Origin: an uncultured Carboxylicivirga sp. | GTDB taxonomy: Bacteria; Bacteroidota; Bacteroidia; Bacteroidales; Marinilabiliaceae | Assembly: GCA_947491945.1 (NCBI GenBank) | Contig: CANLLN010000004.1 | Coordinates: 62,001 to 126,000 of the forward strand | DNA length: 64,000 nucleotides | Direction of reading: 5' to 3' | Part shown: positions 1-64,000 of the stretch, one piece after another | Position numbering within the stretch: the first letter of the stretch is position 1 | Layout: each line of letters starts with the position of its first letter | Notes under the pieces: model-generated | The model's database searches: none | What the model saw: the letters and a program-made list of their open reading frames with translations, nothing else | Told to the model about the DNA's origin: nothing | Translations under genes and position numbers: made by a program

Positions 1-2511
1 TTTACCATGGCCGATCAATTGGGATGTTTGGCAGGCACTACCACTATTGAATCACCACTTAAGGGGGCTGGCTATTCCTACAAGTGGTCCGATGGTAGTA
101 CCGGCAGTAACCTGGATGTAAACGTAGCCGGTGATTACAGCCTCGAAATAACTGATGCCAATGGATGTGCTGCAAGTGATGATTTTCACTTTGATTTTTT
201 ACCTCCCAAACCCTTTGATTTAGGCGAAGACCGTGAAGAGTGTGCCGGCATTACATTAACGATCAATCAAGGAAGTGATTATAGCGATTATAAGTGGAGT
301 TTTCAGAAGGAGGGTGTTGGAGATATCAGCGAGATTCCGGGAGCAACCGATTCGATGTATAAAATTGAAAATGCCACCCCTGAAAATAGCGGCCGCTATT
401 ATGTAACGGCTATTGATAGAGATGGTTGTGCATTGGCGTCTGATGTACGTGTTTCATTTGTTGACGCGCCCGATCCTACGGTTTGGATCGATCAGGCACT
501 TTGTGAAGGAAAGGAGATCACGGTTTCTGTATCAAGTGGATATGAGAATTACAGATGGTGGCGCGAAGATTTAATTACGGGTGATAGAACAGCGTTAAGC
601 ACCTTTAATGATGCATCAAAAATATTAGTTTCTCAGGATGGGAAATACGAAGTGGAAGCGGTGATAGGCGGTTGTCAAAAAGTGAATGAAATTAAAGTAC
701 TGGAGCATGCTAATCCTAGCGTCTCGTTGGTAGCCCCGGATAATAAGTGTTCCGAGACGACTGCAATTGTAAGTGTCGATAGTTTTACGCCTGGTAGCGG
801 TGCCTTCGATTATTTGGTGTTTGATGGTGGCTTACGCCGCTACACCGATTGGAAGACTGCGGAGCTGGAAATAGAGCAAGCCGGTACCTACAGGGTAGAA
901 GCTTTCGACGAGTATGGCTGTTCAGCAATTGCTTCCGTGGATGTGGGAACTTACGCGACTACTTCAATAGAACTACCGGAGCAATCATCAACCTGCGAAA
1001 ACGTGGCACTTGTTCTGTCCAACCCCGTTGCCACAGCACGCAGCTATGATTGGTATAAAATTACAGCTGAAAGTGATCAGCTTGTGGCAAGCAACACCGC
1101 TTTGTTAACAACAGAATCAGGTTCTTATCGCCTTGTTGTAGAGGATGCTAATGGCTGCATGAATTCTGATACGGCAGTGGTGAGGGCTCTGCCGGTGCCG
1201 GCCATTGAGTTAGGTGTCGACCGTGAGATGTGTGCCGGCGATACCATCGTATTAGAAATTGATGATGCTTATGCCGGCTATCGTTGGAATGGTAATGACA
1301 ACCTTAATAAGCCTTACCTGGCAGTGACAGTTAGCAATAATTACTCGGTGGAAGTGACTAATGAGCACGGCTGTAAGGCCCAGGATGCCGTTCAGGTTGT
1401 AGTGAATCCATTGCCTGTTTTGCATGTTAATGATGTTTCAACGTGTAGTGGTGAGTTGGGCACACTGACAGTGCCTGCCGGACTTAGTAATTTTTACTGG
1501 TCCAATGGTGCCACAACACCTTCCATCACCGTTACCCGCGGTCTTTATACTCTCACCGCCAAGTCTGACAGAGGCTGCGTTGGTGAAACAAACGCCCGCG
1601 TAAATTGGTATCCGGTGCCCGATGTGTATATTGGGCCGGACACCGCCATCTGCCCCGTTGATACGCTTCTCTTAACTGCCAACGGTAATTTCGATTATTA
1701 CGAATGGCACAATGGCGATACGGGCCCCGTTTCAATGGCAAACATTGCCGATACGGTTAATGTGGTAAAGGTGCGTGATGAACATGGCTGCTGGGGCTTT
1801 GATACCCGAATGGTATATACCCTGCCGGCGCCCGACTATGAACTGTGCCCCGATACCGCATTGTGCGAGGGAGACTCTATTATGCTTGATGCAGGCTATG
1901 ACTATCTGGCATATCGTTGGTTTGATGGTAGTCCATTTCCGACCTATCATGTGAAGGAGCCCGGAGAATATTGGGTGCGTGTGCTCGATGGCTGCTTTTG
2001 GTTGCAGGATACAACAGCGATATTGTTTAACGAATCCCCCATTATCGCGCAGCTGGATACTACCATATACGGACAGGTGGGAGTGCTTGCCCAAGGAGGT
2101 ACTGAGCCCTATCGTTACGCCATTAATGAGGATAACTGGCAGGAGAGTAATGTATTTAAAGATCTTGATAATGGAAGTTATATATTGCAGGTGCAGGATG
2201 CTAATACTTGTATGGCAGTAGACACTGTAATGTTAAATGATCTAGTTGATATTACCGTTCCTAACTTTGTTACGCCTAACAACGATGGCTTTAATGATCG
2301 CTGGGAGATTGATGGGCTGGATAAATTTCCTGATTCTGTGATAAAAATTTATGATCGCTTTGGTAAACTGTTAGTTGAGTACAAAGCCTCGGAGGAGGGC
2401 TGGAACGGTGAGTACCTGGGACGGCCGGCTCCTTCCGATGCTTATTGGTATGTAATAGAAGTAGTGCCGTTAAAAAAAATGTTGAAAGGTCATATAACTC
2501 TTAAGCGATAG
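1..2511 (+). CDS. Type IX secretion substrate with Cys-paired beta modules and type B C-terminal domain (5' end outside window)
   Basis: The reading frame is open at the left edge, so the gene starts upstream; the first in-window ATG (position 7) is internal. About eight modules of roughly 85-100 residues follow one another. Each opens with a Cys near a V/I-x-L pattern (for example REECAG, QALCEG, REMCAG, DTALCEG) and closes with a second Cys in a D-x-x-GC-x-x-x-D motif, suggesting one disulfide per Ig-like module. The last ~85 residues (from VPNFVTPNNDGFNDRW) match the gliding-motility-associated CHU_C/type B T9SS sorting domain. The family is exported across the outer membrane by the type IX system and displayed or released at the surface, often as adhesins. 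The PorP/SprF gene begins 5 bp downstream, the usual partner arrangement. The ligand is unknown. Confidence 0.9.
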   Translation, partial: FTMADQLGCLAGTTTIESPLKGAGYSYKWSDGSTGSNLDVNVAGDYSLEITDANGCAASDDFHFDFLPPKPFDLGEDREECAGITLTINQGSDYSDYKWSFQKEGVGDISEIPGATDSMYKIENATPENSGRYYVTAIDRDGCALASDVRVSFVDAPDPTVWIDQALCEGKEITVSVSSGYENYRWWREDLITGDRTALSTFNDASKILVSQDGKYEVEAVIGGCQKVNEIKVLEHANPSVSLVAPDNKCSETTAIVSVDSFTPGSGAFDYLVFDGGLRRYTDWKTAELEIEQAGTYRVEAFDEYGCSAIASVDVGTYATTSIELPEQSSTCENVALVLSNPVATARSYDWYKITAESDQLVASNTALLTTESGSYRLVVEDANGCMNSDTAVVRALPVPAIELGVDREMCAGDTIVLEIDDAYAGYRWNGNDNLNKPYLAVTVSNNYSVEVTNEHGCKAQDAVQVVVNPLPVLHVNDVSTCSGELGTLTVPAGLSNFYWSNGATTPSITVTRGLYTLTAKSDRGCVGETNARVNWYPVPDVYIGPDTAICPVDTLLLTANGNFDYYEWHNGDTGPVSMANIADTVNVVKVRDEHGCWGFDTRMVYTLPAPDYELCPDTALCEGDSIMLDAGYDYLAYRWFDGSPFPTYHVKEPGEYWVRVLDGCFWLQDTTAILFNESPIIAQLDTTIYGQVGVLAQGGTEPYRYAINEDNWQESNVFKDLDNGSYILQVQDANTCMAVDTVMLNDLVDITVPNFVTPNNDGFNDRWEIDGLDKFPDSVIKIYDRFGKLLVEYKASEEGWNGEYLGRPAPSDAYWYVIEVVPLKKMLKGHITLKR

Positions 2512-2515
2512 CGGT

Positions 2516-3523
2516 ATGATGAAGCGATTATTGTTGCTCATAAGTTGTGTAGTAGCTTTTACTTCAGTGGGGGCTCAAAAGTACTATATTACTAATCAGT
2601 ATGTTTACGATTTGTATTTAATGAATCCGGCAGCTGCAGGTTTCTACAAGGGATGCTATGAGTTTAGTGGTTATTACCAAAAGCAGTGGTTTGGCATGGA
2701 GCAGGCACCTACCACACAGGTTCTCAGTTTTCAGGGGCCTTTAACTCAAAAGCTGGGTATCGGTAGTTATTTTTATAACGATCGCAATGGTTTTTATAGC
2801 GAGTTGGGTTTGCAGGCCTCCCTGTCCTACGAGGTGATGTTGATAAAAGACCGTAAGCGCACGGCATCCATGACCTTCGGTATGTCGCTGAATGTGGAGC
2901 AGAGTGCTGTTGATCAGGGTGATCTTACGGAGGGCGCCTTTGATGATCCGGCGCTGAGTGGCGCCAACGAAAGCGGATGGGGCTTTAATGGCAATGCCGG
3001 TATGCTGTTTAAATACAACGATTATCATCTTGGTTTTGCAGTGACCAATATCCTGCCACAAAACAACAAGATGTACCAAAATGAATATGAACCCGAACTT
3101 ACTTCCGATATTCATTTGCATGCGGGGACAACCTATAAAATTGCCGATCGAGATATTTTTCTGGAGCCATTGGTCATGTACCGCCGCAATATGCAGGTGA
3201 ACAGTAAGCTCGATTTAACGGCCAAGGCCACTTTTCCAACGCCTGATCCCGATTTTTCATTTTGGGGATTGATTGCTTACCGCCGTACCATGGACGATCA
3301 GTTTGGTAAAAGTCTTGGATTGGGAACTACCGCTGGCGTTCAGTTTAATAACATTATTGTTGGACTTGAGTTTCAGGCGGGTTTAACAGGTGCACAGCGC
3401 GATTATGGAAGTGCCTATCAGTTGATCTTGAAATACCGTCTCTGTCGTGATAAATCTAAGGGAGCAATTCCTTGTTCTGAAGCAAGCCGACTCGAAAGGA
3501 GCAGGCCGTCGAAGCGACGATAG
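2516..3523 (+). CDS. PorP/SprF family type IX secretion outer-membrane protein
   Basis: 335 residues. A signal peptide (MMKRLLLLISCVVAFTSVGA) is followed by the family signature QYVYDLYLMNPAAAGFYKG and QWFGMEQAPTTQ, then amphipathic beta strands typical of a 14-strand FadL-like barrel. PorP/SprF proteins sit in the outer membrane and help export or anchor type B CTD substrates; in Flavobacterium johnsoniae SprF is needed for SprB secretion. The gene starts 5 bp after the CHU_C protein and is surely co-transcribed. Its C-terminus carries a short basic tail (RLERSRPSKRR) after the last strand, which is unusual but may simply be periplasmic. An adjacent ATG pair gives two possible starts one codon apart. 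Confidence 0.9.
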   Translation: MMKRLLLLISCVVAFTSVGAQKYYITNQYVYDLYLMNPAAAGFYKGCYEFSGYYQKQWFGMEQAPTTQVLSFQGPLTQKLGIGSYFYNDRNGFYSELGLQASLSYEVMLIKDRKRTASMTFGMSLNVEQSAVDQGDLTEGAFDDPALSGANESGWGFNGNAGMLFKYNDYHLGFAVTNILPQNNKMYQNEYEPELTSDIHLHAGTTYKIADRDIFLEPLVMYRRNMQVNSKLDLTAKATFPTPDPDFSFWGLIAYRRTMDDQFGKSLGLGTTAGVQFNNIIVGLEFQAGLTGAQRDYGSAYQLILKYRLCRDKSKGAIPCSEASRLERSRPSKRR

Positions 3524-3544
3524 GAACGGGGAGGGTGTTTTTTA

Positions 3545-3574
3545 TTGTTTAGTGACTTATTAATGCTATTTTTG
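3545..3574 (+). promoter_or_regulatory. Promoter for the second CHU_C/PorP pair
   Basis: TATTTTTG at 3567-3574 fits the Bacteroidota -7 box (TAnnTTTG), 19 bp after a TTG at 3545-3547 that fits the -33 element. It lies 26 bp before the ATG at 3600, so the second substrate/PorP pair may be transcribed separately from the first. Confidence 0.55.
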
Positions 3575-3599
3575 ATAGTCCTACGCACACTTAAACCTT

Positions 3600-4505
3600 A
3601 TGCAAATTGGCCAGGCCATAGTCGTATGTATTCTTTTCTTTTCCTTCACTGCCCAAGGACAGGATAAGGTGTATGCCTATGATGATATGATTAAGGGCTT
3701 TGAAAACAGGGCTGTTAACATCCCCGTTTTAAATAATGATTTTGGCTTGACGAAGGGCATTGCCGGCTTTCGCATAAGCGAGCCAGCTGTGAACGGAGCG
3801 GCCATTATAGAGGATGATAACACCATCACCTTTATTCCCGATCGTTCTTTTGCCGGTAAGGATGAGTTTATCTACGAGGTGTGCAACACGGATGGCAGCT
3901 GCGATGAGGCCATTGTTTTTGTGGAAATTGAAGATGTGGACTTTATTCCTGAAGCGCATAATGATACTTTTACATACCTGCATGGTAGTGTTCTGCTTGT
4001 TGATTTTATAGCTAACGACCTGATAGAAGGGGATGAGCCCATTTCTATAAGTATCGAAGGCAAGCTATGGCAAGGCAATTATATTCTGAATGAGGATAAC
4101 ACTATGGAGTTATCCTTCGAGCGCCGATTTGTGGGTACCGACTCCCTTGACTATATTCTTTGTGATGCCGATAATGATTGTAGCCGGGCACGTATTATGA
4201 TTGATGTGCGCCATAGTGGCGATGTGGCTTTTTACCTTCCCGAAGGATTTTCACCCAATGGCGATGGTATTAATGATACCTTTTTCGTGCCCGATTTCAC
4301 TACCTACCGGGGGATTAGTATCAGCATAGCCGATGCATGGGGTAGCCTTGTTTATCAGCAAGATGATTATCAGAATGATTGGAATGGCGTGGCGAACCAG
4401 GGCCGAAATAAAGGGCAACACGTACCAGCGGGTACTTATTACTACTGCATTAATATCGAGGGTGTTTCAGAAACAATAACAGGCTTTGTATATGTGGCCA
4501 GGTAA
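3600..4505 (+). CDS. Short type IX secretion substrate with two cadherin/Ig-like domains and type B C-terminal domain
   Basis: 301 residues. Signal peptide (about residues 1-20, ending SFTAQG), then two tandem bacterial Ig/cadherin-like domains (about 24-118 and 119-212). Each has the D-x-x-x-T...N-D-x-x...F-x-P-D/R-R-x-F-x-G-x-D-x-x-x-Y pattern and a Cys pair (EVCNTDGSCDE; ILCDADNDCSR). The last ~85 residues (from PEGFSPNGDGINDTF) are the type B T9SS sorting domain. It is much smaller than the preceding substrate and could be a secreted or surface-bound partner of the next PorP protein. The 3' end overlaps the longest form of the next ORF, so translation of the two genes may be coupled. Function beyond secretion is not visible. 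Confidence 0.88.
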   Translation: MQIGQAIVVCILFFSFTAQGQDKVYAYDDMIKGFENRAVNIPVLNNDFGLTKGIAGFRISEPAVNGAAIIEDDNTITFIPDRSFAGKDEFIYEVCNTDGSCDEAIVFVEIEDVDFIPEAHNDTFTYLHGSVLLVDFIANDLIEGDEPISISIEGKLWQGNYILNEDNTMELSFERRFVGTDSLDYILCDADNDCSRARIMIDVRHSGDVAFYLPEGFSPNGDGINDTFFVPDFTTYRGISISIADAWGSLVYQQDDYQNDWNGVANQGRNKGQHVPAGTYYYCINIEGVSETITGFVYVAR

Positions 4506-4524
4506 TTGCATATATAAAGTTTTG

Positions 4525-5502
4525 ATGCATAGCAGGCAATTTTGTTTGTTCTGTGTGCTGCTCATGTCTCTGAATATATTTGCGCAAGGGGATGGGATCA
4601 CCACGCAATATATGAATTCACAATTAATGATTAATCCGGCCTATGCCGGGGTGCGCAATGCCTTTAGTGTGCATCTGCTCGCCCGTCAGCAGTGGGTAGG
4701 CATGGAGGGAGCCCCTGCAACGTATTCCATCAGCATGCATACGCCCCTGAACGATCGTATGGCCTCGCTAGGTGCAAGTTTGCTCCACTATCAGAGTGGT
4801 CCCATCAACCACAGTGAGTTCAGTGCCATGTACAGCTATATGCTGCGTATTAATCATCAGCTGTTCCTCTCTTTGGGCCTGAGTGCGCAATGTAACTATT
4901 ACCATCTTGGTCTTTCATCGCTTGAGTTAATAGAGGAGAATGACCCAAGCTTTATGCACAAGTTTGGTAATGGCGTGAAGCCTAATTTTGGTGTGGGAGT
5001 GTTTTTGTTTTCCCCACACTTTTATTTAGGTCTTTCAATGCCTAAGGTCATGAATAGCAGACTGAAATTGAAAGAAAATGATGCCCTGGTGCTGGAGTCA
5101 GTACACACGGCATATCTCACATCGGGTTATGCTTTTAGTATCAATAAGAGTGCTTATCTAAAGCCTTCTTTTGTTGTTCGTTATCGCAGCCAGGCAAGCC
5201 CCCTGGGGGATATGAATATTCAGTTTATGTATAAAAATATATTTTGGCTGGGCACATCTTATCGCACTAACGATACCATGGCAGCCCTGGCAAATATTCA
5301 ACTGGGTGAGGCTTTAAGCGTGTGTTATTCTTATGATTTTGCCATTGGCAATAGTCCTCGGTTTGGGAGTGGCACTCATGAGGTGGCGCTTGTTTTCGAC
5401 AGCCATAAATTAATTAAGCGTAACCGTGACCGACAATTCAGGCGTAAAAAAGTGGCAAAAAAGGAGGAGAACAAAGCCCTGCATTCCATACGTTATTTTT
5501 AG
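4525..5502 (+). CDS. PorP/SprF family type IX secretion outer-membrane protein (second copy)
   Basis: 325 residues from the ATG at 4525. This start is preferred over an in-frame ATG at 4486, which lies inside the previous gene, because it opens directly onto a signal peptide (MHSRQFCLFCVLLMSLNIFA). The family motifs QYMNSQLMINPAYAGVRNAF and QQWVGMEGAPATYS are clear, followed by alternating amphipathic strands. It is only distantly similar to the PorP at 2516-3523, so this is not a recent duplication. By family knowledge it should assist secretion or anchoring of the type B substrate encoded just upstream. The tail is very basic (residues about 300-325, KRNRDRQFRRKKVAKKEE), which could mark a periplasmic or membrane-proximal extension. 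Confidence 0.88.
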   Translation: MHSRQFCLFCVLLMSLNIFAQGDGITTQYMNSQLMINPAYAGVRNAFSVHLLARQQWVGMEGAPATYSISMHTPLNDRMASLGASLLHYQSGPINHSEFSAMYSYMLRINHQLFLSLGLSAQCNYYHLGLSSLELIEENDPSFMHKFGNGVKPNFGVGVFLFSPHFYLGLSMPKVMNSRLKLKENDALVLESVHTAYLTSGYAFSINKSAYLKPSFVVRYRSQASPLGDMNIQFMYKNIFWLGTSYRTNDTMAALANIQLGEALSVCYSYDFAIGNSPRFGSGTHEVALVFDSHKLIKRNRDRQFRRKKVAKKEENKALHSIRYF

Positions 5503-5504
5503 AT

Positions 5505-5531
5505 AAAAAAAAATGCCGGGGTTGCCGGCAT
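5505..5531 (-). terminator. Intrinsic terminator of the WMT-repeat gene
   Basis: Read on the minus strand, a perfect 7-bp stem (ATGCCGG / CCGGCAT, loop of 5) is followed by a run of nine T. It starts 3 bp past the PorP stop codon and ends the minus-strand gene at 5573-6196. Confidence 0.85.
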
Positions 5532-5572
5532 TGAGTTATTGAGTTGTCATGAATTTATTGTTTGAGCGTGTA

Positions 5573-6196
5573 CTATCTTAGCGCCATCAATATGTTATTA
5601 TCAATTTCTAATTCAATGGTTTTAATACCTTCTACAATACTAAGCTCCATGCTGTATTTATAGAGGCTGGTCATCCATCCTTCCAGCTCAAGTGTCTCAT
5701 CAGTTGCGGCCATCAGGTATTCGGGCGAGGTGCTAAAAAATTCATCCAGACTGGTCATCCATGGTTCAATGTCAAGCGGATACTCTTCAACCACATTGCT
5801 GGCTCTTGGTGCGTTTTTGTCATTAGAGGCCAATAATTCCTTTTCTTCAAACTGATAGCTGTCCATGCTTGTCATCCAATCCTCAACTGCTGTATCGTAA
5901 TCTTCAGTGTTGTACGACGACAAGTCCATCATCCACTCTTCCAAGGCAATTTCTTCATTTTCTTCCAATGTAATGTAGTTTTCTAAGTCTGTCATCCAGG
6001 CTTCTGTTTCCAGTTGGGGTTCTTCAGCGGCAAAGCTCTGCATATCGGTCATCCATGCCTCAATACTTAATTCCATTTCGTAATCGGGTATATCAACAGC
6101 TATTGGATTGGCATTCAGGTTAAAGCTCATGGTAAGAACAAGAAAGAATACACTTGAAACAACTACTGCGCGGTTTACTCTACTTAAAGTTTTCAT
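5573..6196 (-). CDS. Secreted acidic protein with six WMT repeats, function unknown
   Basis: 207 residues. An N-terminal signal peptide (about residues 1-29, hydrophobic core VVVSSVFFLVLTMSF, ending NLNANP) precedes a highly acidic body with six copies of a ten-residue motif of consensus E-x-W-M-T-[DS]-[LM]-x-x-[FY]. The Trp residues are at 48, 67, 88, 107, 146 and 174, with spacings of 19, 21, 19, 39 and 28 residues separated by Glu/Asp-rich linkers; the third copy reads WMMD. There is no Cys, no lipobox and no T9SS sorting domain. I know of no characterised function; similar WM-repeat proteins occur in other Bacteroidota (from memory, not searched). It has its own terminator and is convergent with the PorP gene. 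A repetitive peptide-precursor, surface or periplasmic binding role is possible but unproven. Confidence 0.75.
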   Translation of the reverse strand: MKTLSRVNRAVVVSSVFFLVLTMSFNLNANPIAVDIPDYEMELSIEAWMTDMQSFAAEEPQLETEAWMTDLENYITLEENEEIALEEWMMDLSSYNTEDYDTAVEDWMTSMDSYQFEEKELLASNDKNAPRASNVVEEYPLDIEPWMTSLDEFFSTSPEYLMAATDETLELEGWMTSLYKYSMELSIVEGIKTIELEIDNNILMALR

Positions 6197-6514
6197 GACA
6201 ATGTTTTTTAGTAATTAACAACGCTTCAAGTACTTCAATTGATGTGCCGAAATTTGTAAGTGCCTAATAGATAGCAACTAGGGTGTAATAAGAGATGAAT
6301 TAATCTTTTATTATTGACCGCATGCGTAACAGTAGGGTGTTCGAAAGTGAACAGGGATGCATTTGTAAACAGGAATTTATGGACACCGGATGTCGAATGG
6401 ACTTTATTTGGGTTGTGATGCTTCAACAATTTATCGTACTTTTGCTTGTTGTAAATGCATATTGGCGTATGTATTGATGCAAAAAACAATTAAAGCAGTA
6501 AATAAATAGTAGAT
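6197..6514. other. Intergenic region between divergent genes
   Basis: 318 bp separating the minus-strand WMT-repeat gene from the plus-strand cyclophilin gene. It should hold both promoters; only the plus-strand one (6413-6444) is recognisable. An 84-codon minus-strand frame here has no family features and runs through the promoter. Confidence 0.6.
6413..6444 (+). promoter_or_regulatory. Promoter for the cyclophilin-DUF3127 operon
   Basis: TACTTTTG at 6437-6444 matches the TAnnTTTG -7 box; a TTG at 6413-6415 lies 21 bp upstream. The start codon at 6515 leaves a leader of about 65 nt. Confidence 0.5.
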
Positions 6515-6970
6515 ATGAAAACAGCAGAAATTCATACGGAAAAGGGCATCATGAAGGTGGAATTCTATGAGAATGATGCACCCAAAACAGTAGATAATTT
6601 TATTAAGCTTGCCAAGGAAGGATTTTACGATGGCTTATCTTTTCACCGGGTGATACCTGATTTTGTGATTCAGGGAGGTTGTCCTCATTCACGCGATAAG
6701 AGTAGTCCAAGAGCCGGAACAGGAGGTCCCGGATATAGCATTGATTGTGAGCTGGATGGTGATAATCAATATCACGATCGCGGTGTTTTGTCCATGGCAC
6801 ATGCAGGACGTAACACTGGTGGATCGCAGTTTTTTATATGTCACGGACGTGAAAATACCCAACATCTCGATCGTCAGCACACTTGCTTTGGTAAAGTGGT
6901 TGATGGTTTGGATGTGATAGACGATATTCGTCAGGGAGATGAGATAATTAAAATTGTAGTAAACGAATAG
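6515..6970 (+). CDS. ppiB: Peptidyl-prolyl cis-trans isomerase, cyclophilin type, cytoplasmic
   Basis: 151 residues, the usual length of a single-domain bacterial cyclophilin. It catalyses cis-trans isomerisation of Xaa-Pro bonds during folding. Visible motifs are the catalytic [13 protein letters not shown] (Arg45), GTGGPGY, the substrate-groove GGSQFFI and a [12 protein letters not shown] segment, where many homologues read HLDGKHTVFG. There is no signal peptide, so it is cytoplasmic. The stop is 11 bp before the DUF3127 gene, with which it should form an operon. Confidence 0.92.
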
Positions 6971-6981
6971 TAGCCCGTAGT

Positions 6982-7356
6982 ATGAATTTTGAAATATCAG
7001 GAAGCGTCATCGTTAAGGATGACATACAGGAAATAAGTGCCAGCTTTAAAAAACGTGAGTTTGTGATAGAAGTTGTGAATGAGCGCAATTCAGATTGGAA
7101 TGACTTTGTTAAGTTTCAGCTGACTCAGGATCGATGCAGCTTATTGGATCCCATTCAGTTGGGCGACCAAATTAAAGTAAACTTCAATATTCGTGGTCGT
7201 AAGTGGGAAAAGAATGGTCGTGTGAATTATTTCTCTAACCTGGAAGCATGGCGTATCGAGAAGGAGGAGGCAGCTTTGCCACCCGATGCTCCTGCGCCTT
7301 CATTCAGTGAAGCCGATATACCGCCGGCAAGCCCCGAAGAAGACTTGCCCTTCTAA
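6982..7356 (+). CDS. DUF3127 protein with SSB-like acidic C-terminal tip
   Basis: 124 residues. The body (about 1-95) matches the Bacteroidota family DUF3127: MNFEISGSVI, the KKREFVIEV strand, the GDQIKVNFNIRGRKWEKNGR hairpin and the LEAWRIEK ending, consistent with a small OB-like fold. A Pro/Ala/Glu-rich linker follows, and the last residues are EEDLPF, closely resembling the DDIPF tip through which bacterial SSB recruits repair proteins. I infer a nucleic-acid-binding, SSB-like role; no biochemical function is established to my knowledge. It follows ppiB by 11 bp and has an intrinsic terminator right after it. Confidence 0.8.
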   Translation: MNFEISGSVIVKDDIQEISASFKKREFVIEVVNERNSDWNDFVKFQLTQDRCSLLDPIQLGDQIKVNFNIRGRKWEKNGRVNYFSNLEAWRIEKEEAALPPDAPAPSFSEADIPPASPEEDLPF

Positions 7357-7364
7357 TAACATAC

Positions 7365-7396
7365 AAATCCTGAGCCGTCCGGTTCAGGATTTTTTT
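7365..7396 (+). terminator. Intrinsic terminator after the ppiB-DUF3127 operon
   Basis: A stem ATCCTGAGCC / GGTTCAGGAT (one G-T pair, loop GTCC) is followed by a T run at 7391-7396, just past the stop codon of the DUF3127 gene. Confidence 0.9.
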
Positions 7397-7425
7397 ATTC
7401 CCAATTATGGATTAATATACCGGAA

Positions 7426-8580
7426 ATGACACGAAGCAATGAGAAGTTTCAGATGGGAAAGGTGAGCCTGCTTACCTTGGCTCATTTTTTTCACGATGTT
7501 TACACCGCTTTTTTAGCACCACTCTTACCGTTACTGCGCGACACGATGGGCATCAGTCTTACTTTCGCGGGTTTGTTATCCGTTGTGCAACGTTTGCCTA
7601 CACTGTTTAATCCACTAGTGGGTATGCTTGCCGAACGCACCCGGGCCCGCTATTTTGTTATCTTCACACCGGCTCTCACAGCCATAGCCATGAGTTTAGT
7701 GCCAGTGGCACCCAACAAAATTACCCTGGTGTTTTTAGTGCTGTTGAGTGGTGTTAGTAGCTCTTTTTTTCATGTGCCCTCACCAGTGATGATGCGCAAG
7801 GTATCCGGCAAGCGTGTGGGTATGGGTATGAGCTTTTATATGGTGGGTGGAGAGCTGGCACGTTCGGCAGGTCCCGTAGCAGTGCTGGGTGCCGTTGAGC
7901 TATGGGGCTTGCAGGGTGTCACCTATTTTATCCCCACCGGCATATTGGCTTCTACTTTGCTTTACTTCAGGTTGAAAGATATTGCTATTGCTGAGGATGT
8001 ACATAGTGCCGGGCGACTGGAGTACTTAAAAACTTTTCGTAATGTATTTCCACTGGTGGCCAGTATTGCGCTGATTATAGCTTTCCGGGCAGCCATGAAG
8101 TCGGCGCTTACTTTCTATCTGCCCATATTTTTGAAGAGTAGGGGCGAATCCTTATGGTTTGCCGGTATTGCTTTGTCCATATTGCAAGCAGCAGGGGTGG
8201 TAGGTACTTTTTTTGCCGGTACCATATCTGATAAAATAGGTCGTCGTAGCACTTTACTGATAGCATGTGTGGGGGCACCCGTATTTTTTTACGCCTTTTT
8301 ATACAGTGGAGGATGGCTGCAAATAGTCATGCTGATAATCACCGGGCTATTTGTATTTTCTACCGGCCCGGTGTTTCTGGCCATTGTTAATGAATATAAA
8401 ACGCAGCACAATAACTTTGTTAATGCCGTGTATATGTCTACAACCTTTTTGATTGGGGCGGTAATGGTTATGCTGGTTGGCTTAATGGGCGATTATCTTA
8501 GTCTTGAGCTGACTTATAAAATTGCCGGTGCACTTGCTTTTCTGTCGGTTCCAGTAGTGCTTCGTATGCCAAAGAAGTAA
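7426..8580 (+). CDS. MFS transporter, fosmidomycin-resistance (Fsr)-like
   Basis: 384 residues with about 12 hydrophobic segments. The N-terminal HFFHDVYTAFLAPLLPLL, the following GLLSVVQRLPTLFNPLVG, the FHVPSPVMMRKVSGKRVG loop and the SFYMVGGELARSAGP segment resemble the Fsr/fosmidomycin-resistance branch of the major facilitator superfamily, where the corresponding signatures are SHFLND and SSVFHPESSR. A second-half motif (SDKIGRRSTLL) is the standard MFS loop. It is an inner-membrane, proton-driven exporter; the natural substrate is unknown and drug resistance cannot be claimed from sequence. It stands alone behind a terminator and is convergent with the radical SAM gene 7 bp away. Confidence 0.82.
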   Translation: MTRSNEKFQMGKVSLLTLAHFFHDVYTAFLAPLLPLLRDTMGISLTFAGLLSVVQRLPTLFNPLVGMLAERTRARYFVIFTPALTAIAMSLVPVAPNKITLVFLVLLSGVSSSFFHVPSPVMMRKVSGKRVGMGMSFYMVGGELARSAGPVAVLGAVELWGLQGVTYFIPTGILASTLLYFRLKDIAIAEDVHSAGRLEYLKTFRNVFPLVASIALIIAFRAAMKSALTFYLPIFLKSRGESLWFAGIALSILQAAGVVGTFFAGTISDKIGRRSTLLIACVGAPVFFYAFLYSGGWLQIVMLIITGLFVFSTGPVFLAIVNEYKTQHNNFVNAVYMSTTFLIGAVMVMLVGLMGDYLSLELTYKIAGALAFLSVPVVLRMPKK

Positions 8581-8587
8581 GCTCCTA

Positions 8588-9481
8588 TTAAAGGCGCTTA
8601 CTTTCGTTCAGATGGGGACTGGGCACGTGAATGGTGTGCTCTATGATATGATCCAGTTGCTTGATAAAGCGATCCTTATCACGGTTTAGTCCGCCTTTAA
8701 AAACCAAATAGTTAGAGGCATGGTCACTCCTGAATACGGTTTGCTCCAGTTCGAGCTTACTCAGAAGCAGCCGCATCTCCTTGAGCATTTCTAGCTGCGA
8801 TAAAGGTTCAAAATTGGCATTTACCCGTGCTCTAAAGTGCTCATATCCATACGGGAAAGAGATCACCAGCAAGGCCAGTATGTCGGGCTGTATCTTGTTT
8901 AATAAGGCGGCCGACGAAAGGGCATGATTCAATGTGTGTTGCTTGCCACCCAGCCCATTCAAAATCATTACCGATAGCCTAAAGCCTGCCGCTTTGGCTT
9001 TGATGCACGCCTTGGCTTGTATCTCTGCTGATACACCTTTGTTCATGAGTTTTAGCACTGCATCATCGCCTGACTCCAAGCCGATGTATAGTAGATCTAG
9101 TCCGGTGGCTTTAATTTCATTAAGTTGTTCGGGCGAGAAACGCATTAATTCACGCGAGGAAGCGTAAGTAGAGATGCGTTGTAGGGCCGGAAAACCTTCC
9201 TTGATGAGCTTAATAGCCTTTAGCATGGTGTGGTAATCAACTGTAAAGAGATCGCCATCGCCAATAAAAACCCGCTTGGTGGCAGGATACATACCGGATA
9301 AAAGAATGATCTCCTTCTTGATGGTACTCAATGATTTAACAGAATACGACTTGCTGGTGTACATTTCGCAAAAGTTACACTGATTCCATTTGCAGCCATG
9401 CGTGATCTGCAAAATAACTGAATTCGCCTCCGAAGGGGGGCGGAATACGGGTTCGTTATAAACTAAAAAAGACTCGTTCAT
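8588..9481 (-). CDS. Radical SAM protein with CX4CX2C cluster motif
   Basis: 297 residues from the ATG at 9481. A longer frame to 9520 is possible, but a -7 box lies between the two starts, favouring the shorter form. The SAM-cleaving cluster motif is C-KWNQ-C-NF-C, that is CX4CX2C rather than the standard CX3CX2C; this variant is known in a group of uncharacterised radical SAM proteins with similar THGC-x-W-N-x-C-x-F-C sequences. A downstream GDGDLFTVDY, LYIGLESGDD and NGLGG follow the usual barrel landmarks. There is no B12-binding domain or clear auxiliary cluster. The reaction is unknown. Convergent with the MFS gene. Confidence 0.82.
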   Translation of the reverse strand: MNESFLVYNEPVFRPPSEANSVILQITHGCKWNQCNFCEMYTSKSYSVKSLSTIKKEIILLSGMYPATKRVFIGDGDLFTVDYHTMLKAIKLIKEGFPALQRISTYASSRELMRFSPEQLNEIKATGLDLLYIGLESGDDAVLKLMNKGVSAEIQAKACIKAKAAGFRLSVMILNGLGGKQHTLNHALSSAALLNKIQPDILALLVISFPYGYEHFRARVNANFEPLSQLEMLKEMRLLLSKLELEQTVFRSDHASNYLVFKGGLNRDKDRFIKQLDHIIEHTIHVPSPHLNESKRL

Positions 9482-9860
9482 CAGTACAAAAGTAATAAAA
9501 CAAAGGCGATAAAGGAGCACGTTTTTATGGGCTCGTCCTTTTTAACTTGGGTTGGTGAACAGATACGGCAAAATAGATGCTTCGAAGTCCTTTAGAGTCA
9601 GCTCACAATTTTTATTTAGCAAGGCACAATGATTTCACAATTTTTTCAAAAAAGAAGATGAAGCAGTTAATTTGTCCTTCAATGTTTAAAATTGAAACTC
9701 TCGCTTATTTTGAGCATTTAGTTTACCTAAACTCTTAATCAAACCTTGAATTCCCATGCTTTCTCAGTTGGTAAAGTTTCGTGTTTGATTGAGCGCAATA
9801 ATAAATATCCGTTTTTTACTGGGTAACCGTTATGCTTCAGTATGCTTTAAATGAGTTATA
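9482..9860. other. Intergenic region upstream of the radical SAM gene
   Basis: 379 bp, AT-rich, between two minus-strand genes. It contains TACTTTTG (minus strand, 9487-9494) directly before the radical SAM start; otherwise I see no gene, RNA or repeat. Confidence 0.6.
9487..9494 (-). promoter_or_regulatory. Possible -7 box abutting the radical SAM start
   Basis: TACTTTTG on the minus strand matches TAnnTTTG, but it ends only 5 bp before the chosen ATG, so a transcript from it would have almost no leader. Confidence 0.35.
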
Positions 9861-10706
9861 TTACTTAGTATTCAATGCGCCTCCCCGTTTTCGCTCGTGC
9901 AAAATGCCATCGGTCGAGGCGGCAGCCTTTACTTTTTCTATCTCATCTTTAATGTGTTGAATTTCTTTCAGTACAAAAGAAATTTCATAGCCGTCGCGGA
10001 TGGCTTCTTTGTCGAATTTCTCCATGACGATGTAGTAGTATTTTTTACCGCGAAACTGCACTTTCAGTGACTGGTCGGCATTGCTGGCAATAAAATCGAT
10101 GACCCCATTGTCTTTGCCATCTTTAAAATTAATTACCTCCCAATGGTTTTCGCCGTCTTCGAAATGGCGGTTGTTAAAACCATCCTCAGGTACTACTTCA
10201 CTTAAGACATTGTTACCGCTAAAATATACTTTTATTTGATCGTGATAAATGCGCTCGGTGCCGGTATAACGACTTGATATATAAAAGTTACCCTCCAAAT
10301 CAAGGTGAGCCCGCAAGTAGGTGCGTGCATAGGAGTTCTCGGGTTTCTGACGCTTATGAATCAGGATCTTTTTCTTGCCGTAATCATCCGAGATAATAAA
10401 ATTTTTCATTAGCGGATTTAACTCGGCTTCTTTTAGGTGAAGCATGCTATCGAGGAAGGCCATGCTTTGCTTTTGTTCTTCTATGCGAATCTGTCGCAGC
10501 AGATCCTGCCCCCTTGTGATAAACTCAATTTGACCAGGATAGAGCTCTTCTATGGAGTCGATTTCCAGCTTCGCATCATTAAATTTTTTACCGGCAAACA
10601 GTTGCTCGGCTCTTTCAAGTTTTTCCCGAGCCAATTCTTCTTTGTTGGGGCCACAAGCTGTTGCTGTGAAAATGATTAAGGTTGTAAAAACAAGTAGTGC
10701 CTTCAT
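9861..10706 (-). CDS. Predicted lipoprotein, function unknown
   Basis: 281 residues. The N-terminus MKALLVFTTLIIFTATAC is a lipoprotein signal peptide with Cys18 as the lipidation site. Residues about 20-95 are highly charged and alpha-helical (KEELAREKLERAEQLFAGKKFNDAK, a TPR-like helix pair, then a coiled-coil-like stretch), and the remainder is mixed beta (residues about 110-240), ending in another charged helix. I do not recognise a named family for the C-terminal part. It stands alone, with a good -7 box just upstream. An envelope role is likely from the lipid anchor only. Confidence 0.7.
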   Translation of the reverse strand: MKALLVFTTLIIFTATACGPNKEELAREKLERAEQLFAGKKFNDAKLEIDSIEELYPGQIEFITRGQDLLRQIRIEEQKQSMAFLDSMLHLKEAELNPLMKNFIISDDYGKKKILIHKRQKPENSYARTYLRAHLDLEGNFYISSRYTGTERIYHDQIKVYFSGNNVLSEVVPEDGFNNRHFEDGENHWEVINFKDGKDNGVIDFIASNADQSLKVQFRGKKYYYIVMEKFDKEAIRDGYEISFVLKEIQHIKDEIEKVKAAASTDGILHERKRGGALNTK

Positions 10707-10726
10707 TGTAATTAGTATTTGCTACT

Positions 10727-10734
10727 CAAAAATA
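10727..10734 (-). promoter_or_regulatory. -7 box for the lipoprotein gene
   Basis: TATTTTTG on the minus strand, 20 bp before the start codon at 10706. No clear -33 TTTG is present at the right distance. Confidence 0.5.
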
Positions 10735-10914
10735 AGAAGAAATTTTGAGCTTATCGCACGATGAAGGCTACTACACTAAAGACACAAGCTATACTTTGGG
10801 TAGTTGATAACAGTAATGCAGCTGAGTTTCGTAGAGGGTACCAAAGCTATTTGGGTCTATTTTCCCAAAGTCGCCTGTGTTTCGCGTTGTTTGTAACGGG
10901 TGTTTAATGTAAAG

Positions 10915-11235
10915 TCAATTGAGTAGCTCCAGATCTTTTACGGTAACGTGGGTAGATGCTTTAATGCTGCCATCTTTCGACTGATAACCCTCGCTGCCGG
11001 GTATTCCCTCAATCAGTACTTTTTTGCCTTTTTTCAGGAACTCAGCGATTTTTGTGCTCTGGTTTTCGTTACGCCACATCGTGGCTCTGATCCACTCAGT
11101 GCGCTCTACCTTTTCGCCCTTGGAGTTTTTGTAATCCATGGAAACGGCCACATCAAAATTGATGGCTTTTCGGTTTCCCACATCTTTTATTTTGGCATCG
11201 TTGCCTACTGTGCCATTTAAAAATAATTTTAACAT
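10915..11235 (-). CDS. ssb: Single-stranded DNA-binding protein, short form without acidic tip
   Basis: 106 residues, an OB-fold SSB: MLKLFLNGTVGNDAKIKDV, NFDVAVSMDYKNSKGEKVERTEWIRATMWR and the KKGKKVLIEGIPGSEGY segment are all family-typical. Full-length bacterial SSBs are usually around 140-180 residues and end in an acidic DDIPF-like tip; this protein stops at TVKDLELLN, right after the OB fold, and lacks both linker and tip. It therefore probably is an accessory SSB rather than the main replication one. It is single, flanked by intergenic DNA on both sides. Confidence 0.88.
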   Translation of the reverse strand: MLKLFLNGTVGNDAKIKDVGNRKAINFDVAVSMDYKNSKGEKVERTEWIRATMWRNENQSTKIAEFLKKGKKVLIEGIPGSEGYQSKDGSIKASTHVTVKDLELLN

Positions 11236-11374
11236 CTTTCTCAGATTTAATTAGGAATAATATTTCCAATAAAGTTACTGAGTGCTGTAATTAAAGTCAA
11301 CTAAATGAGGATGTTGATTGGTGATAATCAGTGTTGTAGTGAAGGTGGCTTTTCTATTGGGCCTTACTCCAATG

Positions 11375-11422
11375 CTTATCGGATGACAGCGTAGACAACT
11401 GATCATTTTGTCATTCGATAAG
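11375..11422. repeat. Inverted repeat, 14-bp arms
   Basis: CTTATCGGATGACA (11375-11388) pairs with TGTCATTCGATAAG (11409-11422), one G-T mismatch, 20-nt spacer. No T run follows on either strand, so it is not a standard terminator. Confidence 0.75.
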
Positions 11423-11481
11423 GCTCAAGAATACATTCGACGTATAGTAGTATGTTTTGAAAGCTTCCTATTAATAAGCTC

Positions 11482-11534
11482 TTTACGGAGCGGTTCATAG
11501 ATAAGTGCCTTATAATAGAGAACCGTTCCGTAAA
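11482..11534. repeat. Inverted repeat, 15-bp arms
   Basis: TTTACGGAGCGGTTC (11482-11496) pairs with GAACCGTTCCGTAAA (11520-11534), one G-T mismatch, 23-nt spacer. It lies 17 bp past the rlmN stop codon and has no T run. The sequence is unrelated to the neighbouring inverted repeat. Confidence 0.75.
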
Positions 11535-11551
11535 ATATCATGAAGGCTCTA

Positions 11552-12595
11552 CTAATGATCCTTTTGTCCTTCTTCGGCTATTAGTTTTTTTGTAGACAGC
11601 AGACCGCAGGCCGCGTAAATGTCTTCACCACGCGATTTGCGGATGGTGGTGGTAATCCCTTTCTGCGATAGCTTGTCGCGGAACATTTCCATGGTCTTGT
11701 AGTCGCTGCCCTGCAGAGGTGAGTTGGGTATGGGATGAAAATGAATCAGGTTAACACGGCATTTTATGCCATTGAGCAATTGTAACATCCCTTTAACGTG
11801 CTGTGGGCTATCGTTCACGCCTTTAAACATGATGTATTCGAAGGATATGCGACGCTGGCGGCCAAAATCATAATCTTTCAGTGCGGCTACTACTTTTTCG
11901 GCCGTGTACACATTTTCGATGGGCATTAACTGTTTTCGCTCTTCATTAAAGGGCGAGTGCAGGCTGATGGCAAGGTGGGCTTCTGACTCTTCGATGAAGC
12001 GGCGCATGGCAGGTACTACGCCAATGGTGGATACATTGATACGTCGCGGACTCCAGCCATAACCCCAGTCGGAGGTGATGATTTCCAGACTTTTCATCAC
12101 ATTATCGATGTTATCCATGGGTTCGCCCATGCCCATGTACACCAGGTTGGTCAAGGTATCACGTTCAGGCAGACTGGCAATTTGATTTAGAATTTCGCCG
12201 GTGCTCAGGTTTTTCTGAAAGCCTTGTCGTGCAGTCATGCAGAAGAGACAGCCCATTTTGCAACCCACCTGCGATGATAAGCACAGTGTATTGCGCTTCT
12301 CTTCGGGCAGATAGGCTGCCTCGATAAATTGTTTGTCGTTGGTCTGAAACAGGTATTTTTTGGTGCCATCCACCGATTCCTGATAAGATTGGGGCGGCGT
12401 TAAGCCCATTTCATATTTTTCATTGAGCAGTATGCGGGCTTTTTTCGATAGGTTGCTCATCTCATCAATGGTGCTCACATGTTTTTGATACAGCCAGTTG
12501 GCTATCTGCTTGGCTGTGAAGGCCGGTAGCCCCAATTCACTCACAACCGTTTTTAACTCACTGAGTGTTTTCCCGTATAATGCCGCTTTGCTCAT
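11552..12595 (-). CDS. rlmN: Dual-specificity 23S rRNA A2503 / tRNA A37 C2-methyltransferase
   Basis: 347 residues, typical for RlmN. This radical SAM enzyme adds a methyl group to C2 of adenine 2503 in 23S rRNA (and of A37 in some tRNAs) using a methyl-cysteine intermediate. The cluster motif is CKMGCLFC (Cys112, Cys116, Cys119); the preceding TLCLSSQVGC, the GMGEPM motif and the resolving-Cys segment YAACGLL near the C-terminus are all present. The gene starts 2 bp after the stop of the ferredoxin reductase gene, so the two are co-transcribed, which fits its need for a low-potential electron donor. Confidence 0.95.
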   Translation of the reverse strand: MSKAALYGKTLSELKTVVSELGLPAFTAKQIANWLYQKHVSTIDEMSNLSKKARILLNEKYEMGLTPPQSYQESVDGTKKYLFQTNDKQFIEAAYLPEEKRNTLCLSSQVGCKMGCLFCMTARQGFQKNLSTGEILNQIASLPERDTLTNLVYMGMGEPMDNIDNVMKSLEIITSDWGYGWSPRRINVSTIGVVPAMRRFIEESEAHLAISLHSPFNEERKQLMPIENVYTAEKVVAALKDYDFGRQRRISFEYIMFKGVNDSPQHVKGMLQLLNGIKCRVNLIHFHPIPNSPLQGSDYKTMEMFRDKLSQKGITTTIRKSRGEDIYAACGLLSTKKLIAEEGQKDH

Positions 12596-12597
12596 CT

Positions 12598-13263
12598 CTA
12601 AAAATATATTTCAGCTACAATGTTATCAAATGGTACGCCCCGGGCAATTAATATCTCCCGCACATCAATCACCATCTCTGAACCACCGCAAAGATAGTAT
12701 TTATTATTGGTCGGTAGGTTTTCAGCCGTCTGCAGATAATTGGTGAGGCGACCGCTGTTTACTTTCTCACTGCTTTCTGTGGTGCAGAAACGCAGGTAGT
12801 TCTCGCCCAGCTCTTGCTCAAAATAGTCTTGAAAGTAAAATTTATCAAGGGTGCGTGCGCCGTGCAGCAAGGTTATATCATTGGCCATGCCTGATTTGGC
12901 CAGGGCAATAAACGGAGCGATGCCGGTGCCTGTGGCAATCCAGGTAGCGGGTTTTTCCTGGCACAAAAACTTGCCGAAAGGATCCGATCTGTAAACCGTT
13001 TGGCCAGCTTCTATCTGCGACAGGGGAGGTGTTAGTTCTCCCATGGGTTTCACATCAAATAATATGCTCAAATAAGGATCATTTTGTCCGGAGGCTATGG
13101 AGTAGAGGCGAGGCTCATCATCGGTATGCAAGGCCAGCGCGATTACTTGTCCGGCCTGAAAATTAAAGTTACGTTCCAGTTTAATGCAGTGTACGCCATC
13201 GTTTAGCACGGTGTTGCTGATTACTTTAGTGGCTTTTAATGTTCTGCGTTTTTGCGTCTTCAT
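12598..13263 (-). CDS. FAD-dependent ferredoxin/flavodoxin-NADP+ reductase
   Basis: 221 residues. FAD-binding beta barrel (about 10-100) with the RLYSIAS motif that contacts the flavin, then an NAD(P)-binding half with GTGIAPFIALAKSG, LLHGARTLDKFYFQDYF and YLCGGSEMVIDV. It lacks an Fe-S domain, so it needs a separate ferredoxin or flavodoxin partner. The stop codon is 2 bp before rlmN. In other bacteria flavodoxin and its reductase feed electrons to radical SAM enzymes, so a role in supplying RlmN is a reasonable inference. Confidence 0.85.
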   Translation of the reverse strand: MKTQKRRTLKATKVISNTVLNDGVHCIKLERNFNFQAGQVIALALHTDDEPRLYSIASGQNDPYLSILFDVKPMGELTPPLSQIEAGQTVYRSDPFGKFLCQEKPATWIATGTGIAPFIALAKSGMANDITLLHGARTLDKFYFQDYFEQELGENYLRFCTTESSEKVNSGRLTNYLQTAENLPTNNKYYLCGGSEMVIDVREILIARGVPFDNIVAEIYF

Positions 13264-13313
13264 TGTATTGGTTTTGTATGAAACATCGCTTGCTGATGAT
13301 TGTTTGCCATGCC

Positions 13314-13350
13314 ACGAAAAAACAAAGGCAACCCTTGTCAGAGTTGCCTT
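13314..13350 (-). terminator. Intrinsic terminator of gpmI
   Basis: On the minus strand, AAGGCAAC pairs with GTTGCCTT around a 10-nt loop and is followed by TGTTTTTT. It lies 26 bp past the gpmI stop. Confidence 0.85.
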
Positions 13351-13375
13351 GTTTCAAATTAATATGCTTGTCTGC

Positions 13376-14905
13376 TTATTTCAGTTCGATCAATGCTTCA
13401 CCCGTCATATCAGCGGGTTTTTCAACATCCATTAAACGCAACAATGAAGGGGCTACATCGGCCAGGATACCATCTTTTACGGTTCCTTCACGCTCTGTTA
13501 CCCAAATAAACGGAACCGGGTTAAGAGAGTGTGCCGTGTTGGGCGATCCATCTGCATTAATGGCATTATCTGCATTTCCGTGGTCGGCAATAATAATGGC
13601 TTCGTAACCGTTGGCCTTGGCCGCTTCAACAGTTGCCTCCAGGCACTCATCAACCGCCTTTACCGCTTTCATAATGGCATCGTACTCGCCGGTGTGTCCC
13701 ACCATATCGCCATTGGCATAGTTAAGTGCGATAAAATCATATTTGTTCTGATTCAGTTCAGCCACGATCTTATCTTTCACCTCATAGGCGCTCATCTCGG
13801 GTTGTAAGTCATAGGTAGCTACCTTGGGTGAGTTCACCAGAATGCGGTCTTCGCCTTCGTAAACGGCTTCGCGACCCCCGGAGAAGAAGAAGGTAACGTG
13901 TGCATATTTTTCAGTTTCGGCAATGCGCAGCTGCTTAAGGCCGTTGTTGGCCACCACCTCACCAATAGTATTGGATACATTATCCTTGTCAAATAATATG
14001 TGCATGCCTTTGAAAGTGGCATCGTAAGGTGTCATGGTGCAGTAATGCAAAGGAATGGTGTGCATACCTTCTTCGGGCATATCCTGCTGTGTTAGCACCT
14101 GCGTGATTTCGCGGGCACGGTCGTTGCGGAAGTTAAAGAATACCACCACATCGCCCTCCTGAATGGTGCCTACCTGCTTGCCATTGGCATCAACATGGCT
14201 GATGGCCTTGATGAATTCGTCAGTTACCCCTTCGTTGTAAGATGCCTCAATGGCAGAAAGTACGTCGGTAGTAGCGGTGCCGGTGCCTTTTACCATTAGG
14301 TCATAGGCTTCTTTTACACGCTCCCAGCGCTTATCGCGATCCATGGCGTAGTAGCGACCAATTACTGATGCCACCTGACCACCTGACTGCTTCATGTGTT
14401 CAAGTAACTCTCCCATAAAGCCTTTCCCGCTCTTGGGGTCGGTGTCGCGTCCGTCCATAAAAGCATGCACAAAGGCACGCTCTTCAATGCCATATTCTTT
14501 AGCGATGTCCAGCAATTTATACAGGTGCTCCTGGCTGGAGTGAACGCCACCTTTAGAGAGCAAGCCCAGGAAGTGAATGTTTTTACCGTTTTCTTTGGCA
14601 TAAGAATAGGCCTTAACCACTTCGGGGTTTTGAGCGATGCTGCCATCTGCACAGGCACGGTTAATCTTAACCAAATCCTGATAAACAACACGTCCGGCAC
14701 CAATATTCAGGTGTCCCACCTCACTATTTCCCATTTGACCGTCGGGCAATCCTACGTTCTCACCCGAAGCTTGCAGCTTTGAGTTAGGGTAATTTTTTAC
14801 GAGGCTATCAAAATAGGGTGTTTCACCGGTGAAGATACCGTCTGCCTTAGAGTGATCTCCGTATCCCCATCCATCGAGGATAATCAAAATCGTTTTCTTG
14901 CTCAT
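13376..14905 (-). CDS. gpmI: 2,3-bisphosphoglycerate-independent phosphoglycerate mutase
   Basis: 509 residues, the normal length for the manganese-dependent family. It interconverts 3- and 2-phosphoglycerate in glycolysis and gluconeogenesis. N-terminal metal motif [10 protein letters not shown], the active-site serine in [17 protein letters not shown], the catalytic insert with [14 protein letters not shown] and DRDKRWERV, and C-terminal metal ligands [12 protein letters not shown] and [10 protein letters not shown] are all intact. It is monocistronic, with a promoter and its own terminator. Confidence 0.96.
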
Positions 14906-14961
14906 CTGATAATATTTTAAACTTTTGTGTATTGACTCAATTATGGTCTGTTAAAACGGCG

Positions 14962-14969
14962 CAAAAATA
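14962..14969 (-). promoter_or_regulatory. -7 box for gpmI
   Basis: TATTTTTG on the minus strand, 56 bp before the gpmI start codon. Confidence 0.5.
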
Positions 14970-15144
14970 ACTAATTTAACAGGAAATGAAAAGGAATGAC
15001 TGCGTCGTCTGACCTTATTCAACTATCTAAAAGTAAACAAGCAATGGCTCGTATGGTTTATGGGGCATAAAGTGAGAAACGTTAAAAAAGTCTAATGTTA
15101 ACAAGGCTTCGTGCCAAAGTGAGGCGAAACGGCTCTTTGGTTTA

Positions 15145-16446
15145 TTACTTACCCGGTGTGGGTACCGACTTGTCTATGTCTATGTCACCCATCACAAAGT
15201 GCTTTGGCCCTAGCTTCAGGTCACTGTTGAGCATTTCGTCCCAACTGACTGTTTTACCACTGTAGGCCGATACACGTCCCATGATTGCAGTTAAGGTGGC
15301 TTCGGCAATATGCTTGGTTTCGTTGATGGGTTTTTTGTTGCGTATAGCACTTACCAGATCGATGTGTTCCTGAGTAAAGGCGCGCCAGAAGAAGTGCCAA
15401 CGATCTTTTTCCTGTGCTTCCGTCAGTGGATATTTCCATCTCACCTCACCCTGCGGATTGAAGATGGTGTTTTCGCAATTGGTGTAGCCATTGGTGCCCC
15501 GCAAATGGTCGCTCACATTGGTGTCGCACCCGTTAATCTGACGGCACATACTGTGTACATGCACCCGGTTGGGATACACATAATCTACGCTGAAATTATC
15601 GTATTGATCGCCCGTTGTTCGTCGTTGCCGGCTGCCAAAACCCGTTGCTTTTTCGGGTGTTGCGCCAATGTACCAGTTCATCAGATCCAGATTGTGAATA
15701 TGCTGCTCTACAATGTGATCGCCCGATAGCCAACACCAATTGACCCAATTGCGCAGCATGGCTTCCATTTCGCTCCATTCAGCATGGGGATTTACATGCC
15801 ATAGCTTGCCTTGGTTATAATAGCAGTTGCCTGCGGTAATTTCGCCAATGGCTCCTTGCTGTATTTTTTGATAGGTGGCCAGATAATCTTCCTGGTGCCG
15901 CTTGATGGTGCCGGTAACTACCGATAGTCCCATCTCCTGCGAGCGTATGCCGTTAATGAGGATGCTACGCACACCGGCAGGATCAACAGCTATGGGTTTT
16001 TCCATAAAAATATGCTTACCGGCTTTCACCGCTGCTTCAAAGTGCTGTGGCCTGAAAAAGGGAGGTGTCGCCATTAGCACAATATCAACGCCTGCATCAA
16101 TCACTTTTTCATAAGCATCAAAGCCCACAAAGCATTTCTCTGAATCGATCTCAATACCCCTTTCTTTTTTCAGGTTGGTGCGGCAGTTCTGTAGTTTATC
16201 CTCAAACACATCGCCCAGAGCCACCAGTTCCAGTGAAGGTCCGGCATCCAGAAAATTTATGGCAGCGCCTGTTCCCCTCGCACCACAGCCAATAAGTCCG
16301 GCCTTCAGTACAGGGCCATCGGGTGCCGATGAGGGCAGGGGCGTTGCCCGGTTAGATTGACGACAGCTGAGGGCGCCGGCAGCCAGGCTAAATCCGGTGG
16401 CCAGCAGACCTTTATTGATAAAATCGCGACGATTATGCTTGTTCAT
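15145..16446 (-). CDS. TAT-exported Gfo/Idh/MocA-family oxidoreductase
   Basis: 433 residues. The N-terminus NRRDFINKGLLATGFSLAAGALSC is a twin-arginine signal, so the protein is folded with its cofactor before export. A Rossmann fold follows (LKAGLIGCGARGTGAA), with the family's MEKPIAVDP motif and a substrate domain with EQHIHNLDLMNWY. Members use NAD(P) to oxidise or reduce sugars, polyols and related compounds; TAT-exported ones are common in Bacteroidota and Planctomycetes and may act on polysaccharide-derived sugars. The substrate is unknown. The gene starts 5 bp after the stop of the cytochrome-FGE fusion, an arrangement that suggests a joint periplasmic task. Confidence 0.88.
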   Translation of the reverse strand: MNKHNRRDFINKGLLATGFSLAAGALSCRQSNRATPLPSSAPDGPVLKAGLIGCGARGTGAAINFLDAGPSLELVALGDVFEDKLQNCRTNLKKERGIEIDSEKCFVGFDAYEKVIDAGVDIVLMATPPFFRPQHFEAAVKAGKHIFMEKPIAVDPAGVRSILINGIRSQEMGLSVVTGTIKRHQEDYLATYQKIQQGAIGEITAGNCYYNQGKLWHVNPHAEWSEMEAMLRNWVNWCWLSGDHIVEQHIHNLDLMNWYIGATPEKATGFGSRQRRTTGDQYDNFSVDYVYPNRVHVHSMCRQINGCDTNVSDHLRGTNGYTNCENTIFNPQGEVRWKYPLTEAQEKDRWHFFWRAFTQEHIDLVSAIRNKKPINETKHIAEATLTAIMGRVSAYSGKTVSWDEMLNSDLKLGPKHFVMGDIDIDKSVPTPGK

Positions 16447-16451
16447 AATGA

Positions 16452-17741
16452 TTATTTTACGTTTGTCGGATAACTTAATACTACCCTAAATCCCACATCG
16501 TTACAGTCGGAATACCACCAGATGCTTTTGGGTATCTGCGGATCGGTCTTTAGCCAGTTATCATGTTGGGTTGGCTCTCGCATGGAGGGCGATAAGGTAT
16601 TTGGATCTGACTTGAACGATCCGCCTTTGATAACAAATTCGTTGCTGCCCTTACTGTAAACATCGCTACAGAATTCCTTGACGTTGCCAAACAGGTGGCG
16701 GGCACCAATGCCATCGGCTTCCACCGCCTGTGGGGGTAGGGTTGATGTACCGTTGGTATTCACATATTGCGTGTCTGGTTTAAGTTGGGCAAATGCTTTG
16801 GTGGCAGCGTATTCCCATTCGGCTTCGGTGGGTAAGCGGTATTTTTTACCTGTTTTTGCTGATAGCCATTGGCAATAGACTGTAGCAGCATGGTGTGTCA
16901 TGGTAATGGCAGGGCGCTGGCCAAGTCCCCATCCTTGATCGGGATTACCCCAGGGAGGTGTGGCGCCCGAAATACCGTCCAGTTTTGTATTTTCGCTTCG
17001 CCCTTCCGCCTCTGTTTCGGATAAAAATAGGAGATATTCATCCCAGCTGACTTCATTGGCACCCATATAAAAGGGCTTAATGGTATTAGGGCTTTCATCC
17101 TGCAGACTGTCCACTGCAATCATGTCAAAAGCAATGCCACTGCCCGGTAGGGTTTCTGTAAAGGCAGTAAAGCCGGTAATGGTGGCTGCCTGCTGGTAGA
17201 GTGTATCTTTTTTTTCCGGATTTGTGATAAAGGTCAGGTTGCTTCCCGGCTTTTGCGGCTTGCCGTGTCCGGTATTTGTATGGCAGCGTATGCAGTGCAT
17301 TTCATCTTGATGCTGCATGTAATGCCAGTGAGCCTGTTCTCCACTTTTACTCAGCCCAGCCGGGAATAATTCGGGATGACAGGCGATGCACGAAGTTTTA
17401 AAAGTATAGGGATGGGTATCATCTGCCCGGCGTTGCTTCCAGCTGTATTCGCTGGTGTCTTTAAAATGATAGGCGTATAGGTCGCGCAGTCCTGCTTTTA
17501 CCTTTTCGGCATAATGCCTCTGTCCCTTGGGTGGAAGATGGCAGTCTACGCATGAGGCATGGGCGCATTGAAGGGTGTCGTTGTGCATGGATCCGCGCCA
17601 GCTCTGGTGAGCATGCTCGTGCGCATGGCAACTGTTACAATAGGTATCGGTCGATGTGTATTGGTCGGCTTTAATAAATAAAAACCGAAGCAATACGCCA
17701 AGTATGCTTAGCATTATAAGGAAGCTGACACCCTTTTTCAT
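16452..17741 (-). CDS. Fusion of NapC/NirT-type tetraheme cytochrome c and formylglycine-generating-enzyme-like domain
   Basis: 429 residues. A single N-terminal membrane anchor (about residues 5-24) is followed by four CXXCH heme motifs at residues 35-39 (CNSCH), 64-68 (CVDCH), 118-122 (CIACH) and 150-154 (CIRCH), a pattern like the NrfH/NapC quinol-oxidising cytochromes. From about residue 200 to the end is an FGE/SUMF1-type domain with [39 protein letters not shown] and DVGFRVV. Proteins with this domain include the sulfatase-activating enzyme and non-catalytic relatives such as GldK/GldJ. I infer an inner-membrane, periplasm-facing redox protein that takes electrons from quinol. The two domains are joined in one uninterrupted frame. 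Confidence 0.88.
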
Positions 17742-17813
17742 ATCCAGTGGAAATTTTAGCGCAATGATAAGAAAGAAATTGAGCTTTCAAAAACTTTTAT
17801 TATTCTGGTGGAA

Positions 17814-17841
17814 ACAAAAAAGCGAGCCCGGAAGAGCTCGC
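17814..17841 (-). terminator. Intrinsic terminator of the NfeD-SPFH operon
   Basis: On the minus strand, GCGAGC pairs with GCTCGC (8-nt loop) and is followed by TTTTTT. Confidence 0.85.
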
Positions 17842-17865
17842 ATGGTATCACCTAAAGTGTTAAAT

Positions 17866-18786
17866 TTATTTTTTAGTCTGATCTAAAACGGATGTTGCCG
17901 TAGCAATGATGCTGGATATATCCGACATATTTGAGGGAATAATCATGGTGTTGTTAGTTTGAGCCAGTTTACCAAACTCACTCAGGTATTGCTCGGCTAC
18001 GCGCAGGTTGACGGCATCAATACCACCCTTTTCGTTAATGGAAGAGGCTATCTCCCGAATACCTTTGGCAGTTGCTTTGGCAACAAATTCAATCTCGGCC
18101 GCCTTACCTTCTGCTTCGTTTATGCGTTTTTGCTTTTCACCTTCCGAGCGTGCAATAAGTTCTTGTTTATCACCCTCAGCTACATTTATTTTGGCTTGTT
18201 TTTGACCTTCCGACTCGGCAATCATCGCTCTTTTCTCGCGCTCGGCACGCATTTGCTTTTCCATGGCATCCTTAATGCTTTGCGGAGGCGTGATGTTCTT
18301 TACCTCGTAGCGGGTTATTTTAACGCCCCATGGATCACTTGCTTTGTCAACCGCTTCAACAATGCTGGTGTTAATAGTTTCGCGTTCTTCAAATGTCTTA
18401 TCCAGGTCGAGGCGGCCAATAACACTACGCATAGTGGTCTGGGCTATTTGTATGGCCGCAAAGCCGTAGTTATCGATGCCATACGATGCCTTTTTGGGAT
18501 CGATGATTTGCAGGTAGAGTACACCGTCTACTTCAACTGCGATGTTGTCTTTGGTGATGCATGATTGTGAGGCCACATCAATAGCAGCTTCCTTTAGGGT
18601 GTGTTTGTAGGATACCTTGTCGACGATGGGCATTAAAAAATGAAAACCGGCCGTGAGGGTGCCGTTGTATTTTCCCAGTCGCTCAACGATATAGGCCGAG
18701 CGCTGTGGCACTATTTTTATACACGACAAGAGGATGATAAAAACAATAATGCCAATGATGATGAAAACGATACTTTGTGCTTCCAT
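17866..18786 (-). CDS. SPFH/band 7 (stomatin-like, QmcA-type) membrane protein
   Basis: 306 residues. One N-terminal transmembrane helix (about 5-25, IVFIIIGIIVFIILLSCIKI) is followed by the SPFH domain (QRSAYIVERLGKYNGTLTAGFHFLMP, QTTMRSVIGRLDLDKTFEERE) and a long Ala/Glu-rich coiled coil (REKRAMIAESEGQKQAKINVAEG) typical of stomatin/paraslipin proteins. They form large rings in membrane microdomains and are linked to protease control and membrane quality. The NfeD gene is directly upstream, the classic partnership. Confidence 0.93.
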   Translation of the reverse strand: MEAQSIVFIIIGIIVFIILLSCIKIVPQRSAYIVERLGKYNGTLTAGFHFLMPIVDKVSYKHTLKEAAIDVASQSCITKDNIAVEVDGVLYLQIIDPKKASYGIDNYGFAAIQIAQTTMRSVIGRLDLDKTFEERETINTSIVEAVDKASDPWGVKITRYEVKNITPPQSIKDAMEKQMRAEREKRAMIAESEGQKQAKINVAEGDKQELIARSEGEKQKRINEAEGKAAEIEFVAKATAKGIREIASSINEKGGIDAVNLRVAEQYLSEFGKLAQTNNTMIIPSNMSDISSIIATATSVLDQTKK

Positions 18787-18818
18787 AGGATGAAATTGAA
18801 TTAGGGGTTATTTGATTT

Positions 18819-19259
18819 TTAGTAAGGCTCTACACATAGCAGGAGCCCTTCTTTTTTGATGATTTTCACTTTGGTGCCGGCTGCAATTTCGGTGGTGGCC
18901 GATGCAGACCAGGTAGTGCCTTTAAATTCCACTTTGCCATCGGCATCCGGAGCGATCTTTGCGACACATTCGCCGGTATGTCCTATAAACTCTTCATCGG
19001 GGTCTTCTACCGTAGGGCTTGTTTGATAAAGCTTCTTGAGCAGGTAGGAGCGCAGAAAGATAAGAGATAATACCGAGGACATACTGAAAATGATAAACTG
19101 TACAGCCAGAGAGGGCTCGAAGAGATAGACACATAGCGCTGTAATCCATGCTCCAATTCCGAAGAATATGATGAATACCCCGGGGATTACAAATTCGAGG
19201 AGCAGCAGGGCGGCGCCGGCGATAAACCAGATAACCGCTACATTGGATAGTACTTCCAT
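18819..19259 (-). CDS. NfeD-family membrane protein, stomatin partner
   Basis: 146 residues. Two to three hydrophobic helices (about 10-75) are followed by a C-terminal OB-fold domain (residues about 90-146, GHTGECVAKIAPDADGKVEFKGTTWSA). This short form lacks the ClpP-like protease domain of long NfeD proteins. NfeD and SPFH genes are adjacent in many bacteria and their products interact; here 32 bp separate them. A near-match to the -7 box (TACTTTTA) sits about 30 bp upstream. Confidence 0.9.
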   Translation of the reverse strand: MEVLSNVAVIWFIAGAALLLLEFVIPGVFIIFFGIGAWITALCVYLFEPSLAVQFIIFSMSSVLSLIFLRSYLLKKLYQTSPTVEDPDEEFIGHTGECVAKIAPDADGKVEFKGTTWSASATTEIAAGTKVKIIKKEGLLLCVEPY

Positions 19260-19360
19260 GGGTTAATAAGTAATGGATTTGGTGAAATAAAAGTAGCGAT
19301 TATTGCTTGCATAACCAATGCCGGTAATAAAAAAGCACCATATTTTTTGCGGTGGCTATC

Positions 19361-19396
19361 GGATAACTGAGTAATTACTTATGTACTCAGTTATCC
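19361..19396. repeat. Perfect inverted repeat, 13-bp arms
   Basis: GGATAACTGAGTA (19361-19373) and TACTCAGTTATCC (19384-19396), 10-nt spacer, no T run on either strand. It lies 28 bp past the sdaA stop codon and may form a 3' mRNA hairpin. Confidence 0.8.
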
Positions 19397-19423
19397 AGTA
19401 AAACCTATTTATTAGTTCAAAGG

Positions 19424-20650
19424 CTAGGAGTTTTTCATGATATTGCGTGCCTGGTGAAAGACTGCCAGTCCGCCGGTGGATGTCTCCTTATAAATATTGG
19501 GTAAGTCATGCCCCGTTTGCTTCATGGCTTTCACCACTTCATCAAAGGTAATGCGATGGCGTCCATCGGATAAAAGCACATAAGTGTTGTGGTTAAGGGC
19601 GCGTGCAGCAGCAAAGGCATTTCGTTCGATGCAGGGTATCTGCACCAGCCCGGCAATGGGGTCGCAGGTCAGTCCCAGATGGTGTTCAAGACCCATTTCG
19701 GCCGAGTACTCAACCTGGTAAATAGTACCTCCAAATAGTTGGGTGGCCGCTGCTGAGGCCATGGCACAGGCCGTTCCCACCTCACCTTGGCAACCCACTT
19801 CAGCACCCGATATGGAGGCGTTGTACTTTACCAGGTTACCAATTAAGCCGGCCGTAGCCAGGGCTCTCAAAATTTTCTTGTCTGAGGTAGCATAATAGCT
19901 TTCAACAAACTTAAGAACAGCCGGTAGCACTCCGCTTGCCCCGCAGGTGGGTGCTGTTACAATGGTGCCTCCGGCAGCATTCTGTTCCGATACGGCCAGC
20001 GCATAGGCAAATATCATGGAGCGTCGTTCCATGCGTCCGCTAAATGTTTTAGCCTTGGTGTAGTACGATGCGGCTTTGCGCGGCAGCTTGAGTGCGCCGG
20101 GCAGTACCCCTTCCTCGTCAAGTCCTTTTTTAATGGCTGCACGCATTACTTTCCACACCTTGGCCAGGAAAGGCCATATCTCGGGGCCTTCTACTTCTTC
20201 AACATATTCCCACAGCTGTTTGCCATTCTCCTCGCACCACAGCAGTATGTCGCTCAGTGTGGTTAGTTCGTAAATCGTTTTTGTTTCTTCCTGAATAAAG
20301 TCATCAATAACGGTTCCGCCACCAATGCTGTAGGCTGTCCAGCGATCAAACTCTTTTCCTTCCTCGTTATACGCATAAAAAGTAAGCGCATTGGAATGCC
20401 GGGGCAAAAATTGGTCGGGCTTCCACTCAACGCTCAGAGGCAGGTTTTTCTTTTGAAATACCTGCTCAATGGCATAATCGGTAAGGTGACCTTTGCCTGT
20501 GGCGGCCAGGCTGCCAAATAAAGTTACTTTATAGGCGGCGGCACCGGGCTGTCGCGCAATAAACATTTCAGCGGCCTTTTTGGGTCCCATGGTGTGGCTG
20601 CTCGATGGGCCACTACCGATCTTAAATATTTCTCTTATCGATTCCATCAT
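19424..20650 (-). CDS. sdaA: L-serine ammonia-lyase, single-chain iron-sulfur type
   Basis: 408 residues, with the beta domain (about 1-150, starting ESIREIFKIGSGPSSSHTMGPKKAA) fused to the alpha domain (from about 170). It deaminates serine to pyruvate using an oxygen-sensitive 4Fe-4S cluster rather than PLP; the cluster cysteines lie in APTCGASGV, AEVGCQGEVG and GLTCDPIAGLVQIPCIERN. The gene is monocistronic with a clear -7 box upstream. Confidence 0.95.
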   Translation of the reverse strand: MMESIREIFKIGSGPSSSHTMGPKKAAEMFIARQPGAAAYKVTLFGSLAATGKGHLTDYAIEQVFQKKNLPLSVEWKPDQFLPRHSNALTFYAYNEEGKEFDRWTAYSIGGGTVIDDFIQEETKTIYELTTLSDILLWCEENGKQLWEYVEEVEGPEIWPFLAKVWKVMRAAIKKGLDEEGVLPGALKLPRKAASYYTKAKTFSGRMERRSMIFAYALAVSEQNAAGGTIVTAPTCGASGVLPAVLKFVESYYATSDKKILRALATAGLIGNLVKYNASISGAEVGCQGEVGTACAMASAAATQLFGGTIYQVEYSAEMGLEHHLGLTCDPIAGLVQIPCIERNAFAAARALNHNTYVLLSDGRHRITFDEVVKAMKQTGHDLPNIYKETSTGGLAVFHQARNIMKNS

Positions 20651-20706
20651 AACTATGACTGTTTAAGGGTCGTGTACCTTAGTTGAGGTAAACGACTACC
20701 AATCAG

Positions 20707-20714
20707 CAAAAGTA
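20707..20714 (-). promoter_or_regulatory. -7 box for sdaA
   Basis: TACTTTTG on the minus strand, 56 bp before the sdaA start codon; no clear -33 element. Confidence 0.5.
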
Positions 20715-20812
20715 GCATAATTAACAGATATTTACCATTATTTACTGCCCGTCACTCAGCTTGAAATCATTAAGATAATGCTATACATTTATAAGTATTA
20801 AACCCTTGCACT

Positions 20813-22033
20813 ATGAATGATCTGATAAGCAATCTATTGATTTGCGATTTGGCCGCTACGTTTAAAGATGAGGATGCTGTTGCCAAGCCCTCGGCTTATT
20901 GGTCTGCCTTTTTGTCAAAGGGCAGTCACCTGTGGATGGATACGGGCGATATCGCGCAGGCACTGGCCTTGTGGAGTTCAGAGTTTTCTGCTCTTACCAC
21001 CAATAATACCCTCTTAAATAAGGAGGTGCAAAAGGGAGACTACGATCATCTTTTTGTCCCTTTGGCTGAAGCCGCTAAGCATCTTGACAGAGAAGCGCAG
21101 GTGCGGGAGATTGCTTTTGCCATCAATGCGATTCATGGTCTTCGGTTGGTGCACATATTTGGTAGTAAAGTAAGTGTGGAGTTGCACACCGATTATGCGC
21201 ACGATGTGGAGGGGACCTATCAGGGCGGTATGCGTCTTCATAAAGTATGCCCAAGTCATTTTATTGTAAAGGTACCTTTTACTGCGGCAGGTTTAATAGC
21301 GGCACGTCGACTGCACGAGGCCGGGGTGCCTGTTAACCTGACACTTGGTTTTAGTGTGCGTCAAAATGTGATCGCAAGCCTTGTGGCACGACCTGCCTAT
21401 TGCAATGTTTTTGTGGGGCGTATTGGAGCCTATTTCGAGAATAATAAGCTTGGAGATGGAGGCACAATTGGTGAGAAGATAACACGTGAAACGCAGCTGT
21501 GCATGCGAAAAGTAAATGACCGGGGTTATGCTACTACCCGTTTAATAGCCGCAAGCATCCGCACGGTTGAACAGTTGCTGACATTGAGTGGCTGTGATGT
21601 GCTTACTGTACCAAGTGTTGTGGTGAAGGCAGCAGCAGAGGAATGTAAACAGCCCAACGTGCAGCTTACTCAAAGTAATGACCTTGGGCCAGATAAGGAT
21701 TTGACTAAACGCTTTAACTTGAAGCACCTGTGGCAGATTCATAACCGGGAGAAGGAAGTGGCTTTACATGCCCATAAAAAAGTACCTGATAGCCCGGCCA
21801 ATCTGATTGATATGTTTCATCACTACGGCTGTCATGATATTTTTCCTGTACTGAGTGCTAATGAACACGCCTTTTTGCGGCAGGATGGTAAAATACCTGT
21901 TCATAGCCGTTGGGCAGATAAAATGGAGCAGTATCAGGTGGGTATTGACAGCTTATTGAATATGGCTGGTCTTTATGCTTTTATGGAAGATCAAATGCAG
22001 CTGGATGCTAAAATAAGGGAGGCGCTAAGTTAA
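20813..22033 (+). CDS. Large transaldolase-family protein
   Basis: 406 residues. The central part (about 85-290) follows the TalC/fructose-6-phosphate-aldolase branch: VSVELHTDYAHDVEG, the Schiff-base lysine in HFIVKVPFTAAGLIAARRL, PVNLTLGFSVRQNVIAS, and VFVGRIGAYF (the VGRI-D position). It differs from the 215-220-residue TalC and the ~320-residue TalB in having an N-terminal region of about 80 residues and a C-terminal region of about 100. Substrate specificity cannot be assigned. It stands alone, with no pentose-phosphate gene next to it. Confidence 0.8.
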   Translation: MNDLISNLLICDLAATFKDEDAVAKPSAYWSAFLSKGSHLWMDTGDIAQALALWSSEFSALTTNNTLLNKEVQKGDYDHLFVPLAEAAKHLDREAQVREIAFAINAIHGLRLVHIFGSKVSVELHTDYAHDVEGTYQGGMRLHKVCPSHFIVKVPFTAAGLIAARRLHEAGVPVNLTLGFSVRQNVIASLVARPAYCNVFVGRIGAYFENNKLGDGGTIGEKITRETQLCMRKVNDRGYATTRLIAASIRTVEQLLTLSGCDVLTVPSVVVKAAAEECKQPNVQLTQSNDLGPDKDLTKRFNLKHLWQIHNREKEVALHAHKKVPDSPANLIDMFHHYGCHDIFPVLSANEHAFLRQDGKIPVHSRWADKMEQYQVGIDSLLNMAGLYAFMEDQMQLDAKIREALS

Positions 22034-22056
22034 CAGGGGCGGAGTTTTGAAATGAG

Positions 22057-22112
22057 ATGCCAAGACTATAAGGTGCTGAAAAATAGGGCTCAGAACTTTA
22101 TGGTCTTGGCGT
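22057..22112. repeat. Inverted repeat between convergent genes
   Basis: GCCAAGACTATAA (22059-22071) pairs with TTATGGTCTTGGC (22098-22110); two more outer positions can pair. One G-T mismatch within the 13-bp arms, 26-nt spacer, no T run. It lies 23 bp past the transaldolase-like gene's stop and may act as its 3' end structure. Confidence 0.7.
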
Positions 22113-22149
22113 GAATCTTAAATTTCATCTAACTCTTTCGGGTTACGAG

Positions 22150-22683
22150 TTAGGCCTCGTATTCCTCTGTCTCATCAGTAGTTTCGGTGGCCGCCTCGTT
22201 ACTTGTGCCCATGGGTTTCAGGTGAGCAGGTATTTCCTCATTTACTTCATCGCCTTTAAAATATGGGAAGAAATCAAGGATGGGGCTTTCGGCAATCATA
22301 TTGATATCAAAATCAACAGTCATTCCTTGCATGCCCTCATGTATTTTGTCAAAAGCATCCTTAACGTTGCTGGCTAATACTAAAATCTGGTTACTCACTT
22401 TCTTTTCCTTACCCGATTTCTCATCCACCGAAGCATAAGATATTTTGCTCTTATACCACATATCTCCATCCTCGTTTTCAAATATCTCGGTATAATTGGC
22501 TTTGCGTATATTGGTGACAATAAACTCACCCCGAATCATTGATTCCATCTCCTTGTAGATGCGCGATTCGGCTTCGGTAAACGAGACGGCATCAATAAGA
22601 TAAGTTTCACTTACCTTTTTTTCTTTGCCCGATTGTTCATCTATTTTCTCGTATTTTACTTTGCACTCAAATAAATTCTGCAT
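22150..22683 (-). CDS. DUF4494 domain protein
   Basis: 177 residues, cytoplasmic. It matches the Bacteroidota family DUF4494 (FECKVKYEKIDEQSGKEKKVSETYLIDAVSFTEAESRI). The second half (from WYKSKISYASVDEKSGKEKKVSNQILV) repeats the first, so the protein is two copies of one beta-rich unit. The C-terminus (from about residue 150) is acidic and disordered. Function is unknown. It has one of the best promoters in the window and no operon partner. Confidence 0.82.
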   Translation of the reverse strand: MQNLFECKVKYEKIDEQSGKEKKVSETYLIDAVSFTEAESRIYKEMESMIRGEFIVTNIRKANYTEIFENEDGDMWYKSKISYASVDEKSGKEKKVSNQILVLASNVKDAFDKIHEGMQGMTVDFDINMIAESPILDFFPYFKGDEVNEEIPAHLKPMGTSNEAATETTDETEEYEA

Positions 22684-22704
22684 GATATTTTATTTTTTAT
22701 GGGA

Positions 22705-22734
22705 CAAAGATAAAACAGAAAGCCTGTTGCCAAA
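22705..22734 (-). promoter_or_regulatory. Promoter for the DUF4494 gene
   Basis: On the minus strand, TTTG (22731-22734) - 18 bp - TATCTTTG (22705-22712), a near-ideal Bacteroidota promoter, 21 bp before the start codon. Confidence 0.75.
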
Positions 22735-22908
22735 ATCATATCGTTTAATTCGATGGAAAAGAATAAGGGTTGCTGTATCGATGGCGATGTAATTGCCCCT
22801 AAGTGTTTATTAATGAGTGTAAGGAGAGGGGTTTTTTAACGAGATTTGAATCCTCCTAATACTGAATACTTCAATATAAGCTACTTTAGGGCTAGCCTTG
22901 TTGGCTAT

Positions 22909-24078
22909 TTAAAATACCTCGGTGAAAGTAACGTAAAACCCATTTTCTCCCTTCGCCCATCCATAGTCAACGCGCACATTCATTCGGGGTTGTAGTTCTG
23001 TGCGCAGGCCAATGCCGGCATTGGGCAGCCAGTTTTCAAAATCATTGACAGAGGGCGCCACCGATGCGGCACCCAGCCATAGCGCATAGCCCCAGCGGCT
23101 GTCGTAGTTTCCGCGTTTATTTAGTTTCTTTCGCTTAAACATATGACGGTATTCAACTGTGGATAATAGCATGTTATCATCCCTAAAGCGTCCCATGGTA
23201 TAACCACGCATATTATCCAATCCGCCCAGCATTGACTTATCGGTCCATGGAATGCTGCCGCTAAGGGCAAAGCAGCCTTTCACCTGCCAGGCCAGCGTAC
23301 GGCGTTCGCGTTTAATGGTCTTGTACTGTCTGTAATCCAGGTCAACAGTACTATAGCGCGTGTCGCCTCCCAAAAAGCGCGAGTAGGCGGTGAAAATAGC
23401 ACTGATAAACATTCCTTTATAAGGATTTTGTACAAAATCACGTGTGTCGTAACTCAGTTCAATACCCAGTCCCGTGTTAAAAATGTCGGTTCCATCCTGC
23501 AGCACATCATCATCCTGCTGCATCCCTTGGTTTAGGTCGAAGGCTCGTGTGCGATTGATATCGATAACAGCGCCTACAAAGAGTTGTTGGCTTGTGCGAA
23601 ACATCACACGTTGGAAGAAGCGCCAGTAATTGCGGGTGTATGCTGTGGTGCTGTCTGATTTGGGAATGGTATTGCCGTTATTGTATCCAACGCCAAAGTA
23701 ATTATCGGGCATGTTACGTAACTGAAACTCACCAATTGTACGTATTTTATCTTTTTTCCAGTAGATTACATTAAGGGCTCGCACCGAAAAGGAGCCGTTG
23801 GAGCTATAGCCCACCGAGAAGGGCACTGACGATAGGTTAAGCAGTTTATCCTGATGGGTCTTGAAAGTAATTAAGCCGCCTCCTGATAGTAAAAACTGCG
23901 TTTCGGGAGAGTAAGACGGCCCCAGATAGGGTAACAGTTTGAAGGACCGTTTTTCTACTTTGGCAAAGCGCAGTGAATCAATATTGTTGAGTATGATATT
24001 GCCAATTGTGTCTTTCTGGGCGATGCTGAGCGGGGCAGCTGTAATAAATATAAGGGTAATAAAAAGCAGCTTTCTCAC
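22909..24078 (-). CDS. BamA/TamA (D15 surface antigen)-like outer-membrane barrel protein
   Basis: 389 residues from a GTG at 24078. An upstream in-frame ATG at 24141 lies before a -7 box (24109-24116), whereas the GTG opens directly onto a signal peptide (V/MRKLLFITLIFITAAPLSIA). There are no POTRA domains; the rest is an Omp85-type barrel with PFSVGYSSNGSFSVRALN, a VGYNNG turn and the conserved C-terminal MLGGLDNMRGYTMGRFRDDNMLLSTVEYRHMF segment. Such POTRA-less barrels occur in Bacteroidota; a role in outer-membrane assembly or export is inferred but unproven. Confidence 0.85.
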   Translation of the reverse strand: MRKLLFITLIFITAAPLSIAQKDTIGNIILNNIDSLRFAKVEKRSFKLLPYLGPSYSPETQFLLSGGGLITFKTHQDKLLNLSSVPFSVGYSSNGSFSVRALNVIYWKKDKIRTIGEFQLRNMPDNYFGVGYNNGNTIPKSDSTTAYTRNYWRFFQRVMFRTSQQLFVGAVIDINRTRAFDLNQGMQQDDDVLQDGTDIFNTGLGIELSYDTRDFVQNPYKGMFISAIFTAYSRFLGGDTRYSTVDLDYRQYKTIKRERRTLAWQVKGCFALSGSIPWTDKSMLGGLDNMRGYTMGRFRDDNMLLSTVEYRHMFKRKKLNKRGNYDSRWGYALWLGAASVAPSVNDFENWLPNAGIGLRTELQPRMNVRVDYGWAKGENGFYVTFTEVF

Positions 24079-24108
24079 AGTTAAATATTTCAGTGGCGTT
24101 ATCTGCGT

Positions 24109-24116
24109 CAAAGTTA
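24109..24116 (-). promoter_or_regulatory. -7 box for the D15-like gene
   Basis: TAACTTTG on the minus strand, 30 bp before the GTG at 24078 and downstream of the ATG at 24141, so it decides in favour of the GTG. Confidence 0.5.
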
Positions 24117-24276
24117 GTGAGAAAAAAGAAAAGATTCTCACTTTTTTAATCGTCTACTGATCAGTTGATTAAGGCTTTTGTTTTTCTAGGCTTGAACTTT
24201 TTTTAAAAAAATTCAATTTTTTAATACGTATGAACAAACTCAGAGTTGTCATAGGAGAAACAAAAACAAAATAGAT

Positions 24277-24516
24277 ATGAATGCTAAAGCGATTAGGCGT
24301 AATTTATACAAGGTTTTAAGAAGAACCGGCGTGCCTAAGAACCGGATTAGTGAAGAGGCTTCGCTGCGTGATGAACTATTTGTTGATGAGTTGGACATGA
24401 ATTGTTTCTTGTTTTATCTAGAGACACGCTTTGACGTGGCCATCCAAAATGATGAGTTACCACAATTAACTTCTGTTAAGTCTACCATAGACTACTTACA
24501 GAAGCACTGTGCATAG
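24277..24516 (+). CDS. Acyl-carrier-protein-like protein lacking the phosphopantetheine serine
   Basis: 79 residues. Residues 30-79 align without gaps to the second half of E. coli AcpP: LRDELFVDELDMNCFLFYLE and the tail LTSVKSTIDYLQKH parallel [20 protein letters not shown] and ITTVQAAIDYINGH. The serine that carries 4'-phosphopantetheine is replaced by Glu38 (VDELD instead of ADSLD) and no other Ser sits nearby. The N-terminus is strongly basic (residues 4-23), unlike true ACPs. It cannot be loaded at the usual site, so it is more likely a structural or regulatory ACP mimic. No fatty-acid or polyketide gene is adjacent. Confidence 0.75.
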   Translation: MNAKAIRRNLYKVLRRTGVPKNRISEEASLRDELFVDELDMNCFLFYLETRFDVAIQNDELPQLTSVKSTIDYLQKHCA

Positions 24517-24542
24517 GATTTTTTCAATGACCAATCCCACAA

Positions 24543-24623
24543 GGTTGTTTCCAAAACGAAGACTTTAAAACCACTCATTTTATCGTCCCATCAACAATTT
24601 TTGGAAACAGCCTTTTATTTTTT
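24543..24623 (+). terminator. Long hairpin terminator of the ACP-like gene
   Basis: GGTTGTTTCCAAAA (24543-24556) pairs with TTTTGGAAACAGCC (24599-24612), one G-T pair, 42-nt loop, then TTTTATTTTTT. It overlaps the 3' end of the convergent gene at 24615. Confidence 0.7.
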
Positions 24624-26072
24624 GAATACACTTTCCAATGCTTCATCCGGCCGGATGATATTATAGTCTTTCCAGAACTCCTGGTCAGTTTCTGTGATTT
24701 GATCGGACAGCACATAATTTGATTTGTAGCGCTCAGAGGGCTTGAACTTATACTGTTTATTGATTTCGCAATCGCTTATAAGTAATTCGCTCACTGCTGT
24801 AAACACTGAGTTAATACGCTGTCTTTTATCGTTTATTTTAATCACCACTTCACCTCTCACACGGTTCACAATCCACTTTGTGTTAAGGGATCGATAGTCA
24901 ATGAAGTAAGTGGCTTGTAGGGGTTTTACCTTTATTTTTCCTGATGTTTTTCGGATGAGTGTTTTTCCACTGCTTTTAAGCGCTTTTCGTGTGAGTTGAA
25001 ATTCACTGCGGAGCAGGGTGAAGTGTTGGGTATGAACATATAATATACCACTATAAAGCAAGTCGCCATTATCGTTGATAGGGCGGAATCTTATCTTATA
25101 AACCAGTTCGTCGTTTAACACTGCCATACCATCGTAGACATATTTGTATAACTGATTATCATCTGGGTAAAAGTCCTGATAGCGTGCAATATCGATGCGT
25201 GAAAATTGAAAAGGACCCCCTTCGAGTTTAAAATCAACGAAGTTCATTTGCTGCAAGTCGTTCTTTTTACGCCCTTTAATAAACTTTACACGTTCCAGGT
25301 TGGCCGGGCGCATATATCCGGGTTTCAGGATGTGGACAATGGCTTCTGATACCTGAACGTAGTGGCCATCCTGCTGTATTGTCTCACGGAAAAATCCTTC
25401 CAGCAGGGTTTGTTCATCGAAGTAATTAAGGCTCTGATGGCTGCGTACCTTGTCAATTATGATATTGGGATCTTTATAGCTTACTTCAACTTCTGCCAGC
25501 CTGATGGAGGTAGGGTGCATATGAACCTCAATAAGTGAGTCATTACCGGGGATAGTCAGTGTATGCGAGTTGTAGCCCAGAAAGGAAAAGGTGAGCTCCT
25601 CCCCGGTGTAGGAGGGTGGCAGCTTAAATTCGTACTGCCCCTGGCTGTTAGTAATCGATCCAAGCGGCTTGCCGGCAACGGCTATGTTGACCAGTGGCAA
25701 TGGCTGATGATCCTGTGCATCATAAACGGTACCCGTAATTACCAGTGACTTTTTCTGTATTTCCGGCGCTTCTTTTTCACCAATGATGATTTGTCCATTT
25801 AGAAAGCTGATCTCTACCTTGTGATGCTTAAGTACTTCTTGCACTATGTGCAGGGCATGTTTATTCGTAATATTTACATTAACCAGGCTATCGTGTGCAA
25901 TGGCATTTACATCATAGGCAATGGCAATATTGGTTCTATTGCTGAGGGTGTCAAAGAGCGCTTCGATGGAAATAGAGTCGATCCTCACACTAGTTATTTG
26001 TGCTTTACACAGGGGCAGAAAGCATAAGAAGTAAAGGCACCAACACGTTTTACTTATGATATGCTTTTTCAT
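24615..26072 (-). CDS. STN plus carboxypeptidase-like regulatory domain protein, envelope
   Basis: 485 residues. Signal peptide (about 1-24), then an STN (secretin/TonB N-terminal) domain (about 30-98, with IDSISIEALFDTLSN and the GQIIIG end), a carboxypeptidase-D-like Ig domain (about 110-195: ITGTVYDAQDHQPLPLVNIAV, GSITNSQGQYEF), and a ~290-residue region without TonB plug or barrel features. Its first two domains are those of SusC-type receptors, but the receptor itself is missing. It is the third gene of the sigma-FecR cluster, 94 bp after the FecR gene, in the position where a TonB receptor would be. It may pass a signal to FecR through its STN domain (inference). Confidence 0.8.
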   Translation of the reverse strand: MKKHIISKTCWCLYFLCFLPLCKAQITSVRIDSISIEALFDTLSNRTNIAIAYDVNAIAHDSLVNVNITNKHALHIVQEVLKHHKVEISFLNGQIIIGEKEAPEIQKKSLVITGTVYDAQDHQPLPLVNIAVAGKPLGSITNSQGQYEFKLPPSYTGEELTFSFLGYNSHTLTIPGNDSLIEVHMHPTSIRLAEVEVSYKDPNIIIDKVRSHQSLNYFDEQTLLEGFFRETIQQDGHYVQVSEAIVHILKPGYMRPANLERVKFIKGRKKNDLQQMNFVDFKLEGGPFQFSRIDIARYQDFYPDDNQLYKYVYDGMAVLNDELVYKIRFRPINDNGDLLYSGILYVHTQHFTLLRSEFQLTRKALKSSGKTLIRKTSGKIKVKPLQATYFIDYRSLNTKWIVNRVRGEVVIKINDKRQRINSVFTAVSELLISDCEINKQYKFKPSERYKSNYVLSDQITETDQEFWKDYNIIRPDEALESVFKK

Positions 26073-26166
26073 TCGCAGGATAGAATAGGGTTGTTATCAG
26101 CTATAATTTCAGGCTATACAAGGTAGCCTTTTTCTTTTAATAATTGTAGGCATATACGATACTAAT

Positions 26167-27135
26167 TTAGTGCATACGATGAATATAATATACCTTGTTT
26201 TGTTTGGTGTATTCCAGATTAAAGGTCGTACAAACCGATTGCAAGACGTGCTCCAGCGAGTGCTGACTAAAGTTACCGTTAAATAGTTTTTCATCAGCAT
26301 CAATGCCGTCGTTGAGCTGAATTGTAATGTGATAGCTAGACTCTATGGTGCGAAATACCTCGTGCAGGGTTGTATTGTCAAACTCGAGCTTTTGCGTTTT
26401 CCAGGCTTGATAATTGTCTGATTTCAGTTTGTGTTTAGTTAAAATTTTCGAGTGGTTTGAATAATTAACGGCATCACCGGCGGTTAATATTATATTGTCA
26501 TCGTTAATGCGCGAGTCTACACGGACTGTACCACTGGCTACCGACACCTCGCTGTTATTGGCTCCTTTGTAGGCTTTCACATTAAAGGAAGTACCTAATA
26601 CTCGAATATTAAGCTGTTTCGTTTCGATGATAAACGGCTGTTTGGGGTTGGGTGTCACATCAAAGAAAGCCTCACCCTCAAGTTGAACAATGCGTGATGT
26701 GCGCTTGAATTTTTTGGGGTAAGTCAATGTGCTGCCATAGTTCAGATCTACCTTGCTGCCATCGGGCAGGGTAATTGTTTGTGTAGCCTGCGCTGTAGTA
26801 ATGCTCATGGTATGCCTGTTGTTGTACAGGGTAAAAAAGAAGGTGCCCACCAATAAAACTATCACAGCGGCGGCAGCCGACACCATAGTCATGCGGCGAA
26901 ACAGAGGTTGTTTTGAACTTAGCTGTGGCTTTACCTTATCCCATGCGCCATTGGTGTCGATGCTTTGTAGTGCCTGGGCATAATGGGCATCACCCCACAG
27001 CTTTCTCATCTGTTTCTCAATGTTAGGATTGTCCGCCAGTTGATCCTGTAGCTGCTCGTGTTCGGCCTTGCTCAGCTCCCCTGATACATCTTTGGCCAAT
27101 AGGTGCCAGTTAATATTGTTATCGTTCTTCTTCAT
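26167..27135 (-). CDS. FecR-family anti-sigma factor
   Basis: 322 residues. A cytoplasmic N-terminal part of about 80 residues binds the sigma factor, one transmembrane helix follows (about 85-108, TMVSAAAAVIVLLVGTFFF), then the periplasmic FecR domain (TITLPDGSKVDLNYGSTLTYPKKF, VQLEGEAFFDV) and the DUF4974 tail (LEFDNTTLHEVFRTIESSYHITI). FecR proteins hold the partner ECF sigma until a surface signal is received. The gene begins 22 bp after the sigma gene. Confidence 0.93.
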   Translation of the reverse strand: MKKNDNNINWHLLAKDVSGELSKAEHEQLQDQLADNPNIEKQMRKLWGDAHYAQALQSIDTNGAWDKVKPQLSSKQPLFRRMTMVSAAAAVIVLLVGTFFFTLYNNRHTMSITTAQATQTITLPDGSKVDLNYGSTLTYPKKFKRTSRIVQLEGEAFFDVTPNPKQPFIIETKQLNIRVLGTSFNVKAYKGANNSEVSVASGTVRVDSRINDDNIILTAGDAVNYSNHSKILTKHKLKSDNYQAWKTQKLEFDNTTLHEVFRTIESSYHITIQLNDGIDADEKLFNGNFSQHSLEHVLQSVCTTFNLEYTKQNKVYYIHRMH

Positions 27136-27157
27136 GGCTCGTTTCTTCAGTGTTACA

Positions 27158-27742
27158 TTAAAGCAATAACAGCAGGGTAATGCCTGCCAGCAGCTGCTTT
27201 TTTAAAGGCTGTAACTGTTCGCGTAAATATTTTAGCGCCTTGCCCATTTGTACTTCTACTGTTTTGGGCGAAATGTTGAGTTTTTCAGCAATCTCTCTGT
27301 ATTTGAGACCATCCATACGACTCATCTTAAATATTTTTTGACGCTGCTCGGGCAGTTCGTCAATTACCTTGTTGATGCGCTGCAGATATACGTTTTCGCT
27401 AAAAGACATTAATATCGCATCGTTATTATGGGCCTGTTCTTTCTCAAAGGCTCTTACTACTTGCCGGTGTTTTAGTTCGTTGGTACACCTATTGCGCACT
27501 GTTACCACCAAAAAGCCGCGTAAAGACCTAATATCTAACTTTTTTCTTTTTTCCCACATCTGAACAAAAACACTTTGTACAACGCTCTCCGACAGGTCTC
27601 TGTCAATTAGGTACTTTTGGGCCAGCAGCACCAGGTGGGCATAGTAATTCTTAAAGACTAATTCGAAAGCCTGTTCATCGCCTTCTTTAATCTTGGATAA
27701 AAGCACTGCATCCTGTATGTTACCGCCAGACTGTGTGGTCAT
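27158..27742 (-). CDS. RNA polymerase ECF-type sigma factor
   Basis: 194 residues from the ATG at 27742; a longer frame to 27793 would need a TTG start. Region 2 (EQAFELVFKNYYAHLVLLAQKYL, VFVQMWEKRKKL) and region 4 (VIDELPEQRQKIFKMSRMDGLKYREIAEKLNISPKTVEVQM) are clear. The hydrophobic C-terminal tail (LAGITLLLLL) is typical of Bacteroidota FecI-type sigmas. Its target genes are likely the downstream cluster and possibly others. It lies 98 bp after the LamG-EEP gene on the same strand. Confidence 0.92.
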   Translation of the reverse strand: MTTQSGGNIQDAVLLSKIKEGDEQAFELVFKNYYAHLVLLAQKYLIDRDLSESVVQSVFVQMWEKRKKLDIRSLRGFLVVTVRNRCTNELKHRQVVRAFEKEQAHNNDAILMSFSENVYLQRINKVIDELPEQRQKIFKMSRMDGLKYREIAEKLNISPKTVEVQMGKALKYLREQLQPLKKQLLAGITLLLLL

Positions 27743-27840
27743 CTGCAATGGGTTTATTAAAGGACATTTCGAAAGAATTTTTCCCTTACCCAATTTACAT
27801 ATTTTTTATGAGCTGCCTAGTGTTGGTGGTGTAATAGTAT

Positions 27841-29406
27841 CTAATCCAGCCATTTGAAAGTAGTGATTAGAGCGGCGTGGTCAGAAGGGAAGCCTTTGGG
27901 GTGTTGGTCGATGATGGCAGCATCTTTTGCCTGCAGCTTATCGCCCTTGAAGTATATATAGCTGGTTCTGTTCTTCATAATGGTACTTAACCTTGGCGAG
28001 TGGGTATAACCAAAGTGTGTAGTTTCATCGGGGTGGAGCAGTCTGAAGGCGTCACTAAAGCCTTGTTCTTCCATCATTTTGCTTACGGGATAGGCTATAC
28101 TCAGTCCGTAGTTGTGACGCGCATTGGCGCTTGTCCAGTCTAGGTGGGAGCCACTGCTGAAGTTACCCCCCATGATGATGGGCGTGCTATTGGCCTCTTT
28201 AATCCGATGCTTCAGCTCGCTGAGTATAAATTGTGCCTCACGGCCGCGAGTCTCCGTTTCTTTAAGCACAATGGAGTCGGCATGGGCTGATCCTGATTGT
28301 ATATATTCCGACATATCCGGTTCTTCGCTGAGGCTGATAGGGCATGCCAATAGGGTGTGGTCAGCGTCCAGCAGTAGTTCAATGCATCCGCTTTTATCGG
28401 CCTGAAATAATGGGTGGCTGTTGCCAAAGGGAAAACGGCTGAGCACACACAGGTTATTGCTGCACTGATACAGTCGGTAGTTGATCGCATCAGCAATGAG
28501 CACGCCGGTGCTGCCGCTCTCCTGAAGAAAAATCAGGTCGGGGTTGGCTTGTTTAATGAGTGTGATGATGCGCTGCGGTCCCACGTAGCGTCCGTCGTGT
28601 GTACCACCCTCCCAAAGATTCCAGCTCATCACCTTCAGTTCCTTCTTTATTTTATTGTGCCTGAAGGGTTTATTAATGCGCTGCTTGTATAGTGATCGTA
28701 TTGTGTTTTCATCAAGTACTTTAGACCAGATATTTAGCTCGTCAATCCGACCATTAAAAAGGTCTTTGGGTGTACGCTGCCGTCCATTGGTGCCAATGTG
28801 TATAAAAGGCGTATTAATGTGTAATGCACTTTCAGGTAGATGGTAGATAGCTACGTTTTTACCATCGTAGTAAAGGCGTGTTTCGCGTCTGGCAAAATCA
28901 TTGGTCAAAGCTAAAAGGTGCCACTGTTCGTCGTTAATGCGCTGTTTTGCTGTGGGTTTGTACTCCCAGGTGTTGTCGCCGTCACTATGAATCCAAGCCC
29001 ATGCTCCATTGCTTTGTGTTTCTATGGTCCAGCCTCTAGTGCCTGTTGAGTCAGAACGAGTATGCGACAGGATGGTGTAGGCCTCCGGGTCTTCAGGGTG
29101 CTTTTGTACCCAAAATGCAAGGGTGTAGCCGGCATAGTCGTTGAGTGAAAAATTATCTTTCAGCTTAATGGATAATGCCTGACGGTGACGAGCTGTAAGC
29201 GACAGGTCGAGGCAGGTGTCTTTTGATGAGTGTGCATAAGCTACTGCTTGCGGGCCATAGATGGCCGTTTTGACCATTCCCGTGTTCTTTAACGAATTGT
29301 TAAAGGCATAAGCAATTAAAGGCTTACTAACCGATACTTTATTCTCACAGGCAGCCAGGATTGTGAGCAGGAAGGCTGTGAGCAGTAGCTTTGTTATAAC
29401 ATTCAT
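27841..29406 (-). CDS. Lipoprotein with LamG and degraded endonuclease/exonuclease/phosphatase domains
   Basis: 521 residues. Lipoprotein signal with lipobox LAAC (Cys20); LamG/concanavalin-like domain (about 35-250, with FNGRIDELNIWSKVL); EEP domain (about 258-521). The fold landmarks MSWNLWEGG, FLQESGS and FPSDHAALITTF are present. Two acidic or polar metal-site positions are changed: the usual GGDFN-x-x-SHLDW reads GGNFSSGSHLDW, and the usual RIDYIYYKG reads RTSYIYFKG. Catalysis is therefore doubtful. The gene starts 5 bp after the hybrid kinase stop, so it is probably its operon partner. The exposed surface location suggests a binding rather than a nuclease role (inference). Confidence 0.8.
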   Translation of the reverse strand: MNVITKLLLTAFLLTILAACENKVSVSKPLIAYAFNNSLKNTGMVKTAIYGPQAVAYAHSSKDTCLDLSLTARHRQALSIKLKDNFSLNDYAGYTLAFWVQKHPEDPEAYTILSHTRSDSTGTRGWTIETQSNGAWAWIHSDGDNTWEYKPTAKQRINDEQWHLLALTNDFARRETRLYYDGKNVAIYHLPESALHINTPFIHIGTNGRQRTPKDLFNGRIDELNIWSKVLDENTIRSLYKQRINKPFRHNKIKKELKVMSWNLWEGGTHDGRYVGPQRIITLIKQANPDLIFLQESGSTGVLIADAINYRLYQCSNNLCVLSRFPFGNSHPLFQADKSGCIELLLDADHTLLACPISLSEEPDMSEYIQSGSAHADSIVLKETETRGREAQFILSELKHRIKEANSTPIIMGGNFSSGSHLDWTSANARHNYGLSIAYPVSKMMEEQGFSDAFRLLHPDETTHFGYTHSPRLSTIMKNRTSYIYFKGDKLQAKDAAIIDQHPKGFPSDHAALITTFKWLD

Positions 29407-29411
29407 ACCAT

Positions 29412-33740
<4,329 letters not shown>

Positions 33741-33770
33741 GAAGTGTATGTTTTCGCAATTATTGGGCAT

Positions 33771-33800
33771 TAAAGATAAGAACATTTTGAGCGCCTCAAA
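33771..33800 (-). promoter_or_regulatory. Promoter of the hybrid kinase operon
   Basis: On the minus strand, TTTG (33797-33800) - 18 bp - TATCTTTA (33771-33778), one mismatch from consensus, 30 bp before the ATG at 33740. Confidence 0.6.
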
Positions 33801-33862
33801 AAACGGAGCTTTTTTTAAAAAATTCGTGTGCTGCTGTGTGATATTATTTGGGGATGCTTTAT

Positions 33863-33870
33863 TACATTTG
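33863..33870 (+). promoter_or_regulatory. -7 box for the GHL10 gene
   Basis: TACATTTG on the plus strand, 19 bp before the ATG at 33890. It is divergent from the kinase promoter about 60 bp away. Confidence 0.5.
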
Positions 33871-33889
33871 ACAAACATTTTAATTAATC

Positions 33890-35404
33890 ATGTCAATTAG
33901 CACTTCAAGCCCGGTTTATTTTCGTTCATTCCCAATTATGCTTTGGCTTTTTATGATGGTATTTCATACGTCCGTTGCACAGTATGAAAAACATGAAATG
34001 CGAGGTGTTTGGGTGGCCACCGTGGCTAATATTGACTGGCCCAGCAGACCCGGCCTTAAGGTTAAGGAGCAAAAGCAAGAGGTTAGGAATATTATTAATC
34101 ATTGCAAAGCATTGGGGCTAAATACGATATTTTTACAAGTACGTCCGGCATCTGATGTGTTGTACCGATCACGTTTGGAGCCCTGGTCGAAAGTGCTGAC
34201 GGGTGAGGCCGGTAAAAGACCGGGTTATGATCCCTTGCAATACTGGCTGGAGCAGGCTCATCAGCAGGGGCTTGAACTCCATGCGTGGATTAATCCCTAT
34301 CGTGCTGCTTTGAACCAGAAGGATCCGCTGCCACCGATGCACCCCTACCATCAAAGGCCGGATATGTTTGTGGAGTACGGAGGTAAGCTGTATTACAATC
34401 CCGGGCACCCTCAGGCCAATGTGCACATTAATCGGGTGGTGAAGGAGCTGATCGAAAATTATGATATTGATGGCATTCACATGGATGATTATTTTTATCC
34501 TTACCCTATTCAGGGAGAAGTATTTCCTGATTCAGTTTGTTTTGAAAAATATGGACAGTCTTTTGAGGATATCAATGCCTGGCGTCGTCATAATGTGAAT
34601 GAAACAGTACAATCCATCAGGAGCACAATAAAAACCAGCAAGCCCTGGCTGGCCTTTGGCATCAGTCCGTTTGGGGTGTGGCGCAATAAGTCCGATGATC
34701 CAAGGGGCTCGGAGTCGATGGCGGGCACAAGTAATTACGATGGCTTGCATGCGGATATTCTTCTGTGGATGGAGCGCAAATGGATTGATTATGTGGTACC
34801 ACAGCTGTATTGGGGAACCTCTCACACGGCAGCCAACTACAACAGTTTGTCAGCCTGGTGGGGTGCCAACCATAGCGAAGTGCCCGTATACATTGGTCAT
34901 GGTATTTATAAAATTGGCAGTGATAGGCCCGATTGGCAGGATCGCTATCAAATACCCCGTCAGCTGCAAAGGGTGCGCAGCCATCCTAACCTTAATGGAA
35001 GTGTTTATTTCAGCTATAAGCATTTTAAGCGCGATCTGATGGGCTTGCAGGATAGTCTTGCTAACCGCTACTACAGGGCAAAAGCGCTGGTGCCATCGAG
35101 CACAGCCCTTGAAGGAACCCGCAATGAAGCGACCATCACGCGCCTGAGAGCCGGACGGCGAAAGCTAAAATGGCGTAGCGATAAAGATGCATCAGTACGC
35201 AAATACATTATTTACCGTTATCGCCCCTTCGATGCCTTCAATATTGATGATCCATCCTTTATCTTCGATGTGGTGTATGACGATCGTTATAAGTTGCCAC
35301 GTGAATCATCCGGCAGCAGAAAAGTCTTTTTAGTGCGTGTGGCGGCTGTGGATGCCTACAATAATGAAGGACCCATCAGTGAGCCGGTGCGCATTAACTT
35401 TTAA
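33890..35404 (+). CDS. GHL10 family glycoside-hydrolase-like protein (DUF187), exported
   Basis: 504 residues. Signal peptide (about 1-30, ending TSVAQ), then a GHL10/DUF187 TIM-barrel domain (about 35-350) beginning with the signature HEMRGVWVATVANIDWPS and including GLNTIFLQVRPASDVLY, HAWINPYR and the acidic GIHMDDYFYPYP. The C-terminal ~100 residues look like a fibronectin-type beta domain. Characterised relatives include E. coli DigH, which cleaves denuded peptidoglycan glycan strands, so a periplasmic cell-wall role is plausible. It is divergent from the kinase operon and is followed by the SRPBCC gene 67 bp later. Confidence 0.88.
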   Translation: MSISTSSPVYFRSFPIMLWLFMMVFHTSVAQYEKHEMRGVWVATVANIDWPSRPGLKVKEQKQEVRNIINHCKALGLNTIFLQVRPASDVLYRSRLEPWSKVLTGEAGKRPGYDPLQYWLEQAHQQGLELHAWINPYRAALNQKDPLPPMHPYHQRPDMFVEYGGKLYYNPGHPQANVHINRVVKELIENYDIDGIHMDDYFYPYPIQGEVFPDSVCFEKYGQSFEDINAWRRHNVNETVQSIRSTIKTSKPWLAFGISPFGVWRNKSDDPRGSESMAGTSNYDGLHADILLWMERKWIDYVVPQLYWGTSHTAANYNSLSAWWGANHSEVPVYIGHGIYKIGSDRPDWQDRYQIPRQLQRVRSHPNLNGSVYFSYKHFKRDLMGLQDSLANRYYRAKALVPSSTALEGTRNEATITRLRAGRRKLKWRSDKDASVRKYIIYRYRPFDAFNIDDPSFIFDVVYDDRYKLPRESSGSRKVFLVRVAAVDAYNNEGPISEPVRINF

Positions 35405-35471
35405 TCTTTACTTGAATGCTAGTTTAAACTTAACTACCTTTTGTTTTTTAGTAATTTAAAGGATATTGGTT

Positions 35472-36470
35472 ATGGGTGTTGTGTTGCTGGTAATAGGTAT
35501 TATTGTGTTGTTGATTATTATCTGGCTGATGAGTATTGATGGCTCGTATCATGTAAAAAAATCAATTGAGATTAATGTGAGTCGTCAAAAGGCCTATGCC
35601 CAGATTGCCGATTTTACAAGCTGGCCTTTGTGGTCGCCATGGTTGTGCATGGAGCCGGGTGCGCGAGTGGAAGTAACGCAGGACGGCAAAGGAGTGGGCG
35701 CTGTTAATCGCTGGGAAGGTAAGCTGGTAGGCATTGGTGAGATTGAGCATTTGAATCTTAACGAGTCGGAGTCTATCGATCAGGAAATACGCTTTGTGAA
35801 ACCTTTCAAATCCAGGTCAGAAGTGTATTGGCGCTTTAATGTTGTGGGCGAGGGTTGCGAAGTGACCTGGGGCATGAGAGGAAAAATGCCTTTTCTGTTT
35901 AAATTTATGGCAAAAAAAGTGGCGCCGTGGATTGGTATGGATTATGAGCGGGGCCTAAAAATGCTCAAAGACTTGCTGGAGAAGGGGCATATTGCATCAT
36001 CTGTTCGTATTGATGGTGTTACCTCGCTAGATGCCTTTGACTTTCTGGCTATTAAAGCTTCCTGCCCTATGGCCAATGTGGGGGAATCAATGAAGGCTAC
36101 CTTTGCTCGTATTAGCACTTTCTGCGATGACAAGGCTTTGAATGTAGACAGTGCCTTTTCGATCTATCATAAGTTTGACTTTAGCGATCCGGAATGTACC
36201 TACTCATCCGGCGTTCCCCTTTCGTCAGTGATACGCCCGGGTGAGGGCTTTTATACTGATCGTTATCCTGAAATAAAGGCAGTTAAGGTTACATTTAAAG
36301 GGGATTATGAGCATTTGGGTAATGGATGGGCAGCCGCCTTTATGTATTTGCGTACGCAAAAATTAAAGCTCAATAAAAAGGTTGATCCCATTGAAATTTA
36401 TCTGAACGATCCCAGTCAGGAACCCGACCCGGCCAACTGGGAGACGGCCATTTACATCCCCATCAAGTAA
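35472..36470 (+). CDS. Membrane-anchored SRPBCC plus GyrI-like effector-binding protein
   Basis: 332 residues from the ATG at 35472; two extra codons upstream would need a TTG. One N-terminal membrane helix (about 1-22), a polyketide-cyclase/SRPBCC lipid-binding fold (about 28-165, with SIEINVSRQKAYAQIADFTSWPLWSPW), then a GyrI-like domain (about 175-332, with FDFLAIKASCPMANVGESM, EGFYTDRYPEIKAVKV and IEIYLNDP). GyrI-like domains bind small hydrophobic ligands. Both domains are ligand-binding folds, so a sensor or carrier at the inner membrane is likely; the ligand is unknown. Convergent with DUF3109. Confidence 0.82.
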   Translation: MGVVLLVIGIIVLLIIIWLMSIDGSYHVKKSIEINVSRQKAYAQIADFTSWPLWSPWLCMEPGARVEVTQDGKGVGAVNRWEGKLVGIGEIEHLNLNESESIDQEIRFVKPFKSRSEVYWRFNVVGEGCEVTWGMRGKMPFLFKFMAKKVAPWIGMDYERGLKMLKDLLEKGHIASSVRIDGVTSLDAFDFLAIKASCPMANVGESMKATFARISTFCDDKALNVDSAFSIYHKFDFSDPECTYSSGVPLSSVIRPGEGFYTDRYPEIKAVKVTFKGDYEHLGNGWAAAFMYLRTQKLKLNKKVDPIEIYLNDPSQEPDPANWETAIYIPIK

Positions 36471-36505
36471 AAATGTATTTTACCGCCTCTAAAGCCCGGC
36501 CTCTC

Positions 36506-37090
36506 TTATTTGAGCAGTCCTTGTTCTTTTAATGTTTTTTCAACATCCTCCATTTCGCGGTAGAAGGCTTCGCCGTATTTGCGTATGATAGGCTCTTTAA
36601 GAAACTTATAAACAGGTACTCCTAAATGACTTCCCAACTCACGGGCCGGATGACAGATGGGCCATGTGTGGTAGTTAAGGCCTTCGAAATCGGGATATTT
36701 GGCAACACGAATGGGGTAGAGATGACATGAAACCGGCTTTTTAAAGTCGATGAGTCCTTCCTGATGGGCTTTATCGATGGCACATTTACAAATTCCTTTT
36801 TCGTCAAAATATGTATAAACACATTCGCGACCATTGATGATGGGGGTTACCTTGTCGCCATCCGTATCCACTACCCATTTGCCGTGCTTTTCAATTTCGG
36901 CAATCGCTTTTTCGCTCAGATAGGGTTTAACAATGTGATAAATGTCTTCTAGAATTTGGGTCTCATCGTCTTCCAGAGGAGCCCCCGATTCACCTTCTAC
37001 ACAACAGTCTCCTTTGCACTTGTCGAGGTTACAGACAAAGCGTTTCTCAAATATATCAGTGCTAATTATCTTATCATCAATTTGAATCAT
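36506..37090 (-). CDS. DUF3109 family Cys-rich protein
   Basis: 194 residues, cytoplasmic. The N-terminal CNLDKCKGDCC motif, plus later cysteines in NGRECVYTYFDEKGICKCAID, KPVSCHLYPI and WPICHPAR, matches DUF3109, a YkgJ-like putative zinc or iron-sulfur cluster family. The function is unknown. It is monocistronic, with a good -7 box. Confidence 0.85.
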   Translation of the reverse strand: MIQIDDKIISTDIFEKRFVCNLDKCKGDCCVEGESGAPLEDDETQILEDIYHIVKPYLSEKAIAEIEKHGKWVVDTDGDKVTPIINGRECVYTYFDEKGICKCAIDKAHQEGLIDFKKPVSCHLYPIRVAKYPDFEGLNYHTWPICHPARELGSHLGVPVYKFLKEPIIRKYGEAFYREMEDVEKTLKEQGLLK

Positions 37091-37116
37091 CGGCCCATAT
37101 TATAATTAAAGTGGTG

Positions 37117-37124
37117 CAAAGATA
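37117..37124 (-). promoter_or_regulatory. -7 box for the DUF3109 gene
   Basis: TATCTTTG on the minus strand, 26 bp before the start codon at 37090. Confidence 0.55.
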
Positions 37125-37189
37125 GAAAAATAGCTGAAAGGCATTTCAATTCGTTTTGAGGTAACAGTATGTTGACTGTTTGTTTATGG

Positions 37190-38170
37190 CTAAACAAGCC
37201 CCATAAAGGTAAGTGCTATCAGTGCGATAAGGCCTATTAACCATACAAAACTATACATGATCCAAACCAGCGTCATTTTAAAAAAAGTGTTCACCCATTT
37301 TCGATCGTAAAGTTTTTTTGCTCCCACAATCTGGTAGGCTGGAACCAGTATGTATAGATATCCGAGCCAGCTTAGTGATTGATTTTTGAAAATGAGGTTA
37401 GCGGCAATTACAATGGCAGTGACGGTGAAGATGAATGAATGAATATTTAAGGCAAAGATCAAGTGACCAATGAAAAGTTTTCGGGTTCTGAAAAAGCTAA
37501 TCCACAAAAAGAAGGCAAAAATAGGCATGAACAAGAAAAGGGACCATGAAGTGAACTGATATAGTTTGTTGATATACACTTCAGGATAGTCCTTGATCAT
37601 CTTTGCTGTTTGGGCATACTTAGATTGATCATTCTCCATGGTGTTTTTAACATTGTCGATTAGTTGATCAATATCAGCTGAGTCCAGCCTGGAACTATCC
37701 ATCTCTGCCTTTATGTTTTTTCGTGCTGCCACATATATTGAGTCCTTACCTGTTTTGACTGAGTCTACAAGTGCTGATAATTCTTTTTTGTTGGTAGGTA
37801 AAGGGTTAGCGTTTTTAGTTTGTTTGTAGTTTTTGTTGATGGAATTGTTGGTTACGACCGACATTAGCAAAAACATAACAAAGCTGATGAATACATAAAA
37901 GCGAAACGGAGGCATGTAGCGTGCACGTTTACCAGCTAAAAAATCAAGCGTAAGTTGACCGGGCTTAAAAAGTACAGTTACCAGGGTTTTTAGCAACCGT
38001 GTATCGAAAGTGATAACAGTTCCCATAAAGTCGGCAATCATAAAACGAATGGGGCGCTCCAGTTCTTTAACTGATTGCCCGCAGTTGGAGCAAAACTTGC
38101 CGTTAAACTGTTGATAACAGTTTTTGCAAGTGATGAGTGGGGCATCAACGGGTTGATTAGGTTCAGTCAT
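37190..38170 (-). CDS. DUF3667 protein: zinc ribbon plus multi-pass membrane region
   Basis: 326 residues from the ATG at 38170. An in-frame upstream start at 38251 lies beyond the promoter and is rejected. A zinc ribbon (about 14-34, CKNCYQQFNGKFCSNCGQ) is followed by the family motif of DUF3667 (IRFMIADFMGTVITFDTRLLKTL, KPGQLTLDFLAGKRARYMPP) and about five membrane helices around a charged loop (about residues 120-205). It is an inner-membrane protein of unknown role. Confidence 0.85.
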   Translation of the reverse strand: MTEPNQPVDAPLITCKNCYQQFNGKFCSNCGQSVKELERPIRFMIADFMGTVITFDTRLLKTLVTVLFKPGQLTLDFLAGKRARYMPPFRFYVFISFVMFLLMSVVTNNSINKNYKQTKNANPLPTNKKELSALVDSVKTGKDSIYVAARKNIKAEMDSSRLDSADIDQLIDNVKNTMENDQSKYAQTAKMIKDYPEVYINKLYQFTSWSLFLFMPIFAFFLWISFFRTRKLFIGHLIFALNIHSFIFTVTAIVIAANLIFKNQSLSWLGYLYILVPAYQIVGAKKLYDRKWVNTFFKMTLVWIMYSFVWLIGLIALIALTFMGLV

Positions 38171-38196
38171 AGTTTTCGGTAGGATTATAATTGAAG

Positions 38197-38227
38197 CAAA
38201 AATAAATCTTATTGACACTTTATCAAA
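38197..38227 (-). promoter_or_regulatory. Promoter of the DUF3667 gene
   Basis: On the minus strand, TTTG (38224-38227) - 19 bp - TATTTTTG (38197-38204), 26 bp before the ATG at 38170. This fixes the start against the longer frame. Confidence 0.7.
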
Positions 38228-38274
38228 TATCCTGTTGTGTTTGCAATTCAAATATTAAGCATTGCCAAAGTGTA

Positions 38275-38302
38275 TTGCACCTTCTATTAATTACTAAATT
38301 TG
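38275..38302 (+). promoter_or_regulatory. Promoter of cobQ
   Basis: TAAATTTG at 38295-38302, 22 bp before the cobQ ATG, with a TTG at 38275-38277, 17 bp upstream of it. Confidence 0.5.
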
Positions 38303-38324
38303 GTCAAATTTTCACCTTTCGCTT

Positions 38325-39797
38325 ATGAAAAAGCTCAAGCCCATTATGTTTGTAGGCACTTGCTCCGATGTGGGCAAGAGTGTTATCAATACCGGATTCT
38401 GCCGTATCCTGTTGCAGGATGGCTACCGGCCGGCACCTTTCAAAGCACAAAACTTATCACTGAACAGCTATGCCACACCGGAGGGATTGGAAATTGGGCG
38501 TGCTCAGGCTACTCAGGCCGAGGCCTGCGGCATTACTCCGCATGTGGATATGAATCCTGTTTTGCTGAAACCGGGAGGAGAGGGCATGGCTCAGCTGGTT
38601 CTTCACGGTAAGCCTGTGGATAAGCTTGCGGCGCTTGATTATTACCGGCAGCCCAGCAATGCGCTTTTGTTCGAGGAGGCTTATGCTGCCTTTCGGCGTT
38701 TGGCAAAAAGTTATGCACCCATTGTGTTGGAAGGGGCAGGTGCCATTGCCGAGCTTAATCTGCAGCAGCGCGATATTGTGAATATGCGCATGGCCAAGCG
38801 TGTGGGTGCCGATGTTTATCTGGTGGCCGACATTGACCGGGGTGGTGTTTTTGCCAGTGTGTATGGAGCGCTTATGTTATTGCCTCCTGATGAGCGTAAG
38901 CTGATAAAGGGTGTTATTATTAATAAATTTAGGGGTGATACGCGCCTGTTTGCTGATGGACGACGTATGATAGAAGAGCTATGTGGTATTCCGGTTGTGG
39001 GTGTTGTTCCCTTTTTTACAGATATTTACATAGAAGATGAAGATGCCGTAAGCCTGGATGGGCGTAATGCTAGGGCGGTGGATGATAAGGTGAATGTGGC
39101 CGTGGTTCAGCTGCCCCACATTTCTAACTTTACTGATTTTGATGCTTTAGAGTTTGATGAGCGTGTTCATCTTTATTACTCTCTCGGTAAGCATGAGCTG
39201 GCAAAGGCTGATATTGTGATATTGCCCGGAACCAAAAGTACTATTCATGATTTACAGTTTATTGCTCAGCGAGGCATCCCGGATCTTTTACATCAATTGA
39301 TTGCGCAAGGAAAGAGTGTGATCGGTATTTGCGGCGGTTATCAAATGATGGGAACCTGTATTCATGACCCAAATCAGCTTGAGGGGGGTGATAAGGAGGC
39401 TAACGGAATGGGTTTGTTGCCCATTGAAACTACCATAGAGGTGCATAAGAAAACAGTGCAGCAAGAATTTTACTTTCTGGATAATATTGAGCTCTGTAAG
39501 GGCTATGAGATACACATGGGGCAAAGTGATATAGGATTGGTGAGTACACCTCTGGTGAAAACGCTTGACGGGCATTTTGAGGGAACCTACTTAAATGTAC
39601 ACTGCTGGGGTACTTATATGCATGGAATCCTCGATAATCAGGTAGTCATTGATCATTTGCTAGCGCCCTACACTAACAAGTCGGGCAGTAAACTTGGCTA
39701 TAGTGATTTTAAAGAGCAATCTTACAATCGTTTGGCCGATCATTTGCGTAAATATATTAATGTGGACGCCATTTGCAGGGAGGCGGGGATAGGATGA
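38325..39797 (+). CDS. cobQ: Cobyric acid synthase (adenosylcobyrinic acid a,c-diamide amidotransferase)
   Basis: 490 residues, the normal CobQ/CbiP length. It amidates four carboxyl groups of the corrin ring in cobalamin synthesis. N-terminal nucleotide-binding GTCSDVGKSVINTGFCRIL, then PFKAQNLSLNSYATPEG and the VLEGAGAIAELNL motif; the C-terminal glutaminase half has the catalytic Cys in VIGICGGYQMMG and the catalytic His in GTYMHGILDN. No other cobalamin gene lies in the window. The downstream stop codon is immediately followed by IS-end-like sequence, which overlaps the last codons. Confidence 0.94.
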   Translation: MKKLKPIMFVGTCSDVGKSVINTGFCRILLQDGYRPAPFKAQNLSLNSYATPEGLEIGRAQATQAEACGITPHVDMNPVLLKPGGEGMAQLVLHGKPVDKLAALDYYRQPSNALLFEEAYAAFRRLAKSYAPIVLEGAGAIAELNLQQRDIVNMRMAKRVGADVYLVADIDRGGVFASVYGALMLLPPDERKLIKGVIINKFRGDTRLFADGRRMIEELCGIPVVGVVPFFTDIYIEDEDAVSLDGRNARAVDDKVNVAVVQLPHISNFTDFDALEFDERVHLYYSLGKHELAKADIVILPGTKSTIHDLQFIAQRGIPDLLHQLIAQGKSVIGICGGYQMMGTCIHDPNQLEGGDKEANGMGLLPIETTIEVHKKTVQQEFYFLDNIELCKGYEIHMGQSDIGLVSTPLVKTLDGHFEGTYLNVHCWGTYMHGILDNQVVIDHLLAPYTNKSGSKLGYSDFKEQSYNRLADHLRKYINVDAICREAGIG

Positions 39798-39812
39798 ATT
39801 TGCACCTGATCC
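39796..39812 (+). repeat. IS-end-like 17-bp motif at the cobQ stop
   Basis: GAATTTGCACCTGATCC recurs at 40378-40394 directly after a transposase remnant and, with one change, at 40162-40178. It starts one base before the end of the cobQ stop codon, suggesting an old insertion or deletion boundary here. Confidence 0.55.
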
Positions 39813-39863
39813 TATGCCTGATATTCAACCCACTCCGGGATTGGTGAATGTTGTTAAATGAAC

Positions 39864-39883
39864 CCACAGGTTGTCACCTGTGG
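39864..39883. repeat. Short perfect hairpin
   Basis: CCACAGGT pairs with ACCTGTGG around TGTC. A second small hairpin (GAACCC-TTCG-GGGTTC type) follows near 39895-39910. The phrase TTCGGGTTCAGAATTAAGAT recurs near 40398-40432, so these are debris of the same repeated intergenic sequence. Confidence 0.6.
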
Positions 39884-40033
39884 CTATAGATATTTGAACC
39901 CTTCGGGTTCAGAATTAAGATCTACTGACGCATACTCAAGGTTCTCATTAATTGATACATGAACTGTTCCTTATTCACTTTTAAGTCCATCTAGGTCTAA
40001 GAAAAGCATTTACTTCATAAGCGCTGTATACAT

Positions 40034-40063
40034 TCTTCCCTTTGCCCTTGAAGGCAAGGGGAA
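40034..40063. repeat. Imperfect inverted repeat in the IS-debris region
   Basis: CTTCCCTTTGCC pairs with GGCAAGGGGAAG (11 of 12) around a 6-nt loop. It has no T run and no gene context. Confidence 0.6.
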
Positions 40064-40093
40064 GTACGCTGCCATAGGCGGTGGGATGGGGAT

Positions 40094-40178
40094 CAATTCA
40101 GAGGTGTTAAGGATGTCAACTTTTTCCTCTACCGTCTCTGCAAAATTTATGCGTAGACCCAGAATTTGCATCTGATCC
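40094..40178 (+). repeat. First copy of an 85-bp direct repeat (IS 3' end)
   Basis: It matches 40310-40394 at 82 of 85 bases. It starts with codons for QFRGVKDVNFFLYRLCKIYA plus a stop, the same transposase C-terminus as in the second copy, followed by the IS-end motif. Confidence 0.8.
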
Positions 40179-40372
40179 GATTTGACGCCTTTGCTACCAT
40201 ACGCCGCACCTTTGAAACGCATCATGAAACAATCATCAACTACTTCAATGGAAGAAGCACCAATGCGGCGGCTGAATCATTTAATGCTAAAATCAAAGAC
40301 TTCAGAAGACAATTCAGAGGTGTTAAAGATGTCAACTTTTTCCTCTACCGTCTCTGTAAAATTTATGCGTAG
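40179..40372 (+). pseudogene. C-terminal remnant of an ISL3/ISAon1-type transposase
   Basis: About 64 codons with a clear DDE transposase tail: INYFNGRSTNAAAESFNAKIKDF followed by FRRQFRGVKDVNFFLYRLCKIYA. The conserved Glu of the DDE triad should be the one in AAAESFNAKIK. The N-terminal and central parts, including the first two acidic residues, are absent; the left boundary is a junction with the 85-bp repeat. It cannot encode a working enzyme. Family placement (ISL3-like, ISAon1 group of Bacteroidota) is from recalled motif similarity. Confidence 0.75.
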
Positions 40373-40394
40373 ACCCAGAATTTGCACCTGATCC
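40310..40394 (+). repeat. Second copy of the 85-bp direct repeat (IS 3' end)
   Basis: It contains the last 20 transposase codons, the TAG stop and the presumed IS right end (ending CACCTGATCC). It differs from the first copy, 216 bp upstream, at three positions. Confidence 0.8.
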
Positions 40395-40452
40395 ACCCTT
40401 CGGGTTCAGAATTGGGTTCAGAATTAAGATGCATGCGGTAAAATTAAGGCAT

Positions 40453-40486
40453 AAAAAAAGGGAAAGATTTTCATCCTTCCCTTTTT
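40453..40486 (-). terminator. Intrinsic terminator of the tRNA-Phe transcript
   Basis: On the minus strand, AAAAAGGGAA pairs with TTTCCCTTTTT around an 11-nt loop, with a T run at the end, 2 bp after the tRNA. Confidence 0.85.
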
Positions 40487-40487
40487 G

Positions 40488-40560
<73 letters not shown>

Positions 40561-40618
40561 GAGTTACTTTTACCGGAGTAAAAATAACATAAACAATAAC
40601 CCTTTACCCTTTTAGATG

Positions 40619-40642
40619 AATAACCTGTCCCCACAGGTTATT
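40619..40642. repeat. Perfect hairpin between the two tRNA-Phe genes
   Basis: AATAACCTGT pairs with ACAGGTTATT around CCCC. No T run follows; it may guide processing of the dimeric tRNA precursor. Confidence 0.7.
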
Positions 40643-40672
40643 ACTAAACCCTAAAATCAGCCTTACGACTGG

Positions 40673-40745
<73 letters not shown>

Positions 40746-40805
40746 AATCTTCGCAACACCCCGCGTATCGGGACTTTTAGCAGCAATCCTTCCGAATTGC
40801 GGTTG

Positions 40806-40835
40806 CAAATATAGGCAAAGATTTTAGACTGCAAA
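40806..40835 (-). promoter_or_regulatory. Promoter of the tRNA-Phe pair
   Basis: On the minus strand, TTTG (40832-40835) - 18 bp - TATATTTG (40806-40813), about 60 bp before the first mature tRNA. Confidence 0.7.
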
Positions 40836-40898
40836 AACATTTTTCAAATTTTAATGACGCTTTTTTTTGTGAGCAGTGTTAATTTGCCTGATGTTTAG

Positions 40899-40906
40899 TA
40901 TTTTTG
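40899..40906 (+). promoter_or_regulatory. -7 box for the M16 peptidase gene
   Basis: TATTTTTG, 18 bp before the ATG at 40925. Confidence 0.55.
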
Positions 40907-40924
40907 CAGCTTCAAAAAAAAATA

Positions 40925-42145
40925 ATGGATTATCAGATATTCACTTTGTCAAATGGTATTCGCGTCATTCATAAACAGGATAAGTCAGCAGTTGGATACT
41001 GTGGCCTGATTATAAATACCGGTTCACGCGACGAGAAGGAGGAAGAACATGGCATGGCACATTTTATCGAGCATGTCATTTTTAAGGGTACTAAAAAGCG
41101 GAAGGCTTATCACGTGCTAAGTCGTCTTGATGATGTGGGCGGGGAGTTAAATGCCTACACCACCAAAGAAGAAACATGTATATATGCCTCTTTTCTGAAG
41201 CAGGACTATGAGCGTGCCATAGAGTTGATCCATGATATTACCTTTAACTCCACCTTTCCGCCCAAAGAGTTGGCTAAGGAAAAAGAGGTGATTGTGGATG
41301 AGATAAACTCGTATAAAGACAGTCCGGCCGAGTTTATTTTCGATGAGTTTGAGGAGATGCTCTTCAAAAACGATCCGATGGGGCGCAATATTCTTGGCAC
41401 CGAACAGAAGCTGAAAACTTTTGACGAAAAAATGATACGTCAGTTTATGCACACCAACTATAATACAGATCAAATGGTGTTTTGCTCAGTGGGAAATGCT
41501 TCGTTTAAGAAAATTGTAAAGTGGGCCGAAAAGTACTTTGGTGATGTGCCGGAAAACCGACGCTCTTATACTCGTCCTGCGGTGGTTGGATATTTACCCG
41601 AGTCACAAACTATCGAAAAAGATACGCATCAGAGCCATGTGATCATCGGCAATGTAGCTTATGATTTTAATAGCAATAAGCGGCTGCATCTGCATCTGTT
41701 GAATAATCTGTTAGGTGGCCCGGGCATGAATTCCCGCCTTAACATGGCGCTTCGGGAGAAGAATGGGATTGCTTATAATGTAGAATCGAGTTATACACCT
41801 TACTATGGGACCGGTATTTTTACTATCTATTTTGGAACCGACGAAGAGAATCTGATACGCTCTTTTGATATTATCGATAAGGAAATGCGGGTATTGCGAA
41901 ACAAATCTTTAGGAGCCCTGCAATTACATAAGGCAGCCCGTCAGCTCAAAGGGCAGATTACTATTTCGTCAGATAATCGTGAAAATTTAATGCTGTCGAT
42001 GGGTAAGAGTTTTATGCTGTACAATCAGGTGGATCCGCTGGAGACCATCTATCAGAAAATTGACGAGATAACAGCCACCGACATACTGGAAGTGGCCAAT
42101 GAGATTCTTAACCCCAATCAACTATCGTACCTAATTTATCAGTAG
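40925..42145 (+). CDS. M16 family zinc peptidase (processing-peptidase-like)
   Basis: 406 residues from the ATG at 40925; a longer form would start at a TTG inside the promoter. The inverted zinc motif HxxEH is in HGMAHFIEHVIFKGT, the distal Glu lies in the EKEVIVDEINSYKDSP segment, and the C-terminal inactive half carries the R/Y loop GMNSRLNMALREKNGIAYNVESSY. It is a single unit of about half the size of pitrilysin, so it probably dimerises like bacterial mitochondrial-processing-peptidase relatives. There is no signal peptide. The methyltransferase gene begins 1 bp after its stop, so they are co-translated. Confidence 0.92.
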   Translation: MDYQIFTLSNGIRVIHKQDKSAVGYCGLIINTGSRDEKEEEHGMAHFIEHVIFKGTKKRKAYHVLSRLDDVGGELNAYTTKEETCIYASFLKQDYERAIELIHDITFNSTFPPKELAKEKEVIVDEINSYKDSPAEFIFDEFEEMLFKNDPMGRNILGTEQKLKTFDEKMIRQFMHTNYNTDQMVFCSVGNASFKKIVKWAEKYFGDVPENRRSYTRPAVVGYLPESQTIEKDTHQSHVIIGNVAYDFNSNKRLHLHLLNNLLGGPGMNSRLNMALREKNGIAYNVESSYTPYYGTGIFTIYFGTDEENLIRSFDIIDKEMRVLRNKSLGALQLHKAARQLKGQITISSDNRENLMLSMGKSFMLYNQVDPLETIYQKIDEITATDILEVANEILNPNQLSYLIYQ

Positions 42146-42146
42146 C

Positions 42147-42791
42147 ATGACTAATATTTCAATCGATCTTGAACAATATATTCTTAATCATATTGACGAT
42201 GAACCGGCTGTATTGAAGGAGCTGAATCGGCAGACCCATATTAAAATGTTGCAGCCCCGTATGTTAAGTGGTCATCTGCAGGGACAAATACTGAAGATGT
42301 TCTGTAGGATGATCAACCCCCGTCGCATTTTGGAGATTGGTGCTTTCACTGGTTACTCAGCGCTGAGTATGTGTATGGGTTTGAGCAGGGAGGATGCGAC
42401 GATTGATACCATTGAGATTAATGATGAGAATGAAGAGTTTATTCAGTCGTTTATCGATAAGGCAGGCATGGCCGACAAGATAAAGCTGCACATTGGTAAC
42501 GCCCTGGATATTATACCGCAGCTAGATACGAAATATGACCTGGTATTTATGGATGGTGATAAGCGGCAATATTGCCGTTATTACGATTTGGTGTTTGATA
42601 AGCTGAATCGGGGTGCTTACATCCTGGCCGATAACATCCTTTGGGACGGTAAAGTAGTGGGGGGTGTGCCGGAAAATGACACTTATACAAAGGAAATTCA
42701 GGCTTTTAACGATAGGGTAAAGGCTGATGATCGGGTAGAGACGGTTATTCTGCCGTTTCGGGATGGTATATCCGTGATTCGTAAGAAATAA
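42147..42791 (+). CDS. SAM-dependent O-methyltransferase, class I (caffeoyl-CoA OMT/TrmR-like)
   Basis: 214 residues. The SAM-binding motif ILEIGAFTGYSALSMCMGL, the TIEINDENEEF acidic loop, YDLVFMDGDKRQYCRYYDLVF (metal-binding Asp) and ILADNILWDGKVVGG match the family of cation-dependent O-methyltransferases, which includes tRNA-modifying TrmR (YrrM). It overlaps operonically with the M16 peptidase (1-bp gap). The substrate is uncertain; tRNA hydroxyuridine is one candidate. Confidence 0.9.
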   Translation: MTNISIDLEQYILNHIDDEPAVLKELNRQTHIKMLQPRMLSGHLQGQILKMFCRMINPRRILEIGAFTGYSALSMCMGLSREDATIDTIEINDENEEFIQSFIDKAGMADKIKLHIGNALDIIPQLDTKYDLVFMDGDKRQYCRYYDLVFDKLNRGAYILADNILWDGKVVGGVPENDTYTKEIQAFNDRVKADDRVETVILPFRDGISVIRKK

Positions 42792-42841
42792 AACTTTTTA
42801 AACTAAGCCGTGTTTACTTCTCATCAACGAAATTGATAGGT

Positions 42842-43333
42842 ATGAAAACAGCTATTTTCTATGGTTCGTCTACAGGTAATACACAATTTGTGGCCGATAA
42901 AATACATCGTGCGCTGCCGGGTGCTGATTGTTTGGCAGTTAATGATCTGAGTATTGAGCAGATAATGAAATACGATCATATTATTTTGGGCACCTCCACG
43001 TGGGGGGTGGGTAACTTGCAGGATGATTTCGAGCTATTTGTCGACCTTCTGTTATCGCTGGATATGTCCGATAAAACATTTGCACTCTTTGGCCTTGGCG
43101 ATCAGCATACTTACCCCGATACTTTTTGTAATGGTATGGGAAAGTTGTATCATCTGCTCAAAGGAAAGGGCTGGAAGGTGATTGGTCATACTTCCGTTGA
43201 GGGGTATGACTTTTCTGAGTCGGAGGCGCAGGTTGGTGACCAGCTTGTTGGCCTCGCACTCGATGAGGATAATGAGCCGGATTTAAGTGATGCACGGATT
43301 GAGAAATGGGTAGCGCAATTAAGTTTATCATGA
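42842..43333 (+). CDS. fldA: Flavodoxin
   Basis: 163 residues from the ATG at 42842. FMN phosphate-binding loop FYGSSTGNTQFVADKI, the LGTSTWGVGNLQDDFE loop whose Trp stacks on the isoalloxazine ring, and FGLGDQHTYPDTFCNGMG are all family-typical. It is a small cytoplasmic one-electron carrier that can replace ferredoxin and can support radical SAM enzymes. It lies 50 bp after the methyltransferase gene. Confidence 0.93.
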   Translation: MKTAIFYGSSTGNTQFVADKIHRALPGADCLAVNDLSIEQIMKYDHIILGTSTWGVGNLQDDFELFVDLLLSLDMSDKTFALFGLGDQHTYPDTFCNGMGKLYHLLKGKGWKVIGHTSVEGYDFSESEAQVGDQLVGLALDEDNEPDLSDARIEKWVAQLSLS

Positions 43334-43492
43334 AGTATCATGCTGAAAGAGTGCATCTTTCGAGTGTAAGCAAGCGCTTTGTCATTAATATCGTGGCGAT
43401 GGTCTTATCAAATCAGCTCTAAGTCAATTTTTTAAGTGTGATTGTTCATTTTGCCTTACATTTAATAGTACAACGAATTAACAGGTGCTATT

Positions 43493-44950
43493 ATGTATCT
43501 TGATGAGCAGGTCTTCAATGAAGTTTCATCGCAGCATGAGGCCTTTAGTTATTGCCTGACTGGCAAAGGTGAGGTGCTTCAGTCAAAGGGTAGGTTTGTT
43601 GCTCAGGGGCTTATGCCGTCGGGCGATGAACTGATGGATTTATTGCCGGCAGCCGTTGTTTCTGCGTTTCATCAGTTTGTAATATCAAGCCGGGAGCGTC
43701 ATTTCATAGACATGATGGTATGTGGCGATGAGGGCGTTTGGGTCGTAAATTGTCGATTTAAACGTAGCGAAGAGGATATTGAGTTTACAGGTTTTTTGCC
43801 CCTTGGGCAGGTTGAAGGGGCTATGGTTCCCATCGATAAGTTGCCCTACCCTGTGGCAATGGCTAATAAAGAAGGGGAGATACTGCAGCTCAACCGTTCT
43901 TTTATAGATTTTTTTCTCGATCACAGAATTATAGCCAAGCCCATCCTTATTCAGGATGTCATTAAAACCAATGAGCTGTCGCCCGAAGAATTTGAGTACA
44001 GTAAGATGATTAACTCTGGGGTTAATACGCGAGCTGTGCTATGTCAATTTAAGGGCGATAAAAACCATACTTTCCTGCTGAATCTGATTCCTGTTGATTA
44101 TCGCAGTAGGAAGGTTTATCTGATAGTAGTAAAGGATTTGACACAGTTTATTGACGTGCAGCAAAGCCTTGAAGATCAGAAGCAGAATCTTCAAAAACAG
44201 ATGCAAGAAGAGTTCGCCACAAGCCGATCGCTTGAGTTAAGGCTTCTTCGTAAGACCCGGCTTGAATCCCTGGGTGATATCGCCTCCGGTATCTTTTATG
44301 AGTTAAACCAGCCTTTGTTGCAACTTAGCAGCGAGCTTAATGAGTTTTTTGACCGGGGGAAGAAGGGAGTTTTGACGAATGATGATTTTGTACAGAAGTC
44401 AGAAGAGATACAGTGTCAGATAGTACGCATGCAGGATGTTGTTAATGAGATTATGGAATTTTCTACCTTTTCGGAAACTCCTTATGAATGTCTGGAGCTT
44501 AAAAAGGTGTTGAATATTGTGCTTGAGGATGTGAGCTATCAGGAACTTACAGGGCTGGTGCTGGTGCTTAATCAGCAAGCCGATGTGTTGGTTATGGGCA
44601 GGTCTTATGAGTTGGAGCAGATATTTGTTAATATTCTCATTAATAGTATTCAGTCTTTGCAGGCTAAGAGTATGCAGGAAAGAGATTTTACACCCCGTAT
44701 AAAGATTAATATTGAGCAAAAAGGGGCAATGGTGCATATTAGCTTTTGGGATAATGGATTGGGAGCATCAACTAAGGTTCTGAAGCAGGTGCTTAAGCCT
44801 TTTTATACCACCCGTAAAGCTTTGGGAGGCTCTGGATTGGGCCTGTTTGTTGTTAATAATCTCATGCGTAAGATGGAAGGTTGGGTGATCGTGGACTCAA
44901 TGCCCGGTAAGTATTTTGAAACAAAACTTGGCTTCCCCCTGGCAGATTAG
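43493..44950 (+). CDS. Cytoplasmic PAS-histidine-kinase-like protein with Tyr at the phospho-acceptor position
   Basis: 485 residues, no membrane segment. N-terminal sensor region (about 1-115), PAS domain (about 118-225, DKLPYPVAMANKEGEILQLN), a coiled coil (about 226-255), then the dimerisation/HisKA helix. Where related kinases read GIAHELNQPL, this one reads GIFYELNQPL; the tyrosine is residue 269 (codon TAT at 44297-44299, one base from CAT). The ATPase domain is intact: N box IFVNILINSIQSL, WDNGLGAS and GGSGLGLFVVNNLM. It may bind ATP but should not autophosphorylate at the usual place. No response regulator is adjacent. The reading frame shows no other damage. Confidence 0.85.
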   Translation: MYLDEQVFNEVSSQHEAFSYCLTGKGEVLQSKGRFVAQGLMPSGDELMDLLPAAVVSAFHQFVISSRERHFIDMMVCGDEGVWVVNCRFKRSEEDIEFTGFLPLGQVEGAMVPIDKLPYPVAMANKEGEILQLNRSFIDFFLDHRIIAKPILIQDVIKTNELSPEEFEYSKMINSGVNTRAVLCQFKGDKNHTFLLNLIPVDYRSRKVYLIVVKDLTQFIDVQQSLEDQKQNLQKQMQEEFATSRSLELRLLRKTRLESLGDIASGIFYELNQPLLQLSSELNEFFDRGKKGVLTNDDFVQKSEEIQCQIVRMQDVVNEIMEFSTFSETPYECLELKKVLNIVLEDVSYQELTGLVLVLNQQADVLVMGRSYELEQIFVNILINSIQSLQAKSMQERDFTPRIKINIEQKGAMVHISFWDNGLGASTKVLKQVLKPFYTTRKALGGSGLGLFVVNNLMRKMEGWVIVDSMPGKYFETKLGFPLAD

Positions 44951-44993
44951 TCGGGCAGGGGTGAGTAGGGATTAAGCAATGGTACTTTGTTTT

Positions 44994-45248
44994 TTAATCA
45001 GAAATTAAACGATCCAGGTCGCGCTTGCCAAAAAGTGTAGGATAATCATCCAGAAACTGCTCCATTACCACACGCATCACTGCTTCGCGCATAAATTTCG
45101 ATTTATTGGCAATTTTATACTTTTTGCAATAAATATTTACCGCATCATTTTCTTTATCATTAAGCAGAAAAGTGGCCTTGTGTTTACGTAGTAAGGCCTG
45201 TTCGCGTGAGATAACTTTTTGTTTGCTTTTCTTTTGTTTTTTTGCCAT
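44994..45248 (-). CDS. Small basic ribbon-helix-helix-like protein
   Basis: 84 residues. A lysine-rich N-terminus (residues 2-14) is followed by ATFLLNDKENDAVNIYCKKYKIANKSKFMREAVM, which fits the beta-alpha-alpha pattern of ribbon-helix-helix (MobC/CopG-like) DNA-binding proteins, and then a short helix. It may be a small transcriptional regulator; no toxin, mobilisation or partner gene is next to it. Recognition is by pattern only. Confidence 0.65.
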   Translation of the reverse strand: MAKKQKKSKQKVISREQALLRKHKATFLLNDKENDAVNIYCKKYKIANKSKFMREAVMRVVMEQFLDDYPTLFGKRDLDRLISD

Positions 45249-45271
45249 TTACGCCCAGTGATTACCGGGTA

Positions 45272-45279
45272 CAAAAATA
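45272..45279 (-). promoter_or_regulatory. -7 box for the RHH gene
   Basis: TATTTTTG on the minus strand, 23 bp before the start codon at 45248. Confidence 0.5.
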
Positions 45280-45385
45280 ATAAATAATAGTGTATTAAAA
45301 ATTTTACATGCCGCTCATCGTCCTTTTTTGCCGGCAATTTTTAGGATAAAATAGGACGAATGATAGATAAATCAAAAATCCCTTA

Positions 45386-45393
45386 TAAATTTG
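45386..45393 (+). promoter_or_regulatory. -7 box for yebC
   Basis: TAAATTTG, 29 bp before the ATG at 45423 and inside a longer in-frame extension, so it supports the shorter start. Confidence 0.45.
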
Positions 45394-45422
45394 TGGGATA
45401 TTATAATGAATTAAATAAAGAA

Positions 45423-46133
45423 ATGGGACGCGCATTTGAATACAGAAAGGCCACCAAGCTGAAGCGTTGGGGTACAATGGCCAAAACATTTACAAAGATC
45501 GGGAAGCAAATAACCATGTGTGTGAAAGAAAGTGGTCCCGACCCGGCGAGTAACTCACGTTTACGTGTGTTAATCCAAAATGCCAAGGCAGCTAATATGC
45601 CTAAAGATAATGTTGAACGCGCCATAAAAAAAGCAACCAGCAAAGATACAGCGGATTATAAGGAGGTAGTGTATGAAGGCTACGGACCCTTTGGAACGGC
45701 TTTTATGGTAGAAACGGCAACAGATAATACCACACGTACCGTGGCCAATGTAAGATCTTATTTTAATAAGTATGGCGGATCGCTGGGAACCAGTGGTTGT
45801 GTGGACTATATGTTTGAGCATAAGTGCAACTTCAAAGTGGAAATGAAGGAGGGCCTTGACCTGGAGGAGCTGGAGCTGGAGCTTATTGATTTGGGTGTGC
45901 AGGAGATCTTTGAAGAGGATGGCTTTATTATGATCTACGGTGATTTTGAAGGTTTTGGACCTATTCAGAAGTATCTGGAAGATAATGATTTCAAAATTGA
46001 GAATGCTGAGTTTGAGCGCATTCCGCAGGATACGAAGGAGCTTAGTCCGGAGCAGATGGTTGAAATCGATAAGCTGTTGGCTAAATTTGAAGAGGACGAT
46101 GATGTGACCAATGTTTTTAATAACATTAAATAA
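45423..46133 (+). CDS. YebC/PmpR family protein (translation factor or regulator)
   Basis: 236 residues from the ATG at 45423, where the family signature MGRAFEYRKATKLKRWGTMAK begins; the frame extends upstream but without family similarity. Other landmarks are NSRLRVLIQNAKAANMPKDNVERAIKKA, YEGYGPFGTAFMVE and the glycine/cysteine segment GGSLGTSGCVDYMFE. Long described as a transcriptional regulator, the family has also been linked to relief of ribosome stalling. It is monocistronic, with its own terminator. Confidence 0.94.
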   Translation: MGRAFEYRKATKLKRWGTMAKTFTKIGKQITMCVKESGPDPASNSRLRVLIQNAKAANMPKDNVERAIKKATSKDTADYKEVVYEGYGPFGTAFMVETATDNTTRTVANVRSYFNKYGGSLGTSGCVDYMFEHKCNFKVEMKEGLDLEELELELIDLGVQEIFEEDGFIMIYGDFEGFGPIQKYLEDNDFKIENAEFERIPQDTKELSPEQMVEIDKLLAKFEEDDDVTNVFNNIK

Positions 46134-46155
46134 GATATTACTCTAAGTTATATAG

Positions 46156-46192
46156 CGCGGCAATCTGAACAATTCGGGTTGTCGCGTTTTTT
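46156..46192 (+). terminator. Intrinsic terminator of yebC
   Basis: CGCGGCAA pairs with TTGTCGCG (one G-T), 15-nt loop, then TTTTTT. Confidence 0.85.
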
Positions 46193-46310
46193 ATTGTAAT
46201 GAGTTTCATCAATAAATGATAGTAATGCTGTAAAGTATGAGATATATCCTTGCTTATGGCCGATGAGATGTGTATTTTTCAATCAGAAACACAATAAATA
46301 ACCAAATATT

Positions 46311-47681
46311 ATGCAAGATTTAAAACAATACATAGAAGACAATAAACAGCGTTTTCTGGATGAGTTGTTTGAGTTAATTCGTATTCCTTCCATTAGCTCT
46401 AAGCCCGAACATAAAGATGATATGTACCGTTGTGCTGAGGCATGGAAGAAATTGATTTTGGCAGGAGGGGCTGATAAGGCTGAGATTATGGAGACCGAGG
46501 GTAATCCGGTGGTTTATGCCGAGAAGATGATCGATCCTTCGTATCCCACTGTTTTGGTTTACGCGCATTACGATGTGCAGCCGGCCGAGCCATTGGAGCT
46601 GTGGAAATCGCCTCCTTTTGAGCCTGAGGTACGCGATGGTAAAATTTATGCCCGTGGTGCTGATGATGATAAAGGACAGGGATTTATGCATACCAAGGCT
46701 TTTGAATACCTGGTGAAAACCAATCAGCTAAAATGTAATGTGAAATTCCTCATAGAAGGCGAAGAAGAAATAGGCTCGCCTAGTCTGCCTAAGTTCTGTC
46801 AGGATAATAAGGAATTGCTGAAATCTGATGTTATTCTGGTTTCAGATACCGGCATGATTGCCCCTGATGTACCAACGATTACGACTGGTTTGCGTGGTCT
46901 TTGCTATTGGGAGGTTGAAGTGACCGGACCTAATCGCGACCTTCATTCAGGTTTGTTTGGTGGTGCTGTGGCCAACCCCATAAATGTACTGGCCAAGATG
47001 ATTACCGAAATGGTGGATGAGAACGGTCATATTACTGTGCCCGGTTTCTACGATGATGTGGTGGAAGTGTCAGCCGACGAGCGTGCCTTAATGGCCAAAG
47101 CACCCTACAGTGAGAAAGCCTACAAAGAAGCACTTGATGTGGAAGAACTGGCTGGTGAGAAAGGATTCACCACCAATGAACGCACAGGTATTCGTCCGTC
47201 ATTCGATGTTTGTGGTATTTGGGGAGGCTACACAGGCGAGGGTGCAAAAACCGTATTGCCTTCCAAAGCCTATGCGAAAATATCATCGCGCCTGGTGCCT
47301 GATCAGGATCATAAGAAACTGGCAGAATTGTTCTGCAAGCATTTTGAGTCTATTGCGCCTAAGAGTGTTAAGGTGAAGGTGAAGCATTTACATGGTGGTC
47401 AAGCCTATGGTTGCCCGATTGATTTACCGGCCTATAAGGCTGCCGAAAAAGCCTGTGAAACGGTTTATGGCGATCGTCCGGTGCCTGTGCGAAGCGGAGG
47501 TTCTATTCCTATTATCTCTGATTTTGAGCGCATACTGGGTGTTAAGTCTGTGTTGATGGGCTTTGGTCTGGAGGCTGATGCTATCCACTCACCCAATGAA
47601 AATTTCCCGCTTGAGCAGTTTTATAATGGTATCAACACCATACCCTATTTTTATAAGTACTTTGCTGAATTAGGAAAATAA
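46311..47681 (+). CDS. M20/M25/M40 family dipeptidase
   Basis: 456 residues. Metal ligands and catalytic residues are visible: HYDVQPAEP, YARGADDDKGQG, the catalytic pair in LIEGEEEIGSPS, SDTG and the late AIHSPNENF. The central dimerisation domain (about 190-350) includes DLHSGLFGG and the His used from the partner chain. The family cleaves dipeptides such as beta-Ala-His or Cys-Gly. There is no signal peptide, so it is cytoplasmic. It is monocistronic. Confidence 0.93.
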   Translation: MQDLKQYIEDNKQRFLDELFELIRIPSISSKPEHKDDMYRCAEAWKKLILAGGADKAEIMETEGNPVVYAEKMIDPSYPTVLVYAHYDVQPAEPLELWKSPPFEPEVRDGKIYARGADDDKGQGFMHTKAFEYLVKTNQLKCNVKFLIEGEEEIGSPSLPKFCQDNKELLKSDVILVSDTGMIAPDVPTITTGLRGLCYWEVEVTGPNRDLHSGLFGGAVANPINVLAKMITEMVDENGHITVPGFYDDVVEVSADERALMAKAPYSEKAYKEALDVEELAGEKGFTTNERTGIRPSFDVCGIWGGYTGEGAKTVLPSKAYAKISSRLVPDQDHKKLAELFCKHFESIAPKSVKVKVKHLHGGQAYGCPIDLPAYKAAEKACETVYGDRPVPVRSGGSIPIISDFERILGVKSVLMGFGLEADAIHSPNENFPLEQFYNGINTIPYFYKYFAELGK

Positions 47682-47742
47682 ACACTGAACGCCATAGCGT
47701 CATTTGAATCGTACAGAGTGGCGATCGAATGTGAGATATAAA

Positions 47743-47778
47743 AAGAGCCTTTCTGCTTATGTAGTTAGGTTCTTTTTT
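47743..47778 (+). terminator. Intrinsic terminator of the dipeptidase gene
   Basis: AAGAGCCT pairs with AGGTTCTT (one G-T), 16-nt loop, ending in TTTTTT. Confidence 0.75.
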
Positions 47779-47943
47779 ATTTAAAGGTCTTTTTTTTGTT
47801 ATCACTTCTTGTTTTTAGGGGTTATAAACGTTTGATTTGTTATTATACTGAGTTAACCCTGATTATTGGAGGGTTGTTTTGTTAAAAAGCAATTATTTTT
47901 ACAATTAACTCCCTAATGTGTGGCGGTTAAAATATAAAATTCA

Positions 47944-47951
47944 TATTTTTG
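47944..47951 (+). promoter_or_regulatory. -7 box for glnN
   Basis: TATTTTTG, 31 bp before the glnN ATG. Confidence 0.55.
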
Positions 47952-47982
47952 CTAGCGCTAACTCAATAAAAACAGAAACGTT

Positions 47983-50172
47983 ATGGCTAAATTAAGATTT
48001 CAGGCATTGTCTGAACTGATGAACAGGGAGGCAAGAGAAGTGAGTTTTCCCTCGGCAAAAGTAACCGATTACTACGGAGAGCTGGTATTTAATAAAGAAT
48101 CGATGTCCAGGTATTTATCACAGGATGCCTATAAAGCTGTAATGGTGGCCATTGATAAGGGAGATACCATCGACCGTAAGGTAGCCGATAGTGTGGCTTC
48201 AGGCATGAAGGCATGGGCCATGGAGCGCGGGGCAACTCATTACACGCACTGGTTTCAGCCATTAACAGATGGTACTGCCGAAAAGCACGACCGTTTTCTT
48301 GACTATGGTGATAATGGCAGCATGATTGAATCATTTTCGGGCAAACTGTTGGCACAGCAGGAGCCTGATGCCTCGTCTTTCCCCTCAGGAGGGATTCGCC
48401 AAACCTTTGAGGCTCGAGGATATACGGCGTGGGATGTTTCATCGCCGGCCTTTATTATCGGTACCACTTTATGTATTCCCACCGTATTTATCTCTTACAC
48501 GGGCGAAGCATTAGATTATAAAACACCTTTGCTGAAAGCTCTGCAGGCTGTGGATAAGGCAGCTGTGGGGGTAGCGCAGTATTTTGATAAAGATGTGCGT
48601 AAGGTGCATACCAACCTGGGCTGGGAGCAAGAGTATTTCCTGATTGATACCGCCTTATTTCAGGCGCGTCCCGACCTTATGGTGACCGGCCGCACCCTGA
48701 TGGGGCACTCATCAGCCAAAGATCAGCAGTTAGATGATCATTATTTTGGATCGATACCCGAGCGGGTTACCAATTATATGATTGAGTTGGAGATAGAGTG
48801 TCATAAGCTGGGTATACCGGTAAAGACCCGCCATAATGAGGTGGCACCCAATCAGTTTGAGTTAGCACCGATTTACGAAGAAGCCAACCTTGCCAACGAT
48901 CATAATCAACTGCTGATGGATGTGATGAAGCGGGTAGCCCGTCATCATAAATTTGAAGTGATACTGCATGAAAAGCCATTTGCCGGCATTAATGGATCGG
49001 GTAAGCACAATAACTGGTCCCTTCAAACCGATAAAGGAGTAGTATTGTTTTCACCGGGTAAAAACCCCAAAAGCAACTTGCAATTCTTAACCTTTGTGGT
49101 GAATGCCATCGCTGCGGTATATCGCAGCCAGGATCTGCTTCGTGCATCTATCTCAACGGCTTCTAATAGTCACCGATTAGGCGCCCACGAGGCACCTCCG
49201 GCCATTATTTCTGTTTTTACGGGATCTCAGATTGAGGATATGTTCGATAACCTGGCCGAGCGCATTACTGATCAGAAGATGACGCCGGACGAGAAGACAG
49301 CTCTTAAATTGGGTATTGGACGCATCCCTGAGATTCTATTGGACAATACAGATCGTAACCGAACTTCACCTTTCGCCTTCACGGGTAACCGTTTTGAGTT
49401 TCGTGCTGTAGGCTCTATGACCAACTGTGCAGCGCCCCTGACCGTTTTAAGTGCCGCCATGACTACTCAGCTCGAGGAGTTTAAAAGAGATGTAGATGCC
49501 TTGATTGAGGAGGGTGTTAAAAAGGATGAGGCCATTTTCCAAACCCTTAAAAAGCTGATTCTTGAATCGAGTCCGGTGCGCTTTAATGGTGATGGATACT
49601 CGACAAACTGGACAGAGGAAGCGGCTAAGCGTGGTCTGACCAATATTACCTCTGTACCTGAGGCCATCTCGAAATATTTGGATCCTGCAAATAAGAAAAT
49701 CATGGTCGATACAGGAATCCTTACGGAGCGTGAGCTGGAGGCTCGTGCTGAGGTGGAGATGGAGAAATTTATGAAAAAGGTACAGATTGAGGCGCGTGTG
49801 CTGGGTGATTTGGCCATTAACCACATTGTGCCTACGGCCATACAGTACCAAACCCAATTGATACAAAATGTACAGGGTATGCGTGATATCTTCGATGAGC
49901 AGGAGTTTGAGGAGCTGACAGGATCACGTAGAGTACTTATTAGAAAAATATCCTCACATGTATCGGCCATCAAAGCAAAGGTGAGCGAGATGATTGAGGC
50001 TCGTAAGCGTTGTAATGTAATTGAGTCGGAGACTGAAAAGGCCTATGCCTACGATCGTGAGGTGCGTCCTTATCTGGATGATATCCGTTATCACATCGAT
50101 AAGCTGGAGCTGATTGTGGACAATGAAATGTGGCCATTACCAAAATATCGCGAACTATTATTCTTTAGATAG
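47983..50172 (+). CDS. glnN: Glutamine synthetase type III
   Basis: 729 residues, the typical size of GSIII, which forms double hexameric rings and is found mainly in Bacteroidota, some Firmicutes and cyanobacteria. It makes glutamine from glutamate, ammonia and ATP. Signatures include the N-terminal THYTHWFQPLTDGTAEKHD, NLGWEQEYFLID, the glutamate- and ammonia-site KTRHNEVAPNQFELAPIYEEAN, NGSGKHNNWSLQTDKG and the C-terminal GSIII region (VLSAAMTTQLEEF). It is monocistronic, with a strong terminator. Assimilating ammonia is its probable main role. Confidence 0.97.
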   Translation: MAKLRFQALSELMNREAREVSFPSAKVTDYYGELVFNKESMSRYLSQDAYKAVMVAIDKGDTIDRKVADSVASGMKAWAMERGATHYTHWFQPLTDGTAEKHDRFLDYGDNGSMIESFSGKLLAQQEPDASSFPSGGIRQTFEARGYTAWDVSSPAFIIGTTLCIPTVFISYTGEALDYKTPLLKALQAVDKAAVGVAQYFDKDVRKVHTNLGWEQEYFLIDTALFQARPDLMVTGRTLMGHSSAKDQQLDDHYFGSIPERVTNYMIELEIECHKLGIPVKTRHNEVAPNQFELAPIYEEANLANDHNQLLMDVMKRVARHHKFEVILHEKPFAGINGSGKHNNWSLQTDKGVVLFSPGKNPKSNLQFLTFVVNAIAAVYRSQDLLRASISTASNSHRLGAHEAPPAIISVFTGSQIEDMFDNLAERITDQKMTPDEKTALKLGIGRIPEILLDNTDRNRTSPFAFTGNRFEFRAVGSMTNCAAPLTVLSAAMTTQLEEFKRDVDALIEEGVKKDEAIFQTLKKLILESSPVRFNGDGYSTNWTEEAAKRGLTNITSVPEAISKYLDPANKKIMVDTGILTERELEARAEVEMEKFMKKVQIEARVLGDLAINHIVPTAIQYQTQLIQNVQGMRDIFDEQEFEELTGSRRVLIRKISSHVSAIKAKVSEMIEARKRCNVIESETEKAYAYDREVRPYLDDIRYHIDKLELIVDNEMWPLPKYRELLFFR

Positions 50173-50200
50173 ATCGAAATAAAAAAATCTACAACTAAAA

Positions 50201-50231
50201 AAGGTTGCAGCCCTGCTGCAACCTTTTTTTT
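50201..50231 (+). terminator. Intrinsic terminator of glnN
   Basis: GGTTGCAG pairs perfectly with CTGCAACC around CCCTG, followed by eight T. Confidence 0.92.
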
Positions 50232-50348
50232 GAATAATACCCAAAAGTTTCGTCTAAACTTTAAAACATGCCTCTTCTGCCTAATTGTGTAGCATAATCC
50301 CGAAATAACAACTGCAGCACAGTTGAATTATTTATTTTTAGATCCGGG

Positions 50349-50385
50349 AATTGTACCTGATCCTTTAAGGGGATTAGGTATAATT
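50349..50385. repeat. Inverted repeat, 15-bp arms, with similarity to the IS end
   Basis: AATTGTACCTGATCC (50349-50363) pairs with GGATTAGGTATAATT (50371-50385), two G-T mismatches, 7-nt loop. The left arm resembles the IS-end motif near 39.8-40.4 kb apart from one missing base and one change. It lies 13 bp past the elbB stop codon and has no T run. Confidence 0.65.
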
Positions 50386-50397
50386 AAAGATTTCTCA

Positions 50398-51054
50398 TCA
50401 GGCCATTTGTAATACTGCCTGTGTTACTTTTTCGGCCCCCTCAGCAATCTGAAGTATATTGGCATCCAGCATGTAGCAGGGGGTGGTGGCTACTTTGTTG
50501 GACTCATCCACAATCACCTCGCCATGATCGGTGGTGACATGATTTCCACCCATGGCCTCGATCGCTTGTGCCGTGCCTTCATCCTGTCCGATGGTTACAG
50601 TTATATCTCCAAGTATTTTAGTGATAACAGCGGGGGCAATGCACAGGGCACCAATGGGTTTACCGGCAGCATGGGTGGTTTTAACCGCGTGTTCTGTATC
50701 AGCATCGATGGTGCAGTTGGGGCCATCAAAGGCCACGGTGCTCAGGTTTTTGGCGGCTCCGAATCCGCCGGGCAGCATCAGGGCATCAAAGTCACCTGCC
50801 TTGTAGGTACTTAGAGCCTTGATTTGACCGCGGGCAATGCGAGCCGCTTCAATCAATACATTTCGTTTTTCATCTGTGGGTTCGCCCGTGAGATGATTGA
50901 TTACGTGGTGCTGCTCTATATCGGGGGCAAAAAGGGTGTATTCAGCACCTTGCCTGGCAATGGCAAGCAGGGTTAATACCGATTCGTGAATCTCAGCCCC
51001 ATCGTAAACACCACATCCCGAAAGGATGACGGCAATTTGTTTTTTTGTTGTCAT
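50398..51054 (-). CDS. elbB: Isoprenoid biosynthesis glyoxalase ElbB (DJ-1/PfpI superfamily)
   Basis: 218 residues. Start KKQIAVILSGCGVYDGAEIHESVLTLLAI and the nucleophile elbow GALCIAPAV are ElbB signatures, as are APDIEQHHVINHLTGE and LMLPGGFGAAKNLS. E. coli ElbB has glyoxalase activity and was linked to isoprenoid production; the physiological role is still poorly defined. It is monocistronic and convergent with glnN. Confidence 0.93.
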   Translation of the reverse strand: MTTKKQIAVILSGCGVYDGAEIHESVLTLLAIARQGAEYTLFAPDIEQHHVINHLTGEPTDEKRNVLIEAARIARGQIKALSTYKAGDFDALMLPGGFGAAKNLSTVAFDGPNCTIDADTEHAVKTTHAAGKPIGALCIAPAVITKILGDITVTIGQDEGTAQAIEAMGGNHVTTDHGEVIVDESNKVATTPCYMLDANILQIAEGAEKVTQAVLQMA

Positions 51055-51214
51055 ATCAATGGTAGTTTGTTGAGCTAATAAATTTATTAAAAATACGGGA
51101 GTTAAATAAATTTTCGCACCATGGCTTACTATTCTGCTTTACCCTCAGAGGGGTGAATTCCTTTCAGCATTGAGGATGGCAAAAAATAGGATAGCTTTGT
51201 GCGAGGTGCGTCCA

Positions 51215-51246
51215 TAAAAAAAGGCAACCTCTTCGGCTGCCTTTTC
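51215..51246 (-). terminator. Intrinsic terminator of the long M16 peptidase gene
   Basis: On the minus strand, AAAGGCAGCC pairs with GGTTGCCTTT (one G-T) around GAAGA, with a T run of seven. Confidence 0.9.
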
Positions 51247-51264
51247 CAATTTCAATGATGGTGA

Positions 51265-54078
51265 TTAGTCCTCTTGCGGAACAAATACCACCTCTATCTT
51301 ATCGGCTTTCTTGAAGAATTTCTTGGCCAGTTTTTTGGTGCTCTTGGCATCGATGCTTTCGATTACGTCTTCGTAATTTTCAGTCAGCGCCATGTTAGTA
51401 CCATCGATGTAATAGCCACGGATGTTATTCATCCAGTAGGCATTGTGCTCTTTGCTCTCGGCTCGGCTCTTCAGCATGTTCTTGCGTGTCTTATCCAAAT
51501 CCTCGCGGGTAGCCCCCTCCTTCATCAGCTTATCAATTTCGGCATAAACCAGGGGAATAAGTTCGCTAGCACGTTCCGGGTCACAGTCGAATTGAATGGC
51601 CAAAATGCCTTCAGCATCCGGGTAGTGACTGGTGGATGATTGTACGGCAACTCCGTAGGTGCCACCTTCCTTTTCGCGGATGCTTTCGGTGTAGCGCAGT
51701 CTTAAAACCGAACTTAGTACCGACATGCCAATGCGATTTTGTGGTGTATAGTCAAGGTCGCTATTATAGAAGATCGATACGGTAGCTTTAGGTTCTGTAA
51801 GCTTTAACGGTATGGTTTTTTGCGTAAGGCCTTCAGGACCTTCAACATTGTTATCCACCCAGTTTTCGCGTGTTTCCTCCGAGTTAATGGCACCCAAATA
51901 TTTGCATGCTATGCTTTTGGCTGTCTCTTTATCGATATCGCCCACAATGAAAAAAGTGAAGTCGGCCGCATTACTAAAGCGCTCCTTGTAAATGGCTTGC
52001 ATGCGATCAAAGGATACCCTATTCAGGTATTCAGTATCAAAAATCAGGTTGCGCTCGTGATAGTTAGAGCGTATCTGGCTGATGCTATCCTGCATAATTT
52101 TTTTAGGATTATCACCCATATTAGCCACATAGGCCTTGTAACGTGCCATTAGCGCATTGTGAGCCTCCTCATCAAAGCGGGGCTGCTCAAAATGCAGATA
52201 AGCCAACTGCATCATGGTTTCAAAATCCTGAGTGCGACATTTCCCATTAATTGACTCAGAGAGGCCTCCAATGTTAAAGTCAACAGACACACTCTTGCCA
52301 CTCAGGGCTTTTTGTAGGGATATGGCATCATAGTTGCCAATTCCTGAGGCTGGAATGAAATCAGCTGCCATACTTGCCGATGGTAGGTCTTTAACATCGT
52401 ACAATGACGATCCACCCTTGCTGTAGCTGGTCATGGCTACCTGATTTTTATTGTAATCGGCAAAGCGATATACCACTTTTGTGTTGTTGTTAAGGGTCCA
52501 TTCAACGGCATCCAGCTCGGGTAGCTCACGTTCCGATATCACCTTGCCTTCTACGGGTAACTCTTCTACCAGCGAGGTGTTTACTACTTCATCAATATAG
52601 GCGTCAATGGCAGTATTGCTTTCTACTGCATTTACTATGGCGAAGGCTTTGTCCTTATCAAGATGTGTAATGCCTTCTTTTTCTGGTCCACTTACAATGA
52701 TCACCCGGTTTTCATCCGTGTACATCTTATTAAAATAGGCTTTCAGCTCATCCGTTGTGATGGAAGGGATAACCTGCTTCGCAAATTCATATTCGTATTC
52801 GATGCCTGGCGTGGGTACGTTTTCAAGATACAATTCTGCAATTTCGCGACAGTAGCTGTCGTGATTAATTTTATCGCGCTGCTTATAGTAATTCTCGAAA
52901 TTAAGGAGCATCGCTGTTTGGGCACGTTCCAGTTCTCCGGATGTAAAACCAAAGCGTTTGATGCGCTCTACTTCGGTTAATATGGCTTCAAAAGCCTTGG
53001 CTTCTTCATTTTCCTTGGCCGTTGTGTTAATGCTCAGCATGCTTACGGTGCGAGGATAGTCAGAAAACCCTATCGAGGCATTGATAAAAGGAGGATTGCC
53101 TTTTTGCAGTAGTTCGTTAATGCGGTTGGCAGCCATGCTGCGAATGAGGCTCCTCATATAATTGGTAAGCAGGGTATTGTAATTCTTGTCGTCCGCAGAT
53201 TCTGCTTTATGGCGGATGTACATGGCTACGCTTGATTGTGGATTTTCCTTGTCGAGAGCGAGTTGAAAAGTCGTCTCATCCTTGGGTTCCACGTTCACTT
53301 CGTAACGTTTCTTGGGGTTGCTAATCGCCGGTATCTTCGAAAAGAGTTTAATTACTTTTTGCTCCATTTCGGCTGCATCAAAATCTCCTACCACAGCAAC
53401 GGCTTGTAGGTCGGTGCGGTACCAGTCGTGGTAGAAACGGCGCAACTCATCGTAGTCAAAGCCTTTAATCACGTCCAGCTCTCCAATCACGTCGCGTTCT
53501 GCATATTTGGAGTTATTCATTAAAGCAGGCATCATTTTGGCACGTGTCCGGAAACTAGCATCGCGGCGTGTACGCCACTCCTCTGATATAACCCCGCGCT
53601 CGGCATCAATCTCTTCTTCTTCCAGCAAGAGATAGTTCGACCAATCGTGCAGGATAAGCAGGCAAGTATCCATCAGTCCATTGGGAGCTACCGGCACGTT
53701 GGAAATATTATACACAGTTTCATCCTGCGCTGTGTAGGCATTGATGTTACGGCCAAAGGCAATTCCGTGTTTCTCCAGTGAGGAGATCACTCCTTTGCCG
53801 GGGAAATGCTTGGTGCCGTTAAAGGCCATGTGTTCCAGGAAGTGGGCCAGTCCGTCTTGTGAGTCATCTTCCAGAATACCACCCACATTTTGTATGATGT
53901 AAAAGCTGGCGCGTTCTTTGGGTTCTTTATTATGACGAATGTAATAGGTCAGTCCATTGTCAAGTACGCCCGTCCTAATCTCTGGGTCGATGGGCACAGG
54001 TGCGTTCAAATCGAACTGTGCACTGGTGTTGCCTAACACTAAAAATAGTGCGAGGGCAAGTGAAAATAATTGTTTCAT
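51265..54078 (-). CDS. Exported M16 zinc peptidase, double unit (pitrilysin/PqqL-like)
   Basis: 937 residues. Signal peptide (about 1-21, FSLALALFLVLGNTSAQ), active M16 unit with HFLEHMAFNGT (HxxEH) and the distal Glu in DAERGVISEEWR, and a second, inactive unit (from about residue 510) with the R-x-x-Y pattern RLRYTESIREKEGGTYGVAV. The two halves form the clam-shell that encloses small peptides. It should act in the periplasm on short peptides. It is monocistronic. A second, cytoplasmic M16 protein is encoded at 40925-42145. Confidence 0.93.
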   Translation of the reverse strand: MKQLFSLALALFLVLGNTSAQFDLNAPVPIDPEIRTGVLDNGLTYYIRHNKEPKERASFYIIQNVGGILEDDSQDGLAHFLEHMAFNGTKHFPGKGVISSLEKHGIAFGRNINAYTAQDETVYNISNVPVAPNGLMDTCLLILHDWSNYLLLEEEEIDAERGVISEEWRTRRDASFRTRAKMMPALMNNSKYAERDVIGELDVIKGFDYDELRRFYHDWYRTDLQAVAVVGDFDAAEMEQKVIKLFSKIPAISNPKKRYEVNVEPKDETTFQLALDKENPQSSVAMYIRHKAESADDKNYNTLLTNYMRSLIRSMAANRINELLQKGNPPFINASIGFSDYPRTVSMLSINTTAKENEEAKAFEAILTEVERIKRFGFTSGELERAQTAMLLNFENYYKQRDKINHDSYCREIAELYLENVPTPGIEYEYEFAKQVIPSITTDELKAYFNKMYTDENRVIIVSGPEKEGITHLDKDKAFAIVNAVESNTAIDAYIDEVVNTSLVEELPVEGKVISERELPELDAVEWTLNNNTKVVYRFADYNKNQVAMTSYSKGGSSLYDVKDLPSASMAADFIPASGIGNYDAISLQKALSGKSVSVDFNIGGLSESINGKCRTQDFETMMQLAYLHFEQPRFDEEAHNALMARYKAYVANMGDNPKKIMQDSISQIRSNYHERNLIFDTEYLNRVSFDRMQAIYKERFSNAADFTFFIVGDIDKETAKSIACKYLGAINSEETRENWVDNNVEGPEGLTQKTIPLKLTEPKATVSIFYNSDLDYTPQNRIGMSVLSSVLRLRYTESIREKEGGTYGVAVQSSTSHYPDAEGILAIQFDCDPERASELIPLVYAEIDKLMKEGATREDLDKTRKNMLKSRAESKEHNAYWMNNIRGYYIDGTNMALTENYEDVIESIDAKSTKKLAKKFFKKADKIEVVFVPQED

Positions 54079-54189
54079 TTGGTCAGTTTTTATTTTTCAT
54101 TATTTGTGTAGCGAGTGTATTCAATTATCATTTTTATTGTATTGCCTGGGATAAGGCCTGGGTATGAGATAGGGGTGCGTCCGACAAAG

Positions 54190-54197
54190 CAAATATA
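54190..54197 (-). promoter_or_regulatory. Possible -7 box for the long M16 gene
   Basis: TATATTTG on the minus strand, about 110 bp before the start. The site is part of an AT-rich inverted repeat (AAAGCAAA / TTTGCTTT, 54186-54210), so the match may be coincidental. Confidence 0.35.
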
Positions 54198-54243
54198 TTA
54201 TTTTTGCTTTTATGGAGAACATGACTCTTTGCACAAAGGTTTA

Positions 54244-54284
54244 TAAAAGCACCGGAGGCAGCGTTGTTTTGGCTACCTCCGGTG
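54244..54284 (-). terminator. Terminator of the cytochrome operon
   Basis: CACCGGAGG pairs perfectly with CCTCCGGTG around a 17-nt loop; read on the minus strand a short CTTTTAT follows, and a TTTTTA run follows on the plus strand. Confidence 0.8.
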
Positions 54285-54292
54285 TTGGCTTT

Positions 54293-56605
54293 TTATTGAC
54301 TTAGCTGTGTTACCACTTGCTTCAGCTCTTCGGCATCAGGGTATTTAACTAACATGCTTTCAGCCAGTGTGCGCGCCTTTTTGTTCATCCGGTTATTTAA
54401 GTAAAAACGCAGGAGCTCGGCATTGCTGTTGTACGAATCGACGAGCTTAATTTCCTTTTTCAGGTATTGCTCAGCTTTTATTTTATCACCTATGAAATCG
54501 AACATCATAGCAATGTTATGAGCCACCCTGGGGCGATCCGGATCTAAAGAGTATGCCTTTATCAAGTTTTTAAGCGAGGCATCATACTGCTGCATTTCTG
54601 ACAGCAACAGACCGAAGGAATAGAGCGCGGCAGCATCTTCGGGCTCCTCCTTCAGGTAGGCCTCGAACAGAGGCTTTGCCGCAGCATTTTTTTGCATGCG
54701 GTTGTAGAGATAGGCCAGGTTGAGCTTTACAAAGTGTAACTCTTCATCTTGCTCCAGCGCTTTCAGGTAGAATCGTTCAGCATCGTTGTATGCCCCCCGG
54801 TTATAGTAGAAATTGCCCAGGTTAAATTTGCCAATGGGGAAATCGGCGTTGTAAATCAAAATATCTTCATACTCTTTTATGGCTATATCATAGGCCTTGC
54901 GATGTTGCGCGGGTATTTGAGCATCGCCCATTGTTGACAGCATACGTGCTGCTTCGGTTCGCACCGCCTTGGTGTCGTCGCGTAGCATTGCAAACAGCCG
55001 ATCGGCGTCAGCCTCGCTGGTCATTTGAATGGCTCTTAGGGCAGCAAGGCGCATATCCGGATAGAGGCTGGACAGGTAGTTTTCTACCTCTTGTTTCAGG
55101 GTATCCTGAAAATAGTTACCCATGTATTGAATGGACAGGCTTCGGATACTGTGTGGGTAGAGGTCGTCGTTGATAATGCCTTTTAAGCGTTGTAGTCCTT
55201 CAGGCTTACCTTGTCGTGCGGCATCAAAGGCCTGGGCGAAATGAAAATTTCGATTTTCGCCATACCACTTGGTAATATAGTTTTCCGACCACTGATTGCT
55301 TTTATCAGCATGGCATTGATTACATGCGTTGGGTACTCCATATTTGATGGATAGATCGGGGCGCGGGATGCGGAAGCTATGGTCGCGCCGGTAATCAACG
55401 CCCATATAATATTGCCCATGCATGTGGCAATTGATGCACAGAGCACCGGAACCCACCTCAAACTTCACGCCCGAATCGGAGATGACAGCATCACCCTCCA
55501 TCCCTTCGGTTTTATGAAAATGGTGGTCGGGTGTGTCATATATGTCGCCAGTGTGGCATTGCAAACACAGTTTGTTATAGTCGGTTCCGAACAGCAACTT
55601 TCCGCTGTGCACATTGTGACAATCGTTGCACTGTACCTCACGTTCCTTGGTGTACATTTTACTTTGGATGAAGGAAGCATACACATAATCTTCCTCCAGT
55701 ATCTGACCATCGAGGTGCCAGGTCGGTACATCGGGCAGGTTGGGGATAATATGGTTATGAATGTTGTGGGTGCTATAATCGAAATCGCTGAGTGCACTGC
55801 GGCGCGAATGGCAGCGGGCACAGTTATCAACATACTGCTCGTTGCTGATGCCGCTGGTTTTTATGGGTAAGCCATAGTTTTCATATTCGTCACGGGCATA
55901 CTCAGGCAAAGCGGCCCACTTGAGGTGGTTCGACGAGGGGCCATGGCAGGCCTCGCAGCTTACATCAATCTCCGACCAGGTGGTGTGGTAAGTATCGTTA
56001 ATGTGATCATAGTTCTTCTGCAGGTTGGTGGAGTGGCAATCGGCACACATGCTGTTCCAGTTTTGTGCCTGATTGGTCCAGTGCAGCCAGTTGTCATGAT
56101 GTATATCTTCGTTGGTGTAGATGGAGTCCACCATGTGATACCATACACTGTCCAAGGTGTTCCAAGTGAGGGGGAGCGTTTGCAGGCGACCACCTTCAAA
56201 TTCAACCAGGAATTGCTGTAACGGGGTAAAGCCAAACACGTATTTTACCTCAAAATCCTGTAGGGTACCATCGGGGCCATCGGTATTCACCATAAACTTA
56301 CCGTCTTTTTTAAAGGCGCGGTGTGTCATGCCATTGCCTTCTATGCTCACATTGTTAAAGTTGGCCAGCACCGTTGAGTCAGTGGCGATATCCATGGCAC
56401 GGTCGTGATGAGACCCTAACCAATCGTTGTATTCGGGCAGATGGCATTCGATACAGGTCTCGCGTCCTACAAATTGGGGTGTTTGATCTGTTATGCCTGT
56501 TTGTGCCGGGCGGTAGGTCTGTATGAGCAGGTAGGCGGGAAATAGTAAAATTAAAGCACCGGCCAGTACCAGCATTAGGTTGTTATATCGTTGGGTATTA
56601 ATCAT
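54293..56605 (-). CDS. Octaheme cytochrome c with HEAT- and TPR-like C-terminal repeats
   Basis: 770 residues. An N-terminal membrane anchor or uncleaved signal (about 10-30) is followed by eight CXXCH motifs: CIECH (51-55), CADCH, CEACH, CARCH, CNDCH, CLQCH, CINCH and CNQCH, the last before about residue 440. The heme part is like multiheme cytochromes of the c554 family. Residues about 490-570 resemble HEAT repeats (LRAIQMTSEADADRLFAMLRD), and 590-770 are TPR repeats. It is the last gene of the cytochrome b / Rieske operon, overlapping the Rieske gene by 1 bp, and is the best candidate for the electron acceptor replacing cytochrome c1. It sits in the periplasm. Confidence 0.92.
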   Translation of the reverse strand: MINTQRYNNLMLVLAGALILLFPAYLLIQTYRPAQTGITDQTPQFVGRETCIECHLPEYNDWLGSHHDRAMDIATDSTVLANFNNVSIEGNGMTHRAFKKDGKFMVNTDGPDGTLQDFEVKYVFGFTPLQQFLVEFEGGRLQTLPLTWNTLDSVWYHMVDSIYTNEDIHHDNWLHWTNQAQNWNSMCADCHSTNLQKNYDHINDTYHTTWSEIDVSCEACHGPSSNHLKWAALPEYARDEYENYGLPIKTSGISNEQYVDNCARCHSRRSALSDFDYSTHNIHNHIIPNLPDVPTWHLDGQILEEDYVYASFIQSKMYTKEREVQCNDCHNVHSGKLLFGTDYNKLCLQCHTGDIYDTPDHHFHKTEGMEGDAVISDSGVKFEVGSGALCINCHMHGQYYMGVDYRRDHSFRIPRPDLSIKYGVPNACNQCHADKSNQWSENYITKWYGENRNFHFAQAFDAARQGKPEGLQRLKGIINDDLYPHSIRSLSIQYMGNYFQDTLKQEVENYLSSLYPDMRLAALRAIQMTSEADADRLFAMLRDDTKAVRTEAARMLSTMGDAQIPAQHRKAYDIAIKEYEDILIYNADFPIGKFNLGNFYYNRGAYNDAERFYLKALEQDEELHFVKLNLAYLYNRMQKNAAAKPLFEAYLKEEPEDAAALYSFGLLLSEMQQYDASLKNLIKAYSLDPDRPRVAHNIAMMFDFIGDKIKAEQYLKKEIKLVDSYNSNAELLRFYLNNRMNKKARTLAESMLVKYPDAEELKQVVTQLSQ

Positions 56606-57078
56606 TACGCATAGCTTATTTGTGAACGGTTGTGCTTTGAACGTTTGATGGGTTTATTAGTGTTCACCCACACCCGACCATTGGCAATGGTAATGGGTAG
56701 GACATCTAGTGCCCTTGTGGCCGGGGGAGCCAGCACTTCGCCTCTTCGGTTGAAGGCTGAAGCATGACAGGGGCACAGAAATTTATCGTCTTTTTGTTTA
56801 TACTGAACAGCGCAGCCCAGGTGGGTACACTTGGTAGATAAAGCCAGAAAGCCACCATCCTTTAGGCGCGACAGGTAAAAACGCTCGCTGCTGAATGGGT
56901 AAACCTTGCCCTTATCAAACAGCGCTACTTCACCGGCATCGAACAGGCCGGTGGGTTGCGGCTGCTCACCTCCTTTCTTCAGGAGCTTAACAAATACATA
57001 CACCAATTCGAGTGATACAATGGTTAGTATGGCTCTTTTAATAAAGCGTCGTCGTGTTATTTTTTCTATAAAACTCAT
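56605..57078 (-). CDS. Rieske 2Fe-2S subunit of a cytochrome bc-type complex
   Basis: 157 residues. A twin-arginine-like N-terminal anchor (KITRRRFIKRAILTIVSLELVYVFV) keeps the protein in the inner membrane. The cluster ligands are in CTHLGC and CPCHAS, with two Cys and two His in standard spacing. It carries electrons from quinol at cytochrome b to the c-type partner. Its start codon overlaps the end of the cyt c gene's neighbour arrangement: 16 bp after the cytochrome b stop and 1 bp overlap with the octaheme gene. Confidence 0.94.
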   Translation of the reverse strand: MSFIEKITRRRFIKRAILTIVSLELVYVFVKLLKKGGEQPQPTGLFDAGEVALFDKGKVYPFSSERFYLSRLKDGGFLALSTKCTHLGCAVQYKQKDDKFLCPCHASAFNRRGEVLAPPATRALDVLPITIANGRVWVNTNKPIKRSKHNRSQISYA

Positions 57079-57094
57079 CAGTTGTTTTTAATCG

Positions 57095-58369
57095 TTAGGC
57101 AAATAAATGCATTCCCTCTCCCCGCAGCAGGCTGCCCACCAAGGTCATTACCAGGTAAGACGTTAATAATATGCTTACTACGCTCATTATCAGCTCTAGC
57201 GCATTGGCTTTGAGTTTTATTTTTACAATGGCAATAAAAGCAGCGCCCGGAACCATGTATAGTAGTAAGGGTAAAAGTCCGGTGGTAAGTAGTATGGGTG
57301 CTTCGGGCCACCAGGCTTGGAATTTAAGAAAGTATTCGGTACCCGGTATGATGAGTAAAGTAATGAACAGGGCATAAATAATTGAATATACGGTGATGGC
57401 TTTGCCCTTGGGGCTATTAAACCAAACGCCTACATTTACCTCTAATCCTTTTATATATGGAATGTAAACAAACAGAGCGATGACAAGAAGCGGCACGATA
57501 AAGATACCAATGCCCGGATGCAGGTGCAGTAGCAGCTCCTGAAAGCCCATAAAATACCAGGGGGCCTTGCTGGGGTTAGGACTCTCCAAAGGGTTGGCCT
57601 TGTCAAGTAAAGGGGCGTTTACCAGCATAGAAGAAAGGAGGATGGCCAGCAGAAGTCCCAGGGCTACTACAATTTCCTTGTAGAGAAGTTCCGGATGCGT
57701 CTTTACCATTTCTGTCTTAGTGCTGTCAGCCACTGTCACTCCCTTGGCTTTACGCACCAGCCAGAAGTGGATACTCATTACAAAAACCATTAACAAAGGC
57801 AACAAGCCTGTGTGGAAATGATAAAAGCGCAAAAGGGTGCCCTCATTCACCTCGCTGCCACCCCGCACCAATGAGGCAAGGGCATCGCCAATCAGGGGTA
57901 TATAGCTGAGCATGTTGGTCATAATGGTTACCGCCCAATAGGCCAGTTGATCCCATGGAAGTAGGTAGCCTGTGAAGTTCGACATAATGACTAAAAACAT
58001 TAATAATAAGCCGTACAACCAGTTTTTACGTCGTTCGTGATAAATGGAGTTGCTGTAAAATACCCGGATGAGGTGTAAGAAAGAAACAATAACCAGCAGC
58101 ATGCCACACCAATAATGCATATTACGAAGCAGCTGACCAAAAAATACTTCCTGTTGCAGGTATTGAATGGAGTCATATGCACCTTTGACAGAAGGCACAT
58201 AGACAAAGCGAAGCAGCATGCCACTAATAAAGAGTAAGATAAACAGTAAGGCGGCAATGCCTCCTAAGCCAAAGGTGCGGGTGTATTTTATAGCTTGTTT
58301 GTTAACCCTTGGCGGATGCAGGTGTAACAGAAATTTGGTAATTGCTTTTTGTGTTGCCGGATTATTCAT
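57095..58369 (-). CDS. Cytochrome b (fused b6 plus subunit IV type)
   Basis: 424 residues, about eight membrane helices. Heme b histidines are in NMHYWCGMLLVIVSFLHLI and RFYHFHTGLLPLLMVFVMSIHFW. The quinol-site motif, PEWY in mitochondria, reads KAPWYFMG, as in several menaquinone-using bacteria. The N-terminal half corresponds to cytochrome b6 and the rest to subunit IV. It catalyses quinol oxidation and starts 45 bp after the DUF2490 gene. Confidence 0.94.
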   Translation of the reverse strand: MNNPATQKAITKFLLHLHPPRVNKQAIKYTRTFGLGGIAALLFILLFISGMLLRFVYVPSVKGAYDSIQYLQQEVFFGQLLRNMHYWCGMLLVIVSFLHLIRVFYSNSIYHERRKNWLYGLLLMFLVIMSNFTGYLLPWDQLAYWAVTIMTNMLSYIPLIGDALASLVRGGSEVNEGTLLRFYHFHTGLLPLLMVFVMSIHFWLVRKAKGVTVADSTKTEMVKTHPELLYKEIVVALGLLLAILLSSMLVNAPLLDKANPLESPNPSKAPWYFMGFQELLLHLHPGIGIFIVPLLVIALFVYIPYIKGLEVNVGVWFNSPKGKAITVYSIIYALFITLLIIPGTEYFLKFQAWWPEAPILLTTGLLPLLLYMVPGAAFIAIVKIKLKANALELIMSVVSILLTSYLVMTLVGSLLRGEGMHLFA

Positions 58370-58414
58370 TTCTTGGTGTTTTGGTGCTAAAATAACAGCA
58401 TTACTCGTAATTTA

Positions 58415-59167
58415 TTAATTCATCCAATAAAATTTCTGACGCAGGGTGATTTGAAATATGGAGCTGGTTGATGCAGGCCTTTCATGACTGCTCTTGCTAT
58501 GTTGCAGATAATGGTTAATGTCGGCACTTAGTTTCGAACTGATCTGGTAGCCCAGCCCCAGACCATAACGTCCCTGTGTTAAAAAAACATCATCAGCCTC
58601 TTCGTATACATTAAAGTAGAGTTCGGCCGAGGCACTGTAGAAGAGTGACTTGGGAGCGATGGCTTTACCGTCGAAACGCCCTTGATGCGAAATGCGGTAG
58701 CGTAGGCGCATCTTAAAATATTTATCATCAGAACTGCGGAAAATACGCTCTTCCAAACGGAAACGATGTTGTAGTGCTGAGCTTTTAAAGCGTGGATAGG
58801 ACGCGTTCAGGGATTGGTGGGGCCGGTATTCATGGCGTATGTTTTTGCTTTCCTTCTCTGATCCCGGGTTGGTATGCAAAGTAAATACCCGGTTATACAT
58901 CAATCCGGCGTCTACTTTAATAAGGTGAGAAACAATGGTCTGAAGGCTACCCCGAAAGCCCCAACGCGTCCATGTATTATCGCCCAGCCCCAGGTATGAG
59001 CCTGCATCAAGGTTCAGTCTGTATTTGGTGCCGAGGCGGTGTTGTTGCACGTAAATGGATCGCAGTTCTCCTGCATTATTAAATATGCGAAAGTCAATAT
59101 TTTGCTGTGCCTTGCCATAAAAGAGTGGCGTAATAATAAAAAGTATAAGTATTGTAATTGGTTTCAT
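58415..59167 (-). CDS. DUF2490 predicted outer-membrane beta-barrel protein
   Basis: 250 residues. Signal peptide (about 1-20, ending FYGKA), then alternating strands typical of a small outer-membrane barrel (TRWGFRGSLQTIVSHLIKVDAGLMYN, FRLEERIFRSSDDKYFKMRLRYRISHQG, GRYGLGLGYQISSKLSADINHYLQH) and a C-terminal aromatic residue near the end (FYWMN). It matches DUF2490. It is the first gene of the cytochrome operon, and could be a porin-like or structural partner. The role is unknown. Confidence 0.75.
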   Translation of the reverse strand: MKPITILILFIITPLFYGKAQQNIDFRIFNNAGELRSIYVQQHRLGTKYRLNLDAGSYLGLGDNTWTRWGFRGSLQTIVSHLIKVDAGLMYNRVFTLHTNPGSEKESKNIRHEYRPHQSLNASYPRFKSSALQHRFRLEERIFRSSDDKYFKMRLRYRISHQGRFDGKAIAPKSLFYSASAELYFNVYEEADDVFLTQGRYGLGLGYQISSKLSADINHYLQHSKSSHERPASTSSIFQITLRQKFYWMN

Positions 59168-59224
59168 TCTTTCACACCCTATTCAACCCAAATACTTTCG
59201 GATTGTTATTAACAGTAAAGGTGA

Positions 59225-59232
59225 CAAAGATA
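59225..59232 (-). promoter_or_regulatory. -7 box for the cytochrome operon
   Basis: TATCTTTG on the minus strand, 57 bp before the DUF2490 start codon; no good -33 element. It lies only 38 bp from the start of the divergent flavoprotein gene. Confidence 0.5.
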
Positions 59233-59270
59233 TCAATTATCATCTGGTATTTGTCCATAAAAACTAAGAT

Positions 59271-60488
59271 ATGAGTTCAAACACTTATCCCATAATAGCC
59301 GTTGGTGCGAGCATTGCCGCCATAAGCTTTATCCGCACTTTGCGCAAGCACAACGATCAGCGTCCTGTCTTGTTAATACATGGCGAAGATCGCCTACCCT
59401 ATAAACGTACCAAGATTAACAAAAATATGGTGCGTGGCTTTGGTAAAGATGATTTTAAGATGGCGGACCCGCAGTGGTATTCCGATCAGAATGTTACTCT
59501 GCTGTACGATCGGGTGATTAATATAGATAGTAATGAACGGATGATCAGTACGAAAAGCGGGAAGGTTTTTAGTTATGGCAAACTATTGCTGGCCACCGGT
59601 GCCATCTCAGTAGTGCCTGTTATTAGTGGTCTTGATAGCCAGCAAATACACAGTGTTCAAAATGCTGCTGATGTAGATAGGGTATTGGCGGCATGTAATA
59701 ATAAGCAACGCTTCCTGATTATTGGAGCCGGTGTTGAAGGCATCGAAACGGCTGATCAGCTTGTGCGTAAAGGTAAGCAGGTGATTGTGGCCAATCGTAT
59801 GCAATTACCCTTGCAAAAATTATTTCCTGAAACGATTACCCGATTGCTCGAGGAGCGGATGGAAGCGCACGGGGTAAGGCTCTTTAAGGGCGTGTCGGTC
59901 AATAGCATCACTGAGGTCGATGGCGTGTATCATACCCGTCTGAATGGTGAAAACCTTGAGTTTGATGCTGTGATCGCCTGTACTGGTGCCTTGCCCAATG
60001 TGGAGCTGGGGCGTAAAGCAGGCCTTAAGGTAGGGCAAGGTATTATTGTGGACGAATATTTGCAAACCTCTGATAAGGATATTCTGGCAGCGGGCGATGT
60101 GGCTCAGCATAAGAACGGGGTGGTTACGGGACTGTGGCATGCTGCCGAGCATCAGGGGCAGCTGGCAGCTTTAAATCTGTTGGATAAGCCTAGTGCTCAT
60201 ACCCTGCCTCCCTTCCGGTTAAAAACAAATGTGTTTGGTTTATATCTTTTTTCAGGCGGTTACGAGGCGGTTATTCCTGATGTTGATGAGGTGCAGGAGC
60301 AAAGGCATGGTAATATACTGCGTATCATGTATTTTTCAGAAGGAAAACTGAAGGCGGTTGTTTTTGCGAATGATGGTGATCGGGCTAAGCTGTATCAACA
60401 AGCTCTATTTGAGCGCTGGGATAAGAAAAGGGTGGCGCATGAGTTGCCCTTACCACCAAAGATGAGTTTTTTGTTTTCGCTCTCGTAA
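59271..60488 (+). CDS. FAD/NAD(P)-dependent pyridine nucleotide-disulfide-type oxidoreductase
   Basis: 405 residues. N-terminal FAD site IIAVGASIAAISFIRTLR, where the usual GxGxxG reads GASIAA as in some ferredoxin reductases, LPYKRTKINKNM, GKLLLATGAISVVP, NAD-binding LIIGAGVEGIETADQL and the second FAD motif DKDILAAGDVAQ. It is related to rubredoxin, ferredoxin and nitrite reductase flavoproteins (NirB/NorW-like). The reduced partner is not known. It is divergent from the cytochrome operon with which it may share regulation. Confidence 0.88.
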   Translation: MSSNTYPIIAVGASIAAISFIRTLRKHNDQRPVLLIHGEDRLPYKRTKINKNMVRGFGKDDFKMADPQWYSDQNVTLLYDRVINIDSNERMISTKSGKVFSYGKLLLATGAISVVPVISGLDSQQIHSVQNAADVDRVLAACNNKQRFLIIGAGVEGIETADQLVRKGKQVIVANRMQLPLQKLFPETITRLLEERMEAHGVRLFKGVSVNSITEVDGVYHTRLNGENLEFDAVIACTGALPNVELGRKAGLKVGQGIIVDEYLQTSDKDILAAGDVAQHKNGVVTGLWHAAEHQGQLAALNLLDKPSAHTLPPFRLKTNVFGLYLFSGGYEAVIPDVDEVQEQRHGNILRIMYFSEGKLKAVVFANDGDRAKLYQQALFERWDKKRVAHELPLPPKMSFLFSLS

Positions 60489-60595
60489 ATGGGCATATTA
60501 ACTGTATATTTATGCCATGAAGATGTATATTAATGCCTCGTTATAAACTTATTAAAGAAGTGCATTCAATCATTTTTTTAATGGATCATGGTTTT

Positions 60596-60603
60596 TAAAT
60601 TTG
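60596..60603 (+). promoter_or_regulatory. -7 box for arcA
   Basis: TAAATTTG, 36 bp before the ATG at 60640; it overlaps a TTG-start extension, supporting the shorter start. Confidence 0.5.
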
Positions 60604-60639
60604 CGACACGAAGAACCTAAAATTTTAAACCAATTGTCC

Positions 60640-61902
60640 ATGATAAAAACCATTGATACCGGTGTCTTCTCTGAGATAGGAGAGCTGGAAGGTGTTATTT
60701 TGCACACGCCGGGGAAGGAAGTGGAAAACATGACCCCATCCAATGCTGAGCGAGCCCTGTATAGTGATATTCTGAATTTATCGGTAGCCGTGGAGGAGTA
60801 CCGGCAGTTTGCTGGTGTGCTCGAAACAGTGACACCGACCTATCAGGTCAAAGATTTGCTGGCTGAGATATTGGAGCAGCCTAAAATAAAGCTAAGCCTG
60901 ATAGAGAAAATATGTACTTATGAGCAGGTGTTAAATATCAAAGAAGATTTGTTGGCCTTACCTGCCCCAGAGCTGGCACGCCAGCTTATTGAGGGTGTGA
61001 GCCAAAAGACGGATTCACTGACTACCTTTTTGTCAGACGATCGTTATTCGTTGCGGCCGCTTCATAATTTCTTTTTTACCCGCGATGCCAGTGTAAGCAT
61101 GTACGATAAAGTGCTTATTTCAAAAATGGCCAATAAGGTGCGCGAACGCGAGGCCATGGTAATGGAAGCCATCTTTAATCATTCCGATCGTTTTAGAACG
61201 CAAACGGTAAATCCCCTTAATTTTTATAATGTGGGTGTCGAATCGATGATCGAGGGTGGTGATGTGCACATTGCGCGCGAAGATGTGTTGGTGATCGGTA
61301 ATAGTGCCCGTACATCGTCGCAGGGTATTGACTTCATTGTCAATCAATTGAAGCAGCGTAAGGAGCGGCAGTATGTTGTGGTGCAACAGTTGCCCTCCCA
61401 GCCCGAGTCATTCATACACCTTGATATGGTTTTTACCTTTCTGGATAGAGATGCTTGCATGGTGTATGAGCCCCTGATTATGAAAGACAGTCGTTACAGT
61501 ACCATATTAATTACGGTGGATAATGGAGAAGTGGCCTCCATAGAGAAGAAGTCTAACCTGGTGAGCTGCCTGAAAGAGTTGGGAATGGATATGAAGCCTA
61601 TTTACTGCGGTGGATCGGGTGATATATGGACACAGGAGCGGGAGCAGTGGCATAGTGGTGCTAACTTCTTTGCGATGGCACCGGGTAAGGTGTTGGGCTA
61701 TGCTCGTAATGTGCATACCATGGAAGAGATGAATAAGCATGGTTTTGAGATTCTTAAGGCCAATGATGTAATCAGCGGTGAAGTAAAAGTAGCCGATTAT
61801 GACAAGTGTGTGGTTACGATTGGCGGATCAGAATTATCGCGTGGAGGAGGTGGTGCCCGATGCATGAGTATGCCGGTGCGCCGTAAGCCGGTTAGCTGGT
61901 AG
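60640..61902 (+). CDS. arcA: Arginine deiminase
   Basis: 420 residues from the ATG at 60640. It converts arginine to citrulline and ammonia. Guanidino-binding motifs are intact: LHNFFFTRDASV, MIEGGDVH, FIHLDMVFTFLD and the nucleophilic Cys in GGGGARCMSMPVRR at the C-terminus. There is no ornithine carbamoyltransferase, carbamate kinase or antiporter next to it, so it cannot be assigned to a complete ADI pathway from this window. It has its own promoter, and a shared terminator follows. Confidence 0.93.
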   Translation: MIKTIDTGVFSEIGELEGVILHTPGKEVENMTPSNAERALYSDILNLSVAVEEYRQFAGVLETVTPTYQVKDLLAEILEQPKIKLSLIEKICTYEQVLNIKEDLLALPAPELARQLIEGVSQKTDSLTTFLSDDRYSLRPLHNFFFTRDASVSMYDKVLISKMANKVREREAMVMEAIFNHSDRFRTQTVNPLNFYNVGVESMIEGGDVHIAREDVLVIGNSARTSSQGIDFIVNQLKQRKERQYVVVQQLPSQPESFIHLDMVFTFLDRDACMVYEPLIMKDSRYSTILITVDNGEVASIEKKSNLVSCLKELGMDMKPIYCGGSGDIWTQEREQWHSGANFFAMAPGKVLGYARNVHTMEEMNKHGFEILKANDVISGEVKVADYDKCVVTIGGSELSRGGGGARCMSMPVRRKPVSW

Positions 61903-61916
61903 TACTATGCTGAAAA

Positions 61917-61957
61917 TATAAAAGCGGGAAAATCACTGAGTGGTCATCCCGCTTTTT
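61917..61957. terminator. Bidirectional terminator between arcA and sucC
   Basis: AAAGCGGGA pairs with TCCCGCTTT around a 17-nt loop. T runs flank it on both strands, so it serves both convergent genes. Confidence 0.88.
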
Positions 61958-61971
61958 AAAACTGTGGCTTC

Positions 61972-63162
61972 CTAATTCACAATTTCTTGCACGCGATCAG
62001 CTGCTTCCTGCAGGGTGATGGCGGAGTACACTTTAAGTCCCGATTCATCTATGATTTTTTTACCTCCCTCGGCATTGGTACCTTGTAGGCGTACAATGAT
62101 GGGGATGTTTATTTCACCAATGTTTTTATAGGCTTCAACAACACCATTGGCAACGCGGTCGCAGCGTACAATCCCTCCAAAAATGTTAATGAGTATGGCT
62201 TTTACATTGGGGTCATCCAAAATAATTTTGAGACCCGCTTCTACAGTACTGGCATTAGCACCACCCCCCACATCCAGGAAGTTAGCAGGATCGCCGCCCG
62301 ACAGCTTAATGATATCCATTGTGGCCATGGCAAGGCCTGCGCCATTTACCATACAGCCCACATTGCCATCAAGTTTTACAAAGTTAAGGTTGCTTTTAGC
62401 GGCTTCGGTCTCGGCAGGATCTTCCTCCGAGAGGTCACGCAAGGCAGCATAGTCTGGATGACGGAACAGAGCGTTATCATCAAGATTTACTTTAGCATCT
62501 ACCGCCAGTATTTTATCATCCGATGTTTTTAGTACCGGATTGATTTCAAACATGGATGAGTCGGTGGCTTCGTAGGCCTTGTATAAGGCAGATACAAATT
62601 GGGTCATGGACTTCATGGCGGCACCTGACAGCCCTAGGTTAAAGGCGATTTTACGGGTCTGGAAGGCTTGAAGACCAAGGCCGGGATCTATTTCTTCTTT
62701 ATGGATAAGGTGGGGGGTTTTGTCGGCTACCTCTTCTATGTCCATACCTCCTTCGGTGGAGTACATGATGATATTTTTACCGCTACTTCGGTTGAGTAAT
62801 ACACTCATATAAAATTCGGCCGTTGGATTTTCACCAGGGTAATATACATCCTGGGCAATCAGTACCTTGTTAACCTTCTTACCATCAGATCCCGTTTGAT
62901 GGGTAATTAGGTTCATACCAATAATCTGTTTCGATAGTTGCTTTACTTCATCGAGCGACTTGGCTAATTTTACACCACCGCCTTTCCCGCGTCCGCCCGC
63001 GTGTATCTGTGCTTTCACTACCCACCAGCTGGTTCCCGTTTCGGCTTGCAGCCGCTTAGCGGCCTCAACTGCTTTCTCTGGTGTGTCGGCTACAATGCCT
63101 TCCTGTATGGCTACACCAAATGATTTTAGTATTTCTTTTCCTTGGTACTCATGAATATTCAT
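61972..63162 (-). CDS. sucC: Succinyl-CoA ligase (ADP-forming) beta subunit
   Basis: 396 residues, the usual SucC length. The ATP-grasp N-terminal half (about 1-235) shows [41 protein letters not shown] and [25 protein letters not shown]; the C-terminal CoA-ligase half has [27 protein letters not shown] and [11 protein letters not shown]. It works with SucD, which is not in the window. In anaerobic Bacteroidota it can run in the direction of ATP formation. Confidence 0.95.
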
Positions 63163-63233
63163 AATTAGCGGGATTTAGTATTTCTACAAAAGGGTACATT
63201 TATTATTAATTATCTTAGAAACAGGAATAGTGC

Positions 63234-63241
63234 TATTTTTG
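63234..63241 (+). promoter_or_regulatory. -7 box for the SpoU methyltransferase gene
   Basis: TATTTTTG, 18 bp before the ATG at 63260. Confidence 0.55.
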
Positions 63242-63259
63242 TTGTCAAAATAATGATGA

Positions 63260-63787
63260 ATGAGAAAATTAAGAACGAGCGAGTTAAAGCGCTTAAGCGT
63301 TGAGGAGTATAAAGAAATTACAAAGATGCCCATTGCTATTGTAATGGATAATATTAGGAGCTTAAATAATGTGGGTTCGGTGTTTCGGACGAGTGATGCA
63401 CTGAAGGTTGAGAAAATTATCCTGTGTGGCATCACGGCCACGCCCCCCAATAAAGAAATCCATAAAACGGCACTGGGAGCTGAAGACGCTGTGGACTGGC
63501 AGTATGTAGAAGAAACAACAAGTGCCATTGATCAGCTTAAGGCTGAGGGGTGGACTATTTGTAGTCTTGAACAGGTTGAAAACAGCACCTCATTATTGGA
63601 TTTTGAACCGCAGGCCAATGCTAAATATGCCCTTGTGCTGGGTAATGAGGTGAAGGGTGTTCAACAAAAGGTGGTGAACATGAGTGATGTGTGCATTGAA
63701 ATACCGCAATATGGCACCAAGCATTCGTTCAATGTATCCGTGAGTTGCGGCATTGTGCTTTGGGAGTTATTTCGCAAGTTGCAATAA
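63260..63787 (+). CDS. SpoU/TrmH-family RNA 2'-O-ribose methyltransferase
   Basis: 175 residues. The three SPOUT motifs are present: MDNIRSLNNVGSVFRTSDAL (motif 1), KYALVLGNEVKGV (motif 2) and IPQYGTKHSFNVSVSCGIVLWE (motif 3), which form the knotted SAM site. The short length suggests it lacks an RNA-binding extension. The target nucleotide is unknown. It is divergent from sucC. Confidence 0.9.
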   Translation: MRKLRTSELKRLSVEEYKEITKMPIAIVMDNIRSLNNVGSVFRTSDALKVEKIILCGITATPPNKEIHKTALGAEDAVDWQYVEETTSAIDQLKAEGWTICSLEQVENSTSLLDFEPQANAKYALVLGNEVKGVQQKVVNMSDVCIEIPQYGTKHSFNVSVSCGIVLWELFRKLQ

Positions 63788-63811
63788 CTGTTAAGTACTT
63801 GCGATAAAGAC

Positions 63812-63845
63812 AAAAAGAAAGGGGTGAATATTAATTCACCCCTTT
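63812..63845 (-). terminator. Palindromic terminator between convergent genes
   Basis: AAAGGGGTGAAT (63818-63829) pairs perfectly with ATTCACCCCTTT (63834-63845), loop ATTA. A T-rich CTTTTTG follows on the minus strand, so it mainly ends the minus-strand gene. Confidence 0.82.
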
Positions 63846-63866
63846 GTTATATCTCAGTTGCTTTAA

Positions 63867-64000
63867 TTACTGAATGATAGATTTGAATGTTGCATCTTCG
63901 AAGTACTTGCCAAACTCCATGTCAGTAGCGGCAGCAGCTTTGAATTTAGCATCCAGTTCACAAGCCTTACGCAAGCTGTCAAACATCATGTCGCTTTCAG
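63867..64000 (-). CDS. 3' end of an unidentified gene, truncated by the window edge
   Basis: The minus strand reads through 44 codons from the right edge to a TAA at 63867-63869. The C-terminal peptide includes SDMMFDSLRKACELDAKF and TDMEFGKYFEDATF, ending SIIQ. The codon use is like the neighbours and a terminator follows 22 bp later, so it looks like a real coding end. It is too short to name. Confidence 0.7.
   Translation of the reverse strand, partial: ESDMMFDSLRKACELDAKFKAAAATDMEFGKYFEDATFKSIIQ

Follow-up and report, generated by a model that had tools for sequence, protein, structure and literature searches.

A tetraheme cytochrome fused to an FGE-like domain in Carboxylicivirga and other Bacteroidales: a predicted electron-transfer partner of an exported Gfo/Idh/MocA dehydrogenase

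Introduction

Membrane anchors of the NrfH/NapC/CymA group carry an N-terminal helix, four CXXCH motifs, and a lysine and an aspartate at the quinone site, and NrfH/NapC proteins usually pass electrons from quinol to an enzyme. The fold of the formylglycine-generating enzyme (FGE) is shared by FGE, PvdO, EgtB and GldK/GldJ, together with core motifs including GNVxE and GFR; GldK and GldJ are structural members of this fold. The glucose-fructose oxidoreductase (GFOR) of Zymomonas is exported by the Tat route, keeps its nicotinamide cofactor, and recycles it with a second sugar, with no electron-transfer partner. For the exported Gfo/Idh/MocA enzymes found in many bacteria, the regeneration of the nicotinamide cofactor is, to our knowledge, an open question in the field. 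In the 3-ketoglycoside systems, LacA is a flavin enzyme of the GMC type.

LacABC is reported to form the dehydrogenase part of 3-ketoglycoside systems in other bacteria, and LacABC and its kin comprise a membrane-linked extracytosolic sugar dehydrogenase located near DUF1080 3-ketoglycoside hydrolases (PMC9007349). ApbE joins FMN to the last residue of the motif D-x-x-[S/T]-G-A-[S/T], and changes of G to A or of A to V within the motif lowered flavinylation, to about 50% (PMC12052999). The ApbE-flavinylated proteins NqrC, RnfG, NosR, UrdA, DUF2271 and DUF3570 are extracytosolic and contain the exact motif with a threonine acceptor. In the main texts of PMC8238504 and PMC11334425, the words "formylglycine" and "gfo" have no occurrences.

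The locus described here lies in a window of 64,000 nucleotides (the whole stretch of DNA that was analysed) from an uncultured Carboxylicivirga sp. Its fused protein shares the helix, the four CXXCH motifs and the quinone-site lysine and aspartate with the NrfH/NapC/CymA anchors, from which it differs in being joined to an FGE-fold domain and in having a Gfo/Idh/MocA partner, not NrfA or NapA. The fold and the core motifs are those of FGE, PvdO, EgtB and GldK/GldJ, whereas the copper-cysteine pair is missing and a D-x-x-[ST]-x-x-[TS] segment and a DPQxPKSxWW signature are present. The exact motif with a threonine acceptor and the extracytosolic setting recall the ApbE-flavinylated proteins, and ApbE neighbours occur beside some of the tetraheme-free relatives, as for ApbE-flavinylated electron-transfer proteins; the fold, however, is different. 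As in LacABC, an extracytosolic sugar dehydrogenase is associated with DUF1080 hydrolases, but here a Gfo-type dehydrogenase with a separate heme/flavin partner is predicted. GFOR resembles the Gfo partner in Tat export and fold (1h6d, 1evj), yet works without an electron-transfer partner.

Neither a quinone-linked tetraheme anchor fused with a domain of the FGE fold nor a formylglycine-generating enzyme together with a c-type cytochrome was found in the open-access literature, in line with the suggestion of the initial annotation that the architecture was undescribed. ApbE paired with formylglycine-generating enzymes was likewise not found in the open-access literature, which is no proof of absence.

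The fused gene is an intact frame with an old, real architecture

The fused gene is one unbroken ATG frame of 429 amino acid residues at positions 16452-17741 (minus strand; all features below are on this strand), exactly where the initial annotation had placed it. In Pfam searches, Cytochrom_NNT matched residues 6-163 (E = 1.9e-20) and FGE-sulfatase matched residues 219-389 (16575-17087; E = 2.4e-18), both above the gathering score, and four CXXCH motifs begin at residues 35, 64, 118 and 150. The reading frame, Pfam and Foldseek thus agree with the earlier description of a NapC/NrfH-like anchor with four CXXCH motifs joined to an FGE-like domain. A membrane helix is predicted at residues 2-29 (17655-17738) from the hydrophobic sequence and from the AlphaFold2 model. 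The mean pLDDT of this model was 73 (61 sequences); the C-terminal domain was mostly confident, with many blocks above 90, and the confidence over the heme region was poor, as expected because the hemes were absent from the modelling. The model matched PvdO, FGE structures and their relatives in Foldseek, with a TM-score of 0.35 over the whole query and about 0.5 over the target.

The distribution of the gene was followed in genomes and loci, which are labelled G### and L###, respectively (G000 being the window's own genome). Full fused homologues were found in 14 of the best 80 of 405 relatives in a species-genome scan, all from Bacteroidales and their kin (e.g., Sunxiuqinia, Maribellus, Tannerella and Parabacteroides). 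Adding the window itself and 28 stretches from the family's genomes gives 43 loci. From these, 42 distinct fused proteins were clustered, the window's included, and two pairs of them are more than 95% alike; the 43rd locus, L138, which stands outside the 42, also carries the fused gene and a Gfo gene. Counted from match rows, the full-length fused protein occurs in 38 of the 295 genomes of the window's order, and it occurs in 3 of the 395 genomes of a phylum sample. Of 14 genomes in the genus, 10 carry the gene, a patchy distribution, and the window's own genome has a single full-length copy. The window's protein and its close relatives in the genus are short (about 430 aa, as against about 510 aa in L004-L017), and they are without some loops of the FGE domain.

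The same domain order and four CXXCH motifs were present in all 42 distinct proteins, so the domain order recurs elsewhere in Bacteroidota and the absence of a frameshift at the junction, as originally read, is borne out. On a tree of the FGE domain with 81 rows, the 24 tetraheme rows formed one group (100/99, the bootstrap not being fully settled). The seeming split copies of the fused gene in G301 and G222 are contig ends. The possibility that the frame is an assembly or sequencing artefact, which the initial annotation had itself put forward together with homologues that are always two genes, was therefore dropped, and its probability is practically negligible: the 42 same-order proteins, the single clade formed by the 24 that were placed on the tree, and the contig ends all stand against it. 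The tetraheme-FGE fusion is an old, real architecture.

Heme sites and putative quinone site of the anchor

The four heme sites are C35NSCH39 (17625-17639), C64VDCH68 (17538-17552), C118IACH122 (17376-17390) and C150IRCH154 (17280-17294), and their eight cysteines and four histidines were kept in 42/42 fused proteins. H41 (17619-17621), a histidine in 42/42, aligned with the methionine of CTSCHIM in 2j7a_C, which we take to be Met49, the heme 1 ligand of D. vulgaris NrfH; NrfH thus differs from the fused protein in having Met, and not His, after its heme 1 motif. With H53, H138 and H159, each also present in 42/42, and the CXXCH histidines, the protein would have enough histidines for bis-His ligation of all four hemes. 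K80 and D87 (17481-17504) aligned with the lysine and aspartate of 2j7a_C, presumably the quinone-site residues of NrfH, and are putative quinone-site residues here; K80 was present in 42/42 and D87 in 41/42 fused proteins. In the NCBIfam NrfH equivalog model the fused protein scored 67.5 bits against a cut-off of 134.2.

The FGE-like domain lacks the copper site of FGE

Copper FGEs have two cysteines in the GGS segment, which corresponds to residues 373-388 (16578-16625) of the window's protein and contains no cysteine there. A C-x4-C pair in this segment was absent from 42/42 fused and 53/53 tetraheme-free proteins (95 examined, the window's included); L015, L030 and L054 (tetraheme-free) have two cysteines in the segment at other spacings. 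A distinctive signature, DPQxPKSxWW, marks the subfamily at residues 400-409 (16515-16544); in it, D400, P401, P404, S406 and W408 were invariant in 61/61 aligned proteins. C290 was invariant in the fused proteins and present in 43/53 tetraheme-free ones, and C358 was present in 42/42 fused but only 4/53 tetraheme-free proteins; a redox pair of the two was considered.

The first reading of the window was of an active formylglycine-generating enzyme (or another copper oxidase) wired to hemes. The FGE fold itself is present by Pfam (PF03781) and Foldseek, but the copper cysteines that this reading called for are missing from the window's GGS segment, the C-x4-C pair is missing from all 95 proteins, and the constant partner is a dehydrogenase, which together make such an enzyme very improbable. 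The identity of an active copper FGE was ruled out by the missing pair. What stands of the earlier reading is a predicted quinone-linked tetraheme anchor carrying an FGE-fold domain, to which the conserved quinone-site residues add, without an active copper FGE on it. Among the tested proteins of the FGE-like subfamily, no NCBIfam model reached its cut-off; the fused protein scored 38.4 bits with the GldK model, whose cut-off is 350 bits, and an identity as the T9SS proteins GldK/GldJ was ruled out by scores so far under the cut-offs.

An exported Gfo/Idh/MocA dehydrogenase is the constant partner

The gene that begins 5 bases after the fused gene (15145-16446) encodes an exported oxidoreductase with both the Gfo/Idh/MocA Pfam domains and the EKP motif of the family. 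The twin arginine R6-R7 of its Tat signal (16426-16431) and the lipobox-like cysteine C28 (16363-16365) were each invariant in 15/15 sequences, and a Tat motif with a cysteine after it was found in 40/40 adjacent Gfo proteins. The EKP motif (E149-K150-P151, 15994-16002), whose lysine we take to be the catalytic lysine of the family, was likewise present in 40/40, and D79, invariant in 15/15, suggests NAD as the probable cofactor. The model of the Gfo protein had a mean pLDDT of 84, and its Foldseek matches included inositol and sugar dehydrogenases, an aldose-aldose oxidoreductase, GFOR, and NAD-dependent glycosidases (8qc5, 8qc8). The NCBIfam equivalog of the BT_2158 glycoside 3-dehydrogenase gave 24 bits, against 750.

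Of the 42 loci, 40 have the Gfo gene next to the fused gene and on its strand (downstream in 39, upstream in L013), whereas in L139 and L140 no Gfo gene adjoins it. Another 17 loci come from the order (L154-L170, of which L155 encodes the same proteins as L017): the Gfo gene directly follows the fused gene on its strand in 14, is on the opposite strand in two, and is non-adjacent in one (L169). The genomes of L139, L140 and L169 (among G069, G070 and G337) hold a Gfo gene elsewhere. At an E-value cut-off of 1e-110 or below, which was chosen by us, and with the best five candidates per genome scored, the Gfo subgroup was found in 38/38 fused-positive genomes and in 1/257 of the other genomes of the order (Fisher's test 3e-47, which ignores kinship); G222, which holds just a piece of the fused gene where a contig ends and in which no Gfo protein reached the cut-off, was counted as negative. 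G228 (L175:3956-5404) was the only one of the 295 genomes with the Gfo subgroup and no fused gene, and an ApbE match is absent from it too. In the phylum sample (E ≤ 1e-60 for the FGE-like domain and ≤ 1e-75 for Gfo), Gfo was found in 34/34 genomes with the FGE-like domain, of which 3 are fused and 31 match the FGE part only, versus 30/361 genomes without it; in 29 of the 34 the pair is adjacent on one strand by the listed coordinates. On these co-occurrence tables, the fused protein and the Gfo protein are very likely partners. The earlier reading had missed both this partner gene and the flavinylation motif described below, and the better explanation uses both.

The structural matches also allow for the Gfo protein as a redox-neutral NAD-dependent glycosidase that oxidises, eliminates and reduces as GH109 does, the flavin-heme protein merely rescuing enzyme stuck with NADH. 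NAD-dependent glycoside hydrolases of the same fold exist (8qc5, 8qc8), and a GH109-type gene lies upstream in L113; the partner Gfo protein, however, has no match to the GH109 C-terminus, and a rescue role would hardly demand such strict pairing, so that we consider a glycosidase quite improbable and retain the dehydrogenase as the preferred assignment.

A predicted flavinylation motif and the distribution of ApbE

Residues D255-G-I-S-G-A-T261 (16959-16979) of the window's protein form an exact ApbE flavinylation motif as defined in PMC12052999, with T261 as the predicted FMN site. Among the 42 fused proteins, the D, the G and the T were invariant, position 258 was S or T, and position 260 was A in 29 proteins and P in the other 13; the exact D-x-x-[S/T]-G-A-[S/T] was therefore present in 29/42, the window's included. 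The D was also invariant in the 53 tetraheme-free proteins, in which position 261 was T in 35 and S in 18, so that the D and the T/S were kept in all 95 proteins; the exact SGAT was present in 5/53, most of the rest carrying P at 260. Among 13 ordinary FGE proteins, D at 255 with T/S at 261 was found in none: most have no residues at this place, K occupies 261 in L073 and L078, and L075 has S without the D. Among the 1396 unique proteins of all loci examined, the strict motif occurred, once duplicates were removed, in 31 fused proteins, 5 tetraheme-free FGE-like proteins and 1 unrelated protein. No known FMN-bind Pfam domain was found in the fused protein. From the motif, we infer that FMN may be covalently bound to T261.

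By gene-family counting, ApbE genes were present in 18 of the 53 tetraheme-free loci, all 18 confirmed as Pfam ApbE, and at most one gene lies between ApbE and the FGE-like gene in 17 of them (the exception is L048). ApbE was found near none of the 13 ordinary FGE genes and near none of the 42 fused genes. Further ApbE matches in L036, L044, L057 and L060 appear from their coordinates to be frames antisense to the FGE gene and are not counted among the 18. None of the 18 ApbE-bearing loci has the exact motif, and proteins with the exact motif have a local ApbE in 0/34 cases versus 18/61 for the others, a comparison confounded by kinship; since, in addition, several genomes with the P variant hold a single ApbE, no inference was drawn from this link. 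At the genome level, ApbE was present in 37 of the 38 fused-positive genomes, which says little because it is so common in the order (268/295). The window's genome has one ApbE (G000:C20:45553-46380). At L180:1210-2409 this gene adjoins a 376-aa protein that by inspection resembles an efflux adaptor, and no strict-motif protein was seen near it within 3.8 kb.

The FGE-like domain might alternatively be flavin-free, a docking or sugar-binding scaffold that keeps Gfo at the membrane, with D-x5-T as a structural loop. The structural role of the FGE-fold relatives GldK/GldJ (matched below the NCBIfam cut-offs) and the P at the A position of the motif in many members are consistent with a scaffold. 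Against it stand the exact motif in 29/42 fused and 5/53 tetraheme-free proteins, its occurrence in only one non-FGE-like protein among the 1396, and the ApbE genes in 18/53 tetraheme-free loci; moreover, a bare scaffold would give no route from NADH to heme. We regard the scaffold as unlikely and prefer a flavin-bearing domain.

Tetraheme-free relatives and other heme fusions

Loci L018-L069 and L076 make up the tetraheme-free FGE-like set (53 loci), whose sources are Planctomycetota, Verrucomicrobiota, Acidobacteriota, other Bacteroidota and further groups; five of the loci carry PSCyt1. In 35 of these loci a Gfo gene on the same strand starts no more than 0.8 kb downstream, and in two it lies upstream; it is cut by a contig end in L041 and more distant in L020. 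In L058, the FGE-like gene, ApbE and Gfo are consecutive on one strand with ApbE in the centre (L058:2470-4492, and Gfo after). No Gfo was found in 13 of the 53 loci, which include L021, at a contig end, and four of the five PSCyt1 fusions. A Gfo gene of this type was found in 0/13 ordinary FGE loci. The tetraheme-free relatives reveal the FGE-like domain and Gfo as the core unit. An FGE-like/Gfo fusion in L018, L039 and L060 was ruled out, the reading frames being over-extended.

L032, L033, L037, L043 and L044, all from Verrucomicrobiota and outside the tetraheme clade, encode PSCyt1, a planctomycete cytochrome c, in one protein with this FGE-like domain; only L033 has an adjoining Gfo gene. 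These fusions are scattered on the FGE-domain tree, and L059 and L067, which stand beside them, are cut at the contig start and may be unrecognised PSCyt1 fusions. PSCyt1 on the FGE-like domain fits a redox domain with varied outlets, although four of the five lack a nearby Gfo gene. A cluster with a YceI-like gene adjoins the FGE-like gene in L019, L027, L031, L051 and L061 (verified by Pfam in L019, no Pfam match in L051); YceI proteins bind isoprenoids or quinones.

Proposed electron-transfer chain

We favour, with a probability of about 0.55, a chain from sugar to Gfo-bound NAD, to FMN on the FGE-fold domain, to the four hemes and on to menaquinone. The fused protein would be the membrane-anchored electron-transfer partner of the neighbouring exported sugar dehydrogenase, which would leave the cell folded, with NAD bound, by the Tat route and, judged from the gene neighbours, would oxidise an alcohol of a sugar or glycoside by 3-ketoglycoside-type chemistry. 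Its NADH would be re-oxidised by the FMN that ApbE had attached to Thr261, where the two-electron hydride would be converted to single electrons; these would travel over the four hemes to the NrfH-type quinone site and there reduce menaquinone. The tethered FMN is placed between Gfo and the hemes because transfer from NADH to heme would need such a two-to-one-electron converter. The contact of Gfo with the FGE domain, the substrate and the direction of electron flow are further parts that we infer. Genes near the loci, identified through representatives of their families, include 3-keto-disaccharide hydrolase (DUF1080), ThuA, xylose-isomerase-like TIM barrels, GMC and gluconate-2-dh3, and these fit 3-ketoglycoside chemistry.

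The oxidation of a sugar alcohol is downhill by menaquinone and uphill by free NAD, and from these potentials the direction from sugar through NAD, FMN and heme to menaquinone is favoured. Electrons might instead pass from menaquinol through the hemes and the flavin to Gfo, which would then reduce 3-keto sugars outside the cytoplasm. The NrfH/NapC relatives are quinol oxidases with the usual flow from quinol to enzyme, the quinone-site lysine and aspartate are retained, and GMC dehydrogenase genes, potential makers of keto-sugars, lie near the tetraheme-free genes in L030, L035 and L045; the step from menaquinol to NAD would nevertheless be uphill, and reducing sugars with quinol would be energetically costly. 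We judge reverse flow to be rather unlikely. Counting against the oxidative chain that we prefer are, besides the usual NrfH/NapC direction, the P at the A position of the motif in 13/42 fused and most tetraheme-free proteins, the lack of the exact motif in all 18 ApbE-bearing loci, the absence of ApbE near the fused genes and of an FMN-bind domain in the window's protein, the near-universal presence of ApbE in the order, the low confidence of the cytochrome part of the model, the four of five PSCyt1 fusions with no Gfo nearby, the fragment-bearing genome G222 without Gfo at the cut-off, and the patchy occurrence in the genus.

Taken as a whole, there is somewhat less than an even chance that this is a novel extracytosolic respiratory dehydrogenase system of Bacteroidota, Verrucomicrobiota, Planctomycetota and Acidobacteriota. 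In it, an exported NAD-dependent sugar dehydrogenase would pass hydride to ApbE-fixed FMN on an FGE fold, a new class of ApbE substrate, and hemes would have been added at least twice (the NrfH-type tetraheme in Bacteroidales and PSCyt1 in Verrucomicrobiota), giving access to the quinone or cytochrome pool. ApbE-linked extracytosolic electron transfer is thereby predicted to have a new flavin-bearing fold and a new kind of partner. If true, an obligate flavin-heme partner would answer how exported Gfo enzymes regenerate their nicotinamide cofactor, many "SUMF1-like" proteins would gain a first function, the FGE fold would join the ApbE substrates, and respiration would be tied directly to the oxidation of glycans by Bacteroidales of the gut and the environment. 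In L113, the region upstream of the fused gene (1538-7898) holds GH109-type and GH2 genes by Pfam and a sulfatase-like gene by inspection, a hint at an oxidised glycan.
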